The translations under genes and the position numbers were made by a program. This document shows positions 1 through 64,000 of a stretch of DNA of 64,000 bases, in pieces. Below the pieces are notes generated by a model, which was not told the DNA's origin, made no database searches, and saw only the letters and a program-made list of their open reading frames with translations. Each line of letters opens with the position of its first letter. Position 1 is the stretch's first letter. The DNA comes from Cohnella kolymensis (GTDB lineage: Bacteria > Bacillota > Bacilli > Paenibacillales > Paenibacillaceae): positions 1-64,000 of the forward strand of contig NZ_JXAL01000006.1 in NCBI RefSeq assembly GCF_000829465.1, given 5' to 3'.

Positions 1-648
1 GTAACGTAGCGAGTGCATAGTCTGTTGATCTATCGTAACCTGGATCCGGGCTCCTTCCGAAGACTCTCCGAATCGGGTGCTCACGGTGTGAACGAGATAG
101 ATGTGATCGCCTTCCGCTTGCTTAGGCAATGTTGCACTTAGAGCTGAGACGGTGCTTCTCAGGATTTTTTCATCACCTGCAAGCTCATACACTTTGTAAC
201 TAGCGGCGTATGCTGCTCCTGTCCAAGTCAACACCACATCATTGCCATTGACAATCCTGGATGTCACATTGGCTGGAGCCAGTATGGTCGGATATACCAG
301 ATCAAAAGTGACTTCCGCGCCGGCCGGTGATTCGCCTAACAGCGTGGAGAAGGAATGGACGACGAACGTATATTGTCCTGCCGCCTGGTTTGGCAGAGAA
401 AGAGAAGTGCCGGTCGGCGAGCTTTTCAGAACTTTGTTTCCGTCAATGACCTGGTACACAATATATTTTGTCGCATATTGTACAGCCGCCCATTTCAATG
501 TTACATCATTGCCGTTTGCAATCGTTTGCGTCAGGCTCGCCGGTGCCGGCATGACTTGTCCGTCCATAGTGAACGTCAGCTTCGCTCCGTCTGCGGACTC
601 GCCGAAACGGCTTGAGTAAGAATGAACTTCAAAGCTATATTCTCCTGG
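1..648 (-). pseudogene. Fragment of FN3-like repeat surface protein, inverted relative to 648-3752
   Basis: Read on the minus strand, this stretch is one open frame that runs off the left edge of the window. It encodes the end of one and two complete FN3-like repeats with the same signature as the plus-strand gene to its right (NGNDVTLKW, then YxVYQVIDG, then RFGES). The frame begins directly after an in-frame TAG at 651-649, with no start codon, ribosome binding site or signal peptide. It is therefore an internal piece of a repeat gene, joined head to head to the plus-strand piece at about 648. A real inversion and a misassembly across similar repeats are both possible. Confidence 0.75.
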
Positions 649-3600
649 CTAATTTCACGCATACCATTGCGAACGGTAACGATGTCACGTTGAAGTGGAA
701 TTCCGTAACGTACGCAACGGCGTACAAGATATACCAGATCGTCGATGGCGAGCCAATCCTGAAAAGCACGGTGACAACGACCTCTAAAACATTTATTAAT
801 TTGCCTGAAGGAGATTATATTTACGAGGTTCACTCTTTCAGTGACCGCTTCGGAGAATCTTCCGGCAGTGAGCTGACGTTCTCATTGGTGTTCCCGATAA
901 TGCAAGCTCCGGCTAATCTGACACAGTCGGTCACGAACGGGAATGACATTACTTTGAGATGGACTGCAGCGACTTACGCAAACAAATATAACGTGTACCA
1001 GATCATCGATGGTGCTCCTGTACTTAAGACCACCGTGAACGGCACTTCAGCGACTTTTACCAATTCGCCTGAAGGAGATTATAAATACGAGGTTCGCTCA
1101 TTCAGCGATCGTTTCGGCGAGTCCGCTGAAGTCAGCGAAGTCAGCCTCTCCCTAGTGTTCCCGATCATGCAAGCGCCGGCTAATCCGACGTCGACCATCA
1201 CGAATGGCAACGATATCACGTTGAGATGGACTGCTTCTACTTACGCAACCGGCTATAATGTGTATCAAGTTGTCGCAGGACAAAAACTGTTAGTCAAGAC
1301 GCAAACCGGCATTTCTGTCAGCTTCACCAATATGCCGGAAGGAGATTACAGCTACGAGATTCATTCCTATAGCACTCGTTTTGGAGAATCTCCTGCCCCT
1401 GCTGTAGTAAATTTCAACCTCACCTGGCCGGTCGTTCAACCGCCGGTGCTGGCGGGCGCTGTCTTTAACGCCAACAACATTACATTTACATGGAAAACAG
1501 TGACTTGGGCGACTGAGTATCGCCTATACGAAGTCACCGGCAATACACGTACGCTGGTTTATAAGGGAAATGCGCTGACTTACAAAGTTTACAATCTCAG
1601 CGAGGATACTCACCATTACGAATTAACGGCTTTCAACACGCGTTTCGGTGAATCGGCGGCTTCTAACCGCTACAGTGAGACAATCGTTTATCCGGTCATG
1701 CAGCCGCCAGTGGCAAGCCTGAAGCTGCTTAGCGATACGAGTGCACGAATCTCGTGGGGCTTTGTAACTTACGCCAATGGATACAACGTATATGAGATTG
1801 TTGATGGAAAACCCGTATTGCTCGTCGAGAATTTGAATAACTTGTCCTACACGCTGACGAATCTGACTTATGCGGATCATGAATATGTGGTCACTTCGTA
1901 CAGCAACTCATTCGGTGAGTCTGACAAGTCCAACATTGTTCTGGCAAGACTGATTATCGACACAACAGCACCGGTCACAGCCGCGAATGCACCGGCCGCT
2001 TGGACGAATCAAGACGCTGTCGTTACTTTGACCGCAACCGACGATGAAACCGGTGTAAAGGAAACGTATTATGCTGTGAATGACCAAGAGTACACTGCCG
2101 GCACTTCATTAACGGTTACTGAAGAGGGTGTTACGAAAGTCTCCTTCTATTCCGTTGATAAAGTCGGCAACAAAGAAGCAGTGAAATCGATTGACGTTAA
2201 AATTGACAAAAGTGCACCTGTGACTCGGGCAAGCGAAACCGCTGAATGGTCGAAAGCAGCAATTGTGCAGTTGAGTGTTGAGGATACACATAGCGGTGTG
2301 GCCAAGACGTTATACTCTGTCAATGGTTCGGATTATGTTGAAGGAACTTCGATCAAGCTGGAACAAGCGGGAGTTAACCGAATCTCTTTCTACTCAGTCG
2401 ATACAGCAGGCAATTCGGAAGAAGCTCAAACGATTGAAGTAAAAATCGATGCCGTGGCCCCTGTGACGATCTCCAATGCGCTGCAAGGCTGGACTCAAGA
2501 GGATGTTACGGTCAGCTTGAGCGCAACGGATGCACACAGCGGCGTTGTCAAAACGCTCTATTCCGTTAACGGATCTGCATATTTGGAAGGCACATCGTTC
2601 ACGATTGACGCAGAAGGCATCAGTCAAGTTACCTTCTACTCCGTAGACGCGGCAGGCAATTCCGAACAAGCTCAAACCATCGAAGTCAAAATCGACCGTA
2701 CCGCGCCGGTTACAGCTTTCAAAGCACCGGCAGGCTGGACGAAGCAAGCTGCTTTCGTAACGCTTGCCGCAACGGATGAACACAGCGGCACAGACAAAAC
2801 ATTCTACTCCATCAACGGATCGGAGTTTGTGGAAGGCACTTCATTCACGATCGACAAAGAAGGCGTAAACCAAGTCTCCTTCTATTCCGTGGACGCAGCG
2901 GGCAATAGCGAAAAAGCTCAATCCGCCGAAGTGAAAATCGACAGCACCGCACCTGTGACTGCCTCGAATGCACCTGAAGGCTGGTCCAAAGAAGATGTCA
3001 TGGTGAGCTTGAAAGCATCGGATGCACTGAGCGGTGTAAAACAAACGTATTACTCGGTCGATGGATCGGAGTATGCAGCAGGTACTGCTGTCCAAGTTAC
3101 CGGGGAAGGCGTGCACAAATTAACCTTCTATTCCATTGACGAAGCCGGCAACATCGAAGCGGCCAGCTCAGCTGACGTAAAGATTGATGAAACAGCCCCG
3201 ATTGTGTCGATGAACTTGAACGGCGAATACAGTCTAGGCGAGAGCTTAACACTGACTTATACTGCGACAGATAACCTGTCAGGGATCGCAGTTGAAAAAA
3301 TGACGGTTTCCGGTCCGCAGTCCGGCGCGGATACTGTTGTCGCTAACGGCGGCGCGTTTAAACCGGATAAACCGGGAATCTATAACATCATTGTCACCGT
3401 GACGAATGGAGCCGGACTAACGACTACGATCAAGAAACAGCTTACCGTATACATTGCGGCGACTATTGAAGTCACACCTAAAGTCATTAAAGGCAATAAC
3501 GGCGTATTCACAGTGCGTGTAGATCTGCCTGACGGGTTCAGCACTCAAGGCTTTGACTTGAACAAAGCGACACTTAACGGAGTGAAGGCGCTGAGCAGCA

Positions 3601-3752
3601 ACAACGGGTACTACAACCAAGCGAAAAACGGACAATTCAAGTTTGAGCGTTCCGATTTCAAATGGACCGGATCTGAAGTGGTCCTTCAGTTCCGCGGTTA
3701 CGCTAACGGTTACTTAGTTGTAGGACAAACTACCGTAAAAGTGCAAAAATAA
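612..3752 (+). pseudogene. Repeat-rich surface/secreted protein (FN3-like plus OmpL47-like repeats), 5' end missing
   Basis: The open frame has 1046 codons from a TTG at 612. Homology to the repeat family begins only near 648, so the first codons are a chance extension into the inverted piece. There are five FN3-like repeats of about 90 residues (residues ~13-447, signature NGND..LRW, RFGES). Five OmpL47-type repeats of about 82 residues follow (~448-858, TAPVT at each start, YSVNGSxY, FYSVDxAGN). Then come an Ig-like domain (~860-950) and a C-terminal domain of ~95 residues. No membrane anchor or sorting signal is visible at the C terminus. The likely role is an extracellular adhesive or carbohydrate-associated protein. 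Signal peptide and promoter are absent, so the gene as shown cannot be expressed normally. Confidence 0.75.
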
Positions 3753-3772
3753 ACTCTGGATTCACACGATTG

Positions 3773-3812
3773 CAAGCTGGCGCCGAAACGGCGTCGGCTT
3801 GTTCTATTTTAT
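3773..3812 (+). terminator. Rho-independent terminator after repeat gene
   Basis: CAAGC and GCTTG arms enclose an inner GGCGCCG/CGGCG stem with an AAA loop, followed by a T-rich tail. Confidence 0.7.
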
Positions 3813-3922
3813 AGGCTCTTGTGATAATATGGAAAAATCAAGCAACTATATTGACGACCTTGTCACCGATGACCGGACAATGCCTCATTGGTGACGGACG
3901 GTTGTACGGAGGGTATTATCAG

Positions 3923-5227
3923 ATGAAAAAAACGCTTCTGAATTCCCCGATGACTTATGCGCTCGGCATGCTGGCCATGATGATCCCCGTACAGGCGTTC
4001 AGCACCTATTACAGCTACTATTATATTGAGAAACTTGGACTTGGTGTCGGTCTGGCCACACTCGCGCGAACCATCTATCTCATTTGGGATGCGGTCAACC
4101 AACCGATTTTCGGCTACCTGTCGGACAGAACGAGAACGCGATGGGGACGCAGGAAGCCGTGGATTTATTCCGCGATGCCCTTTTTCATTCTCACATTTGT
4201 GATGATCTTCGCCGTACCGGAAGGTATGAGCGGGATGAGTCTTTTCATCTGGTTCCTCGCCGCATTGATCCTCTATGAAACCGTATCGACGATTCTATGG
4301 GTCAACTACGGCGCGCTGTTTCCGGAATTATTCCGGGGGGACAAAGTGAGAGCCAAGGCTTCGGCCATTCAGCAGGCATTTCAGATTGTCGCGCTGCTGA
4401 TCGGTTCCACGCTGACTGCCGTCCTTTTCAAGGCGTTCGGTTTCGGTAATATGGCGCTCATCTACGGGCTTGTCTTTGCTGTGTTCATGTGGATGTGCAT
4501 GGCAAGTGTGAGGGAGAAGGAGGACGCCAGGAAAGATGAGCCGCTAAAGCTCAGAGATGCGTTCCGTGAAACGTTGAAAAACAGGGATTTTTGGATTTTC
4601 AATATCGCTAATTCCTTTGCTCAAACCGTGAATGGACTACTAAGTTCCATCATTCCTTTTTACGCCAAATATGTTCTGAAAATAGAGGAGTCGCAGGTAC
4701 CCATACTGTTTGCATCCGTATTTGTCTCCGTCATTCCTCTTGTGGCGCTATGGTTTCTGATTGTAAGGAAATTCGGCGGGGTGACAGGTTGGCGGCTGTC
4801 ACTCGGGTTCTATGCGCTCGCGGTCATTCCGCTGTGGTTCGGCCAAGATCTAAACAGCGGGATAATTGCAGGCGTCATTACCGGGTTCGGGCTGGCAGGT
4901 TTCCTCGTAACGCCGGCTGTGCTGAGCGGGCAGATTATTGACCGGGATGCGGAGAGGACCGGCCGCAGAAGAGAAGGAATGTATACGGCGGTCGCCGGCT
5001 TTATCACGCGCTCGAGCGGATTGATCTCCGCTTTGGCCTTTTGGGTGGTCGGTATGATTTTCGGCTATGTAAGCGGGGATAACCCCGGCCCTAACCCTGA
5101 AGCGACCTTCAAATACTTGATCAGCGTGGTGCCTTGCTGCCTGCTGGTCGTTTCCTTTGTCACCTCACTATTTCTGAAGATCACGCCGAGTGCAGATCGT
5201 AAGCAGGATACCGGCATGCCGATATGA
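3923..5227 (+). CDS. GPH-family sugar:cation symporter (MFS)
   Basis: A 434-residue polytopic membrane protein of the glycoside-pentoside-hexuronide:cation symporter family. Typical marks are the N-terminal helix with YYxxxYIEKLGLG, the DAVNQPIFGYLSDRTRTRWGRRKPW loop after helix 2 (RTRWGRRKPW), and about 12 hydrophobic segments. The start is placed at the ATG at 3923 because GGAGGG lies 9 bases upstream; an upstream extension to 3821 has no ribosome binding site. The stop overlaps the start of the next gene (ATGA), so it is probably co-translated with the YdjC-type deacetylase. That suggests uptake of a glycoside or acetylated sugar. The substrate cannot be read from sequence. Confidence 0.88.
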   Translation: MKKTLLNSPMTYALGMLAMMIPVQAFSTYYSYYYIEKLGLGVGLATLARTIYLIWDAVNQPIFGYLSDRTRTRWGRRKPWIYSAMPFFILTFVMIFAVPEGMSGMSLFIWFLAALILYETVSTILWVNYGALFPELFRGDKVRAKASAIQQAFQIVALLIGSTLTAVLFKAFGFGNMALIYGLVFAVFMWMCMASVREKEDARKDEPLKLRDAFRETLKNRDFWIFNIANSFAQTVNGLLSSIIPFYAKYVLKIEESQVPILFASVFVSVIPLVALWFLIVRKFGGVTGWRLSLGFYALAVIPLWFGQDLNSGIIAGVITGFGLAGFLVTPAVLSGQIIDRDAERTGRRREGMYTAVAGFITRSSGLISALAFWVVGMIFGYVSGDNPGPNPEATFKYLISVVPCCLLVVSFVTSLFLKITPSADRKQDTGMPI

Positions 5228-6138
5228 AGCGATATTTGATCTTGAACTGCGATGACTTTGGTCAAAGCAAGGCGGCCAACGCGGCAATTATGCATTTGCT
5301 CGAAGAAGGGAAAGTATCATCAGCTACGATTATGCCTCCCGCTCCGGCATTTCAGGAGGCTGCCGCATGGGCGCGCAGCAAAGGTGAAGGGAAAGTGGGG
5401 CTTCATCTGACTCTGACCAGCGAATTCAGCGCGCTTCGTTGGAGGAGCCTTACGGGCCGGAAGTCACTCCATGACGACACGGGCTATATGCACAAGACGG
5501 TGCTCGAGTTCGAAAAGAAGGCGCAAACACAAGATGTAAGGGCGGAAATCGCGGCCCAGTTCCAAGCCGTAAGAGACGCCGGATTGAACATCACGCACGT
5601 CGACAATCATATGGGCAGCCTGTACGGTATTGAGACCGGTCGAAGTCACCTTCCGTACGTGCTGTGGCAGTGTTCTATCAGAAGGCTGCCTTTTCGACTG
5701 TTCCGTAAAGTGGATCCGAACGACACCATGCTTGCCGCCGTTCCCGGAATCGATGAAATCCTCGCCAAACTGACGGCGCTTGCCGACACTCTTGGGGTTG
5801 GGATGCCTGACTATCTTTTGTCCCATCCGTTCCATGTCGAGCACGGCGAAACATACGACACTTTTAAACAGTCGCTCATCCATAAGATCTATAATCTGCC
5901 TGAGGGTGTGTGCGAGACCTATATCCATCCCGGAGTTGATGATGCGGAGATGCGAAGGCTGATCCCTTCATGGGAGAAAAGAGTGTGGGAATACCGGTTG
6001 GCGCTGGATGAGGATTTTGCTTATGCAATGCGGGATGCGGGGGTTATCTTAACGGATTATCGGTATGTGCGAGAAAATTTGCGAAGATCAAGAATCAAGT
6101 CGGCGTTTGGTTTGTTAAAACGGCTGACTAAGAAATAA
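5224..6138 (+). CDS. ChbG/HpnK (YdjC) family carbohydrate deacetylase
   Basis: The protein has 304 residues. Family motifs are the N-terminal metal-binding NCDDFGQS (residues ~8-15), VGLHLTL (~59-65), the HVDNHMG metal histidine motif (~124-130) and THPGxDD-like YIHPGVDD near residue 235. Members remove acetyl groups from small N-acetylated sugars such as chitooligosaccharides, in the cytoplasm. The gene overlaps the upstream symporter by four bases, so the pair is likely one operon for uptake and deacetylation of an amino-sugar. A bidirectional terminator follows. Confidence 0.87.
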   Translation: MKRYLILNCDDFGQSKAANAAIMHLLEEGKVSSATIMPPAPAFQEAAAWARSKGEGKVGLHLTLTSEFSALRWRSLTGRKSLHDDTGYMHKTVLEFEKKAQTQDVRAEIAAQFQAVRDAGLNITHVDNHMGSLYGIETGRSHLPYVLWQCSIRRLPFRLFRKVDPNDTMLAAVPGIDEILAKLTALADTLGVGMPDYLLSHPFHVEHGETYDTFKQSLIHKIYNLPEGVCETYIHPGVDDAEMRRLIPSWEKRVWEYRLALDEDFAYAMRDAGVILTDYRYVRENLRRSRIKSAFGLLKRLTKK

Positions 6139-6149
6139 TCTGTTTAACG

Positions 6150-6192
6150 AAAAAAGCTAACCCGCATAACTTAAGGGTTAGCTCTTTTCATT
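6150..6192. terminator. Bidirectional terminator between convergent genes
   Basis: Perfect arms AGCTAACCC (6155-6163) and GGGTTAGCT (6175-6183), flanked by A-run and T-run, serve the deacetylase gene on the plus strand and pepT on the minus strand. Confidence 0.85.
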
Positions 6193-7433
6193 TTATTTTC
6201 TCTGTTCGAACAACCGAATGATTTCAACGATGACATTGACGGCTTTCTCCATCGTATCCAGCGACACGAATTCATACCGCCCGTGGAAGTTCTCACCGCC
6301 GGCGAAAATATTCGGCGTAGGCAGTCCCATATAAGACAGCTGCGCACCGTCCGTACCGCCGCGAATCGCCTTAACTACCGGCTGAATGCCCAAATTGAGC
6401 ATCGCAGTATGCGCAACGTCAATCACTTCTTTCACCGGCTCGACCTTTTCGCGCATATTGTAGTACTGATCTTTCATATCAAGGATGATGCGATCTTTGC
6501 CGTATTCTGCTTGCAGCTCTTCGACGATACGGGCCATGTTCGCTTTGCGCGCCTCGAAATTTTCCCGGTCGAAATCCCGAATCAGGTAGCTCATCTTGGT
6601 CTCTTCCACATTGCCGTTAATCGATTGCAAATGATAGAAGCCCTGGTACCTTCGGTGTGTTCCGGCGCTTCGTCTGCAGGCAGTCTGCGATTGAGCTCCA
6701 GCGCAATTTTACCGGAGTTGATCATTTTGCCTTTTGCGTATCCGGGGTGGATATTCTTACCTTTAATCGTAATGCGCACCGATGCGGCGTTAAAGCTCTC
6801 GTACTCCAGTTCGCCAAGCGGGCCGCCATCCATCGTGTATGCGTACTTTGCGTTGAAAGCAGCCACATCGAACCGGTGAGGCCCTCTGCCGATCTCTTCA
6901 TCGGGAGTAAAAGCCACCCGCACTTTACCGTGTTTGATCTCCGGATGCTGAATGAGATACTCCATAGCGGTCATGATCTCCGCGACTCCGGCTTTATCGT
7001 CGGCGCCAAGCAGTGTCGTGCCGTCCGTGGTGATCATGGTCTGACCCTTATATCCGGCCAATTGAGGGAAGTCCGCAGGCGACAGAACAATTTTCTGCTC
7101 CTTGTTCAGAACGATATCGCCGCCGTCGTAGTTGTCGACGACTTGCGGGTTAACGCCTGCGCCGCTGAGATCCGTCGCGGTATCGACGTGCGCAAGGAAG
7201 CCGATCGTCGGCACGTCCTTGTCCGTATTCGACGGAAGCGTCGCCATCACATAACCGTTGTCGTCCATGGTGACTTCCTTCATGCCGATGGACTGCAGCT
7301 CTTCCACCAGCATCTTGGCCAACGTTAGCTGCCCGGGCGTGGACGGGCATGACTCGCTGTCCTCATCGGACTGCGTGTCCACTTGTACATATGCGGTGAA
7401 CCTTTTCAGAAGCTCTTCTCTCAACGTGATCAC
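6193..7433 (-). pseudogene. pepT: Peptidase T (tripeptide aminopeptidase), frameshifted
   Basis: The two frames together give a full-length PepT of about 413 residues. The N-terminal frame has DTQSDE, the AHVDTA zinc motif, [20 protein letters not shown] and [11 protein letters not shown]. The C-terminal frame carries [24 protein letters not shown] and [12 protein letters not shown]. They join at about 6641-6645, where one G appears missing from a G-run (C-run on plus strand), between HTEGT and FYHLQS. PepT removes N-terminal residues from tripeptides in the cytosol and is a Zn-dependent M20 peptidase. The labelled start is GTG; a TTG nine bases in has better spacing to AGGAG. Sequencing error is more likely than a true lesion, since everything else is conserved. 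Confidence 0.85.
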
Positions 7434-7547
7434 ATCTCCTTGAAAATTATTTTAAATGAAAATCGTCAAAGGTTATACTAGAATTATGTTGCTGGAACAG
7501 AATATGTTTTCTATCGAGCAGACTTCATATCAGGAAGAAGGTTCATC

Positions 7548-8457
7548 GTGCCGCGTCTCGTTTATTTTGCTCTCATTTTGCTCAGTCTCATTTGGGGCGG
7601 TTCTTTTTTATTTTATCAAGGTGCTCCTTAACGATTTCGGCCCGTGGACGATCGCGTTTCTGCGTTCGGGTGCCGGTTTGGTTGTCGTTGTTGTTATTAT
7701 GCTCGCTTTCCGCAAGCCCTTCAATCTCCGTATGATTCCGTGGATTCCGATGGCCGCGATGGCTCTCATCAATACGGCTATTCCGTGGGCGTTCATCGGA
7801 TTCAGTGAAACCCGGTTAACGAGCAGTATGGCTTCGATCCTCAATGCTACGACACCGGTGTGGACGATTTTTATAGGGATGCTGTTTTTCAAAAATGTCT
7901 CGACGAAGATGCAGTGGCTGGGCATCAGCATCGCCTCGTTCGGCCTGATCGTTCTGCTTGGAGTAAATTCCGAGACCATCATTTCGGTAGATGTGATCGG
8001 CTTTATCGGCATGCTTACCGCCAGCCTTTGTTATGGTATCGGATCCCAGCTGTCCAAGCGTCTTCTCTCCGGGTATTCGATGTATCAGATTACGTTCGGA
8101 ACCCTGCTGACCTGTATGATCTCCAGCGGAAGCATGGCTTTCGCAACGGAAACGGTCTCTTACTCGGACCTTATCTCTGTAAGCAATATTCCGATGATTA
8201 TTGGACTGGGCGCTTTCGGATCGGGCATTGCCTACATCCTCTTTTATTATATCATTCAGAACGGCAGCGCCGAGTTTGCCACAATGGTGACTTATCTGGT
8301 TCCGTGCACAGCCCTGATCTGGGGGTACAGCTTGTTGAACGAGGAAATTACATGGAGCTTAATAACGGGATTGTTCATCGTGCTGGGAGGCGTTTTTATA
8401 GCCGGCAGAAAACCGCGCACTGTAAAAGCGGCTTCCATGGAGCAATTGGCAGAATAA
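7548..8457 (+). pseudogene. EamA/DMT-family transporter, frameshifted near N terminus
   Basis: The protein has about 10 membrane segments in two EamA repeats. The normal N terminus (GTG at 7548 with GAAGG six bases upstream, reading MPRLVYFALILLSLIWGGS) is in a different frame from the rest (FIKVLLNDFGPWTIAFLRSG onward). The frames meet in the T-rich stretch 7604-7614, where one extra T would explain the shift. A long single-frame reading from 7456 exists, but its first 50 residues do not look like the family. Likely role: export of a small metabolite. Either a homopolymer error or a pseudogene. Confidence 0.75.
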
Positions 8458-8534
8458 AGGAGATAGATAACGCTTACACGGCGGAAATCCGGGGAAACGC
8501 AGTATTTCTCCGATAATTAAATATTCTGAATATT

Positions 8535-8561
8535 TGAGCAATTCGGGACGTCATTGTATAA
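8535..8561 (+). promoter_or_regulatory. Sigma-A promoter for structured leader
   Basis: A TTGAGC -35 box and a perfect TATAAT -10 box are separated by 17 bases; transcription would start near 8568. Confidence 0.75.
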
Positions 8562-8567
8562 TGAGAA

Positions 8568-8830
8568 CCAACAAAGCGAAAGGGGATAGTCCATTGAACC
8601 AGGTAAGCGAAGCATATCCGAATGCCGGTACACGGCGTGAATGATTCGCCGAAGGGATATGCGGGGACGCAGTTCAACTCATTGGAATATGAACCGATTG
8701 CATGACGGACATTTCGTGCAAGTCTAATCTGAAGATGGGAGTGTAAGCATACAATTGAATAGCAAAGAGGTTGCAAGGTAGAGCTTTCGGTTATCAGCGG
8801 TTAACCGGAAGCTCTACATTTATATATCGG
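8568..8830 (+). ncRNA. Structured 5' leader or small RNA with attenuator-like terminator, family unrecognised
   Basis: The transcript between the promoter and the terminator at 8778-8817 is about 250 nt and holds no convincing gene. An eight-base helix GCATATCC/GGATATGC encloses a GCCG/CGGC hairpin, followed by a GTTCA/TGAAC hairpin. A possible 16-codon leader peptide starts at a TTG near 8594 after AAAGGGGAT, and a 27-codon ATG frame (MPVHGVNDSP...) overlaps it. The terminator lies just before the ribosome binding site of the next gene, so the RNA may regulate it. I could not match it to a known riboswitch consensus. Confidence 0.45.
8778..8825 (+). terminator. Terminator/attenuator before orphan gene
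   Basis: A 16-base-pair hairpin with one G-U pair (arms 8778-8793 and 8802-8817) is followed by ATTTATATAT. It sits about 20 bases before the next start codon, which suggests attenuation. Confidence 0.75.
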
Positions 8831-8846
8831 GCACGGGGTGATGGCC

Positions 8847-9359
8847 ATGGGGACTCGGTTGTTATCGGAGTACATGATCAAACAACATAACCCACACCTT
8901 AGATACTTAAGAATACATACTACGGCCAGGAATACGGCGACGATCTATGCATGGGACGAGGAGCTGCGGCTGCAGGAAGGAGATGCTGCTTCTTTACAAC
9001 GGTTTGCTGCCGGGTATTTAGCTCCGTACGTCAGCTTTAAAGTAAAGGCTTACCCCTTCATTAGGGAGGACCGGGTTCCTGAAGTGTTTGAAGTACCGGA
9101 TCTCATCGTACAAACGGCCCTCAATAGAAACCTGGATCAGTATGGCATTATTGCAGTAATGAATAGCATGCTCTCAACCGGTGAAATCACTTTTACCCGA
9201 TATGAAATCAATACGGGTACTTTTCATTTTGATATACGCACCACGACACGGGTTACAGATATTGAACAGGAACTTATCCAGCGTTATCTTTATGAGATTA
9301 TTCCTTTAGGCTCTCGCTCTGCCGTTAGCTATGTCTGCAATACGGAGTGTGTCATTTAA
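8847..9359 (+). CDS. Hypothetical protein (orphan), preceded by structured leader
   Basis: About 170 residues, soluble, with no signal peptide or membrane segment and no domain I recognise. It is rich in Tyr, Arg and Thr with alternating beta-like stretches (FTRYEINTGTFHFDIRTTT), and has only two Cys, both near the C terminus (YVCNTECVI). Starts at 8838 (GTG), 8841 and 8847 (ATG) are all in frame; 8847 has GGGG about eight bases upstream. The gene lies alone between a terminator-ended leader and the convergent ger operon, so its expression may depend on readthrough of that terminator. Function unknown. Confidence 0.6.
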   Translation: MGTRLLSEYMIKQHNPHLRYLRIHTTARNTATIYAWDEELRLQEGDAASLQRFAAGYLAPYVSFKVKAYPFIREDRVPEVFEVPDLIVQTALNRNLDQYGIIAVMNSMLSTGEITFTRYEINTGTFHFDIRTTTRVTDIEQELIQRYLYEIIPLGSRSAVSYVCNTECVI

Positions 9360-9413
9360 CACGGCGGGCTTGCAGAATGGATAGGCCAGCAAAGACTTGC
9401 TGCTCTATCCATT

Positions 9414-10552
9414 TTATTTTGATGAAACTGCCTGTGCGGATTGCGATTGATCTTTCTTCCTGCCCATGGACCGCAGCCAGTCTACAAGTAAGTAGATCGC
9501 GGGGACGAGATCGATCAGCAGGAGAAACGCGGATTCCCCGTGACGCGTGATTTCCTCTACATTTGCGGTAGATTCGAACATGAACAAGGATAAGCCCACC
9601 GCGAAGGCAGTTAACGTATAAGCGAAAGGCTTGTGGTCGTTCAGACCCAGCGTGTATGTCAGACCTGTAACAGAGGTTAATAACAAGAAGCTGATCTTGA
9701 GAAACATGCTGTACAGCCAAAAGACGAGCAGGAGCGGATCCAGATTCTCAAGGAAAGCTCCCGTATGTACATAACGGATCAATTCCAGGATCGGGTAAGT
9801 GAAATTTGCACCCAATTCGGGACCGAACAATAACGTGGTTGCAATAACGTCGGACAATATCACTGCCGCCGCTGTGCACACTGCCCAAAACAACGATTTT
9901 TTCAATTTGGGCTGATGAGCAAAATAAGCGAAGAAATAAGCAACGAAAGCGATCTCGCCGAATATGGCCGCAACCATCATCGCACCATTCCAGGTGCCGC
10001 GTAGATTAACGTTTGTTAACAGGCCAATCGCCATATCCATCCTGAATTCTTTAGTGGCGAACAGCGGAAATAAAGCGACAGAAATGATGCTGAAGAAAAA
10101 AACACCCTGGGCGCTGCGGAACAGGGTGGTTATACCCGAACGCACGCCGCGCGCCAAGCAAATTCCGAACACCACGCAACCGCCCAGTTGGGAGTGTCCG
10201 GCAAGTAAATCTGTACCATAAAATCGGTCAACTGCCGTAAGACGAATGCCCCGGCATATAAGCTGACTAAGACCAAGATTAAACTGATCACACGATGAAT
10301 CCATTTGCCCACGATCTCATGGCCGTATTGCCAGAATAGCTTGTTCGGCCGTTTCATTGATAATCGATAAGACAAATAACCGATGATCAGGCCGATGACT
10401 GCTCCCAAAACAACGGAAACCCAAGCCATATATTGGGCGTTCCTGAGCAGAGGGGCGACGAAAAACCCGATAATGCTGGAAAATAAAAACTGGGAATAAA
10501 ACATATATACCTGCAGCGGCGTAATTCTTCCCGAGCTCTTCACGTTACTCAT
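9414..10552 (-). pseudogene. gerB: Spore germination permease GerB (GerAB family), frameshifted
   Basis: The N-terminal frame (10552 leftward; ITPLQVYMFYSQFLF, about four membrane helices) and the C-terminal frame (helices 5-10, LFATKEFRMDMAIGLL, TANVEEI) together make the usual GerAB-type spore permease of ~365-380 residues. They join near 10174-10178, between PNWAV and VVFGI, where a single base seems missing. The protein would sit in the spore inner membrane as the nutrient-sensing subunit of a GerA-type receptor. The start overlaps the end of the small membrane gene upstream. It is the last gene of the ger operon. Confidence 0.82.
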
Positions 10553-10775
10553 GCGTCTCCACGAAGATCAGCTTTTGTAAGGGGAAAAATATCGACTCGA
10601 TGAGCATGCCTACCGTCCAGCGGTCTCTGAGCAGATAGATCGCTTCCATGCCGAGAGTAAGAACACAGGCCACCGCCATCACCCGAATCACGGCGCGTTT
10701 CGTTCGCTTATTCTGTTGTAGATAACGCCAGTCGAAATAGGCGATTAGAGAAAAGATAATCAGGATCGTGATCAT
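10545..10775 (-). CDS. Small membrane protein within ger operon
   Basis: A 76-residue protein with two hydrophobic segments (residues ~2-13 and ~30-48) separated by a basic stretch (QQNKRTKRAVIR). The ATG at 10775 follows AAGGAGAAG at ideal spacing and overlaps the gerC stop. It lies between gerC and gerB with overlaps on both sides, so it is co-transcribed. Small accessory subunits (GerD- or GerF/GerQ-like) exist in some ger operons, but no homology is evident here. Role in the receptor is inferred only from position. Confidence 0.65.
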   Translation of the reverse strand: MITILIIFSLIAYFDWRYLQQNKRTKRAVIRVMAVACVLTLGMEAIYLLRDRWTVGMLIESIFFPLQKLIFVETHE

Positions 10776-11973
10776 TCGGACTTCTCCTTCGCAGACAGGA
10801 TCCGGTTCCATTCCGGCTTCTCCGCCGTGCCGTACCACTTGATAGTAATATTTACATCCGGCTCCACAATGACTCTTTCCGCATATAACTGTCTCCACTC
10901 CGTTTTATTGCGGTTCCATGTTTGAGGATACCGCCATTTCAGGTAGTTCCCAAGTTGGAATGCATCGGATTTCATCCTTTTTGTTGCGTCAAAGGCGCTG
11001 CTGATTCGATCCGCAAGCTGATTCTCAAGACTTTTTTCCAACGCATTCAGGCTCTCGACATCGGTGACATTGATCGTGGATTTGGTCGCGAGTAGCTTGC
11101 GCTAGCGTTACATGTAACGGTAAAACTAATCCGGCTTCCATTGACATGCGGTTTTATTTTGTTTTTCGCTCCCCAAACGAGAAAATCGACATCTTTCCCA
11201 TCTTTCGGAGAGGGAACGCTGAATTCCGAATTCTCCACGTTCCCCTAGATCCATAGAGCGGCTCTCGTCTCGGGAGTACTCAAAACACCTGCCATTTTTC
11301 CTTGCCTCAAAATGACCGAACCATCCGTTCCCATCCATTTATTGCCGTTTTCTTCAAACTCAGCCCCCTTTCTGCTAAAGACAAGCCTTGGAAGCACCAG
11401 ATCCCCGCCGATATACACGGACATCAACAGGTCCTTGATGGTGACCGGGACGATAATTTTTGTTTCCGCATAGGCAGTTAAGATATCCGTTGGAAATCTT
11501 TCGAAGACAACGGGTATGTCGGCGAAATCCTTTACTTTACCCTCGGTAACAAAGAGATTGGCGTTAACATGGATAGAGGGCTCGCGCGCGGCAAAATCGG
11601 CTATCGGCTGAACACCTTCTTGAGCCAGCTTCTTCCCGATCAGAACGTTCCTCAATTGACCGAATGTAATTCTTCGGGGGACATCCGATTGAATTTGCCG
11701 GTAAGCATCGCCGATATCTTTGCCTGTTTTCGTAACAAAGGTAAAAGGCTTGGCAGATGCGCCTCCCGCATCCCCTCCACCCGCCTTCCCGGACGACATG
11801 CGATTCGGGAGAGGAAATCCGAGAGTGAGCTCAATACCGTTGTCCGCTTTATCAAGAAGCATCACCCTGGCAAACGCCCGGTCATGCAATTCCTCAGAAG
11901 ACCAGCAGCCGCCGAGAATCAATAGTGGAGTACATAATAGAACCAAGAGCGGGAGCTTTGACAAGTATCTCAT
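10772..11973 (-). pseudogene. gerC: Germination lipoprotein GerC, with in-frame stop and frameshift
   Basis: The N-terminal part carries a lipoprotein signal (LLVLLCTPLLILGGCWSS, lipobox LGGC) and the GerC core (ELHDRAF, GKDIGDAY, PRRITFGQLRNVLIG). An amber codon at 11247-11245 interrupts the same frame between ALWI and GNVENSEF. A second lesion, a one-base shift near 11095, separates VTCNAS from KLLATKSTINV. The last ~89 residues are normal. Intact GerC proteins are ~370-400 residues, and the joined parts fit this. A nonsense codon is harder to explain by homopolymer error, so the gene may truly be inactive. Confidence 0.82.
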
Positions 11974-11982
11974 CCTATCGGA

Positions 11983-13581
11983 TCACTCCGGTTCATCAAG
12001 TTCTCTTGTCCATTGTCGGGAAACTTTTCGCTGCCTTCTGAGATCAATGCTGGTGAATGAGGGACGGGTTTTCATAGCCCACCAAGGCGCTCTTACCAAG
12101 ACATCCTTAAGATCGTTAGGTCTGATCGGAGTCATCGGCATCATATACGGTACCCCGAATGAGCGAAGCTCCACTAAATGCAGGTAGAGCATGATCAGTC
12201 CGCAGGCAACTCCGAATAATCCGAAGGTGGCGGCCAGAATCATGATGGGAAACCGGATCAGCCGGAAGGCAAGTCCTAAATCGTAATGAGGAATAATGAA
12301 GGAAGCTATTCCGGTTAAGGAGACGATGATCACCATAAAGGGCGACACAATGCCCGCTTCAACAGCGGCGGTTCCAATGATGAGAGCGCCGATAATCGAT
12401 ACGGCCTGCCCGATGGCTTTCGGAATACGCAGGGAAGCCTCCCGCAGCGCTTCAAAGATGAACTCCATCATAAAGGCTTCCACCATTGTAGGAAACGGAA
12501 CGATTTCCCTTGAAGAAGCAATGGTGACCAGCAATCTCTCGGGTATAATATCGGGGTGAAATGTTGTGATCGCAATGTAGAGAGAAGGCAGTAAGAAGCA
12601 TACGAAAAGAAAAAGGTACCGGATCCAACGAATCCAAGTGGCGGCTATGTAGCGTTGATAGTAGTCTTCCGCCGATTGCAAGAGTGTAAAGAGGGTCACC
12701 GGCGCAAGAAGAACGTCGGGTGTCCCGTTGATCAGTATGGCTACGCGGCCTTCAAGCAGGGACGCCGTAACGGTGTCCGGCCGCTCGGTATACTGCATTT
12801 GGGGGAAGGGCGAGTAGGGATGATCCTCAATCAGTTCCTCCACATAACCGGCACCGAGAATGGCGTCTACTTTGATGTCCTTTATACGTTTTTTCACTTC
12901 GTCTACAACTTCGTGCCTGGCTTTGCCTTCCAAATAAGCGACTGCGAGCTGAGTATGGCTTTCTGTTCCCAGCATCATCATGTCAACCTTGAAGGATGAA
13001 GACTTAAGCCTCCGTCGAAGTAACGTAAGGTTCGTGTCCAAGTCTTCCACGAAGGCGTCCCGGGGACCTCGAATGACGGATTCATTCGGTGCTTCCGTGA
13101 TCGCCCGTTTCTCGTAACCGACTGCGGTGAGGGAAAGGATTCGCGGCTCCCCGTCGACCAACAGCACCGCATTGCCGTCCAAGATGTCCTGGACTGTATC
13201 CTTCACGGAGAAGTGTATTTTTTGCTGAGCGACAGGAATCTGCTTATACTCGAATATCAGTATGCGGAATTGGTTCGCAGATTCAGCAGAGTCAAAGGAC
13301 ATGAGTTCCTTGAGTATGCTTTGCTCCACTGTTTTGAGATCCACCATCCCTTTCATATAGACAAGGGTACATGGAACATCAGGGCCTGCGGTGAACTTGT
13401 GGTAGATGACATCCGAGCAGTGCTCGAGGTGTTTTTTTAATGATTTAACACGTGAGTCGAGATCGGCTGCTTCTTGATGCGAGTGTTCCTGTGAGTTGGT
13501 AATATCTGCAGATGCAGCGTCGGAAGGGGGATTCGCGAGCTGTCTGACGAGCCATTTTTTCAGCCGATTAAACAGGGGCAT
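11983..13581 (-). CDS. gerA: Spore germination receptor subunit GerA (GerAA family)
   Basis: A 532-residue protein with a hydrophilic N-terminal domain (~1-300; FVEDLDTNLTLLRRRL, VDAILGAGYVEELIED, PFPQMQYTERPDTV) and a C-terminal membrane domain with about five helices (PFPTMVEAFMMEFIFEALREAS, PKAIGQAVSIIGALIIG). These are the standard GerA blocks and the length is normal. It is the first gene of gerA-gerC-small ORF-gerB. The complex lies in the spore inner membrane and triggers germination on nutrient binding. This subunit is intact although two partner genes are damaged. Confidence 0.93.
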   Translation of the reverse strand: MPLFNRLKKWLVRQLANPPSDAASADITNSQEHSHQEAADLDSRVKSLKKHLEHCSDVIYHKFTAGPDVPCTLVYMKGMVDLKTVEQSILKELMSFDSAESANQFRILIFEYKQIPVAQQKIHFSVKDTVQDILDGNAVLLVDGEPRILSLTAVGYEKRAITEAPNESVIRGPRDAFVEDLDTNLTLLRRRLKSSSFKVDMMMLGTESHTQLAVAYLEGKARHEVVDEVKKRIKDIKVDAILGAGYVEELIEDHPYSPFPQMQYTERPDTVTASLLEGRVAILINGTPDVLLAPVTLFTLLQSAEDYYQRYIAATWIRWIRYLFLFVCFLLPSLYIAITTFHPDIIPERLLVTIASSREIVPFPTMVEAFMMEFIFEALREASLRIPKAIGQAVSIIGALIIGTAAVEAGIVSPFMVIIVSLTGIASFIIPHYDLGLAFRLIRFPIMILAATFGLFGVACGLIMLYLHLVELRSFGVPYMMPMTPIRPNDLKDVLVRAPWWAMKTRPSFTSIDLRRQRKVSRQWTRELDEPE

Positions 13582-13654
13582 AGTAAGACCTCGGGAATGT
13601 ATTTGACTTTATATTCCCTCCATTTCCATATTTTCATGCATCTCAAATGAAAAA

Positions 13655-13682
13655 CGGCCGTTCCGGGTTACCGAAACAGCCG
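13655..13682 (-). terminator. Terminator of DinB-family gene
   Basis: Arms CGGC-GTT-CGG and CCG-AAC-GCCG with a GTTA loop are followed, on the minus strand, by a TTTTTCATTT tail. Confidence 0.65.
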
Positions 13683-13701
13683 CGTACGTAAGCTGCAATT
13701 T

Positions 13702-14181
13702 CTATTCATCAAACAAGCCTCTGCGAATCAAGTTTGCTGTAACGGGCTGCTTGCCGAGTTCGCGTGACCACACCGACAGCTGGCCGATATGGTGAATTTC
13801 ATGGGCGATCACATGCCGCATAACCTCTCCATACTTGAAGTTTTCAGCCTCACCATCGGAATTTTCGTCCTCTAAAATCTTTCGCTCCATATCGCTGTTC
13901 CAGCCGTACACGAAAGGCGCAATTTCCGAATGGCAGCGTTCCGAGAACGCTCTCAGTTTTTGCACGGTTGCATACTCCTCGAACGGAGGTTCGTGCGGCG
14001 GAACTTTCCCTTGCAACCAGGAGATCCAACTGTACTCGACATCCACAATGTGAAAAAGAGTGTAGAGAATGCCTCCAGGTCCACCGGTCCGTTTCTTCAG
14101 CAGTTCTTCTTCGGTAACCGATTCGCACCAGTCCAACCATTCGTTGCGAACCTGCCAATTGTACTCGAATAATTTTAACAT
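13702..14181 (-). CDS. DinB family protein
   Basis: The protein has 159 residues and a four-helix-bundle DinB fold. The putative metal-binding histidines are in LFHIVDVEYSWI (H~43) and HVIAHEIHHIGQL (residues ~125-137). Members are related to mycothiol or bacillithiol transferases and many have unknown function. The start ATG follows GGAGGCGG. It is monocistronic, divergent from the MFS gene to its right, and has its own terminator. Confidence 0.85.
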   Translation of the reverse strand: MLKLFEYNWQVRNEWLDWCESVTEEELLKKRTGGPGGILYTLFHIVDVEYSWISWLQGKVPPHEPPFEEYATVQKLRAFSERCHSEIAPFVYGWNSDMERKILEDENSDGEAENFKYGEVMRHVIAHEIHHIGQLSVWSRELGKQPVTANLIRRGLFDE

Positions 14182-14313
14182 TGCGTCCGCCTCCCCAGAT
14201 CACTTCTATGAGAATAAGTATACAGATTTTCCAGAAAAATTGGGCGTTTTTGTTATTACTTTTGGGCAGGTTAAAACGGTATTTGGATTTCACTGCTCTA
14301 AGAGGAGATGCTC

Positions 14314-15540
14314 ATGCACGAAAGCCATAAACCTGCTCATCATAGAGGCAGCCTGGATAAACAGACTTGGCTGCTGCTTATCGTCAATGGCCTTTATATA
14401 ACGGCAAATGCTCTGTCCGGCACATTTCTCGGCGTTTACATATGGAAAGAAAGCAATAACTTTACCGTACTCGGATGGTTCACGCTGCTCACCAATGTGT
14501 TCATGGCCGTGACTTTCTGGATCGCAGGCAACTGGGTGAAAGAAGGTAACAAAATGATATGTCTGCGGATCGGTACCGCTGTGTCTGCGGTGTTCTACGC
14601 CACTGTGCTTCTGCTCGGCAAAAACGCTTTTCATTATATTTGGCTGCTTGGCATCATTCAAGGATTATCGATCGGTTTCTTCTGGCTGTCCTTCAACGTG
14701 ATCTATTTCGAAGTGACCAATGCAGGCAATCGAGACCGATTCAACGGATGGACGGGGGTCATGGGCTCTGTCGTGGGCATGATCGCACCGTGGTGCTCGG
14801 GGTATTTGATTTCCAGGTTAGCGGATGAGAAAGGGTACCGAATTGTGTTCATGATCTCGCTGGGCATCTTTGTGGCGTGTGTGGCGGTCAGCTTCTTTTT
14901 GCGGAACCGGAGGATGGAAGGCAATTACCATTGGCTGCTGCCTTTCCGGATTATGAAGAAGCGGGGAACCCCGTGGCGGCCGATCTTTGGAGCGCTTGCC
15001 GCACAAGGACTGCGTGAAAGTGTGTTCGGGGTGATGATCGGGCTGCTGGTATTCATCCACACCGGCAGTGAGATGCAGCTGGGTAATTTTGCGCTTATTA
15101 CCTCAGCGGTAGGATTCGTCAGCTTTTATGCGACCGGAAGATGGTTGAAGCCTGCCTGGCGCCCTCCGGCTATGTTGGTCGGGACCATTGTGATGACGCT
15201 TGTGATCATCCCGCTGTTTTTTGGCGTGAACTATACGAATTTATTGATCTTCGGCATCGGGGCCGCTTTGTTTATTCCGCTTTACACCATTCCCATGACA
15301 TCTGCGGTATTCGATATGATCGGAACGGCTGAAGACAGCGTCAAGGAGCGGGTTGAGTATGTGGTGATGAGAGAGCTGGCGCTCAATGTCGGGAGAATCA
15401 CCGGTATGATCATTTTCATCACGACCGTATACGTGAGCCGGGAGCCGCTAGTGATCAACTGCATGCTTCTGTTTGTGGGGAGTGCTCCGATCCTCAGCTG
15501 GGTGTTCATGCGCAAGAGGCTGTTACCTCAACATCGGTGA
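14314..15540 (+). CDS. MFS transporter (YqgE-like)
   Basis: About 408 residues with twelve predicted helices, beginning WLLLIVNGLYITANALSGTF, which resembles the YqgE-type MFS proteins of Bacillales. Two hydrophilic stretches flank the central loop (SFFLRNRRMEGNYHWLLPF). The ATG at 14314 is chosen because AGAGGAG ends six bases upstream; the ATG at 14308 lies too close to that site. Substrate unknown. It stands alone. Confidence 0.82.
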   Translation: MHESHKPAHHRGSLDKQTWLLLIVNGLYITANALSGTFLGVYIWKESNNFTVLGWFTLLTNVFMAVTFWIAGNWVKEGNKMICLRIGTAVSAVFYATVLLLGKNAFHYIWLLGIIQGLSIGFFWLSFNVIYFEVTNAGNRDRFNGWTGVMGSVVGMIAPWCSGYLISRLADEKGYRIVFMISLGIFVACVAVSFFLRNRRMEGNYHWLLPFRIMKKRGTPWRPIFGALAAQGLRESVFGVMIGLLVFIHTGSEMQLGNFALITSAVGFVSFYATGRWLKPAWRPPAMLVGTIVMTLVIIPLFFGVNYTNLLIFGIGAALFIPLYTIPMTSAVFDMIGTAEDSVKERVEYVVMRELALNVGRITGMIIFITTVYVSREPLVINCMLLFVGSAPILSWVFMRKRLLPQHR

Positions 15541-15630
15541 TTGCTGTTCCTGTTTGCGAAGCACATAAAGTGAATCCAATGAGGCATGTTATGGGGACAC
15601 ATCAAATCGTACAGAAAGACGGTGCTAGGT

Positions 15631-15918
15631 ATGTCGAGAAGGGGACGCAGAAAGCATTTGGTACCCGGCGCAGGAGACGCGCTTAATGTTTTTAAAGGAG
15701 AGGTCATGCGGCGGGAAGGTTACGCGGTTGACCCAAATCGGCCATCGGACGTCAAATACGAAGTCGCCAAAGACATGGGAGTGCCGCTAAATCCCGTTTA
15801 CAACGGACGGCTCGAAACCGAAGACGCCGGTAAAGTAGGCGGCAAAATCGGCGGAACGATGGTCCGCGAGATGATTCGCATGGCGCAGGAACGTCTGGCG
15901 AAACCGCCGCAGCAGTAG
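15631..15918 (+). CDS. Alpha/beta-type small acid-soluble spore protein (SASP)
   Basis: A 95-residue protein carrying the family signature: LNVFKGEVMRREGY near residue 17 and, at the C terminus, the VGGKIGGTMVREMIRMAQ DNA-binding helix region. Between them the ELGV-like block is altered (EVAKDMGVPLNP). SASPs saturate spore DNA, protect it from UV and heat, and are degraded at germination by Gpr. The N terminus is unusually basic (SRRGRRKHLVPG), and the protein is longer than the classic 60-70 residues. Start chosen at the ATG at 15631 after a GCTAGGT stretch; upstream codons have no ribosome binding site. Expression is expected under SigG, but I did not identify its promoter. Confidence 0.83.
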   Translation: MSRRGRRKHLVPGAGDALNVFKGEVMRREGYAVDPNRPSDVKYEVAKDMGVPLNPVYNGRLETEDAGKVGGKIGGTMVREMIRMAQERLAKPPQQ

Positions 15919-16002
15919 AGCAATACGGAAATACGCTTTTACAGGCCATGCTCATCGTATATGATAGATTGTGCAAGATTTCTATTGTGGGATGGTGCGG
16001 CT

Positions 16003-16710
16003 ATGACACTGGGGGAAGTAATGAAAAGTCTGCAGGAAATGGGCACGGAACAGACGAAGCAAACGTTTATCCGCCATGGCGCGCAAGAGCCTTTGTTCGG
16101 CGTTAAAGTCGGCTATTTGAAGAAGCTGGTCAAACCTGTGAAAAAGGATCAAAACTTGGCTTTGGCGCTGTACGAAACCGGTAACAGCGATGCGATGTAC
16201 TTGGCTGGACTTACGGTAAACCCCCAGACAATGTCAAAAGAAACCCTGCTCACTTGGGCGCAGCAAGCAAACTGGTACATGCTGTCTGAGTATACCGTTG
16301 CAGGCGCCGCTGCCGAGAGCCGATTCGCGTTAGAATTGGCCCGGGAATGGATCGAATCCGATCAGGAATGGATTGCGGCATGCGGCTGGAGCACTTATGC
16401 AAACTACATATCCATAACATCGAATGAACAATTGGACATCAACGAAATACGCGGTCTCCTCAAGCGCATTGAAGCGACAATACATGAAGAAAGAAACCGC
16501 GTCAGATATGTGATGAACAGTTTTGTCATTGTCACAGGCTCCTCAGTTGAATCTCTTCACGAAGTAGCCATGGAAACAGCCGCTGCCATCGGAAAAGTTC
16601 ATGTCGACGTCGGCCGAACCGCGTGCAAAGTACCGCTTGCGGCGGATTATATCCGAAAAGTCGCAGCCGCCGCGAAGCTTGGAACAAAGAAAAAGACATG
16701 TATCTGCTAG
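16003..16710 (+). CDS. DNA alkylation repair protein (AlkD/HEAT-repeat family)
   Basis: A 235-residue all-helical protein. Marks are FIRHGAQEPLFGVKVGYLKKLVK near residues 22-45, the TWAQQANWYMLSEYTVAG block and the C-terminal CKVPLAADYIRKV and KKKTCIC ends found in this group. AlkD-like glycosylases remove positively charged alkyl-bases. This subgroup often lacks proof of activity. The ATG at 16003 is preceded by GGGATGG; the upstream extension is poorly conserved. It is convergent with mqnD. Confidence 0.8.
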   Translation: MTLGEVMKSLQEMGTEQTKQTFIRHGAQEPLFGVKVGYLKKLVKPVKKDQNLALALYETGNSDAMYLAGLTVNPQTMSKETLLTWAQQANWYMLSEYTVAGAAAESRFALELAREWIESDQEWIAACGWSTYANYISITSNEQLDINEIRGLLKRIEATIHEERNRVRYVMNSFVIVTGSSVESLHEVAMETAAAIGKVHVDVGRTACKVPLAADYIRKVAAAAKLGTKKKTCIC

Positions 16711-16729
16711 GCTGGAAGTGTACAGACAC

Positions 16730-17568
16730 TTACCGCAGCATTGCCGGATCGAAAGCCGGTACCAACCCTGCCTCTGAAGCCCGGCTGAGCAAAGCGTTGA
16801 CAGCGGCGTAGCCGGCGTCGCCCAAATTTGCAGTAAAGTCATTCACATATAGCGCGATATGCGCTTGCGCCACTTCCGGTGACATTTCCTGCGCGTGCTG
16901 CATGACATACTCGCTGGACACGTCCGGATGAGCCACGCATATTCGACGGATGCCCGCGCCCACCGGCTGATTGCGTCCAAATCCAGTGACCGCCGGGCGA
17001 TGATCGCTCCGAGTGGAATCGGCAGGCCGGTATCCGACTCCCACCAGCTTCCGAGGTCGGTCAGCATGCTGAGCCCATACGAGGGATACGTAAAGCGCGC
17101 TTCATGGATGACCAGGCCTGCGTCGATGCTGCCATCGCGCACCGCCGGCATGATTTCATGAAAAGGCATCACCACAATTTCCCCTACTCCACCAGGCACC
17201 TGCTGAGCTGCCCACAACCGGAACAGCAAATACGCAGTCGAGCGTTCACTCGGTACAGCCACCCGCTTGCCCGTGAGTACCGCAGGATCTTGTGCATTTC
17301 CCGTGTTGCCGGCCGTCAATACCAGCGGTCCGCATCCTCTGCCCAGTGCCCCTCCGCAAGGAAGCAGCGCATATTCGGACAGCACCCATGGCAATGCCGC
17401 GTAGGATATTTTAAGAATGTCCCCGCCACTGGCGGTAGTCGCTAATTTATTGGTTATATCGATATCTGCATAAGTAACGTTCAGCTTCGGCGCTCCGGGC
17501 ACAAGTCCGTGTACCCATGCGTGGAACACAAATGTATCGTTAGGACAAGGGGAAAAGGCAATATTCAA
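16730..17568 (-). pseudogene. mqnD: 1,4-dihydroxy-6-naphthoate synthase MqnD, frameshifted near C terminus
   Basis: The N-terminal frame has the MqnD hallmarks: FSPCPNDTFVFHAW, DIDITNKLA, DILKISYAALP, GCGPLVL, VPSERSTAYLL, AGLVIHEARFTY. The frame shifts near 16933, between SVEYAW and AHPDVSSEYV, where one G appears missing. The second frame (VNDFTANLGDAGYAAVNALL) supplies the last ~70 residues, giving ~280 in total. MqnD converts cyclic dehypoxanthine futalosine in futalosine-route menaquinone synthesis. A TTG start follows GGAGGTG and the mqnB stop directly, so the two are translationally coupled. Loss would disable menaquinone synthesis and both quinol oxidases, so a sequence error is likely. 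Confidence 0.85.
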
Positions 17569-18222
17569 CTAAAGCACCTCCGGTAAAATAGAACTTGCTG
17601 CTTGAAGCGACTCCAGCGCTTCTCCGATTCGCCATGCGGCGCGGTCTCTCGGACCGACCGGGTTGGATATGGCACGGATTTCAAGGACAGGTACGCCGTA
17701 CAGTCGGGCTGCAACTGCAACACCATAGCCTTCCATGGCCTCGGCCGCAGCTTCGGGCACTCGTGCGGCTAATCGCTCGGCAGTCTCGCTGGTCCCGGTT
17801 GCGGTCGACACGGTGAGGACGGTGCCGAAGCGGGATGTTATCCCGGCCGCAGACAGCTTGTCCGTCACTTTGGCCGCCAATTCTCTATCGATCTTGATAC
17901 GCGCGGATCCGAAACCCAACTCGTCCAAACTGATAAAGCCCTCTGGGGTCTCGGCTCCCAAGTCGGCGGCGACAATTTCGTCCGCTACAACAACGGTCCC
18001 GATTGCAGCCCGCCCGGCGAAGCCGCCGCCAATCCCCGCGCTGATGACTAACCCGTAATTGCCGGCGGTTAAAACTTTCGCGGTTTGGGCTGCTGCCACA
18101 GCCGTGCCGACTCCTGCCGCAATAACCTCAAACCGGTCGTCGCCGCGTACACCGCGCATTATGGCATCTCTCTCAGCCGCAACGGCAGTAATCACGAGTA
18201 TGCGTTTTTGTGTTTTGATCAT
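17569..18222 (-). CDS. mqnB: Futalosine hydrolase MqnB
   Basis: A 217-residue nucleosidase of the PNP/UDP-phosphorylase superfamily. Marks are VITAVAAERDAI, AAGVGTAVAAAQTA, the SAGIGGGF loop, VVVADEIVAADLGAE, TVSTATGTSETA, the AEAMEGYGVA catalytic Glu block and the EIRAISNPVGPRDR stretch with the catalytic Asp. It hydrolyses futalosine to dehypoxanthine futalosine and hypoxanthine. It lies just upstream of mqnD in the same transcript; ATG follows GGAGATAA. mqnA and mqnC are not in this window. Confidence 0.9.
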   Translation of the reverse strand: MIKTQKRILVITAVAAERDAIMRGVRGDDRFEVIAAGVGTAVAAAQTAKVLTAGNYGLVISAGIGGGFAGRAAIGTVVVADEIVAADLGAETPEGFISLDELGFGSARIKIDRELAAKVTDKLSAAGITSRFGTVLTVSTATGTSETAERLAARVPEAAAEAMEGYGVAVAARLYGVPVLEIRAISNPVGPRDRAAWRIGEALESLQAASSILPEVL

Positions 18223-18369
18223 ACGATTTATCTCCGATACTTTTACATCTGCGGACTTTACTCATTATATACCTATCCCATTCTGCTGCAAATGCATTGG
18301 CTTCGCTGTCAGTTCAGGTGGTATATGAGTATGTTCTTTCCCCCATAATGATTTGTGGAGGGATTGAAA

Positions 18370-19078
18370 ATGCACACTTATATTGAAATATTATGGCGAA
18401 CGGTTTTGACCTTCATCATCCTTATGGTCTTTGCGAGAATTCTTGGTAAAGAGGTTGTTTCAAATATGACGTTTCACGATTTCGTAACCGGAATTACAAT
18501 CGGAGCCATTGCGGCTAATCTTGCGTTTAACGTCAAGATTAAAGCGATAGATCTGGTATTATCTCTTGTTGCCTTTATGGCCGTATCCTTCTTGGTAACC
18601 GTAATAACAATGAAATTCAGAAAATCAAGAGTCTGGTTATCGGGTACGCCGACGATTGTGATTGAACGGGGGAAAATTCTCGAGAAAAATATGAGCAAGA
18701 TTAAATACACGATAGATTCCTTGAATCAATCCTTAAGACAAAAGGGAGTATTCGATATCCGCGAAGTTGAATACGCTGTGTTGGAGGTTAACGGGGAGCT
18801 GGCTGTCATGAAGAAGGATGAATATAAGACCGTGACGAAAAAAAGATTTGAAGCTTCATTCTTCCGATTCGAACTTTCCCATTGAGCTGATCATAGACGG
18901 TAAGTTCGTCGAAAAAAATCTTCATGAAAATCATATTTCAAAAAGAAATGTACAGCATCAAATAAAGAAAATGAATAAGAGGACTGAAGATGTCTTTTAC
19001 GCCGTACAAGGATCCGATGGCAAACTCTATATCGATCTTTACAGGCATGACATCGAAAATCCGATTGATAAAGAGTAG
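18370..19078 (+). pseudogene. DUF421 membrane protein (YetF-like), frameshifted
   Basis: Three N-terminal membrane helices (residues ~5-80; FARILGKEVVSNMTFHDFVTGITIG is characteristic) are followed by a soluble domain (GTPTIVIERGKI, FDIREVEYAVLEVNGEL). The frame breaks in an A-run at 18838-18844, where one extra A separates KKDL from the conserved tail NFPIELIIDGK, EDVFYAVQGSDG and LYIDLYRH. Together they give ~235 residues, the normal length. Start ATG follows GGAGGGA. The function of DUF421 proteins (YetF family) is not well known; they occur in sporulating bacilli. Homopolymer error is the simplest explanation. Confidence 0.82.
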
Positions 19079-19106
19079 ACGGACACGGACGGCCCGGACA
19101 TGACGA

Positions 19107-19145
19107 AAGCCAGGAGCTCCATCTCCTTGGAGCTTCCTGGCTTCT
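19107..19145. terminator. Bidirectional terminator between DUF421 and csbD-like gene
   Basis: A GCCAGGAGCTCC / GGAGCTTCCTGGC hairpin with an eight-base loop is followed by a short T-rich tail. Confidence 0.65.
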
Positions 19146-19164
19146 TATGTGCACGGTTGTAGGT

Positions 19165-19368
19165 TTAGTTGCGGTGGGTGGCAGACCAGTCATCATATTC
19201 TTTCTCTGCCCTGTCTTTTGCGAAACCATAACGCTCTTGAAGCTTGCCGACAAGCTTTTCCCGCTCGCCGTCAATAACGTCCAAGTCGTCGTTCGTAAGT
19301 TTCCCCCATTGCTTCTGGGTTTCCCCCTTCAGCTGCTTCCACTTGCCTTTAAATACGTTGTTGTCCAT
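19165..19368 (-). CDS. csbD: CsbD-family stress protein
   Basis: A 67-residue, highly charged protein beginning MDNNVFKGKWKQLKG, which matches the CsbD family (GKWKQLKGxxKxxWGxLTDDDL; LVGKLQERYG). CsbD in Bacillus subtilis is a general-stress protein controlled by SigB; its biochemical role is unknown. The ATG at 19368 follows AAGGAGTG at good spacing; a seven-residue upstream extension is not favoured. No SigB promoter was confirmed by eye. Confidence 0.88.
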   Translation of the reverse strand: MDNNVFKGKWKQLKGETQKQWGKLTNDDLDVIDGEREKLVGKLQERYGFAKDRAEKEYDDWSATHRN

Positions 19369-19414
19369 TGGAATCACTCCTTTGTACAATTTCGAACGCA
19401 GTATTTATTACCCT

Positions 19415-20694
19415 CTACGCCCCGAATTCAACCGTAGACCTTGAAGAGGGAGCGGCAGACGGATGATGATCGCGGAAAAGCCTGGGCAGTACGAGCCGGT
19501 AATACACACTGGCAGTCAACAGGCATAATCCTGCCACAATATAAAGCGCACCAATGGAAACAAAGGATGGAAACGCGATTGCAATCAAGCCAAGAGTCAG
19601 AGATTGAGCGAGCATGATGACAGGTTCGAACCAAGCGACGACTCGCCCCATCTTACTTGGCTCCACGAGCTCGGGGATCCAGCCCCCTAACACGACATTA
19701 ATGGGCGAGACCAGGATGCCGACAATGAGTATAAGGATTAAATAAAGCCAAACACTCGTGATGCCCGAGAATAGAACGATTAGTATTCCGGATGAGAACA
19801 TACCCGCAATCAATACGGCAGTCGCCGAGAATCTTTTGATCATTGCGGAGGACAGCGCGCTGCCGATCATAAACCCGATACCGAGGAACACCATGACCAG
19901 GGGAGAGTAAGTCTCGTATTCCTGCGGACTGAGTTTGTATTTCATTGTAAAAACCGGGAGAATCGCGAACACCCCGTCAATAATTCCGAACATGAAATAT
20001 CCCGAAAGAATGGCGAGCAGTAATCTGTGATTGCGGATGTAACGAAACCCTTCACGAAAATCAGAGAATATTGAGCGGACGCCGATGTCTTTCAAACGGG
20101 CTTTGCCATTCGGGAGCCGGATCTCTAGGGCAAACCGGCACGACAACACCAAAATACCGGAGATCACAAAGCTGACGCCGTCAATGATGATGGCTCCTTC
20201 AATTCCGAAATAACGGTAAGATGCGGCGCCAAGCCCCATCCCGAAAAGCATGAACATCCCCATGACCATCTGGTTCATACCGGCGGCCCGCACATATTGC
20301 TCGCTGCTCAATGTGCCCTGCATCAAGCCCATTTCGGCAGGCCCGAAAAACTTCGCTGCTGCGCTGCGAAGGAAGAGTATAGCAAACGCCGCAACTATCC
20401 AGTCCTGATGTATGGCGAGCAGAAGCATTGCAGTTAAACCGGCACGGATCCAATCGCAGTTGCCGCAATACGCTTGCGGTCCAGACGGTCGGCGAGCACA
20501 CCGACGAACGGAAAAACAAGCAAGACCGGCAAAGCATACATGAGCTCAGCCAGTGTTGTGTAATAGGGCTGGGAACTGAATCGGTCCAACATGTAAAAGG
20601 CAAAGGCCATACTCCCGACAATACTGCCCAGCTGTGAAGTGAAATTGGCGATGAACAGCTTGGTGAAGGTCATGTTTCTGAAAAGCTGCATCAT
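19415..20694 (-). pseudogene. MFS drug/siderophore-type exporter (MFS_3), frameshifted
   Basis: The N-terminal frame (20694 leftward) has the first helices, the FPFVGVLADRLDRKRI loop and LFIANFTSQLGS. The second frame begins near CDWIRAGLTAMLLLAI. They join around 20455-20462, where a base seems missing. The combined protein is ~425 residues with 12 helices, typical of MFS_3/YfiS-like transporters (FRYIRNHRLLLAILSGYFM, GGWIPELVEPSKMGRV). The start overlaps the stop of the TetR gene, so the two form one operon. It is likely a TetR-controlled drug or toxin exporter. Substrate unknown. Confidence 0.8.
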
Positions 20695-21311
20695 TGCACT
20701 TTCACCCCCAGCAAATGTCTCAAGTACTCAATTAGGGCATCGATTTGCTTAACCGATTCCGTCTTCTCCGGCCCAACTGCCAGCTGATGTATAAGAATAC
20801 CGTCCAGATGCGAGGAAGCGATCTTCACAGCTAATTCAACAGGGAGGATGGGGCTCAACTCACCGCGGTCAATCCCGAGCTGTATGAGAGGCACTATGCG
20901 GGCAATCGCCTGGTCATACCTGCGGGTGAACAAGGCCCTTCTTGCTTCATTGCGGTAACCTGAGATGTAAAATTCATAAAAAGCGAGATCCGTGTTGTTG
21001 TCCGACGAAGCCAAATCGGTTTTGACTTGGCTGAACATTAACCGGATTGCATCCCACACTGAGGAAGTTCCGGACAACTTTGTCTGCATTTCTCGGCCGC
21101 TTTCTTCATCTTTCTTCTCCATGAAGGCTTCGAATATTTCCTCTTTGCTCTGGAAATAAAGATAAATCCAGCCCCGGCTCATTTGCGCTTCCTCTACGAT
21201 ATCCTTCATCGTGACCGGTTCATAACCTTTACGGGCGAAAACGCGTTCCGCCGCTTCGAGAATTTGCCTTATTCGCTGCTCTCTGTGCTCATCCGATACT
21301 TTAGGGGACAT
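20691..21311 (-). CDS. TetR/AcrR-family transcriptional regulator
   Basis: A 206-residue protein with an N-terminal HTH (residues ~12-58; ILEAAERVFARKGYEPVTMKDI, SRGWIYLYFQSKEEIF) and a variable helical ligand domain. It lies upstream of and overlaps the MFS gene by four bases, so it is the likely local repressor. ATG follows AAGGAGC. A palindrome in the divergent region to its right (21335-21374) is a probable operator. Confidence 0.9.
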   Translation of the reverse strand: MSPKVSDEHREQRIRQILEAAERVFARKGYEPVTMKDIVEEAQMSRGWIYLYFQSKEEIFEAFMEKKDEESGREMQTKLSGTSSVWDAIRLMFSQVKTDLASSDNNTDLAFYEFYISGYRNEARRALFTRRYDQAIARIVPLIQLGIDRGELSPILPVELAVKIASSHLDGILIHQLAVGPEKTESVKQIDALIEYLRHLLGVKVQ

Positions 21312-21334
21312 GAAAATGCTCCTTCATAAAATAA

Positions 21335-21374
21335 ATGAATCTCATGTCATTTATAATAATGACACTCAGTTCAT
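21335..21374. promoter_or_regulatory. Probable TetR operator, nested palindrome
   Basis: Two 17-base arms (ATGAATCTCATGTCATT at 21335-21351 and its imperfect complement ending at 21374) match at 12 of 17 positions around a TATAAT centre. The inner core TGTCATT/AATGACA is perfect. It sits just upstream of the TetR start, in the divergent promoter region. Confidence 0.6.
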
Positions 21375-21444
21375 TTTACAAGCAAAATTTGGTATGTATG
21401 TTACAATTATATTTATCACGAACAAGAATACGGAGGCGCGGCGA

Positions 21445-21906
21445 ATGCTAAGTTTTGAAGAAAAGATTGCCGTAATGGACTCGTTCCCGGAGCTGCAGCG
21501 GAAAGATGTGTCGCTCGGACGCGTCAATTACCACTATGAGCAAAGTGCATTTGACAAGAAAATGGTCGGCTTTCACTTCCATCCCAATGGAAATGGGTTT
21601 ATATTTGCAGGCCGGTTTGAAGGTTATGAGACGGATGACAAGGGATTCGTCAACGTTCGCGATTACAATGCTGAGCAGCTCCGCACCCTTGTGGCAGAGT
21701 CGATCCGTTCATTGACCGGGGAAGCGTCTCCCGAGCTGCAGGATGGGGAAGAAGAGAATTGGACCGGCCCCAACGGTTCATCGCTTAGCGTGAAATACGA
21801 GGACGACATGTGGTACATTTTCGCAGGCCTTAACCTGGATGCGGCGTTCGAAACGTATCAAGAAGCTTTCGATTACTTGAAGGAAGAAGGTTTTACCCGG
21901 AAATAA
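21445..21906 (+). CDS. Hypothetical protein upstream of DinG-like helicase
   Basis: A 153-residue soluble, acidic protein. It starts MLSFEEKIAVMDSFPELQRK and contains the blocks NYHYEQSAFDKKMVGFHFHPNGNGFIFAG and MWYIFAGLNLDAAFETYQEAFDYL. The start ATG follows CGGAGGCG. It ends 13 bases before the helicase gene, suggesting an operon. I do not recognise a family. A role in DNA repair is only inferred from the neighbour. Confidence 0.7.
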   Translation: MLSFEEKIAVMDSFPELQRKDVSLGRVNYHYEQSAFDKKMVGFHFHPNGNGFIFAGRFEGYETDDKGFVNVRDYNAEQLRTLVAESIRSLTGEASPELQDGEEENWTGPNGSSLSVKYEDDMWYIFAGLNLDAAFETYQEAFDYLKEEGFTRK

Positions 21907-21919
21907 ATGGGAGCGGATT

Positions 21920-24223
21920 ATGTCTGAAACGGTTGCTTTATCCGTAAGAAGCCTGGTCGAGCATGTGTTCCGGAGCGGCAGTCTGGATACCGGATTCCGT
22001 ACAGCTGCCAGCCTCACGGAAGGCAGTAAGGCGCACCAGAAAATCCAGAAGCAATACGGTGAGCAGGATCAGAAGGAAGTCTATTTAAGCTCGGAGATCG
22101 TTCACGGCGATCTCTTATTTGTCATTGACGGGCGCTGCGACGGCCTGCTGCAGACTGAAGACGGCCTGTTGATTGATGAGATCAAATCCACGGTACTGGA
22201 CCTTGAGCATATAACGGAAGACCTTTATCCCGTTCATTGGGCGCAGGCCAAGTGTTACGCCTATATGTACGCCAAGAAGAATGATATATCGGGCATGCGA
22301 ATCCGATTGACATACGTTCAGATCGACACGGAAAAACAGAAGAGGTTTGAGCAAAAGGCTTCTCTCGAGGAACTGGAGCATTTTATGGGCGATGTGATTG
22401 AGCGCTACGCTCCTTATGCCCGGATGATTTATCGACACAGAAGGAAGAGAAACGAGAGCATCGCGAGGCTGGAATTCCCTTTCGAGACGTATCGGGAGGG
22501 GCAGAGAAAGCTTGCAGGCTCGGTATACAAAACAATCGAAGAGGGCCGGAAATTGTTCGCCAGAGCCCCAACCGGCATCGGCAAAACGATCTCTACCCTG
22601 TTTCCTTCCGTGAAAGCGATCGGGCAGGGAACGGCGGACAGTCTTTTCTACCTCACAGCCAAAACCATAACGAGGACTGCGGCAGAAGAAGCTTTCGCTC
22701 AAATGGCGGGCAAGGGGCTTCACATGCATGTCGTTACGGTCACCGCGAAGGACAAGATTTGTTTTCATGCAGATACCGGCCTCTGCGGAAGCGGGCAATG
22801 TGAATTCGCGGACGGTTACTATGACCGCATTAACGGCGCTATGCTTGACTTGTTATCCAACGAAACCCGCATCAGCCGTCAGGTGATCGAACAATATGCG
22901 CGGAAGCACAAGGTGTGCCCGTTCGAATTCTCGCTTGATGCCGCATATGCCGCAGATGCCGTAATTTGCGATTACAATTACATATTCGACCCTCGCGTAT
23001 CCTTCAAACGGTTGTCCGCCGAGCATAAAGGCAGCACCGTTCTGCTCGTGGATGAGGCGCACAATCTGATTGACCGGGCTAGAGAGATGTTTTCCGCCAC
23101 ATTGGACAAGAGGGAGTTTCTGGAGCTGCAGCGCGAGTTTAAGGGGAGGCGTTCGGAAATTTACGCGGCGGTGAAGGCGATCAACGACTTCTTCATCAAG
23201 CTGCGCAAACAGAGCGAGCATCAATCGCTCGTTCTGGAGGATCAGCCGGCAGAATTGAGGGAGTTGGCGGAGGCATTCAGCGGGCAAGCGGAGAGGGAGC
23301 TGGCAATCAACGGGGCGGGCCAGGCGATTGAGCGGCTTCTTGACGTTTACTTTGCCGTTCAAACCTTTCTAAGAATTGCAAAGCTCTACGATGAACGGTA
23401 TGTCACCTTCGTCGAAGTGTCGCGAAGCGACGTGCGGCTGAAGCTGTTCTGCCGCAACCCGGCTCATCTGCTGCGCCAGACAGGAAAGGGTTACCGCTCC
23501 CATATTTATTTTTCCGCCACACTTTCTCCACTTCGTTATTATATGGACATGCTCGGGGCGGATCCGGACGATTACAGCGTCTCCATCGCCTCTCCGTTTT
23601 CCGCTGACCAGTGGGAAGTGTCCGTCATGCCGATATCGACCCGTTATCGCGATCGTGAGCGCAGCATAGCGCCTTTGGTGCGGCTGCTGCATCGGCTGCT
23701 TGATGAGCGCCCGGGAAACTATCTTTTCTTTTTTCCGTCCTACGAATTTATGAACAATGTATACGAAGCGTTCGCCGCTGAGAAGGGCACTGTCAGAACC
23801 CAGCTTCAGACCTCTGAAATGAAAGAGGACGAGCGCGAGAGCTTCCTTCTTGCGTTCGATGCCGATAATGAGCAGGCTTTCGCCTCGTTTGCCGTTATGG
23901 GCGGCATTTTTTCCGAGGGTATCGATCTGATCGGCAACCGATTGAACGGTGTTGTGGTCGTTGGCGTGGGAATGCCGCAGATCGGCATGGAACGGGACCT
24001 GATTAAAAATTATTTCGACGGGGAAGGCAAGAACGGATTCGATTATGCCTACGTGTACCCCGGTATCAACAAAGTGATGCAGGCGGGAGGAAGGCTGATC
24101 CGCTCGGAACAGGACCGGGGAATTCTCGTGCTCGTCGATGACCGGTATCTTCAGCCCCGCTACCGGCGGCTGATGCCTGAGGAATGGAGCGGTCCTAAGG
24201 TGATCTTACCTGATAATCATTAA
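21920..24223 (+). CDS. DinG/Rad3-type DNA helicase with N-terminal PD-(D/E)XK nuclease-like domain
   Basis: A 767-residue protein. Residues ~1-170 look like a RecB/Cas4-type nuclease domain: the GRCDGLL and LIDEIKST motifs fit the Asp and Glu-x-Lys catalytic pattern. The helicase part follows, with Walker A APTGIGKT near 216, four Cys of an Fe-S cluster (KICFHADTGLCGSGQCEF at ~278-296 and HKVCPF ~331), a DEAH box VDEAHNL ~375 and motifs GSGDE-like FSATLSP (~532), VMGGIFSEGIDL and QAGGRLIRSEQDRG. XPD-like helicases unwind 5' to 3' in repair. It is the last gene of a two-gene unit with a strong terminator. Confidence 0.85.
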   Translation: MSETVALSVRSLVEHVFRSGSLDTGFRTAASLTEGSKAHQKIQKQYGEQDQKEVYLSSEIVHGDLLFVIDGRCDGLLQTEDGLLIDEIKSTVLDLEHITEDLYPVHWAQAKCYAYMYAKKNDISGMRIRLTYVQIDTEKQKRFEQKASLEELEHFMGDVIERYAPYARMIYRHRRKRNESIARLEFPFETYREGQRKLAGSVYKTIEEGRKLFARAPTGIGKTISTLFPSVKAIGQGTADSLFYLTAKTITRTAAEEAFAQMAGKGLHMHVVTVTAKDKICFHADTGLCGSGQCEFADGYYDRINGAMLDLLSNETRISRQVIEQYARKHKVCPFEFSLDAAYAADAVICDYNYIFDPRVSFKRLSAEHKGSTVLLVDEAHNLIDRAREMFSATLDKREFLELQREFKGRRSEIYAAVKAINDFFIKLRKQSEHQSLVLEDQPAELRELAEAFSGQAERELAINGAGQAIERLLDVYFAVQTFLRIAKLYDERYVTFVEVSRSDVRLKLFCRNPAHLLRQTGKGYRSHIYFSATLSPLRYYMDMLGADPDDYSVSIASPFSADQWEVSVMPISTRYRDRERSIAPLVRLLHRLLDERPGNYLFFFPSYEFMNNVYEAFAAEKGTVRTQLQTSEMKEDERESFLLAFDADNEQAFASFAVMGGIFSEGIDLIGNRLNGVVVVGVGMPQIGMERDLIKNYFDGEGKNGFDYAYVYPGINKVMQAGGRLIRSEQDRGILVLVDDRYLQPRYRRLMPEEWSGPKVILPDNH

Positions 24224-24240
24224 TTAGGAGGTATTAGCAA

Positions 24241-24287
24241 AAACCGCGAGCCCGGGTGCCTAAGCACTTGAGCTCGCGGTTTATTTT
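24241..24287. terminator. Terminator shared by helicase and small lipoprotein genes
   Basis: Perfect arms AAACCGCGAGC (24241-24251) and GCTCGCGGTTT (24272-24282) flank a 20-base loop. Confidence 0.85.
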
Positions 24288-24297
24288 CCGTTATCGC

Positions 24298-24525
24298 TTA
24301 TTGCGAAGCGGAAGCACTTGCAGATGGGCTGGCCGACGGACTCACGGACGGATCAGCCGGAGTCGTAGCAGATGGAGTGCTGCCGCCTGCATCCACGCTC
24401 CCGCCGTCGACACCGTTATTGTCGTTGTTGTCACCGCAAGCCGTGGCTCCGAACACCAGCGTGATACCCATCACAGCGGTGAGCAGCAGGGTCAGCGGTT
24501 TGCGTTTCTTCGCTTGGTTGTCCAT
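24298..24525 (-). CDS. Small putative lipoprotein with Ser/Pro-rich tail
   Basis: About 75 residues. The signal peptide (KKRKPLTLLLTAVMGITLVFGATAC) ends in a lipobox-like ATAC, then a low-complexity tail rich in Asp, Gly, Ser, Pro and Ala follows (DPSVSPSASPSASASASQ). The ATG at 24525 is preceded by AAGGGGATC. Such tails usually act as flexible extracellular spacers. There is no recognisable domain after the signal, so function is unknown. A truncated gene is also possible. Confidence 0.6.
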   Translation of the reverse strand: MDNQAKKRKPLTLLLTAVMGITLVFGATACGDNNDNNGVDGGSVDAGGSTPSATTPADPSVSPSASPSASASASQ

Positions 24526-24672
24526 GTGAAGATCCCCTTCTTTCATTCTGGATGTGTTTTATTGCTCTCCTGTAAATACCCAACTTGGCTTCAAAGTTAA
24601 ACGCTGCAGGATGCACATGAAAAATTCTTCATGTTATATTTGAGTTAGATGAAGGAAAGGGGCTATGTCACC

Positions 24673-25191
24673 GTGGCCGTACTAAAAATTTTACCGTTTG
24701 GAGAATCCGTGCTGCGCAAGAAGGCGAAGCCCGTCGATGCGATTACACCCAAAGTACTGAAGCTGCTTGACGATATGGCCGAGACACTGTACGCCGTGCC
24801 GGGGCGGGCGGGGCTCGCCGCCCCGCAGGTCGGGATCATACGGCAAGTGATTGTCATGGATGTCGGAGACGGCTTGATCGAGCTGATTAATCCGCAGATT
24901 GTGGAATCAAGCGGGGAACTGGAGGGCGTCGAAGCCTGTTTGTCTTTTCCGGGATATTACGGCTACGTCAAGAGGGCGAGCCAGGTCAAGGTTCAATACC
25001 TGAATCGGCAAGGAGAACCTGTCGTGCTGGAAGCAACAGGGCTGCTCGCCCGCTGCATACAGCATGAGGCGGATCATCTGCATGGAATCCTGTTCGTAGA
25101 CCACGTGCAAGAACCATGGCTTTATCAGGAGCAGACCCATAGCAAAATCAACCTGCTGGAGGTCATCAGAATGACCAATCAAGGCCGTTAA
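24673..25191 (+). CDS. def: Peptide deformylase
   Basis: About 172 residues. The three deformylase motifs are present: GLAAPQVGI (residues ~45-52), EACLSFPGYYG (~87-97, with the Cys metal ligand) and QHEADHLHG (~129-137, HExxH-like metal site). It removes N-formyl from nascent proteins. The start is placed at GTG 24673 after AAGGAAAGGGG; an ATG at 24649 has no ribosome binding site. No tRNA formyltransferase (fmt) is adjacent, unlike the usual def-fmt pair, so this may be a second def gene. Confidence 0.9.
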   Translation: MAVLKILPFGESVLRKKAKPVDAITPKVLKLLDDMAETLYAVPGRAGLAAPQVGIIRQVIVMDVGDGLIELINPQIVESSGELEGVEACLSFPGYYGYVKRASQVKVQYLNRQGEPVVLEATGLLARCIQHEADHLHGILFVDHVQEPWLYQEQTHSKINLLEVIRMTNQGR

Positions 25192-25287
25192 AAGTCTGTC
25201 GATTTTTGCTTCGCAGGGTTCGGAAACGGGTAAATCTTCCACTGAGTCTGTCGGAACGATCCGAGGGATAACAGGAGGAAAAATGAT

Positions 25288-26217
25288 ATGGGTATGTACC
25301 GCAAAGCATCCATTGTCGCACTGGCCGTTGCATTGCAAGCGGGAGCTGCGACCGCTGCTTATGCAGCCAAGCCGTCAGCGCCGGCCGCACAGTCGAAATC
25401 CGCTCAGGCAGCAATGGTGTACAACAAGTTTGAACAGTCGCTGAAGAATCCTGCCAAGCTCGCCTACACGATTCAGTATCTCAACAACCACATTCACGAA
25501 GTGACGGCCGGACAAGCAACTTTGATGGTGCTCCATCTGGAAACCGCTCAAACCCGGGCTTTCTTTCAGCTTCAGAGTGAAATGATCAAACCGGCTGTTC
25601 AGAAAGTGATTGTTCCGGCTGCCGGCAAGAAGGGCACTACTTTTACGGCTCTCCTCAGCGTGATCAAGGACAATAAAGTTCGTAACTTACTGATGAAGGC
25701 AAGAGATGCGGGCTTGAAGGTTGTTACATCCGAAGGCATGTATTACCTCGAATTGAATTATGGAATTTATCGGAAATACCAGCCCTTTGTGGCCAAAGAT
25801 ATCAGTGACTATGTCGGTGTGATGATGATCGAGAGGGACCGGCCATCCGCGAGAGATGGGGCGCTGATCATCGGGTGGACGGAATTGGCGGAACGGACGG
25901 CGAAGCAGCTGGATTTCTTGGACAATTACAAAGGATCGAACCGTAAACGGGAAATTTCGGGACTTTACGAGGGCAATAAGCTTAAAATGTTCTACGGCTT
26001 GAATAACACCCCTTTATTCGACCCTGTCACCAAGGAGATCAATCCGAATGCCCGCACGGCTTATAACACACTGCTTGCCGCTAACGCCGGAAGCAGCAAC
26101 AAGCTTATCGTAAAGCTTCAAGCCTTCATGAATCTGGTGGAGAAATCGGACGGCAAACGGACGATTGAAATTAATGAATTCCTCAAGACACAGGTCCCTG
26201 TAAGCAACGGCAATTGA
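25288..26217 (+). CDS. Secreted protein of unknown function
   Basis: A 309-residue protein with a clear Sec signal peptide (VALAVALQAGAATAAYA, cleavage near AYA-AK) and AGGAGGAAAAATGATATG at the start. The mature part is about 280 residues, rich in Ala, Lys and Leu, with blocks AYTIQYLNNHIHEVTAGQATLMVLHLE and SDYVGVMMIERDRPSARDG. No catalytic motif or domain is evident. It ends at a good terminator and stands alone. Extracytoplasmic protein, function unknown. Confidence 0.72.
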   Translation: MGMYRKASIVALAVALQAGAATAAYAAKPSAPAAQSKSAQAAMVYNKFEQSLKNPAKLAYTIQYLNNHIHEVTAGQATLMVLHLETAQTRAFFQLQSEMIKPAVQKVIVPAAGKKGTTFTALLSVIKDNKVRNLLMKARDAGLKVVTSEGMYYLELNYGIYRKYQPFVAKDISDYVGVMMIERDRPSARDGALIIGWTELAERTAKQLDFLDNYKGSNRKREISGLYEGNKLKMFYGLNNTPLFDPVTKEINPNARTAYNTLLAANAGSSNKLIVKLQAFMNLVEKSDGKRTIEINEFLKTQVPVSNGN

Positions 26218-26220
26218 CAA

Positions 26221-26265
26221 AAAAGCTGCAACCGCCGTAAGGCATCGGTTGCAGCTTTTTTTGTG
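26221..26265. terminator. Bidirectional terminator
   Basis: Perfect arms AAAAGCTGCAACCG and CGGTTGCAGCTTTT with an 11-base loop and a T-tract serve the secreted protein gene and the alcohol dehydrogenase gene. Confidence 0.9.
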
Positions 26266-26272
26266 CTTGTCT

Positions 26273-27430
26273 TTAGAGCGACTTGCGATATATCGCAAGC
26301 ACGTCGTCACGGTCGAGCTTTTTGAAATGACCGAACGGACCGTACACCATCGCCTTGTCCGCCATCACTTCCAGTTTGTCGCCGCCGATACCGTAATCGG
26401 CCAATCGGCTTGGCGCGCCGATGGAACTCCAGAACGATCGCACGGCCCGGATGCCTTCCATTGCCGTCTCACGATCGGATTTCCCGGCAGGATCGATACC
26501 GAATACGTTCACGGCAAGTCTCTTGAACCGGGGCACCCCTTCATCCAGTACATATTCCATCCAGTTGGGGAACAGGATCGCCAGGCCGCCGCCGTGCGGG
26601 ATATCATACACAGCGCTCACTGCGTGCTCGATATTATGGGTGGCCCAATCACCCTGAACTCCCATCGCCAGGATGCCGTTCAACGCCATGGTGCCGCTGT
26701 ACAATACCGTTGCGCGATGCTCGTAGCTCTCCAGATTTTCGAGCAGCTTCGGTGCTGTCCGGATAACCGTCCGCAGGATACCCTCGCAGAATTCATCCTG
26801 TACTTGCGTATTCTCACCGTGGTGGAAGTATTGCTCGAACACATGCGACATGATATCGACCATGCCGTAGATCGTCTGGTTTCTTGGAACACTGAACGTG
26901 AACTGGGGATCAAGGATCGAGAAGCGCGGGAAGGTAAGAGGACTGCTCCAGCCGTATTTCTCCTGCGTTTCCCAATTGGTGATGACAGAGCCCGCGTTCA
27001 TTTCCGAACCGGTAGCGGCCAAAGTCAGCACGGTTCCGAAGGGTACCGCAGATGTCGGCTTCGCTTTGCGGGTAATGATATCCCACACATCGCCCTCATA
27101 TTTGGCGCCGATGGAGATGGCCTTGACGCAGTCGATGACGCTGCCTCCCCCGACGGCGAGAATAAAATCGATGTCTTCCTTTTTGCAAATATCGATGCCC
27201 CGCTGTACCGTCGTCAAGCGCGGGTTGGGCTCCACGCCGCTCAGTTCATGTACGTTCGGGCCTACATGGCCCAACACCTGATCGTACAGACCGCTTTTCT
27301 TGATGCTGCCTCCGCCGTATACGAGCAGAATATTGTTGCCCCCATATGCGGGAATCAGACTGCGGAGCTGATCCAATACTCCTTTGCCGAACACGAGCCG
27401 TGTAGGGTTATAGAAAGTGAAGTTGTTCAT
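26273..27430 (-). CDS. Iron-containing alcohol dehydrogenase (butanol dehydrogenase type, YugJ/K-like)
   Basis: A 385-residue protein. The NAD(P) site is [16 protein letters not shown] and the metal ligands lie in [34 protein letters not shown] and [16 protein letters not shown], as in the group III alcohol dehydrogenases. The ATG at 27430 follows AGGAGGAG; a 28-residue upstream extension is not supported. It probably reduces aldehydes with NADPH. A long antisense frame in this region is a shadow. It is monocistronic. Confidence 0.9.
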
Positions 27431-27573
27431 AGGCTCCTCCTCGTCACTCTTATGCTTTACGGAATCGAGTTTATCATTTCCACTTAGCGGAAAGCAAAAC
27501 CCGCAAGGGTTCAAAACCCCGCGATACGGTTAAAAATTAGAGCGAAATCAAATCCATGCAAGGAGGAATTCGG

Positions 27574-27921
27574 ATGGCGGAGTACAACCATGTTGTCGGA
27601 AAAGACGGCGAGGTCGAACCGGGCAAAGTGGAACAAGCAATCTCGAATATGGACCCCGGGCAGAAAGATCGGATTTTAAGCGACTTTGAGGAGTTCAAAG
27701 GCTATCTCGGAAAGAGAATGAAACTTGCGGAGAGCATCGGTCTCGGCGAGGAGCAAATGGCTGTCATTGGACAGAAGGTCGGCGATTACCTGGCCAGCCA
27801 TGAGGAGCCTCGCAACAGCGAGGAGATGCTGCTCCAAGAGCTGTGGAAAATAGGCACTGAAGAAGAGCGTCATAAATTGGCTCATATGCTTGTGCGCATG
27901 GTGCAGACGACGAAGCACTGA
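27574..27921 (+). CDS. DUF3243 family protein (YmfJ-like)
   Basis: A 115-residue acidic, helical protein (KVEQAISNMDPGQKDRILSDFEEFKGYL, HKLAHMLVRMV) that matches the DUF3243/YmfJ family of Bacillales. ATG follows AGGAGGAATTCGG. Function unknown. A strong terminator follows directly. Confidence 0.8.
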   Translation: MAEYNHVVGKDGEVEPGKVEQAISNMDPGQKDRILSDFEEFKGYLGKRMKLAESIGLGEEQMAVIGQKVGDYLASHEEPRNSEEMLLQELWKIGTEEERHKLAHMLVRMVQTTKH

Positions 27922-27935
27922 TTCGCTTCAAGCCG

Positions 27936-27974
27936 AAAGGCTCCCATTCCGGCGACGGAACGGGAGCCTTTTTT
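27936..27974 (+). terminator. Terminator of DUF3243 gene
   Basis: AAAGGCTCCC and GGGAGCC arms with TTTTTT at the end. Confidence 0.9.
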
Positions 27975-28097
27975 CGTTTGTTGCCGGGAGTATATTAACC
28001 GAATTATATGCTTTACATAGCAGATTGTCAGCGGTAAACTTCGATAGAAAGAAGCGGCCGCGCGTCACAACTACATCTTGTCCAACAGGGAGCCATT

Positions 28098-29199
28098 ATG
28101 AAATTTTCCATTCAATATTTGTCTTTTTTTTGTTATTCGCAGCGAGGGCACAGACCCGGATGGCCCTAAAAAATACAAGCATTATCAAACGTTAACGCAC
28201 GAGGAGTACCAGGACAGCGAGCTTAGAACATTCCTGGACAGTGAGTTTAAGAGAATCGCCAAGCGCAAAGCGGAGGTCAATCCGGCTGCCGAACAGGTCC
28301 CGACGAAGATCGGCCGTTTTATTGTGGAGCCGGGCCACGAGCTGACCAGCAATCCGAACTATAATCTGTTCCAGCGATTGAGAACGGCTGCAGATAAGAA
28401 CGAATTTCATCATTCCGCTGACGATCTGCTCCGAATCTATATGGATACGAATGCGGTCAGAGGCGGGGCTTTTATATTGGCGCTTGGAAAGCTGAACGAA
28501 TTGTTCGACGAGCCGTTCCTGTTTCTGCTGAAATGTGACTTCGAGTCCAATATCGCCCGCATATCGGATGAGAAAAGCTTGATTTCACACGTAGAGATGG
28601 CGATTAGCGCGCGTAACATCAAGTCTATTCAATATCCCCACATGCCTGAGGAAGGGATGCTGGAGGAGTGGGAGCTGAAAATCCATCAAGCTTCGCATGC
28701 GCGGTATTTCGAGGAGTTTCTCAAATATGTCACCTATGAAAAATCAAAGCCGGAAATCGTAAACGAGCAGGTCATGGGTTTGGTCCATCAGTTCATGGAG
28801 GACAAATGGCAGGATTCACAGGTGGAGGAGCGCCGTCAGGAGGAGCAGCAATTGGAGGTTTGGGCAGCTTCTGAAAAAAGGGAGCTGCAGGAAAAATGGG
28901 CGCACGAGCATGTGCTTGAAGCGGCTGCCCAAATTATCGAGCATCAGCCGGAGCTCGAGCTCAAGTTCAAGCTGGGCGATGTCGCTGTGAAAGGGCTTAT
29001 GGCCGATTACGGCGAAAGCATTCATATCGCCCGCATGAACGGCCGTTATGTGGTGTTGATTGAAGGAGAATCCTTTCAGTTCGATAGAGGGGTATCCCCG
29101 ATTGAACTGCTGCATCCCGAGGATCTGGGCGACGTTCTTCGGCGTATGGAGCAGAATGCGCGCAAGGCGGACGACGGGGAAACGCCGTGGGATGAATGA
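28098..29199 (+). pseudogene. DUF3900 family protein, N-terminal frameshift
   Basis: The body (GHELTSNPNYNLFQRLR, RGGAFILALGKL, FDEPFLFLLKCDF, YPHMPEEGMLEEWELKIHQASHARYFEEFL) matches DUF3900 of Bacillales. The family N terminus MKFSIQYLSFFVIR is also present from the ATG at 28098, but an extra T in the T8 run at 28124-28131 shifts it out of frame; the rest continues from about 28140. Together they make 367 residues. A run of eight T is a classical error site, so the gene may be intact in the organism. Function unknown. Confidence 0.8.
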
Positions 29200-29227
29200 T
29201 AATTGATGTCAGACTGAGGCGACTTTA

Positions 29228-31444
29228 ATGAACCTTGAACGCAATGTAACAAATATACGGTTAAAGCCTGTCCGTAACCGGATAAGGCACAGGTTATCCC
29301 GCATGCATCGGTTCGATGTCGGCTTATGGAGATTTGCCATAGCCGGTGTCTGGGTATTTACCTGCTTAGCTGCGGCTGTCGCTGCATTAGGCATGCCGAC
29401 AGGTTTAGGCGCCATATTCGATATGCTCGGCGGAATTGTCTTGAACACCGTTGCGCTTGGGATTGCCTCGGCGATCGTAATGATCGTGCTTGCGGTGTCC
29501 GGCCTGCGAATCCCCCGGTTCTTCACGGGGAGTATCCTTTATTCCATCGTACTGACGGCTGTCCTCTTCTATTTCTCAGAGTTTAATTTGCCAGCCTCCA
29601 TCGTGTTGGCGGTCCTCATTACCGGAGCGGCGGCTCTCTTGCCGGTGGCAGGAGCATGGCTTGCCGGCTGGGTTAAAGAAACGAGCACTGCCTCAAAGCT
29701 GGCGGCTGCGGCAGGATTGATTGTGGTTTGCACTGTCTTTTTCACTTCTATCCTTTCAGATCAGAACGATGCCGGCATTTCTGCGGCAGTTTCAGCCGTT
29801 AATCCTCTATCTGTTGACCCGTCGATACCCGGTGACCACGCCTTCAGCTATTTTACATATGGAAGCGGGCAAGACCGGCACCGTCCCGAATACGGCAAAG
29901 AAGTCCGGCAGTTGTCGACATCCGTTGACGCATCGGCCTATATCAAAGATTGGCGATGGCTCCGCACGATGTTCTGGGGCTTCGACCAGAAGAAGCTTCC
30001 TCTTAACGGAAGGGTCTGGCTGCCGGAGGGGCCAGGGCCATATCCCCTTGTCCTTATGCTTCACGGCAATCATCTGATGGAACAGTTCTCGGATGAAGGA
30101 TATGGCTATCTCGGCGAATTGCTGGCCGGCAGAGGGATCGCGGCTATTTCCATAGACGAGAATTTCTTGAATTATTCCGTATGGTCGGACCTCCCTGAGG
30201 CGGATATGAAGGTGCGGACCTGGCTGTTGCTCAAGCACATTGAGCAGATCCAGACCTTTAGCAGGGACCAAAGCTCTCCGTTCCATGGCCGGATCGACTT
30301 CGGGCGCATCGCCCTCCTCGGGCACTCCCGCGGAGCTCAGGCGGCCGCTATGGCTGCGGACCGGGACAAATGGTTTAAGGAAGACAGCGCTCTGCCGCGC
30401 GCTGACAGCTACTCGGTACAGGGCGTGGTCGCACTTGCCCCAACCGATACATTAGTGGACGGTAAGCAGGCGGAACTCAAAGATATTAGCTTTTTAACGA
30501 TTCACGGTGCGAAGGATTCGGACTTGGTAGATTTTCACGGGGATCGGCTCTACGGAAGGACACTTTTTCCTCACAACGCCAATGGGTTCAAGACGTCCCT
30601 CTATATCGCGGATGCCAATCACAGCCAGTTTAACACCGAATGGCAATCCGATGCTGCTCTCCCGACACGTCTCTTTATAACACCGGCAGGACAGCTTAAG
30701 GCAGAGGAACAGAGGCATATTGCCGAAGTGTATGTGTCAGCATTTCTTGAAACTGTGTTAAAAGGATCGTCGGAATTTCACAATCTGTTTCGAGATTATC
30801 GCACCGCATTGCAACTGCTGCCCGCAAGCCGCTATTACAACAGATACCAGAACGGCAGCTTTCAACGGATTGCGGATTACGAGGCGGACGATCGTGCGAA
30901 ATTATCGTCATCCACGATGGCTCAGGCGGTTAACATGTCTCAATGGCGGCACGTGCAAGCCGTCAATCGGCAGCGCGAAGCCAAAGGAAACAAGGGAGTC
31001 ATCCTCGAATGGAAGCAGAGCGCTTCGTATGAGGTCAGCGTGATTTCCGGCGACTTCGATCCGACAGACGATTCTGTCGTATCTTTCGCTATGGCCGATT
31101 ACGGACATGACCTGTCTGCCCGGAGCACTCTAGCCGACATTTCTATAGAAGTGGAAGCGGAAGATGCCGCGGGGGTCGCCGTACGCTTGCCGCTGGCACA
31201 ATTCATGGACATTCAGCCTCTGCCGGTGACGGATTATACTTGGCTGCCGGGCAAGGAATCCATTCTGCTGAAAGACAGGTACAAAGAGCCTTCCGAGCCG
31301 GTTTTTCAAACCTATGAACTTCCGCTTCACAAATTTCATGATGCAAATGCCCGGTTCGATCCTTCCAACTGGACGAAGCTCACTTTGTATTTTGACGGTG
31401 GACCGGGAAAAGCGATGCTTGATGACATCGGGTTAAGTCGGTAA
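29228..31444 (+). CDS. Membrane-anchored alpha/beta hydrolase
   Basis: A 738-residue protein with four to five N-terminal membrane helices (residues ~30-165) followed by an alpha/beta hydrolase domain. LVLMLHGNHLMEQF forms the oxyanion-hole region (~275) and LLGHSRGAQAAAM is the nucleophile elbow with Ser near 365. Acid and His candidates are GAKDSDLVDFHGD (~430) and ADANHSQFN (~463). A C-terminal beta-rich domain of ~200 residues follows (DDSVVSFAMADYG, LDDIGLSR) and may bind carbohydrate. Esterase or peptidase activity is inferred. The membrane anchor suggests an extracytoplasmic catalytic domain. Confidence 0.78.
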   Translation: MNLERNVTNIRLKPVRNRIRHRLSRMHRFDVGLWRFAIAGVWVFTCLAAAVAALGMPTGLGAIFDMLGGIVLNTVALGIASAIVMIVLAVSGLRIPRFFTGSILYSIVLTAVLFYFSEFNLPASIVLAVLITGAAALLPVAGAWLAGWVKETSTASKLAAAAGLIVVCTVFFTSILSDQNDAGISAAVSAVNPLSVDPSIPGDHAFSYFTYGSGQDRHRPEYGKEVRQLSTSVDASAYIKDWRWLRTMFWGFDQKKLPLNGRVWLPEGPGPYPLVLMLHGNHLMEQFSDEGYGYLGELLAGRGIAAISIDENFLNYSVWSDLPEADMKVRTWLLLKHIEQIQTFSRDQSSPFHGRIDFGRIALLGHSRGAQAAAMAADRDKWFKEDSALPRADSYSVQGVVALAPTDTLVDGKQAELKDISFLTIHGAKDSDLVDFHGDRLYGRTLFPHNANGFKTSLYIADANHSQFNTEWQSDAALPTRLFITPAGQLKAEEQRHIAEVYVSAFLETVLKGSSEFHNLFRDYRTALQLLPASRYYNRYQNGSFQRIADYEADDRAKLSSSTMAQAVNMSQWRHVQAVNRQREAKGNKGVILEWKQSASYEVSVISGDFDPTDDSVVSFAMADYGHDLSARSTLADISIEVEAEDAAGVAVRLPLAQFMDIQPLPVTDYTWLPGKESILLKDRYKEPSEPVFQTYELPLHKFHDANARFDPSNWTKLTLYFDGGPGKAMLDDIGLSR

Positions 31445-31526
31445 TTCGGCTTTGCCCTTATTTTTTGTAATCCGCATAAAACCGTTTGGCGTTCTCATCA
31501 GTCTAATCAGGAAAGGGGGAAGCTTC

Positions 31527-32051
31527 ATGACGATCGAACAGCTTGTTCTGGCGGCGCAGCAAGGTGATGATGAAGCTTTCTTCCAGCTGGTCAGCGCCGA
31601 GAAAGAACGCTTATATCGAATTGCATTCGCTTATTTAAAGAATGAGAGTGACGCCTTGGAGGCCATTCAAGAGATAACCTGCAGGGCATATGTGAAGCTT
31701 CGTAAAATAAAAGAGCCCCGATATTTCGCGACATGGCTGATCCGCATTCTGATTCACTACTGTATCGATGAGCAGAAACGCAAGCGGAAAGTGGTCATCC
31801 TTACTGAATTTCCCGAGAGGAAAGCCGACTCTCCGCCATCGGACGACAAATTGAGCTTGGAAGGGGCCATCGACCGTCTCGCACCGCATTACCGGCACAT
31901 TATTATTTTGAAATATTATCAGGACATGACGCTTACCGAAATCGCCCGCCTGCTGGAGAAGCCTGAAGGCACCGTGAAGACCTGGCTGAACAAAGCCCTG
32001 AAACAACTGCGAACCCATATTGGTCCGGAAGGGTGTGGGGAATTTGCCTGA
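31527..32051 (+). CDS. ECF-type RNA polymerase sigma factor
   Basis: A 174-residue sigma-70 family protein: region 2 (LYRIAFAYLKNESDALEAIQEI, FATWLIRI) and region 4 (YQDMTLTEIARLLEKPEGTVKTWLNKALKQLR) are clear. ATG follows AAAGGGGGAAGC. The gene overlaps the next one, an anti-sigma-like membrane protein, which is the typical arrangement for an ECF pair. It likely responds to an envelope signal. Target promoters are not identifiable here. Confidence 0.92.
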   Translation: MTIEQLVLAAQQGDDEAFFQLVSAEKERLYRIAFAYLKNESDALEAIQEITCRAYVKLRKIKEPRYFATWLIRILIHYCIDEQKRKRKVVILTEFPERKADSPPSDDKLSLEGAIDRLAPHYRHIIILKYYQDMTLTEIARLLEKPEGTVKTWLNKALKQLRTHIGPEGCGEFA

Positions 32052-32052
32052 A

Positions 32053-33465
32053 ATGGATTTCTTAGAAAATGAGTTGAGCAAAGCGGGAAATCGAGGAGCG
32101 CACTCACCGATTCCAGACAGCGTGGACTTTCATATTCTGCAAGGGATCGAGAAAGGACGTGCCGAGCGTGATGTCAGGCGCAGGAGCTTCCGCCGCAAAA
32201 TAGGGTCGAGTGCGGCTGTCTGCCTGCTGCTCATTTGCTGCGTGTTCAGCATCCGCATATCGCCCGTCTTCGCATCCATGGTTCGCGATATACCCGGTAT
32301 GGAGGCCTTTGTGGATTTGATTCGCAACCAGGATCGCGGACTGCAGCTGGCGGTGGACAACGACTTCATTCAGCCGGTCGGGGTGTCCGATGAGCACGAT
32401 GGCGTCCGGTTTACGGTGGAGGGGATACTTGCGGATGAAACCCGGTTGGTGATTTTCTACGCCATAGAGGCTGCAAATTGGGAGGCGGATGCTCGAATCG
32501 ACAATCCTGCTGTAAAGGACATCCATGGCAAATCTTTGCCTGCATCATATAGTTATGGGGATCCTTCGGATTCGGAGCAAGATGGCCGTGCGAATGTGTA
32601 TAGAGGCACCATTGATATGCAAATGGTTGGGCAAGCCATTCCCAAGGAACTTGTGTTGTCGACAAAAATAAAACTGTATGATAACAGCCTCGCTCCGGTT
32701 GACGCCAGAATCTCGGACATCCCTCAACCGAGAGTTGCCGAAGTGCCGGACGATCGACCGGTCTATCAAGTTACGATACCGGTCGATCATGCCAAGTTTG
32801 CGGGAATGAAAGAGGAATATCCGTTGAATAAGACAATCGAAGTCGAAGGGCAGCGGATCCATATTTTAAAAGCAACGGTTCACCCCCTCCGCATCGCGGT
32901 CGAGCTTGCCTATGACGAGAAAAACCTGAAGCACATTTTCGGCCCGGGGGACATTCACCTGACAGACGATAAGGGCACGGTTTGGAACTCGTATCTGGCG
33001 ACGGGCAACACCATCTATTTCGAGAGCAATTTCTTTGATAAGCCAAAAGAGCTGTACGTGGAAGGGAAATGGTTCCGTGCGGTGGAGAAGGACAAGATGG
33101 AAGTCGTAATCGATACCGACGCGAAGAAAATGATCAAAGCACCGGACGACAAACTTAGGCTGAAGGAAGTTGCCGAAGTGAACGGATTTCTAAAAATGAC
33201 CCTCGCCTATGTTGTGGACAATGAAGAGGACAATATGGGTTACTCGTTCTTGGAACAGGCTTTCAAGGATGGGGAAGGGAACACGTACAAGATGGCCGAC
33301 GTAGCAAATGTCGTGTCCTCCACACGCTCATTTAGGGGCGAAGGCACTGCCACATCAGAAAGCTATCATTACTTGAACATCAAAGACTACAATCAACCCT
33401 TAACCTTTAAAGTGTGGAACTATCCGAATTATATCAGTCAGCCGTATAAGGTTCGAATCAAGTAA
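32053..33465 (+). CDS. DUF4179 anti-sigma factor, membrane protein
   Basis: About 470 residues. A short cytoplasmic N terminus with an arginine-rich stretch (RRRSFRRKIGSSA) precedes one membrane helix (AAVCLLLICCVFSI, residues ~55-72). A DUF4179-type extracytoplasmic domain follows (VFASMVRDIPGMEAFVDLIR, then about 380 residues of beta-rich sequence). It is the likely negative regulator of the preceding ECF sigma factor. Starts at GTG 32035 or ATG 32053 are both possible. A strong terminator follows, closing a two-gene operon. Confidence 0.85.
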   Translation: MDFLENELSKAGNRGAHSPIPDSVDFHILQGIEKGRAERDVRRRSFRRKIGSSAAVCLLLICCVFSIRISPVFASMVRDIPGMEAFVDLIRNQDRGLQLAVDNDFIQPVGVSDEHDGVRFTVEGILADETRLVIFYAIEAANWEADARIDNPAVKDIHGKSLPASYSYGDPSDSEQDGRANVYRGTIDMQMVGQAIPKELVLSTKIKLYDNSLAPVDARISDIPQPRVAEVPDDRPVYQVTIPVDHAKFAGMKEEYPLNKTIEVEGQRIHILKATVHPLRIAVELAYDEKNLKHIFGPGDIHLTDDKGTVWNSYLATGNTIYFESNFFDKPKELYVEGKWFRAVEKDKMEVVIDTDAKKMIKAPDDKLRLKEVAEVNGFLKMTLAYVVDNEEDNMGYSFLEQAFKDGEGNTYKMADVANVVSSTRSFRGEGTATSESYHYLNIKDYNQPLTFKVWNYPNYISQPYKVRIK

Positions 33466-33470
33466 ACTTT

Positions 33471-33519
33471 GGGGCGGAACCCTGCAGATGATGACACGCT
33501 GCAGAGTTCCGCCCCTTTT
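33471..33519 (+). terminator. Terminator of sigma/anti-sigma operon
   Basis: Long arms GGGGCGGAAC-CTGCAG and CTGCAG-GTTCCGCCCC, then TTTT. Confidence 0.9.
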
Positions 33520-33522
33520 CAT

Positions 33523-34433
33523 TTATCTGCGCTTGTTTTCATAAATTTCGAGGTTTTGAAAGATAACTTCCAACAGAGGTGCCTGCACGCCATGATCATG
33601 TGCCAGCTCTACTAAATAACCATGCATGTCGTGTTCGGTGGGCAGGCCTTTTTGCATATCCCGGTGCATGGAAGAGGTGCTGTCCGGCAACATGTCTGGA
33701 ATTCCTTTCATATAACGATCTACTAGATCGTCAGCCAGCTGTCCGCCGGCATGTCGAATGACCTCTGCTGTTTCCGTGAACGCACGGCGGAACCAATCCA
33801 GACCGCCCGGAGTATCACGAATGTCGCCGACCGTTCCTCGAAATAGCGTGGTCAATCCGGCTAAGGCGCTGATATAGGAATATTTCTCCCATAGATCCTG
33901 CTTGATATTTTCCTTCTCCACTAATGCCGCTACTTTTGAAAATAGGGATTTGATTTTGTTATACAGCTCATCGGGAATTTGACCGTAATTGCCGTAGGTG
34001 AAACGGTTAAAGGGTGTCAGATGAATGATCCGTCCCTGCTCATCCAACGTGGACTCGGCTCGGGCGACACCGCCTAGCAAAGGCTGTTCAGGATACATTT
34101 TCGCAATCTTGTGCATATGCCGCATTCCGTTCAAGAAGGGAAGGAGTACCGTTTGCTCATGCAAGTAAGGTTGATATCGTTCAATACCGCGTCAAGCGCG
34201 TATGACTTGCAAGCCATAATGACAAGATCGAATGGCTCTGCGGATTCCCCGCTGACGAGCATCGTCGGCCGGCCATTGAAGTCTCCCGCAGGGCTTACCA
34301 CGACCAGCCCTGTTTCTAGCAGCTGCCGCTTCCTTGCTTCACGCACTAACAGAGTGACATGGAGCCCCGCTTCCAACATGCGAGCAGCCAGAAAACCGCC
34401 GATCGCACCCGCACCCACAACTAATATTTTCAT
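33523..34433 (-). pseudogene. 2-dehydropantoate 2-reductase-like protein (PanE/ApbA family), frameshifted
   Basis: The N-terminal frame starts MKILVVGAGAIGGFLAARML (dinucleotide fold) and includes FDLVIMACKSYAL. The C-terminal frame includes EQTVLLPFLNGMRHM and the ApbA_C helical domain (SYISALAGLTTLFRG). They join at about 34165, between DINL and LHEQT, where one base seems missing. Combined length is ~303, normal for PanE. PanE makes pantoate for coenzyme A, but paralogues are common and this may be one. ATG has only weak support upstream. Confidence 0.78.
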
Positions 34434-34556
34434 TTCCCCGTTCTCCCTTCAAACCGCCGCTTTTAATACCCTAATGATAGAGAAAAATGGGGTTCGGATT
34501 CAAGCTGGAATTTTTCGCGGCACTACACTTATTTTCAAAGTAATCGCCCAAATAGG

Positions 34557-34568
34557 TTAAGCGGTTAA
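34557..34568. promoter_or_regulatory. Upstream LacI-type operator
   Basis: TTAAGCGGTTAA is a near copy of the downstream operator (34654-34665), 97 bases away centre to centre, on the other side of the promoter. Confidence 0.55.
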
Positions 34569-34612
34569 TACAATAATCACATATTATAAATAAATTTTTA
34601 GAAAATAAAGGA

Positions 34613-34641
34613 TTGAAATCGCTTTATTGTGCCTTTATAAT
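34613..34641 (+). promoter_or_regulatory. Sigma-A promoter of lacI-type regulator
   Basis: TTGAAA and TATAAT are separated by 17 bases; the perfect -10 box lies 12 bases before the downstream operator. Confidence 0.75.
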
Positions 34642-34653
34642 GATTTCAAAAGG

Positions 34654-34665
34654 TTAAGCGCTTAA
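34654..34665. promoter_or_regulatory. Downstream LacI-type operator
   Basis: A perfect palindrome TTAAGCGCTTAA just after the -10 box. Position and sequence suggest autorepression by the LacI-family protein. Confidence 0.65.
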
Positions 34666-34708
34666 GTAAGTATTGCGGCAACCTAATCAACGTCGGCAGG
34701 TGGAAAAA

Positions 34709-35731
34709 TTGAAGCGTGTCACTCTGAAAGATGTTTCGGAAAGAGCGGGCGTATCGACCGCGGCCGTATCTTATGTACTCAATGGACGGGAAGGCAAAGT
34801 GTCGCCGGAAACCGTGGATAAAGTGCACAGCGCGGTTAAGGAATTGAACTATATTCCCGATTTTTCAGCCCGGAGTCTGGCTAACAACAAGTCAAAGCTG
34901 ATCGGAGTTGTCATCCCGCAAACGGAGGATCAATCCCAGCTGCTGCTGCAAAACCCTTTTTACAGCGAACTGGTATGCGGAATTGAGGGAAAGCTTCGGC
35001 AATCGGGATACCACATGATATTGTCAGGGGTCGATAAAGGAGCCGGATATCTGGATACATCGATGCAGCGCAACCTGGATGGAGCCATTATCATGGGAAT
35101 CTATCAGGAAAGCTTTTATGAAGAGTTAAAAAAAGTGAGCATGCCGATCGTTCTCATTGACAGCTACATCAACGACAGCTACTTCAATGTGATCGGACTG
35201 GATGACGAAGAAGGCGGCTATTTGGCAGTGAAACACCTGATCGACAACGGGCATGTCAACATTGCTCTTGTCACCGGGATGATCCGCAAGGATGGAGTCA
35301 TTGAGAAGCGTTTCCTCGGCTATAAAAGAGCTCTGAAAGAAGCAAATCTTTTCTACAACGCGGATTATGTGTTCGAGCACTCCGTCAGCTACGAGTACGG
35401 CGAACAAGCGGGCCGTATCATCGCGGACAAACACCCTGAGATTACCGCCGTTTTTGCCACCAGCGACCTTGTTGCCTTGGGTGTTATGCGCGGCCTTAGC
35501 GAGGGGGGGAGGAAGGTGCCTTACGATGTGTCGATTATCGGGTTTGACGATATTTTCTATGCGAGAATGTCTACTCCACCGCTCACAACAGTGAAACAAA
35601 ATATTACAGCTCGGGGCGCTATGGCGGCTGAGCGCCTGTTGTCCGCAATCCAGAATGCCGAGCATCGCACCGATCAGCCCATTCTTATGCCGCTTGAGCT
35701 CGCAGTCCGCCAGACCGTAAGAAAGCTTTAA
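34709..35731 (+). CDS. LacI-family transcriptional regulator
   Basis: About 340 residues: a LacI HTH (TLKDVSERAGVSTAAVSYVLNG) and a periplasmic-binding-protein-like sensor (GVVIPQ, FATSDLVALGVMRGL, IGFDDIFYARMSTPPLTTV). The start TTG at 34709 gives MKRVTLKDV, the usual LacI N terminus, and has AGGTGG five bases upstream. Two operators flank its promoter. It precedes the sugar ABC importer and most likely represses it. Confidence 0.9.
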   Translation: MKRVTLKDVSERAGVSTAAVSYVLNGREGKVSPETVDKVHSAVKELNYIPDFSARSLANNKSKLIGVVIPQTEDQSQLLLQNPFYSELVCGIEGKLRQSGYHMILSGVDKGAGYLDTSMQRNLDGAIIMGIYQESFYEELKKVSMPIVLIDSYINDSYFNVIGLDDEEGGYLAVKHLIDNGHVNIALVTGMIRKDGVIEKRFLGYKRALKEANLFYNADYVFEHSVSYEYGEQAGRIIADKHPEITAVFATSDLVALGVMRGLSEGGRKVPYDVSIIGFDDIFYARMSTPPLTTVKQNITARGAMAAERLLSAIQNAEHRTDQPILMPLELAVRQTVRKL

Positions 35732-35768
35732 TCCGGCAGGCCCAATAAGACGGAAAGGACACATGCAT

Positions 35769-36662
35769 ATGGCAGGACAGCGCAAATGGAACCGTCGAAC
35801 TGCGGCTTTTCTCTTTTTGTTACCGGCTATACTCGGACTGATGCTGTTACAGTTGGTCCCTATGATTGCTTCCATTGTGATCAGCTTCACGGATTGGGAT
35901 CTGCTGACGAATTGGAAGCAGGCGAATTTCGTCGGCTGGGACAATTACACTCAAGTATTCAAAGATGAGAAGTCGTATACCTCTCTTCTTAACGTGTTTG
36001 TTTTTCTCATCGGCTATATGCCGCTTGTGATGGTGTTCGGGGTTTTGTTTGCGGTGCTGTTGAACCGGAACATCAGAGGTGTGAAATTTTACCGCGCTGC
36101 GATATTCGTACCCGTCATCACCTCTTGGGTAGCTGTTTCCATCGTGTGGAGGTGGCTGCTGAACGGACAGAGCGGAATCGTCAACTACCTGCTGTCACTG
36201 GTGGGAATCCAGGGTCCGGTTTGGCTTCAGGATCCGACCTGGGCGATGGCGGCCGTAATAGCGGTCACGGTATGGAAGGACGTCGGATTTGTTTCGATCA
36301 TTCTGTTGGCCGGTTTACAGGATATCTCAGATGACTACTATGAGGCCTCCGAATTGGATGGAGCTTCTGCATGGAACAAGTTCCGCAACATTACATTGCC
36401 GATGCTTACACCTTCCTTATTTTTCGTAATGACCATTTCGTTGATCAATTCCTTCCAGCTGTTTGACCAGGTGCTGATCATGACCAATGGCGGTCCCGCA
36501 GGCAGCACGAGCACTATTGTGGAGCAAGTATATAAGAATGCGTTCCAATTTAACAAAATGGGATTTGCGTCCGCACAGTCCTGGGTGCTGTTTGTCATCA
36601 TTTTCGCGGTCACGTTCCTTCAGCAATGGCTTCAAAAAAGGTGGGTCGTCTATGAAAGATAA
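35769..36662 (+). CDS. Sugar ABC transporter permease (MalF/UgpA type)
   Basis: About 298 residues with six membrane helices. The EAA-type cytoplasmic loop (EASELDGASAWNKFRNITLPML) is clear. ATG 35769 (MAGQRKWNRRTAAF) is chosen because AAAGGACAC lies at about ten bases. The downstream permease gene overlaps its end by 11 bases. It forms an importer for an unidentified oligosaccharide with the next permease and the binding protein. Confidence 0.9.
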   Translation: MAGQRKWNRRTAAFLFLLPAILGLMLLQLVPMIASIVISFTDWDLLTNWKQANFVGWDNYTQVFKDEKSYTSLLNVFVFLIGYMPLVMVFGVLFAVLLNRNIRGVKFYRAAIFVPVITSWVAVSIVWRWLLNGQSGIVNYLLSLVGIQGPVWLQDPTWAMAAVIAVTVWKDVGFVSIILLAGLQDISDDYYEASELDGASAWNKFRNITLPMLTPSLFFVMTISLINSFQLFDQVLIMTNGGPAGSTSTIVEQVYKNAFQFNKMGFASAQSWVLFVIIFAVTFLQQWLQKRWVVYER

Positions 36663-37479
36663 ACGTTGGACAGTCAAAAGCATACTTACGCATATCATCC
36701 TGCTCGCTGCCACCGTCGTTCTGGGATTTCCTTTCGTGTGGATGCTCTCGGGAGCTTTCAAAGACAGCCTTGAAGTCGTCAAAATGCCGCCGCAGCTCAT
36801 TCCGTCGAATTGGAAGTTCGATAACTTTACGGAGATTGAAAAGTATTTTCCGATTTACAAGTTTCTGTTGAACAGCGTATTGACAGCCGGCGTTACCACT
36901 TTGTTGCAGCTTCTCGTATGCACAATGGCGGCGTATGTGTTTGCGAAAATTCCGTTCAAAGGACGCGGCGCGGTATTTATGTTGTTCCTCATTACGATGA
37001 TGGTTCCCATGCAGGTCACTTTAACGCCTTTATTTATTCTTTTTCAGAAAGCGAATCTCATCGATACGTTCACGGGATTGATCCTTCCCGGTATTTTCAG
37101 CGCTTACGGCACGTTCTTGCTTCGCCAGCACATGATGACCATTCCCAATGACCTGATCGAAGCGGCCTTTATGGACGGCGCATCCTACTATCGGGTGTTC
37201 TGGCAATTAATCCTTCCGCTGATCAAGCCGACATTGGCCGCTTTAACGATATTCGCTTTCATGAGTTCCTGGAACAGCTTTCTCTGGCCGTTAATCGTCA
37301 CCAGCAGCAAAGATGTGATGACGCTGCCGCTCGGGCTCAGCAAGCTGCAAGGCCGCTGGGCTACGGAATGGAACATTCTGATGGCAGGCAATGTGGTCAG
37401 CTTCGTTCCGATTTTTCTCGTGTATCTATTCGCTCAACGCTATTTCATTAAAGGGATGACGATGAGCGGTATCAAATAG
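36652..37479 (+). CDS. Sugar ABC transporter permease (MalG/UgpE type)
   Basis: A 275-residue protein with six helices. The EAA loop is EAAFMDGASYYRVFWQLILPLIKP and the C terminus is YFIKGMTMSGIK, typical of this partner permease. ATG 36652 follows AAAAGGTGGG. It overlaps the end of the first permease, so translation is coupled. No ATPase gene is present nearby, so a shared MsmK-type ATPase is likely. Confidence 0.9.
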   Translation: MKDKRWTVKSILTHIILLAATVVLGFPFVWMLSGAFKDSLEVVKMPPQLIPSNWKFDNFTEIEKYFPIYKFLLNSVLTAGVTTLLQLLVCTMAAYVFAKIPFKGRGAVFMLFLITMMVPMQVTLTPLFILFQKANLIDTFTGLILPGIFSAYGTFLLRQHMMTIPNDLIEAAFMDGASYYRVFWQLILPLIKPTLAALTIFAFMSSWNSFLWPLIVTSSKDVMTLPLGLSKLQGRWATEWNILMAGNVVSFVPIFLVYLFAQRYFIKGMTMSGIK

Positions 37480-37584
37480 ACCGAGTTCACTGATGCGGGA
37501 GGTGTTGAGCCAAGGGCAAAATGCCGGCGATTAGGTTACAGCGTAAGAGAATGTCGAATGAGACCATCAAAGGAGAGGGTACTT

Positions 37585-38927
37585 TTGTTTAAGAAGAGCG
37601 GGGCTATTCTATTAATGCTAAGTATGGTGCTGCTGAGTGCCTGCGGAGGAAATAACAGTAACGCGGGCGGCTCTCAGACAGCCAGTCAGACAGCCGGCCA
37701 GACACCTGATGCAAGCAGTCAACAACCGGAAGCAAGCAAAGAGCCGGTGACGATCAAGTTCATGAACTATACCGCCAGCGGTTCGCAGGAAGCGACATTG
37801 GAAGCCATGGTCAAGGCATTCGAAGAAGCGAACAAAGATATCAAAGTAGAAGTCGAAGTGGTCGAATTCGCAAACTACTATACGAAGCTGAACACCCTGC
37901 TGGGCAGCGGCGCGGCGCCTGACGTTTTTGAAGTCGGCTATGAGAACTTCATGACTTACGCGGTCAAAGATCAATTGCTCGACTTGAGTCCTGTCATTCA
38001 ATCGGACGCAAGCTTCAAACCGGATGTTTATAAGAAGCTCGCCTATGACGCGTTTAATTATAACGGCAAGCAAATGGGTGTCACGGAAAGCTTCTCCGAT
38101 GTGGTCCTTTTCTATAACAAAGACTTGTTCGATGCCAAGCAAGTGAAATATCCGGAAGCGTCCTGGACTTGGAAAGAGGAGCTGGAAGCCGCTCAGAAGC
38201 TGACGGATGCGAAAGCCGGCATCTGGGGCACTTATGCGCCGATTCAATTCTGGGAGTTCTACAAAACGATCGCGCAAAACGGCGGAGGCGTCTTCGACAA
38301 GGACGGCAAGCCGACGGTCAACAGCAAAGAGAATGTGGAAGCGCTGCAGTGGATGCTCGACAAAGCCGGCAAGCATAAAGTTTCTCCGGCCCTGAACGAT
38401 GATACTTTCAATCAACCGGATGCGGATTTGAATGCGTTCAAAGACGCAAGCTTGCCATGCTGCGCGCAGGAATCTGGAACTTCGGCAGGTTTGCGGATGC
38501 GACCGTCAAATGGGATATCGCGCTCGAGCCCGGCAACACGCAGAAAGCGCACCATTTCTTCGCGGACGGCCTTGTCGCTTCCAAGAACACCGAGCACGCG
38601 GATGCCGCCTGGAAGTTCATCAAGTTCATGACCAGTGATTCTGCGGCGGTAAACAAACGCATTGAGGCAGGCTGGAGCGTTCCTGCCGTTAATGATGATG
38701 CGGTAATGGACGCTTACTATAAGCAGACGCCTCCGGAGTCGAAGAAGATCGTGACGGAAGCGCTGGATTCGCTCGTATTGCCGCCGGTTGGCCCAAAACC
38801 TGAAAAATGGAACGAGCTGACGGGTGCCGTAGGAGAAGAGCTGGACAAAGCGAAGCTCGGCAGCGCAGATGCGCAGACAGCTCTTGATAATGCACAGAAG
38901 AAAGTCGAGCAGTTGTTAGGCAACTAG
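37585..38927 (+). pseudogene. Sugar ABC substrate-binding lipoprotein, frameshifted
   Basis: A lipoprotein signal (GAILLMLSMVLLSACGG, lipobox LSAC) precedes a Gln/Ser-rich linker and a family 1 solute-binding fold (TIKFMNYTASGSQEATLEAM, GSGAAPDVFEVGY, VVLFYNKDLFD). The frame breaks at ~38445: GAC GGC appears as GACGC, with one G missing. The second frame continues KLAMLRAGIWNFGRFAD and WKFIKFMTSDSAAVNKR to the stop at 38927. Combined length is ~448. It is the third gene of the importer operon. The start is likely TTG 37585 after GGAGAGGG. Confidence 0.82.
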
Positions 38928-38940
38928 CAGTGTCAAATTG

Positions 38941-38973
38941 GAACCTTCCTAACGGGGGGTTCTATTTTTTTGT
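38941..38973 (+). terminator. Terminator of sugar importer operon
   Basis: A GAACC/GGTTC stem with a CC/GG extension precedes a seven-T tract. Confidence 0.65.
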
Positions 38974-39075
38974 AGACCTCAAATTAAGCGTTGCAATAAT
39001 TTTCAATGGATTGTATTATGTGTACTATGTTAAGTGATACACTAAGAAGTGTCGGAAGGGAGTGACCGCTGTCGC

Positions 39076-39486
39076 ATGCTACAGATCAACGAGCGGAGTT
39101 TACTGCCGATCTATGAACAAATCGTCAATCAGATGAAAGAGCTCATTGTCAAAGGCGTGCTGCGCGAAGGGGATAAAGTACCCTCCGTGCGCGAGCTTTC
39201 CGCCACGCTGCTGATCAATCCGAACACGGTTGCCAAATCCTATCAGGAGTTGGAGCGTCAGGGTGTCATTGCGACAGCTCGCGGTAAAGGGACCTTTGTA
39301 TGCAAGCCTGCCGCTTCTCCGGGGATGGAGCGGGAGAGGGGCGAGCAGCTGCGTGAGCAATTGAGAAGGCTGATCGTCGAGGCCCGGCATCTCGGTTTAA
39401 CACGCGAATCGTTCGCAGCTTTGATCGGAGAGGAAACGGAACGATATTGGGGGGAAAGCGATGCTGACCGTTCGGAACTTAAGTAA
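39076..39486 (+). CDS. GntR-family regulator (YtrA-type)
   Basis: About 136 residues. The winged helix is clear (LPIYEQIVNQMKELIVKGVLREGDKVPSVRELSATLLINPNTVAKSYQELERQGVIATARGKGTFV). The short effector region is typical of YtrA-type regulators that sit before ABC exporters. Start ATG 39076 is preceded by GGAGTG at a rather long distance. It overlaps the next gene, so it likely represses its own operon. Confidence 0.9.
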   Translation: MLQINERSLLPIYEQIVNQMKELIVKGVLREGDKVPSVRELSATLLINPNTVAKSYQELERQGVIATARGKGTFVCKPAASPGMERERGEQLREQLRRLIVEARHLGLTRESFAALIGEETERYWGESDADRSELK

Positions 39487-40345
39487 ATCCATAGAGCAGC
39501 TCGAAGTGCTGAAAAGTATTGATTTTTCGCTGAATGAGGGACAAGTCGCGGGTGTTGTCGGCCGTAACGGCGCAGGAAAAACAACGCTGTTCAAAACGAT
39601 CGCCGGCATTATGGTGCCCGATGAGGGAACGGTCGAATTCGAGGGACTATCCGTACATAAATTCCCGCAATCAAAAACCAACATCGTGTTTGTCCCGGAC
39701 AATCCGGAAGCGCTGTTCGGCTACACGCCTTTTGAGAGCGCTCATTTGTTCAGCAAGGTCTATCCGCGATTCGATAGAAAGTATTTCTTGGACACGATGA
39801 AGAAATTGGATCTCCCTATGCACCGTAAAGTCAGGCAGTTTTCTAAAGGGATGAGAATGATGTTCGGGACAGCCCTCGGCCTTTCAACTAAAGCACAGGT
39901 TGTGCTTCTCGATGAACCGACGAACGGAATAGATCCTATTGCAAAGAAGCAAGTGTTAAAATTGCTGGTCGAGGCGGCTGAGGAAGGGACAACCTTGGTG
40001 ATCTCATCCCATTTGCTCGAAGAGCTCGAAAGAATTGCAGACACGGTATTAATGATGAAAGATGGCAGGATCGACAGCCACAGCATAACAGAAACGACGG
40101 ACGGCAGTATACGCAAGTTTCAGGTGGTTTTTCAAGAGGAAGCGCCGCAATCTTGGCTGTCTTCTTCCAACGTGCATGTATTGGAGCATGTCGGCCGTGT
40201 GTATACCGTCCTGGTAGATATCGAAGGAAAGCCTGGACCGCTGGAGGAGTTGGCGCAGTTGAATCCGATGCTCATGGAGCCCCTGCCGATGAAGCTGGAA
40301 GATTTGTTTGTCTGGAAGCTGGGAGGTCGAAGCCGTGTGGGTTAA
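39461..40345 (+). CDS. ABC transporter ATP-binding protein (YtrB/EcsA-like)
   Basis: A 294-residue protein: Walker A GRNGAGKTT near residue 37, signature-like FSKGMRMMFGTALGL near 125 (LSGGQ variant), Walker B VVLLDEPTNGIDP, and an H-loop (VISSHLLEEL). The ~75-residue C-terminal extension is typical of drug or lantibiotic-immunity exporters. It overlaps the GntR gene by 26 bases and is followed by its permease. Confidence 0.9.
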   Translation: MLTVRNLSKSIEQLEVLKSIDFSLNEGQVAGVVGRNGAGKTTLFKTIAGIMVPDEGTVEFEGLSVHKFPQSKTNIVFVPDNPEALFGYTPFESAHLFSKVYPRFDRKYFLDTMKKLDLPMHRKVRQFSKGMRMMFGTALGLSTKAQVVLLDEPTNGIDPIAKKQVLKLLVEAAEEGTTLVISSHLLEELERIADTVLMMKDGRIDSHSITETTDGSIRKFQVVFQEEAPQSWLSSSNVHVLEHVGRVYTVLVDIEGKPGPLEELAQLNPMLMEPLPMKLEDLFVWKLGGRSRVG

Positions 40346-41333
40346 AACGCTTATTCTCAGAGAGATGCGTCAGGCAAGAGCGCTGCTGTGGATTGTGCCC
40401 GTCGCACATTTTATCACCTTGGGATTTTTTCGGTTGCAAAGATGGTTTCTGGATTCGCCGGAGTCAATTGATGCTTATACGCAGTGGGCGAAATCAGTCG
40501 AGACCGCCTACAATTACGGGAACTTCGAGGCCGGTGCGCGAATGGTGCTCGCTATCTCATTCTTCATCCTCGCTTTGATTCAGATGGGAGGGGAGAGACG
40601 CAATGGTACACAAGAGATGCTGTTCTCCATGCCCTATGCAAGACGTCAAATTTTCCTTTCCAAATGGCTGTTCGGTGCAGGTCTGCTAACGGGATCGATC
40701 GTTTTAAATACGATCATTGATATGATCGTTATGGCCAGCTCACCTGTGTCTGCCCATTTCAGTGTCGGCTATCACTTACAGGAGGCCCTCTATTCCTGGG
40801 TTACAGTGGCCGCTGTTTATACACTGGCTTTATTCTTAGGTGCCGTAAGCGGCAGTATAGCATCGCAGACTGTATTCTCAGGTTTGGTTTTAATATTGCC
40901 GGCTGGGTTGATGGTGCTGATTGAACAATTTTTGCGAATCCACAACATGAATAATTGGATGGCTCTTGAAGCAGTGCATAGATGGGACACTAGATTAAAC
41001 CTGCCCACTTATATTTATGCTTCTTATAGCTCAATATCAATCGGACGTGCAGTCATGATGTGCTTGTTGCTGGCGGCTGCTTTTGTTGGAGCATTGATAG
41101 CATACGAGCATAACCGTACGGAGAACAACGGCAAAGTCGCCAATGTGCCATTGTTTGAACGAATTCTTCAAATCGGTTTTGTTGTTTGCTTCGCGCTGTT
41201 ATGCGGTGCTTTTCTAACAAGTATGTTCCCGGTCGTCAATGATGCGTTGAAATATTACTTAGGGTTATTGGCAGGCATTTACTTTGGCTTGAGCTTGATT
41301 CGCAAATTGACACGTCTGCGATTGAAAATTTAA
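40335..41333 (+). CDS. ABC-2-type permease of GntR-controlled exporter
   Basis: About 332 residues, with six or more membrane helices and an ABC-2 character (LREMRQARALLWI, GTQEMLFSMPYARRQIFLSKWLFG, the usual motif before helix 3). GTG at 40335 follows GGGAGGTCG. It overlaps the ATPase gene by 11 bases and makes the third gene of the operon. Substrate unknown. Confidence 0.85.
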   Translation: MWVKTLILREMRQARALLWIVPVAHFITLGFFRLQRWFLDSPESIDAYTQWAKSVETAYNYGNFEAGARMVLAISFFILALIQMGGERRNGTQEMLFSMPYARRQIFLSKWLFGAGLLTGSIVLNTIIDMIVMASSPVSAHFSVGYHLQEALYSWVTVAAVYTLALFLGAVSGSIASQTVFSGLVLILPAGLMVLIEQFLRIHNMNNWMALEAVHRWDTRLNLPTYIYASYSSISIGRAVMMCLLLAAAFVGALIAYEHNRTENNGKVANVPLFERILQIGFVVCFALLCGAFLTSMFPVVNDALKYYLGLLAGIYFGLSLIRKLTRLRLKI

Positions 41334-41338
41334 CAGGC

Positions 41339-41388
41339 AAAAAGCCGATTCCGTAGCAGAGAGACAGAACTGCGGAATCGGCTTTTGA
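41339..41388 (+). terminator. Terminator of GntR/ABC operon
   Basis: AAAGCCGATTCCG and CGGAATCGGCTTTT arms. Confidence 0.9.
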
Positions 41389-41401
41389 TTTTCAGGGCTT
41401 A

Positions 41402-41786
41402 CTACACGATCGGCACTTCACTTGTCAGCGCATGCTGATTTCTATCGGGATCGTAGAAGAAAGCCATCCAGACCGCCATACCATTAAATTCAGCTATTGT
41501 GAGGCTTGCCCGAAAATTCCACTCCGGACTCAAGCAGGCTTCGATAGCTGGACTCTATATCCGCCACCCGAAAATAAACGGTCGAACCGGGATGATCGAA
41601 TTCAGGTTTCTCCGGGACGCTTAACAGCAGTCGGATGCCGCCGCAGTCGAGCAGCGCCATATTGGATTCTGAGTACAGGAGCGGCAGTCCCAGTGTTTCA
41701 TTGTAGAATCGTGCGGCTGAAGCAACGTCGTGAACGCGGATGGACAGCTGGGTGATACCCTGAATGGCAACGGAAATCGGCGTCAA
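41402..41786 (-). pseudogene. VOC-family (glyoxalase/bleomycin-resistance-like) protein, frameshifted
   Basis: Start TTG at 41786 follows GAGGAGG. The first frame has ITQLSIRVHDVASAARFYNETLGLPLLY and IRLLLSVPEKPEFDHPGSTVYFRV, a VOC fold. It ends early at KPHNS. The second frame continues TIAEFNGMAVWMAFFYDPDRNQHALTSEVPIV to a TAG at 41402. The break is near 41497. Total length is ~128, the family norm. Probably an enzyme or resistance protein; exact function unknown. Confidence 0.75.
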
Positions 41787-41945
41787 AGGAATTCCTCCTC
41801 AATCGATTGTTGTTACCTACTTCGACAAGTGGTGAAATTTTCCTTGTTAAGAACCGACTGGTCTATCGCGGAATTTAGGCACGTCCGATTAAAAACGGAA
41901 TAAGATGACCCTAGCAGCATATGAGCAGCTGGGAGTGATGACAAA

Positions 41946-42923
41946 TTGGACAACCTGTTCACATTTCTTCTTGGGGCCGGAGCAATCGTTGGTGCACAAA
42001 TTCTGTACAAGTTGTATTGGCGCCGGTGGGGTGAGGGATCTCCTCATGCTTACATTTATGACAGAGAGAAGCCGGAAGGAGCTTACCGGATTGTCCGCAA
42101 AATAAAAACCCCGACACAGAAAATCGCACTCGTGGAGCGTCAAGGAGAAACATGGGTTTACAGCAATGGGGAGCTTATGTTCAGTACGACAGAGGATGAG
42201 AATATGTATGCCGAGGCGCTTGTGCATGTTCCGATGTCAGCAGCTCGAAAGGTTCAACATGTGCTGATCATTGGCGGAGGAGGCGGTGTGACGACACGCG
42301 AAGCCTTAAAATATCCTGAAGTGGAATCTGTCACTGTCGTTGATATCGATGAAATTATGATGAACTTCGGCAAAAAGGTTGAGGGGCTTGTTCGATTTAA
42401 TCAAGGAGCCTTGAACCATTCGAAAGTTGAGACGGTTATTGCAGACGGCAGAGAATTCGTGGAAAAAAGAAATAGGCAATGGGATGTCATTATTGTCGAC
42501 CTGCCCGAACCGACGGAGCGGTGTCCTAGTCTCTCTCGTCTTTTCAGCCTCGAGTTTTACATGCTTTTGAGGCGCAGTTTAAAGCCGGGGGGAGCGGTGG
42601 CCGTGGCCTGCTCCGCTTCATCCTGGATGCCCGAATATTTCGGCTGCATTCAGGCTACTCTCAGGAAAGCCGGCTTTCACTCGCTGCCATATCATCTGGA
42701 TTACATTGTGGACAGTGGAGAGGATTGGGCATTATGCCTTGCGACAGAAGCCCTGATTGAGAGCAAGGACTTAAAAATGAAGGTTGAAACCCGACATTTG
42801 ACGGAGGAACGGCTGAAAGATATGTTTCACATGCCGCTTTACTTTTCCAGCATTGATAAGGATGCGAGAATTCAGACGGATACCAACCGCGTCCTCATAG
42901 ACATCGTAAGGGAAGCGTATTAG
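41946..42923 (+). CDS. Spermidine synthase-like aminopropyltransferase
   Basis: A 325-residue protein with the SpeE-type SAM-binding core: VLIIGGGGGVTTREALKY (~108-125), VTVVDIDEIMMNFG, IADGREFVEKRNRQWDVIIVDLPEPTE. Its N terminus has a hydrophobic stretch (FTFLLGAGAIVGAQILY), unusual for SpeE. The start is TTG 41946 after GGGAGTGATG. Classical spermidine synthase uses dcSAM and putrescine; members with other substrates exist. The stop overlaps the opposite gene's stop. The neighbour is a saccharopine-dehydrogenase-like gene, often linked to polyamine or norspermidine metabolism. Confidence 0.8.
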   Translation: MDNLFTFLLGAGAIVGAQILYKLYWRRWGEGSPHAYIYDREKPEGAYRIVRKIKTPTQKIALVERQGETWVYSNGELMFSTTEDENMYAEALVHVPMSAARKVQHVLIIGGGGGVTTREALKYPEVESVTVVDIDEIMMNFGKKVEGLVRFNQGALNHSKVETVIADGREFVEKRNRQWDVIIVDLPEPTERCPSLSRLFSLEFYMLLRRSLKPGGAVAVACSASSWMPEYFGCIQATLRKAGFHSLPYHLDYIVDSGEDWALCLATEALIESKDLKMKVETRHLTEERLKDMFHMPLYFSSIDKDARIQTDTNRVLIDIVREAY

Positions 42924-44182
42924 GCTTCCCTTCTTCTTTGGTGCAGCAGCCCGTCCGAGCGAGGGTTCGTGCCTCGAACAAAGTCCTTCATGTAATAGGT
43001 CAAATAGTTCTCATACTTGCTTTTTCCTGTCTGCAGCAGCTCTTCCACATAATGCGCGCCTTTTGGCAAGGGATCTAACAGAATACTGGATAAGGCGGCG
43101 TAAACTCCGCAAGCAACTTGGAAATAAGTCGCATTTGTCCGGTATTTAGGGAAAATATCTCTGCTGCTCAGTGTGTTATACATATACTTCTCTTCATTTT
43201 CGTAAACCATCAACACCCCGACGAGGTCCTGTCCTTCCACATCGGAAACGGACGGTTCAATGATCTGCTGCTTCCAGTCCCAAAGAACATCGGTATCATC
43301 CAAATGGGCTCGGATCACTTCCGTTGTAGCCTCGCTGACCCGGTAGATAAACCCGATTTCGCAGTCCCACATTTTACCCATGGTCATCACTTCTTCATGC
43401 GGCATGAGGCACCCGTAAAAAGTCTTGTCGCCTAGAGACACGCGGTATTCCGCCGAATAAACATCCTCATACAGATACAATGGAATTCTGTGCCGAACGA
43501 ACATCGGATAGCTATGAATCGCCTCATCCAGAAAGCATTCTACGGACCACGACGTATACACGGTTTCAGGTTGAACAACCGACTGGTCCGAGTAAAAGGA
43601 ATTGTCGTGCTCAATGATGTAACAGGCGAGCGGGTTAACTTGGGGATTTTCTTGTCGCAGTTTCATCGCCATCCATTGCACGATGCCGGGATTCATGCCT
43701 GAACAGATAACGGACGTGCTGTTGTTGAACGTATCTTTTTGGCGTTCGAATCGTTCATAGCGTTCCGCTAGAGGAAAGCCGTAGAGGCTGGCATCGTCGT
43801 CCACCTCGCTGTTTTCCAATGCTGTGTTTACATAGGCAATTCCCATCTCGTTGCAGCATCCCAGCATGTGGAGCGTGTCGGCCCAAGAGACGTCAATAAC
43901 CGCCTTCGTGCCGCTGTTTATGAGATGTTCGCGGAATGCTTCCACATCCATTAAGTCCAATTGATGCAAACTAAGCCGGGAAAATAAGTGGGGATACAGA
44001 TCCGCGTAATAAGCGGGATCTTTCTGTTTGATATCTATAAGATGTAGGGTTGAGTGTTGAATAATGGAGTGAATCGGATCGGCCGCATCCTGAACAGACC
44101 GATTGAGTATTGCCAGCACCGCTTTGGCAAGTCCCCCGCTGCTGCCCAATAGCGTTAAGGCCACAGGTTGCCCGGACATCAT
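42920..44182 (-). CDS. Saccharopine-dehydrogenase-family protein (homospermidine synthase-like)
   Basis: About 420 residues. The Rossmann start is LTLLGSSGGLAKAVLAIL. Homospermidine synthase/carboxynorspermidine dehydrogenase features include CSGMNPGIVQW, the DLMDVEAFREHLINSGTKAVIDVSW block and a C-terminal catalytic domain (ENEEKYMYNTLSSRDIFP). Start at ATG 44182 or 44179 after AGGGGTGG. It converges on the aminopropyltransferase gene with overlapping stops. A polyamine-type metabolic role for the pair is plausible but not proven. Confidence 0.7.
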   Translation of the reverse strand: MMSGQPVALTLLGSSGGLAKAVLAILNRSVQDAADPIHSIIQHSTLHLIDIKQKDPAYYADLYPHLFSRLSLHQLDLMDVEAFREHLINSGTKAVIDVSWADTLHMLGCCNEMGIAYVNTALENSEVDDDASLYGFPLAERYERFERQKDTFNNSTSVICSGMNPGIVQWMAMKLRQENPQVNPLACYIIEHDNSFYSDQSVVQPETVYTSWSVECFLDEAIHSYPMFVRHRIPLYLYEDVYSAEYRVSLGDKTFYGCLMPHEEVMTMGKMWDCEIGFIYRVSEATTEVIRAHLDDTDVLWDWKQQIIEPSVSDVEGQDLVGVLMVYENEEKYMYNTLSSRDIFPKYRTNATYFQVACGVYAALSSILLDPLPKGAHYVEELLQTGKSKYENYLTYYMKDFVRGTNPRSDGLLHQRRREA

Positions 44183-44317
44183 CACCACCCCTTGCCCTGA
44201 TGTTCTTACTCGCATTGTATGCTGCGATGGACAAGTTGCGTGGATGAATACGGGGGCTGACGAATAATCCACTTCTGCGGAGCGGCGTGCAGGGCGAGTA
44301 TCTCTTGACCTTGTTCA

Positions 44318-44387
44318 CCGCTGGGAGCGGTTTAAATGGAGAGAAACCCGCGTTTCGCACTCAGTAAGCCGCTGGGAGCGGTTTAAA
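44318..44387. repeat. Pair of 19-bp direct repeats, palindromic unit
   Basis: CCGCTGGGAGCGGTTTAAA occurs at 44318-44336 and 44369-44387, 51 bases apart. Each unit is itself a small hairpin (CCGCT/AGCGG). The flanking ~290 bases hold no gene I can support. The spacing is a multiple of three and the plus-strand reading repeats RWERFK, but a real protein is not evident. Confidence 0.7.
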
Positions 44388-44472
44388 GTATTTCCCGGCG
44401 GAACGTTGGACTCGAAGCTTACATCATTCAGGGTGGGAGAATGGAATAGAAAGGTTCGGGGTGACCGCGGCT

Positions 44473-45066
44473 TTAGACTGAGGAAGGCACGGCTTTCGTA
44501 TCGGGCTTCGCGGCCTGTTTCCAGCGGCGCTCGTAGATGATCCACAAGCCGGCGGAAACAAAAAACCAAACTACAATAGGAACAATGGCTTTGGTTATGC
44601 TGAGCGGGGCGGGAGACGCGAGTGTGAAATAAAATACGGTGACAGCGCCGAGTGCGGTCATTTGGAACGGCACGATCACCGACGGGTGCGCAGCTTGTTG
44701 GAAAATGTAGGACGGCAGCGGGGCACCGGTCGATAAACCGGTTTCGCGCCACAATATCCATAGTCTGGGGACAGCCAGCAGCAGTACGGCCAGCAACGGA
44801 GCGGCCACCAGCGGGATATGAAGCAATACACGTTCTTCCCACAATACGGGTTCCAATGACGGAAGGGAGCTGAACATTACAACGATCATGGCGCAAGCCG
44901 GCAGGGTCACATACAGCGACCAGAACAACATCTTCCGTGTTTTGCGGTTCAGCCTTTCGACTGAACCGCCTTGCGACAAGTGTGCGGCCTTGCTGCCCGC
45001 TTTCCAGGCAAGAATCAACAATAGTAATGCGCAGCCGAGTTCAAGCTTTGCAATTATTTCGTTCAT
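44473..45066 (-). CDS. Membrane protein of unknown function
   Basis: A 197-residue protein with about five hydrophobic segments (LGCALLLLILAW, LFWSLYVTLPACAMIVVMF, IPLVAAPLLAVLLLAV, FQMTALGAVTVFYFTLA, IVPIVVWFFVSAGLWII) and a basic, proline-containing tail. ATG 45066 follows GGAGGTTATTTCTT. It lies just downstream of the DUF4097 gene and is probably co-transcribed with it. I do not recognise a domain. Confidence 0.7.
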   Translation of the reverse strand: MNEIIAKLELGCALLLLILAWKAGSKAAHLSQGGSVERLNRKTRKMLFWSLYVTLPACAMIVVMFSSLPSLEPVLWEERVLLHIPLVAAPLLAVLLLAVPRLWILWRETGLSTGAPLPSYIFQQAAHPSVIVPFQMTALGAVTVFYFTLASPAPLSITKAIVPIVVWFFVSAGLWIIYERRWKQAAKPDTKAVPSSV

Positions 45067-45094
45067 AAGAAATAACCTCCACAGCAACCCCGTC

Positions 45095-45953
45095 TTATTT
45101 CTGTTCCACTGTTATATTCCCGCTGTCTGTGCGGACCTTTACGTAATCGTTGGTCTCGCGTTTCGAATCCGGCGCGCGCACGCTGCCCGAGTCCGCTTGC
45201 AAATCATAAAATCCTGCAAACGAGGAAGGCATCTGTACATAGACGTTGCCGGAATCGGCGGAGAGATCGGTCTCCCCAATGTCCTGCTTGTAAAGCTTGA
45301 TGTTGCCGGAATCGACGGACAGCTTGGAATCGCCGGCGAAGTTCCTGATCTGGATGTTGCCGGAATCGGTGGCACCGGTCAGATTGGCTTGAACATCCTC
45401 CGCCGTTACATTTCCGGAATCCACTTGGAAGTTCAGCTGTTCCGATTTGAAGTTCTTGATTGAGATGTTGCCGGAATCCACTGTGATTTTCGCATCAAGC
45501 AGCTTAGTCACGGCGGCATCGTTTACTCTCACATTTCCTGAATCCAGCTCGAGATTCAGTTTCTCCCATACGGCATCGTCGGTGACGGAAATCGTCAGAT
45601 GTTGTGTGGAGTCGCTCAAATTGAAATTAAAAAGGTTGAAGCCTCTGCCCTCCCGTGTTAAGGCGAGTTGCAGACTCTGTTCGGAAATTTCGGTTTTCGT
45701 TGTATCCTCGATCATTTTCGGGGTGCCTTTTCCTTGTAACAACACCGAATTGGTGCCATTGCCGCTCTTCACAAAAGAGACATCCATATTGTAATCGCTG
45801 ACCACGTTCAGTTCATGTAACTCTTGTGCGTTGAAGGTCCATTTTTTTCTCGTAGTCCGATAATTTATCCTGGTGGGCGAAGCTGTAAAAGGCCAAAGCG
45901 CCGAGGCCGAATAAAATAAGTACAATTCCTGTCAACACTCTTAATTCTCTCAT
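45095..45953 (-). pseudogene. DUF4097 (adhesin-like beta-repeat) membrane protein, frameshifted
   Basis: The N terminus (VLTGIVLILFGLGALAFYSFA) is a membrane anchor. The frame breaks in a run of seven A (T-run 45842-45848 on the plus strand), between YEKK and WTFNAQEL. The rest is a DUF4097-type right-handed beta structure with repeated DSGNxxxxN motifs (DSGNVRVNDA, DSGNISIKNF, DSGNVTAEDV, DSGNIQIRNF, DSGNIKLYKQ, DSGNVYVQMP). Such proteins often act with two-component or anti-sigma genes; none is adjacent here. Probably a sequencing slip. Confidence 0.82.
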
Positions 45954-46213
45954 CGTTAAGTTCTTCCTCTCCACATTTCTGAGCAACTGCTGCTCCATGA
46001 CCTCATTTTAGCTCAGCGCTGTTCATTTGGAATCCGCCGGGAGGTCAAACGTTTCCTCGACTAAAGTCTTAGCCGATGTTCGATATTCACCTGAACGGGG
46101 TATTTTATAAATAGGTTGCTGTCATCTGCCGCATTCACAATTAATGTCTTCAAATCGTCACAATTCTGTGCTAAAATATTCACATATTGCTCATCATGGA
46201 AGGGTGGAACGTC

Positions 46214-46453
46214 ATGAAGAATCGTGAAATGGCCCGCATGCTGAAATGGGTAGCCTTAATGGTGATCGGAGTAGGCATCCTCTGCTGTATGTTTAATCTC
46301 GCGGAATTCAACGACCGCAACCTCGGGTTAATGGTTGGGATCGGTTTTCTCGTCGGCGGCAGTCAGATTATGCTTTTCGGTGTCATCGCGCCTCTGATGC
46401 AGAAAAACCAGGAATCTTCCGAATCGGTCCAGACGGCCAAGGAACCGGTTTAA
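46214..46453 (+). CDS. Small two-helix membrane protein
   Basis: A 79-residue protein with two hydrophobic helices (WVALMVIGVGILCCMF, LGLMVGIGFLVGGSQIMLFGVI) and an acidic tail. ATG 46214 follows GGAAGGGTGG. It stands alone and is followed by a good terminator. Family not recognised. Confidence 0.65.
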   Translation: MKNREMARMLKWVALMVIGVGILCCMFNLAEFNDRNLGLMVGIGFLVGGSQIMLFGVIAPLMQKNQESSESVQTAKEPV

Positions 46454-46473
46454 AATACTTACGGAATACGCTC

Positions 46474-46518
46474 AAGACTGCTCGAGCGGAAGGAAACTTC
46501 TGCCGGAGCAGTCTTTTT
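46474..46518 (+). terminator. Terminator of small membrane protein gene
   Basis: AAGACTGCTC / GAGCAGTCTT arms and a TTTTT tail. Confidence 0.85.
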
Positions 46519-46724
46519 GTTGTGAGTGACTATGTTCTTTTTTTCACAATGTGTCTAAGCAGTGAACATTGTATTGCAGATTTTTGACGTATATTTGACG
46601 CATTTGTTAACTGTACGGAACCTTCCTCAGCTTTCTGTTAAGGTGAGTACATAAGGGTCAATTATGATTTTCGACACGTTTCTAAGGGTAATTTTTCTGA
46701 AGTAACGAGATGGGGGAGATGAAG

Positions 46725-47702
46725 ATGAAGAAAGGAATACGGCGTCTGTCCGCAGCGATCTCATTCGTATTCATTATGCTATTCACCGCCGGCTGCAGCG
46801 ATAAGTTTCTCGTGCTGGATCCGAAAGGTTCCATCGGCCAACAGCAGCTGGATTTAATGATCATATCCACAATACTTTGTTTGGTAATTATCGTGCCGGT
46901 ATTGGTTCTCACGTTTGTGATCGTCTGGCGTTATCGCCAAAGGCCGGACCGCAAGGCCAAATATCAACCTGAATGGGAGCATAGCACGAAGCTGGAAACC
47001 ATCTGGTGGTCCGTACCTATTATTATCATTGTGATTCTGGCTGCAATTACGGTTCGTTATACGTATGCACTGGAGCCTTCTAAACCGATCGAGCACGAAG
47101 CTAAACCGATTGTGATTCAGGTGACTTCGCTCGACTGGAAATGGTTGTTCCAATACCCTGAACAGGGGATCGCAACAGTGAACTATGTACAGTTTCCTGA
47201 GGATGTACCGGTTCGCTTCGAGCTGACCTCGGATGCGCCGATGAACTCCTTCTGGATTCCGCAGCTTGGCGGACAGGTTTACACCATGTCCGGTATGGCG
47301 ATGACGCTTCATTTGATCGCGGACGAACCCGGCACTTATTTCGGTTCCGGTGCGAACTTCAGCGGCAAAGATTTCGCCAAAATGAGATTTGAGGCAAAAG
47401 CCACTTCTCAAGAAGAATTTGATAAATGGGTGTCCGATATTAAGGGCTCCTCACCGGCGCTTACAATGGACGGCTATAAACAGCTGGCCAAACCGGGGTT
47501 GTCCGAGAATGTCACGTACTCCGCAATTCCTGAAGGTTTGTTCCAACAGATCGTCAACAAATATCAGAAATCCGGTTCCGGTCATCACCATGGCTCTTCC
47601 GGCGAAGCTGCCGGCCACGAGCATGGAAATGCGCCGGATGCTGCAGGGACCAATCAAGCTGCCACTGACCAAGAACATCAAATGGATCATATGAATCACT
47701 AA
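46725..47702 (+). CDS. qoxA: Quinol oxidase (aa3/bo3-type) subunit II
   Basis: About 325 residues. A lipoprotein-type signal ends in LFTAGCSD (Cys ~22). Two helices follow (LMIISTILCLVIIVPVLVLTFVIVW; VPIIIIVILAAITVRYTYAL), then a cupredoxin domain (SLDWKWLFQYPEQGIATVNY; PMNSFWIPQLGGQVYTMSGM). The CuA ligands of cytochrome c oxidases are absent (GSGANFSGKDFAKM instead of CxxxC/H/M), so this is a quinol oxidase. A His-rich tail (GHHHGSS, HEHGNAP, DHMNH) is unusual. Starts at 46710, 46719 and 46725 are in frame; 46725 is best spaced to GGGGGAG. Confidence 0.92.
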   Translation: MKKGIRRLSAAISFVFIMLFTAGCSDKFLVLDPKGSIGQQQLDLMIISTILCLVIIVPVLVLTFVIVWRYRQRPDRKAKYQPEWEHSTKLETIWWSVPIIIIVILAAITVRYTYALEPSKPIEHEAKPIVIQVTSLDWKWLFQYPEQGIATVNYVQFPEDVPVRFELTSDAPMNSFWIPQLGGQVYTMSGMAMTLHLIADEPGTYFGSGANFSGKDFAKMRFEAKATSQEEFDKWVSDIKGSSPALTMDGYKQLAKPGLSENVTYSAIPEGLFQQIVNKYQKSGSGHHHGSSGEAAGHEHGNAPDAAGTNQAATDQEHQMDHMNH

Positions 47703-47727
47703 TACAAAAAGCAAGGGGGGTACAATC

Positions 47728-49698
47728 ATGTGGGACAGCATTAAGAAATTCGCCTCCGAATTTTTCGTTACCGGCGATCCTCTTATTTACGGCGCTGACG
47801 TTTCCATCGGATTAACGATGATCGCTGTCGTAGCCGCACTAACCTATTTCAAAAAATGGAACTGGTTATGGACGGAATGGCTGACAACGGTCGACCATAA
47901 AAAAATCGGTATCATGTATATCATTGCATCTATATTGATGTTGTTCCGCGGCGGCGTCGATGCGCTTCTTATGCGCACACAGCTGGCCGTTCCGAATATG
48001 GACTTCCTTTCACCGGAACACTATAACGCGATATTCACCACACACGGTGTCATCATGATTTTGTTCATGGCCATGCCGTTTATGTTCGGTTTGTTCAACC
48101 TCGTCGTACCGCTGCAAATCGGCGCGCGCGACGTTGCGTTTCCTTTCTTGAACTCCCTCAGCTTCTGGTTGTTCTTCATGGGAGCGATGCTGTTCAACAT
48201 TTCATTCGTCATCGGCGGTTCGCCGGATGCCGGTTGGCTGTCTTATCCGCCGCTCTCCGAGAAGATGTTCAGCTCTGGAGTCGGTCAGGACTTCTATATC
48301 TGGGGTATTCAAATTTCCGGGATCGGGAGCTTGATGACCGGGATTAACTTCATTGTCACGATTCTGAAAATGCGGGCGCCCGGCATGAAGCTGATGAAAA
48401 TGCCGATGTTCAGCTGGTCCGTGTTGTCGAGCTGCATCACTATTATTCTGGCATTCCCGATTTTGACGATTACTTTGGCTTTGCTGTTCATCGACCGTTA
48501 CTTGGGTGCTCATTTCTTCACCTTGGACGGCGGCGGCAATCCAATGATGTACATCAACTTAATTTGGATGTGGGGACACCCTGAAGTGTACATTATCGTG
48601 CTTCCTGCTTTCGGTGTGTTCTCCGAGATTGTGGCCACGTTCTCCAGAAAAAGACTGTTCGGCTACAAATCGATGGTATTCGCTTTGATGAGCATCAGCG
48701 CCTTTTCGTTCTTCACCTGGGCGCACCACTTTTTCACCATGGGTTCGGGAGCCGACGTCAACGCGTTCTTCGCGCTTACGACAATGGCGATTGCGATCCC
48801 GACCGGCGTAAAAGTGTTTAACTGGTTGTTCACAATGTTCAGGGGGAAAATTTCCTTCGAGACACCGATGCTCTGGGCAATCGCGTTCATTCCCTGCTTT
48901 GTCGTCGGGGGTATGACCGGGGTTCTGCTGTCCGTAGCGCCTGCTGACTTCCAATTCCACAACAGCTATTTCCTGATTGCTCACTTCCATCAGGTCATCA
49001 TTGGCGGCGTTGTGTTCGGATTCTTCGCAGGACTGTACTACTGGTGGCCGAAGGTGTTCGGCTTCACCTTGAACGAGAAGATCGGCAAATGGGCGTTCTG
49101 GTTCTGGAATGCCGGCTTCTATATCTGCTTCATGCCTCAGTACGTGCTTGGCTTGATGGGGATGACCCGCCGCGTCAACACTTACGGATGGGATACCGGC
49201 TGGTGGGAGCTGAACTTCGTATCCACCATCGGAGCCTTCCTTATGGGAATCGGCTTCCTGTTTCAAATCTGGCAGATTCTTCACAGCATCAAGTTCATGC
49301 AAAAAGCACCTGCGGATCCTTGGAACGGACGTACGCTTGAATGGTCCATTCCATCGCCGGCGCCAATGTATAACTTTGCCACTATACCGCATGTAGAAGA
49401 ACGCGATGCCTGGTGGGAAGAGAAGCAAAGACGCGCGCAAGGCGAGGCGCCTAAACCGCTGCCTCCGCTGGAGCCGATTCATATGCCGAAGAACTCCGGC
49501 ATACCGATCATCAAATCCGCATTCTGGTTTGCCGCAGGCTTCGGACTTGTATTCAACTGGCTATGGCTGGCCATTCCGGGCTTTATCGGAATCGCTCTGT
49601 CTATGCTGGCGCATTCCTTTAATTACGATACGGATTACTATATTCCGGTTGACGAGATTGAACGTACGGAAGCCGCTGCAAAGGGGGATGCTCGCTAA
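47728..49698 (+). CDS. qoxB: Quinol oxidase subunit I (haem-copper oxidase catalytic subunit)
   Basis: A 656-residue protein with ~15 helices. The haem and CuB ligands are visible: TTHGVIMIL near 109, WGHPEVYIIVLP near 283 (His-Tyr crosslink), WAHHFFTMG near 333 and AHFHQVIIGG near 421. Starts ATG 47728 after AAGCAAGGGGGG. It sits between the II and III subunits, spacing 25 bases and overlap of one base. It catalyses O2 reduction to water with menaquinol as donor. Confidence 0.95.
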   Translation: MWDSIKKFASEFFVTGDPLIYGADVSIGLTMIAVVAALTYFKKWNWLWTEWLTTVDHKKIGIMYIIASILMLFRGGVDALLMRTQLAVPNMDFLSPEHYNAIFTTHGVIMILFMAMPFMFGLFNLVVPLQIGARDVAFPFLNSLSFWLFFMGAMLFNISFVIGGSPDAGWLSYPPLSEKMFSSGVGQDFYIWGIQISGIGSLMTGINFIVTILKMRAPGMKLMKMPMFSWSVLSSCITIILAFPILTITLALLFIDRYLGAHFFTLDGGGNPMMYINLIWMWGHPEVYIIVLPAFGVFSEIVATFSRKRLFGYKSMVFALMSISAFSFFTWAHHFFTMGSGADVNAFFALTTMAIAIPTGVKVFNWLFTMFRGKISFETPMLWAIAFIPCFVVGGMTGVLLSVAPADFQFHNSYFLIAHFHQVIIGGVVFGFFAGLYYWWPKVFGFTLNEKIGKWAFWFWNAGFYICFMPQYVLGLMGMTRRVNTYGWDTGWWELNFVSTIGAFLMGIGFLFQIWQILHSIKFMQKAPADPWNGRTLEWSIPSPAPMYNFATIPHVEERDAWWEEKQRRAQGEAPKPLPPLEPIHMPKNSGIPIIKSAFWFAAGFGLVFNWLWLAIPGFIGIALSMLAHSFNYDTDYYIPVDEIERTEAAAKGDAR

Positions 49699-50288
49699 TG
49701 GCACACCAACAAGCGCATGAGGGCCATCACGACCTCGAGTCGTTGCGGTTAATGGGCTTCTGGCTCTTCCTCATCACGGACTGTATTCTATTCGGAACTT
49801 TGTTTGCCACTTACGTGGTGCTTCACGGCAACACCAACGGAGGCCCGACGGCGCAAGAATTATTCGCAATGCCGGGTGTCATCGCAGAGACGTTCATTCT
49901 CTTGACGAGCAGCTTCACGAGCGGTTTGGCGGTACTATCTATGAACCAAGGCAACCGTAAAGGGCTCATCGGCTGGCTGGCCGTCACAGCACTTCTCGGG
50001 GCTTACTTTATTACACTGGAAGTAACTGAATTCGTGCACATGGTGCATGAAGGCGCGACGATCGGCACAAGTGCTTTCCTATCCGCTTTCTATACCTTGG
50101 TCGGAACTCACGGTCTGCACGTGTCCATCGGCTTGTGTTGGATGATCGCGCTCATGATTCAACTGAGCAAGCGCGGTATTACTTCGGTTACTCGCCGTAA
50201 AGTGAACGTAATCAGCCTTTATTGGCACTTTCTTGACGTCGTATGGATCTTCGTCTTCACGATCGTCTATTTGATGGGGGTGATGTAA
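49698..50288 (+). CDS. qoxC: Quinol oxidase subunit III
   Basis: A 196-residue protein with five helices (LRLMGFWLFLITDCILFGTLFATYVVL; FVHMVHEGATIGTSAFLSAFYTLVGTHGLHV; LYWHFLDVVWIFVFTIVYLMGVM). The closing WHFLDVVWIFVF motif is typical of subunit III. It overlaps the subunit I stop by one base and its stop precedes the subunit IV start by one base. Confidence 0.94.
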   Translation: MAHQQAHEGHHDLESLRLMGFWLFLITDCILFGTLFATYVVLHGNTNGGPTAQELFAMPGVIAETFILLTSSFTSGLAVLSMNQGNRKGLIGWLAVTALLGAYFITLEVTEFVHMVHEGATIGTSAFLSAFYTLVGTHGLHVSIGLCWMIALMIQLSKRGITSVTRRKVNVISLYWHFLDVVWIFVFTIVYLMGVM

Positions 50289-50289
50289 G

Positions 50290-50622
50290 ATGGCCCAGCA
50301 TACGGCTCATGACAACCATGATTCGCATGAATCCCATGGCTCACTGAAATCTTACGTTATCGGTTTCGTACTATCGCTTGTTCTTACGATCATTCCGCTC
50401 GTTGTTGTACTGAATGACATGGTGGAAGGAACCGCGGCGATGGTCGTGCTTCTGGTAACCGCGGTCTTACAGTTCGTCGTTCAGCTCATCTTCTTCATGC
50501 ATCTGAGGGAGGAACAGAAACCCCGCTGGAATCTTATGGCGTTGATACTGGGTATTTTCATCCTCTTAACGATCGTGATCGGTTCGATCTGGATTATGAC
50601 GTACAACACGGTTGCTCATTAA
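50290..50622 (+). CDS. qoxD: Quinol oxidase subunit IV
   Basis: A 110-residue protein with three helices (YVIGFVLSLVLTIIPLVVVL; AAMVVLLVTAVLQFVVQLIFFMH; LMALILGIFILLTIVIGSIWIM) and a His/Asp-rich N terminus (QHTAHDNHDSHESHG). It is the fourth gene of the operon, ending at a strong terminator. It is needed for assembly of the complex. Confidence 0.93.
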   Translation: MAQHTAHDNHDSHESHGSLKSYVIGFVLSLVLTIIPLVVVLNDMVEGTAAMVVLLVTAVLQFVVQLIFFMHLREEQKPRWNLMALILGIFILLTIVIGSIWIMTYNTVAH

Positions 50623-50636
50623 CTGTTGATATATGT

Positions 50637-50679
50637 AAAAGAGCCGTTCGAGGCGCAGTTCGCCTTGAACGGCTCTTTT
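50637..50679. terminator. Terminator shared by qox operon and CDF gene
   Basis: AAAAGAGCCGTTC and GAACGGCTCTTTT arms (13 bp) with a 17-base loop; works in both directions. Confidence 0.9.
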
Positions 50680-50680
50680 G

Positions 50681-51589
50681 CTAGTTATCCCGCTGCGTAT
50701 CGTCTACATACCAGGGATTCAAATGAACCATGACCTCGACGACGTCCAAGTCATCCTCCATGATCCTCTTTTTCAGCTCCCTGCTGATATCATGGCCTTG
50801 CTGTATCGTGTATTCGCCGGGTATGCCCACACGAACGTCAACCGTAATATAATGGCCGTGTTCGCGGGCTCTAACCCTGTCGATCCTCTTGATTTCCGTC
50901 TGCCCGGAGATCAGATCCTCATAACGGGAAATTTTCTCGAACGCCACATTGTGTTCCATCAGAATGTCGACAGCGTCGCGTCCCATTTCATAGGCCAATT
51001 TCAACACTAAAAGCGACACGATAATGCCGGCCACGGGATCCCCGTATGCAGCCCACCACCAACCGAAATGGTGGCCGAGCAGCCCCAGCCCAATCCCGAT
51101 GACCGCAGCGAGAGACGCATACACATCGGCTAGATGATCCAAGGCCGTGGCTAACACGCTTTTGCTCTTGGTCGCATGTCCCACTCGGATGGTGTAAATG
51201 TACAGAGCTTGTTTCCATACCAAGGATAACACGGCCGCCCACAGTGCCAGCCAGCTTTCCTGACCCGGCGGCTCGAACAATGAGCGGACGGACTGCGCGC
51301 CGATCCAGAAAGCGGCCAGAACCAGAATAACCGCAACGAACGCCGAAGCCACGACTTCCGCTTTCCCATGACCGTACGGATGGTCTTCGTCCGCCGGTTT
51401 TTGAGATACCAAAGAAGAAGTCAGCGCCGCTCCGGAGGCGATGATGTCCCCTGCGTTGTGCACGCCGTCGGCGAGAAGAACAGGGCTGGCCAACAGCAGC
51501 CCCGCTGCCAGCTTCACAACAGTCAATATGATATTGCTGACCAAGCTGATCCATATCGCTAATAATCCGGAATGATTCCTAACCGCCAC
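50681..51589 (-). CDS. Cation diffusion facilitator (CDF) transporter
   Basis: About 302 residues: an N-terminal membrane domain with LLADGVHNAGDIIASGAAL (metal site H/D) and DEDHPYGHGKAEVVASAF, plus a second DHLADVYASLAA site, and a C-terminal cytoplasmic domain (HGHYITVDVRVGIPG, VEVMVHLNPWY). These are typical of FieF/MntE-like exporters of Zn, Fe or Mn. The likely start is GTG at 51589 (AAGGGGTAATCATT upstream). A terminator-like hairpin lies just upstream, at 51632-51669. Confidence 0.9.
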   Translation of the reverse strand: MAVRNHSGLLAIWISLVSNIILTVVKLAAGLLLASPVLLADGVHNAGDIIASGAALTSSLVSQKPADEDHPYGHGKAEVVASAFVAVILVLAAFWIGAQSVRSLFEPPGQESWLALWAAVLSLVWKQALYIYTIRVGHATKSKSVLATALDHLADVYASLAAVIGIGLGLLGHHFGWWWAAYGDPVAGIIVSLLVLKLAYEMGRDAVDILMEHNVAFEKISRYEDLISGQTEIKRIDRVRAREHGHYITVDVRVGIPGEYTIQQGHDISRELKKRIMEDDLDVVEVMVHLNPWYVDDTQRDN

Positions 51590-51631
51590 AATGATTACCC
51601 CTTCAAACAAAGTTTACTCCGCGCAAAAAAT

Positions 51632-51672
51632 AAAACAGGCTCTCAACCCTTGGGTTGAAAGCCTGTTTTCGA
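51632..51672 (-). terminator. Hairpin with T-tract just upstream of CDF gene
   Basis: Perfect arms AAACAGGCT.TCAACCC / GGGTTGA.AGCCTGTTT with T-tracts on both sides. On the minus strand it ends about 45 bases before the CDF start, so it could terminate an upstream transcript or act as an attenuator. The region on its right shows only gene remnants. Confidence 0.7.
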
Positions 51673-51679
51673 TATAATG

Positions 51680-51912
51680 CATGCTTGTGCGGGATATGAG
51701 TTCATGTATGATTACCACACTCTCTTCGAGTACGCGAATCCGTTCGTTTCATTGTAACATAGGGTGCCGGTGAAATGCGAACACGCGGTGAAACCGATTT
51801 GACCAAGATTCTAGAGAAACTGGGATAAGATAGGCGGTCTCGCCACAAAGCCAAACGCGGGCGAAATGCTTTGATGTTGCTGAAGCCATCGAACTACTAA
51901 TTAAAAGCAGAT
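51680..51912 (+). pseudogene. Possible gene remnant (low support)
   Basis: A short plus-strand reading begins MYDYHTLFEYANPFVS at about 51703, resembling the start of a PHP-type protein. A few dozen bases later other frames give fragments such as GETDLTKILEKLG and DVAEAIELLIKSR, ending at a stop about 51912 and a terminator. Frame changes and stops break it several times. It may be a decayed gene; no family could be assigned. Confidence 0.3.
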
Positions 51913-51914
51913 AA

Positions 51915-51954
51915 AAACAGCGGATATTCTCGAGCCAAGAGGATATCCGTTTTG
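51915..51954. terminator. Terminator between remnant and TauE gene
   Basis: CGGATAT.CTC / GAG.ATATCCG arms (imperfect) with A and T tracts on each side. Confidence 0.6.
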
Positions 51955-51966
51955 TATATTCATATT

Positions 51967-52774
51967 TCAATCATTGAAGGTTGAAACCAAAATAGATATC
52001 CAAATTTTAATTGCAATTATTGATGTTAAGATAAACAAACCATACCGCAGCACTTTTACGTTTATTCTGGAACTTACTTTCAGTCCAATATAAGCTCCGA
52101 ACAGACTGCCGACCACGGTAAAAACAATAGGTAAAATCGGTAAATGGTCTGTCGTCAGTTTCCCGATCACACCACCAATAGCGGAGATGAATACGATAGG
52201 AAGCGAGGATACTATGGTGATCCTGGCGGGAATTTTCAACACCGTTAACATGATTGGAATGAGAATGAACCCTCCACCAGCCCCGACTACACCAGATACT
52301 ATGCCAACCAAAAAAGCTGACACGATAGCGACTCCTTTGCTAAAGGTGATACGGGAAAAAGTGTTATCCTCTCTTGCCTTATTAGGAATCAGCATTAAGG
52401 TGGCGGCGATGATCGCCAGTATTCCATAAATGATGTTAATAACATGTCCATGCACGTAGCCTGAACCAAATCCTCCAATGAGACTGCCAAATAAGCTACT
52501 GGTTCCCATGTAGATGATTAGTTCTTTGTGAATGAAACGGCTGTTTTTCCCCTTCCTGAACATTGCGAAGAAACCTGCTGCTGAGGCAAAAAAAGACTTG
52601 GAACATACTAATGGAGGAAACCTCATGTGAACTGAACGGAATAAATCCCAGAATCGGAGGAACAAATAAGAGCAAAGGATAATTAATGATCGCCCCCCCT
52701 ATGCCTAATAATCCTGAGAAAAACGAACCAATAAGCCCTAAAAGAACCATAATAAAATACAGGAATATGTCCAT
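51967..52774 (-). pseudogene. TauE/SafE-family sulfite or anion exporter, frameshifted
   Basis: The two frames give ~269 residues with eight helices. The N-terminal frame has the family start FFSGLLGIGGAIINYPLLLFVP and FSSHEVSSISMFQVFF. The C-terminal frame has the second repeat (FLVGIVSGVVGAGGGFILIPIML). The break is in the seven-A run at 52588-52594 on the plus strand; removing one base restores FQVFFASAAGFFAMFRKG. ATG follows AAGGAGAGAG. Codon use is more AT-rich than in the neighbours, so acquisition from outside is possible. Confidence 0.82.
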
Positions 52775-52888
52775 AACTCTCTCCTTGCCTCAATCATGGA
52801 AAATAATTAACCTTACAACCCTATACTTAGACTGAAGAGTAAGTTATAATAAATCCAAGTAATTTTATCGGTTATAAGGTGATAAACT

Positions 52889-53086
52889 ATGCTTAACATT
52901 TTGAAAAAGTTATTTGAAAATAGATGTCCTATTTGCAAAGAGCTCTTGTCCGCGACAAATGATGTTATATGCTGTTCCAAAGTGTGTCCCAATGGTCATT
53001 ATAAAGAAGAAAGCTATTATTCACTAGGGGTTAGAATTGTATATGAGGATAACAAAAGCGATCTCCCCTATGATCATTTTTCATAA
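52889..53086 (+). CDS. Small Cys-rich (zinc-ribbon-like) protein
   Basis: A 65-residue protein with CPICKELLSATNDVICCSKVCPNGH: two CxxC-like pairs plus a histidine, which suggests a metal-binding knuckle. ATG follows AAGGTGATAAACT. It lies in the AT-rich island between TauE and lgt and is followed by a good terminator. Family unknown. Confidence 0.6.
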   Translation: MLNILKKLFENRCPICKELLSATNDVICCSKVCPNGHYKEESYYSLGVRIVYEDNKSDLPYDHFS

Positions 53087-53088
53087 TC

Positions 53089-53121
53089 AAAAAAGCAGTT
53101 CCCAGTTGGAACTGCTTTTAA
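53089..53121. terminator. Bidirectional terminator
   Basis: AAAAGCAGTTCC / GGAACTGCTTTT arms with a five-base loop serve the Cys-rich protein gene and the lgt remnant. Confidence 0.88.
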
Positions 53122-53127
53122 TTTGCG

Positions 53128-53720
53128 TTAATTTACTCCCCTAACTTCCTGCCTCACAGAGCCTATACTCACCTTTTCATTCAATACTGGGTCGCGATAA
53201 TAAACTGGATTCTTAATCGTTTTTCTTCGCATGATGATAACAATAACCGCTACTAAGATAATGCAAATTGCTAATAGCTGCGAAATTCTTATATTCTTGG
53301 TGCCTCCTGATTCACAAAATTGCCCCAACGACCCATCATTTGCCCTGCAATGAGCCCCGGTGCACAAATATCGGCGATTCGTAAGAAAGAATGCCCTTTA
53401 CGACGAGTATAGATTATCCCAGCCAATATCGCTCCAATTAAAGCTCCATAAATAGCGATTCCACCATGCCAGATCTGTATGATTTCAATGGGATTATGAC
53501 GATACTGCTCCCACTCAAAAGCAACATAATAGAGCCGGGCACCAATGAGAGCGGATGGTAGTCCAATCAAAAGTAAGTCAAAAAAGAAATCTTGAGAAAT
53601 GCCAAACCGCTTGCCTTCACGAATTGCCAGTAAAAGACCAAGCAAAGCACCAATAGCGATTATGATTCCATACCAATGAACTTCAAGAGGGCCAACTGCG
53701 ATCGCAATAGGATTTAGCAT
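53128..53720 (-). pseudogene. lgt: Prolipoprotein diacylglyceryl transferase remnant (internal deletion)
   Basis: The N-terminal part is normal: LNPIAIAVGPLEVHWYGIIIAIGALLG, GARLYYVAFEW, GGIAIYGALIGA and the catalytic GRWGNFVNQEA. After NQEA it stops within five codons. The next frame resumes in the last helix (RISQLLAICIILVAVIVIIMRRK) and ends at 53128. About 80-90 residues, including the usual HPTFLYE region, are missing, so this is a deletion, not a single-base error. A second, intact lgt must exist elsewhere. Unusual AT content suggests recent arrival or decay. Confidence 0.85.
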
Positions 53721-53873
53721 TGTAAATATAGCATTCCCTTCATAATACATAGTGTAAGACTACGATGCGTTGGCGTGAATACTTGTTTATCTTAACATGT
53801 TTTAACATCAATTTGCTCAGTAAGAAGTGTACTCCGCACAGGCCATCCTCTCCATCATCTTCATTCATCAGCA

Positions 53874-53900
53874 CGCTGCCGGTAATTCGGCAGCGTTTTT
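53874..53900 (+). terminator. Orphan terminator on the plus strand
   Basis: CGCTGCCG / CGGCAGCG stem with a short loop and TTTTT. No plus-strand gene lies upstream. Confidence 0.7.
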
Positions 53901-53921
53901 CATTGCATTTGCAGTACACTA

Positions 53922-53997
53922 AATGTTCGGAAATATAATAAAATTTATTTAATAATGCAGAACAATACCATTATTGTATGAGTAAAAAACGAACATT
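53922..53997. promoter_or_regulatory. PurBox-like sites before purine riboswitch
   Basis: On the minus strand, ATTTCCGAACATT (53922-53934) fits the PurR PurBox pattern AWWWCCGAACWWT exactly. On the plus strand, AATGCAGAACAAT (53954-53966) and AAAAACGAACATT (53985-53997) fit with two and one mismatch. The first two face each other as in known inverted PurBox pairs. PurR is not in this window. Confidence 0.6.
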
Positions 53998-54012
53998 TGA
54001 ATGAAAGTACCC

Positions 54013-54041
54013 TTGACTTGTGCGTATAAATGGTTTACTCT
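54013..54041 (+). promoter_or_regulatory. Probable promoter of riboswitch transcript
   Basis: TTGACT and a weak TACTCT are 17 bases apart, about 32 bases before the aptamer. Confidence 0.4.
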
Positions 54042-54072
54042 ACGGAATGGCATGATCATAAACGAATGAATT

Positions 54073-54182
54073 CATCCATCGTATATCCTCGGCAATATGG
54101 GCCGAGAGTCTCTACCAGGAGCCGCAAATTCCTGACTACGAAGGATGTGGGACACCCACACCCTTCGGCAGTCGGGATTTTT
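54073..54182 (+). promoter_or_regulatory. Purine riboswitch, guanine-type, with overlapping terminator
   Basis: The aptamer fits the purine class. P1 is 54073-54083 with 54137-54147. P2 is CTCGGC/GCCGAG with an AATATGG loop. J2/3 reads AGTCTCTACC. P3 is AGGA/TCCT with a GCCGCAAA-containing loop. J3/1 is GACTAC, and its C at 54136 is the guanine-type specificity base (adenine switches have U). A terminator at 54131-54176, followed by ATTTTT, uses the same 3' strands of P3 and P1. Ligand binding should therefore prevent termination (ON switch), as in adenine pbuE. It directly precedes the FAD dehydrogenase gene. Confidence 0.88.
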
Positions 54183-54227
54183 CCGTTCTTACGGACACGC
54201 GCAAGTTACTCGGGAGGAGCACACAAC

Positions 54228-55661
54228 ATGAACCACTATGATGTGATCGTCGTCGGTGCGGGGCCGGCCGGTATTTTCACATGCTATGAGCTGACAAGAA
54301 AAGCGCCATCCCTTAAGGTGCTCTTAGTTGATAAAGGACACGATATTCATTACCGCCGCTGTCCCATTCTGGAGAACAAAATCGCGCTTTGTCCGCCGCC
54401 TTCCGGCAGAAAGGACTTCGCCGGCTGTCTGCCCGCCTGTTCCATAACCGCGGGTTTCGGCGGAGCAGGCGCCTACAGCGATGGAAAGTTCAATATTACG
54501 ACTGAATTCGGCGGCTGGCTGACGGACTATCTGGCACCCACCCAAGTGATGAGCCTCATCCGCTATGTCGATGAAATCAATCTTGAGCATGGCGCAACAA
54601 TCAACTTGACCGATCCGACCACCGAAGTGGTGAAAAACATCGAGCACCGGGGCTTCGCGGCGGGTTTAAAGCTGCTGCGCGCGCAAGTTCGCCATTTGGG
54701 GACGGAGCAGAATCTTCAGATATTGAAATCTATTTTCGCGTATTTGGATACAAGGATTGAAATGCGGTTCAAGACTGAGGTCGCTGATTTGCTGACCGAC
54801 AAAGTGGACGGCAGCCATCGGGTGCGGGGAATCGTGCTAAAGAATGGGGAGGAGCTGCAGGCTTCCCGGGTGGTGGTCGCTCCCGGCCGGGACGGCTCCG
54901 CTTGGCTGAGCGAAGTGTTGAAGCGCCGGCGTCTGCGGATGTCCAATAATCAGGTGGACGTCGGTGTCCGCGTCGAAACATCCGACGTGGTCATGAGGGA
55001 GATCAACGAGCATTTGTATGAGGGCAAATTCGTCTACAACACCTCGGTAGGCACACGCGTCCGCACATTCTGCAGCAACCCATCGGGGCATGTAGTGGTG
55101 GAGAATCACAGCGGCGTCATGGCCGCCAACGGACATGCGTACAAGGATCCGGCGCTCGGATCCACGAATACGAATTTTGCGCTTCTTGTTTCGCACAAAT
55201 TCACCGAACCTTTCGATAAACCTAATGAGTATGCTCGCGAAATTTGTAAAAGGGCGAACGATTTATCCAGCGGAGGCGTCATTGTGCAGAAATACGGCGA
55301 TATCCTGCGGGGAAGGCGTTCCACCGGCGGCCGGATCAAAGAGGGATTCCTCGAACCCACGCTGAAAGAGGCGGTTCCTGGAGATCTCGGGTTGGTGCTT
55401 CCGTACAATACGATGAGAAGCTTGATCGAGATGGTCGAAGCGCTTGATAAGGTAACGCCGGGGATTGCCTCCGAGCATACGTTGTTCTACGGCGTGGAAG
55501 CCAAATTCTATTCGGCGCGACCCAAGCTGAGTGCAACGCTGGAGACGGAGATCGCCGGCCTCTATTGCGGCGGCGACGGCGCCGGTGTCACCCGCGGCCT
55601 GGCGCAAGCCGGCGCTGCCGGCGTCTGGATCGCGCGTGCAATTACCGATACGCTCGTCTGA
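54228..55661 (+). CDS. FAD-dependent dehydrogenase (COG2509-type), under purine riboswitch
   Basis: About 477 residues. The FAD Rossmann motif is VIVVGAGPAGIFTCYEL (~5-21), followed by a cluster of four Cys (RRCPILENKIALCPPPSG, CLPACS), which may bind a metal or FeS cofactor. Other blocks are GFGGAGAYSDGKFN, GRRSTGGRIKEGFLEPTL and GLYCGGDGAGVTRGLAQAGAAG, the typical FAD C-terminal motif. The start ATG at 54228 follows GGGAGGAG; an upstream extension is only an artefact of the riboswitch. The substrate of this family is unknown. Its control by a guanine-type switch suggests a link to purine or nucleotide redox metabolism. Confidence 0.85.
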   Translation: MNHYDVIVVGAGPAGIFTCYELTRKAPSLKVLLVDKGHDIHYRRCPILENKIALCPPPSGRKDFAGCLPACSITAGFGGAGAYSDGKFNITTEFGGWLTDYLAPTQVMSLIRYVDEINLEHGATINLTDPTTEVVKNIEHRGFAAGLKLLRAQVRHLGTEQNLQILKSIFAYLDTRIEMRFKTEVADLLTDKVDGSHRVRGIVLKNGEELQASRVVVAPGRDGSAWLSEVLKRRRLRMSNNQVDVGVRVETSDVVMREINEHLYEGKFVYNTSVGTRVRTFCSNPSGHVVVENHSGVMAANGHAYKDPALGSTNTNFALLVSHKFTEPFDKPNEYAREICKRANDLSSGGVIVQKYGDILRGRRSTGGRIKEGFLEPTLKEAVPGDLGLVLPYNTMRSLIEMVEALDKVTPGIASEHTLFYGVEAKFYSARPKLSATLETEIAGLYCGGDGAGVTRGLAQAGAAGVWIARAITDTLV

Positions 55662-55664
55662 AAC

Positions 55665-55706
55665 AAAAAGCGCATTAACGATGCCAAACATCGCTAATGC
55701 GCTTTC
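55665..55706 (+). terminator. Terminator of FAD dehydrogenase gene
   Basis: AAAGCGCATTA.CGATG / CATCG.TAATGCGCTTT arms. Confidence 0.85.
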
Positions 55707-56144
55707 TCGTCGCTGACCGACCCGAACAACGGTGCAAAACATCGTACTTCGCTGCGCAAATGGGGTTCAAAGGGTGAGGGAAGCGAGATTAACGATGAAA
55801 AACATCGTTAATCAGCCGCAGCAGCCATTGCAACTACTCCACAATGATGAAAAAGATCGCTACAGCCAACTCATAAGCCCAAAACATCCGTAACAAGTCT
55901 GTCTCCACGCTGGATTCGCTGGCATAAGGACAAAAAGGGCATATGAGCCGGCATTTTGCCGTACAACACATGCCGACGCTCACCGATACGCCCAAAATGT
56001 CCGTAAAATCTAGACTCACATGCACAACTCACGCGAATACGGACAAAATGGGCCTATCGAGCCTGCTGCACTTCTGCGGACTCCGCCCAATCCAGCCTAT
56101 CGAGCCGCTCGCAGTTCAGCGGACCCTACCAAATCCGGCCTCTC
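55707..56144. repeat. Noncoding region with degenerate repeats
   Basis: About 440 bases with no gene. A second TTAACGATG/CATCGTTAA hairpin (near 55790-55812) repeats the terminator motif above. Several variants of GGACAAAAtGGGCcTATcGAGCC occur near 55928, 56042 and 56090. These look like degenerate dispersed repeats. No function is assigned. Confidence 0.5.
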
Positions 56145-56780
56145 CTAGCCTTGCCGCTCGATTTTGCGAAACGCTTCGAGAAATTGCGCGGCCGGATAAG
56201 CGCCCGACAACGCATATTTATTGTTAATGATAAAGAACGGTACCCCGGTTAGGCCCAGCCCTTGCGCGGTCTCGATATCCTTCTGCACGGAGTCGGACCC
56301 CTCACCGGCGTCGATGCGCCGGCCGAGATCCTCGGCGTCGATCTTTAATTCTGCGGCAATGTCCAGCAGGACTTGCTTCACCGCAATGTCCCTGCCTTCT
56401 TCAAAATAAGCCCTCATTACGGCCTCCACCCATTCCGGTTGCCGATCTTCAGGCACCAGCGCTGTCATTCTGTGAGCCAGAACAGTGTTCGGCATACGGG
56501 GGACCTCATCGAATCGAAAAGTTACGCCGACCGCCGCACCAGCCTCGGTAACCCGCTCCAGCATAGGCCGCAAACGCTCCGCTCCACCCATTTTTTTCTC
56601 CATCGCATCGTTAAAAGGCAGTCCCTCCGGTGGAAGACTCGGATCAAGCTGGTACGCATGATAATTCACTTCGATCGTCGCGTCGCTTTCCTGGCTCCAC
56701 GCCAGTAAAGCGTCGTTCATATTTTTCTTGCCTATGCGGCACCACGGGCACACCATATCCGAATAAACATCGATTTTCAT
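56145..56780 (-). CDS. DsbA/FrnE-family thiol oxidoreductase
   Basis: A 211-residue thioredoxin-fold protein beginning MKIDVYSDMVCPWCRIGKKNM with a CPWC active site. Further marks are VNYHAYQLDPSLPPEG, PNTVLAHRMTAL and GLTGVPFFIINNKYALSGA with a cis-Pro before FF. FrnE-like proteins act in polyketide isomerisation or stress responses; no signal peptide is present, so it is cytosolic. ATG 56780 follows GGAGAGGTG. Confidence 0.9.
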   Translation of the reverse strand: MKIDVYSDMVCPWCRIGKKNMNDALLAWSQESDATIEVNYHAYQLDPSLPPEGLPFNDAMEKKMGGAERLRPMLERVTEAGAAVGVTFRFDEVPRMPNTVLAHRMTALVPEDRQPEWVEAVMRAYFEEGRDIAVKQVLLDIAAELKIDAEDLGRRIDAGEGSDSVQKDIETAQGLGLTGVPFFIINNKYALSGAYPAAQFLEAFRKIERQG

Positions 56781-56910
56781 CCGAATCACCTCTCCGTACT
56801 TTGTTTTCCCTAGTATGGCAGACCGGATGGCGGCACACAATGTGCGGGAACAGATATGTAAATGTTAAAATAGCAAATAGGCGGTTTTACCAATCAAGGG
56901 AGGAATTCGG

Positions 56911-57738
56911 ATGCAGCTATCAATCACCTCGACGGTGGAGCTTTTGAATGGGGTTACGATGCCTCGGCTCGGTCTGGGCGTGTGGCGTACGCAGGAGGGG
57001 GAAGAGACGGAGAATGCGGTCTCGGCAGCTTTGAAGGCCGGCTACCGCAGCATCGACACGGCCTCGTTATATAAGAATGAACAAGATGTGGGGCGCGCAG
57101 TACGGGCATCCGGTATCCCGCGCGATCAGGTGTTCATAACGACAAAAGTGTGGAACGATGATCAAGGCTACGACTCTACTCTTAAAGCTTTTCAAAGCAG
57201 TTTGGATCGGCTGGGGATGGACTATGTCGACATGTATTTGGTCCATTGGCCGGTGAAAGGCAAATACATAGATACATACCGTGCGCTCGAGGAGCTGTAC
57301 GACCAAGGCCGGATCAGGGCGATCGGCGTCAGCAACTTTACGATCGGTCATCTGGAAGATCTGATGGCTCACTGCCGGATTAAGCCGATGGTGAACCAGG
57401 TGGAGTTCCATCCGATGCTCACGCAGAAAAAGCTGCTGGCATTCTGCCGCAAGGAAGGCATTCAGCTTGAATCGTGGCGCCCGCTGATGCAAGGCAATCT
57501 CGATCTTCCGCTGCTCGCGGAGCTATCTGCCAAGTACGGCAAAACTCCGGCGCAGGTCGTTGTGCGTTGGCACTTGCAGCTCGGCGTTGTTACCATCCCC
57601 AAGTCGGTGAGGGAAGAACGGATTCGTGAAAATGCGGACGTGTTCGATTTCGAGCTCGAGCCGGAGGATATGAATCGTATCGATGCGCTGAACCGGGACC
57701 ACCGCTTCGGTGCGGATCCGGACAACTTCGATTTCTAA
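56911..57738 (+). CDS. Aldo/keto reductase (YvgN/YtbE-like)
   Basis: A 275-residue AKR barrel. The catalytic Asp-Tyr-Lys-His set is in YRSIDTASLYKNE, FITTKVWND and YLVHWP. The NADPH-binding C-terminal block IPKSVREERIREN is present. ATG follows GGGAGGAATTCGG. Related proteins in Bacillus reduce methylglyoxal and other aldehydes. Substrate not determined. Confidence 0.92.
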   Translation: MQLSITSTVELLNGVTMPRLGLGVWRTQEGEETENAVSAALKAGYRSIDTASLYKNEQDVGRAVRASGIPRDQVFITTKVWNDDQGYDSTLKAFQSSLDRLGMDYVDMYLVHWPVKGKYIDTYRALEELYDQGRIRAIGVSNFTIGHLEDLMAHCRIKPMVNQVEFHPMLTQKKLLAFCRKEGIQLESWRPLMQGNLDLPLLAELSAKYGKTPAQVVVRWHLQLGVVTIPKSVREERIRENADVFDFELEPEDMNRIDALNRDHRFGADPDNFDF

Positions 57739-57755
57739 AATAATGGTGTAAGCGG

Positions 57756-57784
57756 CCGGACTCCTGACGGGGTCCGGTTTTTTG
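57756..57784 (+). terminator. Terminator of aldo/keto reductase gene
   Basis: CCGGACTCC / GGGTCCGG arms then TTTTTT. Confidence 0.88.
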
Positions 57785-57873
57785 CGTCTTCACAGCTACC
57801 GCATAGCGCCCCGGTGGAACAGACATACTAACAGGAAACTTTTGCACATTATGGAAAGGGGCTGACCGTAATC

Positions 57874-59226
57874 ATGCATACCGTCAACATGGCGCGGTCT
57901 TTATTCGGAGTTTCCATGGCGTTCCACATTATTTTCGCGACGATGGGGGTAGGCATCCCGTTCATGATCCTGTGCGCGGAGCTGATCAATCGATTCAAGC
58001 CCGACGCGGATTTCGCCCTCATGGCCAGAAGAATGACCAAAGGCTTCGCCATCAATCTCGGAGTGGCCATCCCTTCCGGGACGATCGTAGGGACGATGCT
58101 TGCGTTGTTGTGGCCGGGATTCATGGAGATCGTCGGTCAAGTGATCGCAGTACCTTTTCAAGTCGAAATGTGGGCGTTTTTCCTTGAAGCGTTGTTCCTG
58201 TCCATTTACGTATATGGAGCCGACAGGCTCAGCCCTAACATGCGCTTGCTCAGTGTCGCGTTTGTCTGGTTGGGCGGTACGGCGTCTGCCGTGCTCATTA
58301 CCGATGCGCATGCATGGATGAATACGCCGAGAGGGTTCGACAGGATCGACGGAAAAATTATGAATGTCGATCCTTGGGCTGCGGTGTTCAACCCCAGCAT
58401 TAAAGTTACCGCTATTCATGTCTCTTTGTCCGCATTTACCGCGGGTGCATTCGTCGTCGTTACCATTGCCGCTGTAAAGCTGCTTCGCCGAAACCTGGAA
58501 GAACAGGTGCGCAGATACTACCTGAAAGGGCTCACCCTCGGCTTGATCGTCGGACTGGTCGTCTCATTGGCCACAGCTCTCAACGGTCACGAGACTGCTC
58601 AAATGCTGCACGAATATTTGCCTGAAAAGTTGGCCGCAGCGGAAGGCTTGTTCGAAACGACAAGCCACGCCCCGCTGGTGGTGGGCGGTATACCGGATGC
58701 GGAGCAGCAGCGTGTCGTCGGAGGTATTGAGATTCCTTGGGCGCTCAGCTTTCTGGCCACGAATACTTTCACCGGTGTGGTTAGAGGGCTGAACGACTTT
58801 CCGCGGGAGGACTGGCCGCCGCTTTTCACGCACTATCTTTTTGACCTGATGGTGATGATCGGAAGCTTTCTGCTGGCCATATCGGCACTATCCCTGCTGC
58901 TCAGGAAATTTGGCCCTCGTAAGTATCCGCGCTGGCTGTTGACCATTCTCGTTTTCACCGGGCCATTGGCGTTACTGGCGATTGAATTCGGCTGGATTTT
59001 CAGCTGCAGCGGAAGGCAGCCGTGGACGATTTACCACGTGATGAGGACTGCCGAAGCCGCTACCCGTACGGCAAATGTGGATTTACTGTTTGTGATGTTC
59101 ACCGCTTTATATGTGTTTCTTCTCGTAGCTACGGGTTTGGTGCTTCGTTATTATTTCCGCAAGCACCCGGTTATTGAGGATTTAAACAAGAGAAATGTCC
59201 CGCGGACGGAATCCAAAGGGGTGTGA
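57874..59226 (+). CDS. cydA: Cytochrome bd-type quinol oxidase subunit I (CydA/YthA type)
   Basis: A 450-residue protein with nine helices: ARSLFGVSMAFHIIFATMGVGIPF (haem His ~18), FQVEMWAFFLEALFLSIYVYG, and near residue 370 FGWIFSCSGRQPWTIYHVMRT, the GRQPW signature. The Q-loop is short, as in CIO/YthA-type oxidases. It reduces O2 with menaquinol and is not proton-pumping. The following gene is cydB, 9 bases away. An Rrf2 gene and trxA lie downstream. Confidence 0.92.
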   Translation: MHTVNMARSLFGVSMAFHIIFATMGVGIPFMILCAELINRFKPDADFALMARRMTKGFAINLGVAIPSGTIVGTMLALLWPGFMEIVGQVIAVPFQVEMWAFFLEALFLSIYVYGADRLSPNMRLLSVAFVWLGGTASAVLITDAHAWMNTPRGFDRIDGKIMNVDPWAAVFNPSIKVTAIHVSLSAFTAGAFVVVTIAAVKLLRRNLEEQVRRYYLKGLTLGLIVGLVVSLATALNGHETAQMLHEYLPEKLAAAEGLFETTSHAPLVVGGIPDAEQQRVVGGIEIPWALSFLATNTFTGVVRGLNDFPREDWPPLFTHYLFDLMVMIGSFLLAISALSLLLRKFGPRKYPRWLLTILVFTGPLALLAIEFGWIFSCSGRQPWTIYHVMRTAEAATRTANVDLLFVMFTALYVFLLVATGLVLRYYFRKHPVIEDLNKRNVPRTESKGV

Positions 59227-59235
59227 GCTGCAGTC

Positions 59236-60267
59236 ATGAATGAACCGGAAATCGGAATCGCCGTCGTTTGGGTGTTTTTGTTCGGATATGCGATATTGGG
59301 GTCTATCGATCTGGGGGCGGGTTACTGGTCCATGATTTACGGCGGAGAGCGGGAGAACCGTCCGGCGCAAACGGCTAACCGCTACCTTTCGCCGACTTGG
59401 GAGCTGACGAATACTTTTCTCGTTCTTTTGGTTGTGGCGACCATCGGCTTGTTCCCGCATGCGGCCGCTTTATTGGGATCGGTTCTGCTGCTGCCTGTCG
59501 GGCTGGTGCTGCTTCTGCTCACGATAAGAAGCGCCATGATGGTGTTCGCCTACTCGAGCTCTGCGCAAAGATTCATTCGAGTGCTGCGGATTGTGTCCGG
59601 CGTGACCGGAGTTCTGATTCCAGGTTTGTTGTTAAGCGTGCTGCCGGTTACTCTTGGCGGCTTTATCAGCATGGAGAACGGCTATCCGCAGCTGGAGTTC
59701 GCCAGGCTGTTCACCCGTCCGACGGAATATGCGCATTTGGGTTTTGGTCTTTCCAGCGAGCTTTTCCTCTCCTCGATCTTTCTTGCGGATTATGCGCGGG
59801 AAGGAGGGGACGAGCCGACTTCCCGAGTGTTTAGGCGGCAGGCCATGACATTTGGGCCCATTGCTTTTGCGTTCGGCGCGATGGCGGTCATCACAATGGA
59901 ACCGGAGGCGCAGTGGATTGTGAATCGGATCCAGGAGAGATGGCCGTATTTCCTGCTGTCGCTGATCGTGTTCATCGTTTCGTATTTGCTGCTGTCTTGG
60001 CCTCGCCCTGGAGGGCGTAACGGTTATATAAGGGCGGCTGTTATCGGAGTCGTGCTGCAGTATGCCATCGCCAGCTTAGCCTATGGAACGGCGCACATGC
60101 CTTACATCGTTTATCCTTTGATGACCGTGTACGAGGGAGCGACAAACCCTTCAATGTTCTGGTGGCTTTTGACCGGGTATGCTATCATGGCCGCTGTACT
60201 GTTTCCCGGCTTTGTCCTGTTTTGGCGGTTGTTCCTTAAGGATAAAAGATATGTAGGCACCAAATAA
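59236..60267 (+). CDS. cydB: Cytochrome bd-type quinol oxidase subunit II (CydB/YthB type)
   Basis: A 343-residue protein with eight to nine helices. GYAILGSIDLGAGYWSMIYGG at the start and NRYLSPTWELTNTFLVLL fit CydB. It pairs with CydA, 9 bases downstream of its stop. The cydDC assembly genes are not in this window, as in YthAB-type oxidases. Confidence 0.9.
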   Translation: MNEPEIGIAVVWVFLFGYAILGSIDLGAGYWSMIYGGERENRPAQTANRYLSPTWELTNTFLVLLVVATIGLFPHAAALLGSVLLLPVGLVLLLLTIRSAMMVFAYSSSAQRFIRVLRIVSGVTGVLIPGLLLSVLPVTLGGFISMENGYPQLEFARLFTRPTEYAHLGFGLSSELFLSSIFLADYAREGGDEPTSRVFRRQAMTFGPIAFAFGAMAVITMEPEAQWIVNRIQERWPYFLLSLIVFIVSYLLLSWPRPGGRNGYIRAAVIGVVLQYAIASLAYGTAHMPYIVYPLMTVYEGATNPSMFWWLLTGYAIMAAVLFPGFVLFWRLFLKDKRYVGTK

Positions 60268-60286
60268 TACAGGACGATGGGGACCC

Positions 60287-60321
60287 TTGACAGCGCCAAC
60301 TGTAACTGATATTATTACAGT
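60287..60321 (+). promoter_or_regulatory. Sigma-A promoter with overlapping palindromic operator
   Basis: TTGACA (60287-60292) and TATTAT (60310-60315) are 17 bases apart. ACTGTAA (60299-60305) and TTACAGT (60315-60321) form a 7-9-7 palindrome across the spacer and -10 box. The Rrf2-type gene that follows is the obvious candidate repressor. Confidence 0.75.
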
Positions 60322-60343
60322 AACCACCGGGGAGGCGCCTTAC

Positions 60344-60769
60344 ATGAACAGTGAATTCGTTATAGCTGTCCACAGCCTTGTTCTCCTGGCGCATCGTCCC
60401 GACGGAATGGCGTCGAGCGAAGAAATCGCGTCCAATGTTTGCACGAATCCGGTTCGTGTCCGCAAGGTCATGAGCTGTCTTCGCAAAAATGGTTTCGTTG
60501 ACACGAGAGAAGGTTCCGGCGGAGGCTATAAGCTGTCACGGGAACCCGATGATGTGACGTTGGCCGATGTTTACCGGGCTTTGGCCGCCGGTTCGCTTGC
60601 TCCCACCTGGTGCAGCGGCGATCCGGAAATGGACTGTGTGGTGGCATCCAACATGGCGGACGTGATGAACTCTGTTTTTTGCGGAGCCGATCGTCAGCTC
60701 GAAATGTATTTCGAGACGATCACCATCGGACAGATGCTGTCACGGATTAACGCGAAAGCCAGAGCTTAG
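60344..60769 (+). CDS. Rrf2-family transcriptional regulator
   Basis: A 141-residue protein with a winged helix (FVIAVHSLVLLAHRPDGMASSEEIASNVCTNPVRVRKVMSCLRKNGFVDTREGSGGGYKLSR). It holds five Cys (C28, C42, then three in WCSGDPEMDC and FCGAD), a possible redox or FeS sensor. Start ATG 60344 after GGGGAGG. It lies between cydAB and trxA and probably senses redox state. Autoregulation is supported by the operator. Confidence 0.88.
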   Translation: MNSEFVIAVHSLVLLAHRPDGMASSEEIASNVCTNPVRVRKVMSCLRKNGFVDTREGSGGGYKLSREPDDVTLADVYRALAAGSLAPTWCSGDPEMDCVVASNMADVMNSVFCGADRQLEMYFETITIGQMLSRINAKARA

Positions 60770-60856
60770 CGGACGGATGGAGCGGGTATATTACGAGTAC
60801 CCGATCATCATAGGTTTTTTAATACATTTTTTAATGCGGATAAGGAGAGATGTTCC

Positions 60857-61168
60857 ATGGCAGTTGCAGTTACCAAAGACAATTTCAACGAAACCGTCTC
60901 ACAGGGCGTTTCCTTGCTGGACTTCTGGGCACCTTGGTGCGGACCTTGCAAAATGCAGCTTCCGATCGTGGAAGAGCTGTCTGAAGAGTTGAAAGGCAAA
61001 GCGACCATCGCCAAAGTCAACGTTGACGAGCAGCCTGAACTGGCCAGCCAATTCGGTGTAATGAGTATCCCTACATTGATCCTCTTCAAAGACGGACAGC
61101 CGGTTGACAAACTCGTCGGCCTGCAAAGCAAAGAATCGCTCAAAAACAAAATTCAAAACCAAATGTAA
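60857..61168 (+). CDS. trxA: Thioredoxin
   Basis: A 103-residue protein with the active site FWAPWCGPCKM (residues ~25-35), the cis-Pro in SIPTLILFKDG and the G-x-x-x-K end. ATG follows AAGGAGAGATG. It lies about 90 bases downstream of the Rrf2 gene and may be in its transcript. Cytosolic disulfide reductant. Confidence 0.96.
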   Translation: MAVAVTKDNFNETVSQGVSLLDFWAPWCGPCKMQLPIVEELSEELKGKATIAKVNVDEQPELASQFGVMSIPTLILFKDGQPVDKLVGLQSKESLKNKIQNQM

Positions 61169-61176
61169 CTTGTAAG

Positions 61177-61209
61177 AGCACGATACCTGTGAGGTGTCGT
61201 GCTTTTTTT
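61177..61209 (+). terminator. Terminator of trxA
   Basis: AGCACGATACCT / AGGTGTCGTGCT arms then TTTTTTT. Confidence 0.92.
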
Positions 61210-61379
61210 GTGCCCACGCGCGCCGTGCCTTTTGCACACTATCCCTTTCCGTCAGGGTTTCTGGTGAAATTCCGGTTCATGGAGGCTGGCGCCGCCTCGC
61301 CTGACCGAACGGGATATCGCTCATAAGCTAACAAACACACATATACATACATCAGAACTACCCGGGCACCGGCCAAAAT

Positions 61380-61416
61380 AAAAAGCGCCAAGCCGATGAC
61401 GCGGCTCAAGGCGCTC
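61380..61416 (-). terminator. Terminator of lipoprotein gene on minus strand
   Basis: AGCGCC.AGCCG / CGGCT..GGCGCT arms with TTTTTA on the minus strand. Confidence 0.8.
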
Positions 61417-61427
61417 TATCTTCATTT

Positions 61428-62153
61428 TCAGATCGTCCATTGGCCGTGCACGACAGCACACAGCTTCCACTCCGATCCGGATTTCACGAACATTAGCACA
61501 AGACTTTGCCAGTCCTGTCCTTTATACTTTTTATCAAAGCCAGGAAAATAGAATTCAACATACGATGCTTTCGGATACACGTCTGTGCCGTTAAACTTCA
61601 CGTTCCCGGTTGCTTTGATTTTGCCCGCGTTCACTTCAGGCGCTTCTGCGAAATCCTGGCTGTAGACGAACTTTTCGAAGTAATCCCGGAAAGACAACTC
61701 GATCGGATCGCCGCTGCCGTCAAAAACCCCCCACTTAAGCTTCATCGAATCTTTGAAGGCAGGAAGCTCATCCGGCTTGAACACCAAGTCAGACTCGGGA
61801 TTGATATGGTAATAGGGCGAGAACCGCAGGCCTAATTCGGGGTCAATCGTTTCGGAAAGTGATTTCAAGTCCCTCTCACGCAGGTATTCGACGACTTCTT
61901 GAGCCGCGTTCATTAATTGGGTTTCGGCATTCTCAGACGGTTCCTTAGAGCCGCCGTCCGACGATCCGACTCCGCTGGATATGGGTGACGGTTCGTTGCT
62001 CGGCACGTCTGTCGGCGTAATCACCGTAGCGCTGGGTGATTCCGGAGTTGCCATCGGAACATCGGTTGTTCCGCTGTCGCTCGCATTCGATCCGCAGCCG
62101 GCCAGCAAGAGCGCGAGAAGGGCCGCAGACAAAAGCGGGTAGACTCTGCGCAT
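61428..62153 (-). CDS. Lipoprotein with Ser/Thr/Pro linker, NTF2-like C-terminal region
   Basis: A 241-residue protein. The signal peptide ends in ALLLAGCGSN (lipobox LAGC). A 60-residue low-complexity linker (TPESPSATVITPTDVPSNEPSP) precedes an ordered domain (residues ~85-241; MNAAQEVVEYLRERDLKSLSETIDPELGLRFSPY, QSLVLMFVKSGSEWKLCAVVHGQWTI). The ordered part looks like an SnoaL/NTF2-like fold, but this is inferred. The ATG at 62153 is best spaced to AAGGAGG. Confidence 0.75.
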   Translation of the reverse strand: MRRVYPLLSAALLALLLAGCGSNASDSGTTDVPMATPESPSATVITPTDVPSNEPSPISSGVGSSDGGSKEPSENAETQLMNAAQEVVEYLRERDLKSLSETIDPELGLRFSPYYHINPESDLVFKPDELPAFKDSMKLKWGVFDGSGDPIELSFRDYFEKFVYSQDFAEAPEVNAGKIKATGNVKFNGTDVYPKASYVEFYFPGFDKKYKGQDWQSLVLMFVKSGSEWKLCAVVHGQWTI

Positions 62154-62257
62154 TATCATACCTCCTTGCTTGTAAGTACTCATTTAGACGCAAAACAAGC
62201 CGAGATGTTCCGCTGGAAAATGCAAGGAATCAAGTTTTTTCAACGGGAGGGCGTAAA

Positions 62258-63511
62258 ATGGGCGGTAAGAAGCCGGGGTTCGGGAAGCAGCTGGGCGATT
62301 TGCATCGATGGAACGCTTGGATTACAGTCATTCTTGCAGTGACAGGGTTACTATTGGCATGGGATGTCGTGCGCGGATGGTTGAACGGTGAAGCCAGAAA
62401 TCCGATCAAACAGCTTCACATCGCGCTGGGCGTTCTTTCCGCGGTTCTCATTGTGCTCTATACTCCGCTGATGCGGCGCCATTTGAAACAAATCAGGCAG
62501 CGCCCGCGTCAGAAAGGTAATCTGGCTTTTGTGCTCGTGCTGCTTGTCGGCTGGTTTCTATCTGGAATCGTCCTTTGGCAGCTTAGGTTATTCCCGCCTG
62601 TATGGGCGAATGCCGCGCTTCTGGTGCATGATTTGCTCACTTGGGTTGCGGTACCTTATCTCGTCTTTCATTCGGTCACCCGTATCCGGTGGATGAAGCA
62701 GCCCGAACGCCGCGCAATCAAGACAGCACCGGCCGCTTCCCCGGAATCATCAGACCCGGACCGCCGCCGGCCTTATGAGGAGCCTGCTCCATGGATAAAC
62801 CGCAGGCAGTTCTTGAAATGGTCGATCGGTGCCGTTATCGCGGTAACCGCAGCTCCGCCGTTTTTCCGGTGGCTGGCGAAAGCCGGCAGCGGGTTCACTT
62901 CAACACGCGATGTGATGGGAACCGATGCGAATCCGAACATGATGCTGCCTGATCCTGTGCCGCTCCCGGACTCCGTCAACGTAATCGGCGGGGGCGCCCA
63001 AGGTTATTTTCGTCCGTATACCGTTACTCGTTTTCCTAAATTTGATTCGAACAGTTGGAGTTTCACGGTGAATGGGCTGGTCGACAACCCCGGCAAGTGG
63101 AATTGGGAGCAGTTCCTCGCCCTGTCCCGCGCCGTACAGGTAAGTGATTTTCACTGCGTAACGGGATGGTCGGTGTATAAAAATACGTGGGAAGGAATCC
63201 CGCTGTCCGCATTGCTGCAGCAAGCCGGTGTGAAGCCGAACGCGAGGTTTGTGAAATTTTACTCCGGGGACGGCGTTTATACCGATGCGATATCTTTGGA
63301 ACAAGCCGGCATGAAGGACGTGATGGTGGCTGTTCTGCATGACGGGAATCCGATCCATCGCGATTACGGCGGTCCGGTCCGGTTAATTGTGCCTGCCATG
63401 TACGCTTATAAATCGGTAAAATGGTTGGAGCGCATCGAACTCGTCGAAGAGGAACATATCGGGTATTGGGAGGTGCGGGGTTACGATAACGACGCTTGGA
63501 TCAAAGCCTGA
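62258..63511 (+). CDS. Fusion of cytochrome b-type membrane domain and sulfite-oxidase-type molybdopterin domain
   Basis: About 417 residues. Residues ~1-150 contain four helices with His pairs (LHRWNAWITVILAVTGLLLAWDVV, KQLHIALGVLSAVLIVLY, LLVHDLLTWVAVPYLVFH) resembling cytochrome b561/MsrQ. A twin-arginine motif NRRQFLKWSIG follows near 182 and leads into a further helix. Residues ~230-417 are an oxidoreductase molybdopterin domain with VSDFHCVTGWSVYKNTWEGIPL; the Cys is the expected Mo ligand. This is an MsrP/MsrQ-like function in one chain. ATG follows GGGAGGGCG. Confidence 0.82.
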   Translation: MGGKKPGFGKQLGDLHRWNAWITVILAVTGLLLAWDVVRGWLNGEARNPIKQLHIALGVLSAVLIVLYTPLMRRHLKQIRQRPRQKGNLAFVLVLLVGWFLSGIVLWQLRLFPPVWANAALLVHDLLTWVAVPYLVFHSVTRIRWMKQPERRAIKTAPAASPESSDPDRRRPYEEPAPWINRRQFLKWSIGAVIAVTAAPPFFRWLAKAGSGFTSTRDVMGTDANPNMMLPDPVPLPDSVNVIGGGAQGYFRPYTVTRFPKFDSNSWSFTVNGLVDNPGKWNWEQFLALSRAVQVSDFHCVTGWSVYKNTWEGIPLSALLQQAGVKPNARFVKFYSGDGVYTDAISLEQAGMKDVMVAVLHDGNPIHRDYGGPVRLIVPAMYAYKSVKWLERIELVEEEHIGYWEVRGYDNDAWIKA

Positions 63512-63547
63512 CTATTGTTCGTAACTTTATCCGCAAGGGGGTTCATT

Positions 63548-64000
63548 ATGTTTTCGTCAAAAATGTTTTATGATCGCAGAATCGTTTTACTGGCTTTCTT
63601 ATTGTCCGCAGCCATCGGCATTTCCGGGTGTTCATCCGAAACTCCGGAAGCCGGCGCGCCATCCCAAGTTAAACCGGCTGACAATCCGGCAGCAGCGCTT
63701 CTGACGGAAGCGCAAGCCGCCACACGAACGATGAAGAAGTATGGGTTTCAGCTGCAAATGACTCAGAAAGTTACCGGTGCCACCGAAGCCGACAACGCTT
63801 ATTTCAAAGTCGACATGGTCGGCCGCGTGGAACGGGATCCTCTTAAACTGGATCAGACGATAAAAAACGATGATAACGGAGAAGTCTCGACCTTGCGATC
63901 GTTGATTGTTCCTGGAGCCTACTACATGTACATGCAGGACTTCGAGGAATGGAGCAAGCTTTCGAAAACCGATGCGGAGGACAATATAAAGACGCTGTCC
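63548..64000 (+). CDS. Lipoprotein of DUF6612-like type, partial at right edge
   Basis: A 151-residue open frame to the window end. The signal peptide (RRIVLLAFLLSAAIGISGCSS, lipobox ISGC) is followed by a domain with VNxxx-type beta strands (YGFQLQMTQKVTGATEADNAYFKVDMVGRVERDP), similar to LppX/DUF6612-like lipid-binding lipoproteins. ATG follows GCAAGGGGG. The C-terminal part is cut by the window edge. Confidence 0.75.
   Translation, partial: MFSSKMFYDRRIVLLAFLLSAAIGISGCSSETPEAGAPSQVKPADNPAAALLTEAQAATRTMKKYGFQLQMTQKVTGATEADNAYFKVDMVGRVERDPLKLDQTIKNDDNGEVSTLRSLIVPGAYYMYMQDFEEWSKLSKTDAEDNIKTLS

Follow-up and report, generated by a model that had tools for sequence, protein, structure and literature searches.

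A gene for an FAD-dependent oxidoreductase in Cohnella kolymensis lies behind PurBox-like sites and a purine aptamer, which raises the question of what a flavoenzyme does under the control of purine supply. We analysed the stretch of DNA that carries this locus (contig NZ_JXAL01000006.1, positions 1 to 64,000; all 64,000 nucleotides are referred to as the window) and compared it with relatives. The reading that we favour, at a probability of about 0.45, is that PurR derepression and guanine together switch on a flavin/four-cysteine enzyme doing the job of GuaC, that is, the conversion of GMP to IMP. Comparison of sequences gives the regulatory part of this reading good support, and the enzyme activity is the part that we infer.

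A guanine-type aptamer in the leader of the FAD gene

A search with Rfam models identified a purine aptamer (RF00167) at 54059-54158. Its score of 78.1 bits lies above the gathering score of 37, and no other Rfam match in the 64-kb window reached gathering level. The aptamer, of the guanine type, extends over 54073..54143 on the + strand, with P1 at 54079-54083/54137-54141, P2 at 54087-54093/54101-54107, P3 at 54116-54121/54129-54134 and J2/3 at 54108-54115; it scored 84.5 bits with model R1, to whose training set the window belongs. When positions were assigned by the xpt numbering, U22, U47, U51 and C74 were all present, C74 being base 54136, and the junctions were free of insertions, which is the combination that defines guanine-I. 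The Rfam search, which the initial annotation had itself suggested, thus confirmed the guanine-type aptamer described there. In an alignment of 42 rows, 10 of the 19 pairs had changed on both sides, a level reached in none of 500 shuffles; these double-sided changes were confined to P2 and P3, with none in P1, and one extra base near position 54 was found in 3 of the 42 rows. G46-U47, U49-C50-U51-A52-C53 and C74 were kept in 81 of 81 aptamers of the enzyme gene, as was the full J2/3 GTNTCTAC with U47. U24 in J1/2, found in 72 of the 81, was rejected as a special mark of this group, since it also occurs in 11 of 60 control aptamers from the genus. Judged from the sequence, guanine is the best guess for the ligand, with hypoxanthine and xanthine not distinguishable from it. 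The same genome has two further purine aptamers on contig C1, beside a permease gene and guaA as named by eye.

The terminator shares its 5' arm with the aptamer

An intrinsic terminator is located at 54130..54182 (+ strand), with a stem at 54130-54177 and a T run to 54182. Its predicted stability of -31.6 kcal/mol (z -6.2) was matched by none of 200 shuffles, and a consensus scan for promoters and terminators did not report it. The 5' arm of this terminator is formed by P3-3' and P1-3' of the aptamer, and 54073-54186 folded without ligand gave the terminator, with P1 and P3 broken, in agreement with the ON geometry first proposed for this leader. Since the aptamer alone reached -18.9 kcal/mol compared with -31.6 kcal/mol for the terminator, the leader is expected to end up as the terminator except where ligand traps the aptamer while transcription is under way. 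Because the terminator is built from P3-3' and P1-3', ligand binding should allow continued transcription, and an ON switch responding to a guanine-type ligand is in our view highly probable. Both the identity of the ligand and the response in the cell, ON rather than OFF, are predictions of this analysis.

The pbuE adenine riboswitch of B. subtilis also forms its terminator from the aptamer 3' strands and follows ON logic. The window switch has its aptamer fold, terminator origin and ON logic in common with pbuE, but its J3/1 carries the guanine-type C where pbuE has U, and the gene encodes an enzyme instead of an exporter. With the guanine-I switches (xpt, purE, pbuG) it shares the aptamer consensus and the ligand contacts, whereas the predicted direction is opposite and the gene unrelated. 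Guanine-II switches of Paenibacillus, in the passages of PMC9295807 that describe them, are predicted ON switches with insertions in J2/3 and J3/1, mostly before phosphoribosyltransferase genes; guanine, predicted ON logic and Paenibacillus make them similar to the window switch, which lacks these junction insertions and precedes a different gene.

The ON geometry was scored as a hairpin of -12 kcal/mol or less before a T run, with its 5' arm starting at or before C74, a threshold of our own choice. By this test, terminator and aptamer overlapped in the ON manner in the window and in 80 of 80 named orthologues. A cruder version that took early T runs scored 54 of 81 leaders; a version that ignored the start of the terminator arm scored 81 of 81, but it also passed 8 of 13 permease leaders, because it ignored where the arm begins.

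Conservation and spread of the switch

The named orthologues were the best 80 of 375 relatives by enzyme similarity (82-90% identity); their genera included Cohnella, Paenibacillus, Brevibacillus, Saccharibacillus, Fontibacillus and Ammoniphilus, and among these best 80 the closest named relatives of the enzyme were Cohnella. Model R1, which 41 of the 80 had trained and 39 had not, found the aptamer upstream in 80/80, or 81/81 with the window. Independently of R1, Rfam gave 132 purine matches in 37 genomes of the genus, 30 of which precede the enzyme gene: all 30 close copies, one per genome and matched by hand, carry the aptamer upstream, a 31st genome (G167) with only a 30% match being left out of the count. 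The initial annotation had listed a lack of aptamer conservation before orthologues among the findings that would refute it; this was not the case, the aptamer being conserved there in 80/80 named and 30/30 genus copies. Among 61 further loci of the enzyme gene, the aptamer was found in 11 (f1, the family of the window genome, 1/1, f140 5/8, f137 1/1, f144 1/2, f152 3/4) and was absent from the remaining families, including 12 loci of other classes; nor was it found in any of 40 enzyme-gene regions from other classes of the phylum. The enzyme itself is more widespread than its riboswitch: matches were counted in 60 of the 161 class-sample genomes (E up to 1e-90) and in 230 of the 299 phylum-sample genomes (E up to 1e-30). 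At three f152 loci (L258, L261, L266) the aptamer lies close to the Shine-Dalgarno sequence or start codon, no terminator was seen and PurBox-like sites are present upstream; these aptamers perhaps act on translation of the enzyme gene.

For comparison, we fetched 60 of the 102 genus aptamers that do not precede the enzyme gene, and labelled the genes next to them from protein motifs as we recognised them. ON geometry was found in 0/15 purE, 0/7 xpt, 1/13 permease (a weak case, L136), 17/17 small membrane protein, 2/2 8-oxoguanine deaminase, 0/3 phosphoribosyltransferase-like (no terminator found), 0/1 Rieske-like and 1/2 unassigned leaders. The permease label is weakly backed by PF00860 below its cut-off, the deaminase label by NF006055, which was the best match of a 255-residue fragment of L163 and also below cut-off, and family searches gave no fitting family for three other labels. 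From these counts, the genus holds both OFF-type and ON-type copies, and the enzyme gene has the ON type wherever tested.

Several of these loci are of separate interest. A guanine-like ON aptamer precedes the gene of a small membrane protein (MKYLLSVLLGAICYGILSTIV...) at the 17 loci L155, L164, L166, L167, L169-L178 and L180-L182, which L179 resembles; J3/1 seems longer in these aptamers than in guanine-I. The protein is possibly a purine exporter; its first 70 residues gave no transporter family in Pfam. The two aptamers before 8-oxoguanine deaminase (L158, L163) are of the ON type and have J2/3 GCTCTAC, one nucleotide shorter than GTNTCTAC, as would be expected of the known 8-oxoguanine class. 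At L161, an aptamer with GTCTCGACC (U51 to G) precedes what we take to be a Rieske-like oxygenase gene, an arrangement that PMC9295807, in the part concerned, describes for xanthine-II.

PurBox-like sites upstream of a putative promoter

In B. subtilis, PurR controls purA and guaC, and the account of PurR boxes in PMC8789054, as far as it covers these points, gives them as CGAA-centred with a 16-17 bp spacer and repression as lifted by PRPP. The window has a PurBox-like site AATGTTCGGAAAT (AWWGTTCGGWWWT on the + strand) at 53922..53934 on the - strand, a weak half-site AGAACAAT with one mismatch to CGAAC at 53959..53966 (+ strand), and a half-site CGAACATTT at 53990..53998 (+ strand) just upstream of the -35 element of a putative promoter, TTGACT-17-TACTCT, at 54013..54041 (+ strand). 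Read on the other strand, AATGTTCGGAAAT fits the PurBox consensus; the window has half-sites, and nowhere in it do two boxes form the canonical pair spaced by 16-17 bp. The promoter was recognised by eye and was not reported by the consensus scan, and TTGAC was present in 5/5 leaders of relatives examined. Further upstream, at 53289-53750 on the - strand, a 153-aa ORF, presumably prolipoprotein diacylglyceryl transferase-like, ends early after ...NFVNQEAPRI and looks truncated.

Half-boxes, defined as CGAACWW or its complement within 200 bases upstream of the aptamer, were found in 74 of 81 riboswitch leaders against a mean of 6.9 in base shuffles, and spaced PurBox pairs in 7 of 81 against 0.03; half-boxes in forward orientation concentrate some 70-100 nt before the aptamer. 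Of the enzyme gene's leaders elsewhere in the class, 40 were scored: 28 had half-boxes (4.0 in shuffles) and 13 a spaced pair (0.025). Of 10 guaC leaders 7 had half-boxes (0.9) and 3 spaced pairs (0.0). These results make it likely that PurR controls the enzyme gene in the riboswitch-bearing group, and the window sites are putative binding sites for PurR. The PurR context noted initially is upheld, and the statement made with it, that the downstream gene is not a known purine gene, holds as annotation but not for its control, since the gene is regulated like a purine gene.

The four-cysteine FAD protein

The enzyme gene starts at ATG 54228, behind a Shine-Dalgarno-like GGGAGGAG at 54212..54219 (+ strand), and runs to 55661 on the + strand. 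It encodes 477 aa with an FAD-binding N-terminus (Pfam Pyr_redox_2) followed by PF21688 FAD-depend_C, a putative COG2509 member, which is also the label that the initial annotation gave it. Four cysteines, C45 (54360), C55 (54390), C67 (54426) and C71 (54438), form a conserved motif encoded at 54360..54440 (+ strand). None of them varies among the 28 rows of alignment A3, made of the window protein plus 27 homologues (45-85% identity), and a separate alignment of 34 rows retains them in at least 33. The FAD enzyme with a four-cysteine cluster noted initially is likewise supported. The motif is probably a metal or Fe-S site that would feed electrons to FAD. An AlphaFold prediction for the window protein with 27 of the 80 close relatives had a mean pLDDT of 52. 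In a profile search of the PDB with A3, the sole strong match was VP0956 (3nlc), the nearest protein whose structure is solved (E 6.8e-40 with the profile, 3.9e-23 with the window protein alone), beside two weak matches over parts of the protein. VP0956 is uncharacterised, and no cysteines appear in it where the two proteins align weakly (residues 7-88).

GuaC has an IMPDH-like TIM barrel and no FAD. The ten Pfam matches of the enzyme and the best 25 of its 57 NCBIfam matches include no family of IMPDH or GMP reductase, which sets it apart from GuaC, and an aptamer was found upstream of guaC at none of 10 loci. GuaC, for its part, is PurR-controlled in B. subtilis (PMC8789054, in the portion on PurR targets) and would fill the same metabolic niche as that proposed for the enzyme. 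At L228:1422-1488, a purine aptamer lies just downstream of guaC on the same strand and is followed by an XPRTase gene (1509180-1509743 of the contig).

The enzyme and GuaC do not co-occur in the sampled genomes

GuaC was called by TIGR01306 above its cut-off. In the class sample (161 genomes), GuaC was present in 50 genomes, the enzyme in 60 and both in none, with 18.6 expected; the corresponding numbers were 4, 73 and 0 in the family sample (148 genomes) and 5, 230 and 0 in the phylum sample (299 genomes). The enzyme was found in 80 of the 148 family genomes at E up to 1e-30, and 7 genomes with only a 30-36% match were dropped to give 73; with these restored, the overlap with GuaC was still 0. 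The hypergeometric probability was 1.4e-13 for the class sample, a value that treats genomes as independent, which they are not, and 0.06 for the family sample alone. As a control, xpt was present in 38 of the 60 enzyme genomes against 39.5 expected, with no exclusion.

In the class sample, both genes occur within one family only in f1 and f137, in different genomes, f137 having one genome with the enzyme and one with GuaC; for the most part the exclusion separates whole clades. Within genera, g13 has the enzyme in 11 of 14 genomes and GuaC in exactly the remaining 3 (1 in 364), a trio that may be one event, and g18 has the enzyme in 8 of 14 with a single GuaC genome among the other 6. Neither gene was found in 51 of the 161 class genomes, so the function is dispensable. 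IMPDH-domain matches numbered two or more in 50/50 GuaC genomes and one in the window genome; 55 of the 60 enzyme genomes had one, 4 had two and one (G580) had none at that threshold. In the four with two (G029, G553, G600, G605), the second match is non-GuaC by TIGR01306. Two f140 genomes without the enzyme and without GuaC by TIGR01306 (G481, G570) have two IMPDH-domain matches, unlike most of their relatives.

purA follows the enzyme gene at some loci outside the class

We surveyed the neighbourhood at 40 loci in phylum genomes outside the class ('clostridial' as a working label), which were hand-picked with best matches first and about ten of which are cut by contig ends. purA lies directly downstream of the enzyme gene in 11 of the 40, where it has the same strand and starts 19-97 bases past the tblastn match; in one more (L217) a single gene intervenes. 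These 12 purA-linked loci span 11 GTDB families; none was among the 14 loci most like the window protein (60-74%), and all were among the 26 less similar ones. At the 80 named loci, no neighbour was conserved throughout; the enzyme was recovered as an ORF in 72 of the 80, and a same-strand gene followed within 120 bases in 11 of 71.

Discussion

In the mechanism that we propose, PurR at the PurBoxes would repress the promoter as long as PRPP is not high, high PRPP meaning a shortage of purine nucleotides. Once repression is lifted, the nascent leader would have two ways to fold: as the terminator, or as the aptamer if guanine is bound. The aptamer would hold P1-3' and P3-3' and let polymerase continue. 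The two inputs would form an AND gate open at high PRPP and high guanine, so that the enzyme would be made when guanine is plentiful and purine nucleotides are limiting. It would reduce GMP to IMP, or perform an equivalent guanine-to-hypoxanthine step, through FAD and the four-cysteine Fe-S or metal site, and with IMP at hand PurA could make AMP. We read the reaction as GMP to IMP because PurR boxes, a guanine-type ON switch, the partnership with purA and the replacement of GuaC come together at this gene; both the reaction and the cofactor at the cysteines are putative. A wider claim, which we hold still more tentatively, is that there are two unrelated kinds of GMP reductase. The four-cysteine FAD protein would be the second kind and would prevail in Clostridia and in some of the Bacilli; in Paenibacillales it would stand under an AND gate of PurR and a guanine-I ON switch that serves to turn surplus guanine into adenine nucleotides.

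The same gene arrangement could be read otherwise. A guanine ON switch might precede a catabolic flavoenzyme that oxidises excess hypoxanthine, xanthine or guanine, which would suit the FAD domain and has a parallel in the ON-type xanthine-II aptamers that the relevant part of PMC9295807 places on dioxygenase, allantoinase and xanthine dehydrogenase genes. We consider this unlikely: the PurBoxes, the purA neighbourhood and the absence of GuaC fit salvage better, and no catabolic gene was recognised in the largest neighbour clusters of the 80 and 40 loci, which were read by eye with few family-searched. An ordinary OFF guanine riboswitch with an incidental terminator overlap would agree with the description of guanine-I switches as OFF in the corresponding section of PMC9295807, but an overlap found in 80/80 relatives against 0/22 purE and xpt leaders makes this very improbable.

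The ligand could also be another one. Position 54 is A in 59 of the 81 aptamers and position 73 is G in 49, as if a variant sensed some other purine compound such as a nucleoside or nucleotide derivative; the window, however, has the Rfam consensus letters C54, G72 and A73 and keeps all ligand contacts, and position 73 varies by eye in permease-linked aptamers of the genus too, on which grounds A73G with C54A was discarded as a pocket change and a different purine ligand appears improbable. The members of the 8-oxoguanine riboswitch class reportedly always precede a deaminase gene; a three-stem fold, ON logic and Paenibacillaceae are common to them and the window switch, which stands before a different gene. 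That such a variant class exists (PMC9295807 and PMC11625349, in the parts that treat it) and that both deaminase-linked aptamers (2/2) have ON geometry had made 8-oxoguanine or another oxidised purine a conceivable ligand, with an enzyme that answers oxidative damage, as the initial annotation suggested. This can hardly be upheld, for J2/3 is one nucleotide shorter in L158 and L163, and U47, U51 and C74 are kept in all 81 aptamers of the enzyme gene. The redox-damage role fares no better: the PurR boxes and the purA neighbourhood are ill-suited to damage repair, and together with the lack of co-occurrence with GuaC they point to interconversion from guanine to adenine nucleotides.

To our knowledge, the GMP reductase reaction is known only from the IMPDH fold, and the literature that we searched, with few subscription journals in it, contained no report of an association of this aptamer with the enzyme gene or of a flavin GMP reductase. 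If the GMP-to-IMP reading is right, a flavin route would be added to this reaction, and it would help to account for the conversion of guanine to adenine nucleotides in Firmicutes that lack GuaC. The guanine-I aptamer would have been turned into an activator that is always paired with one gene, beside OFF-type copies in the same genus. A widespread protein without an assigned role, matched in 230 of the 299 phylum-sample genomes, thereby gains a testable function.
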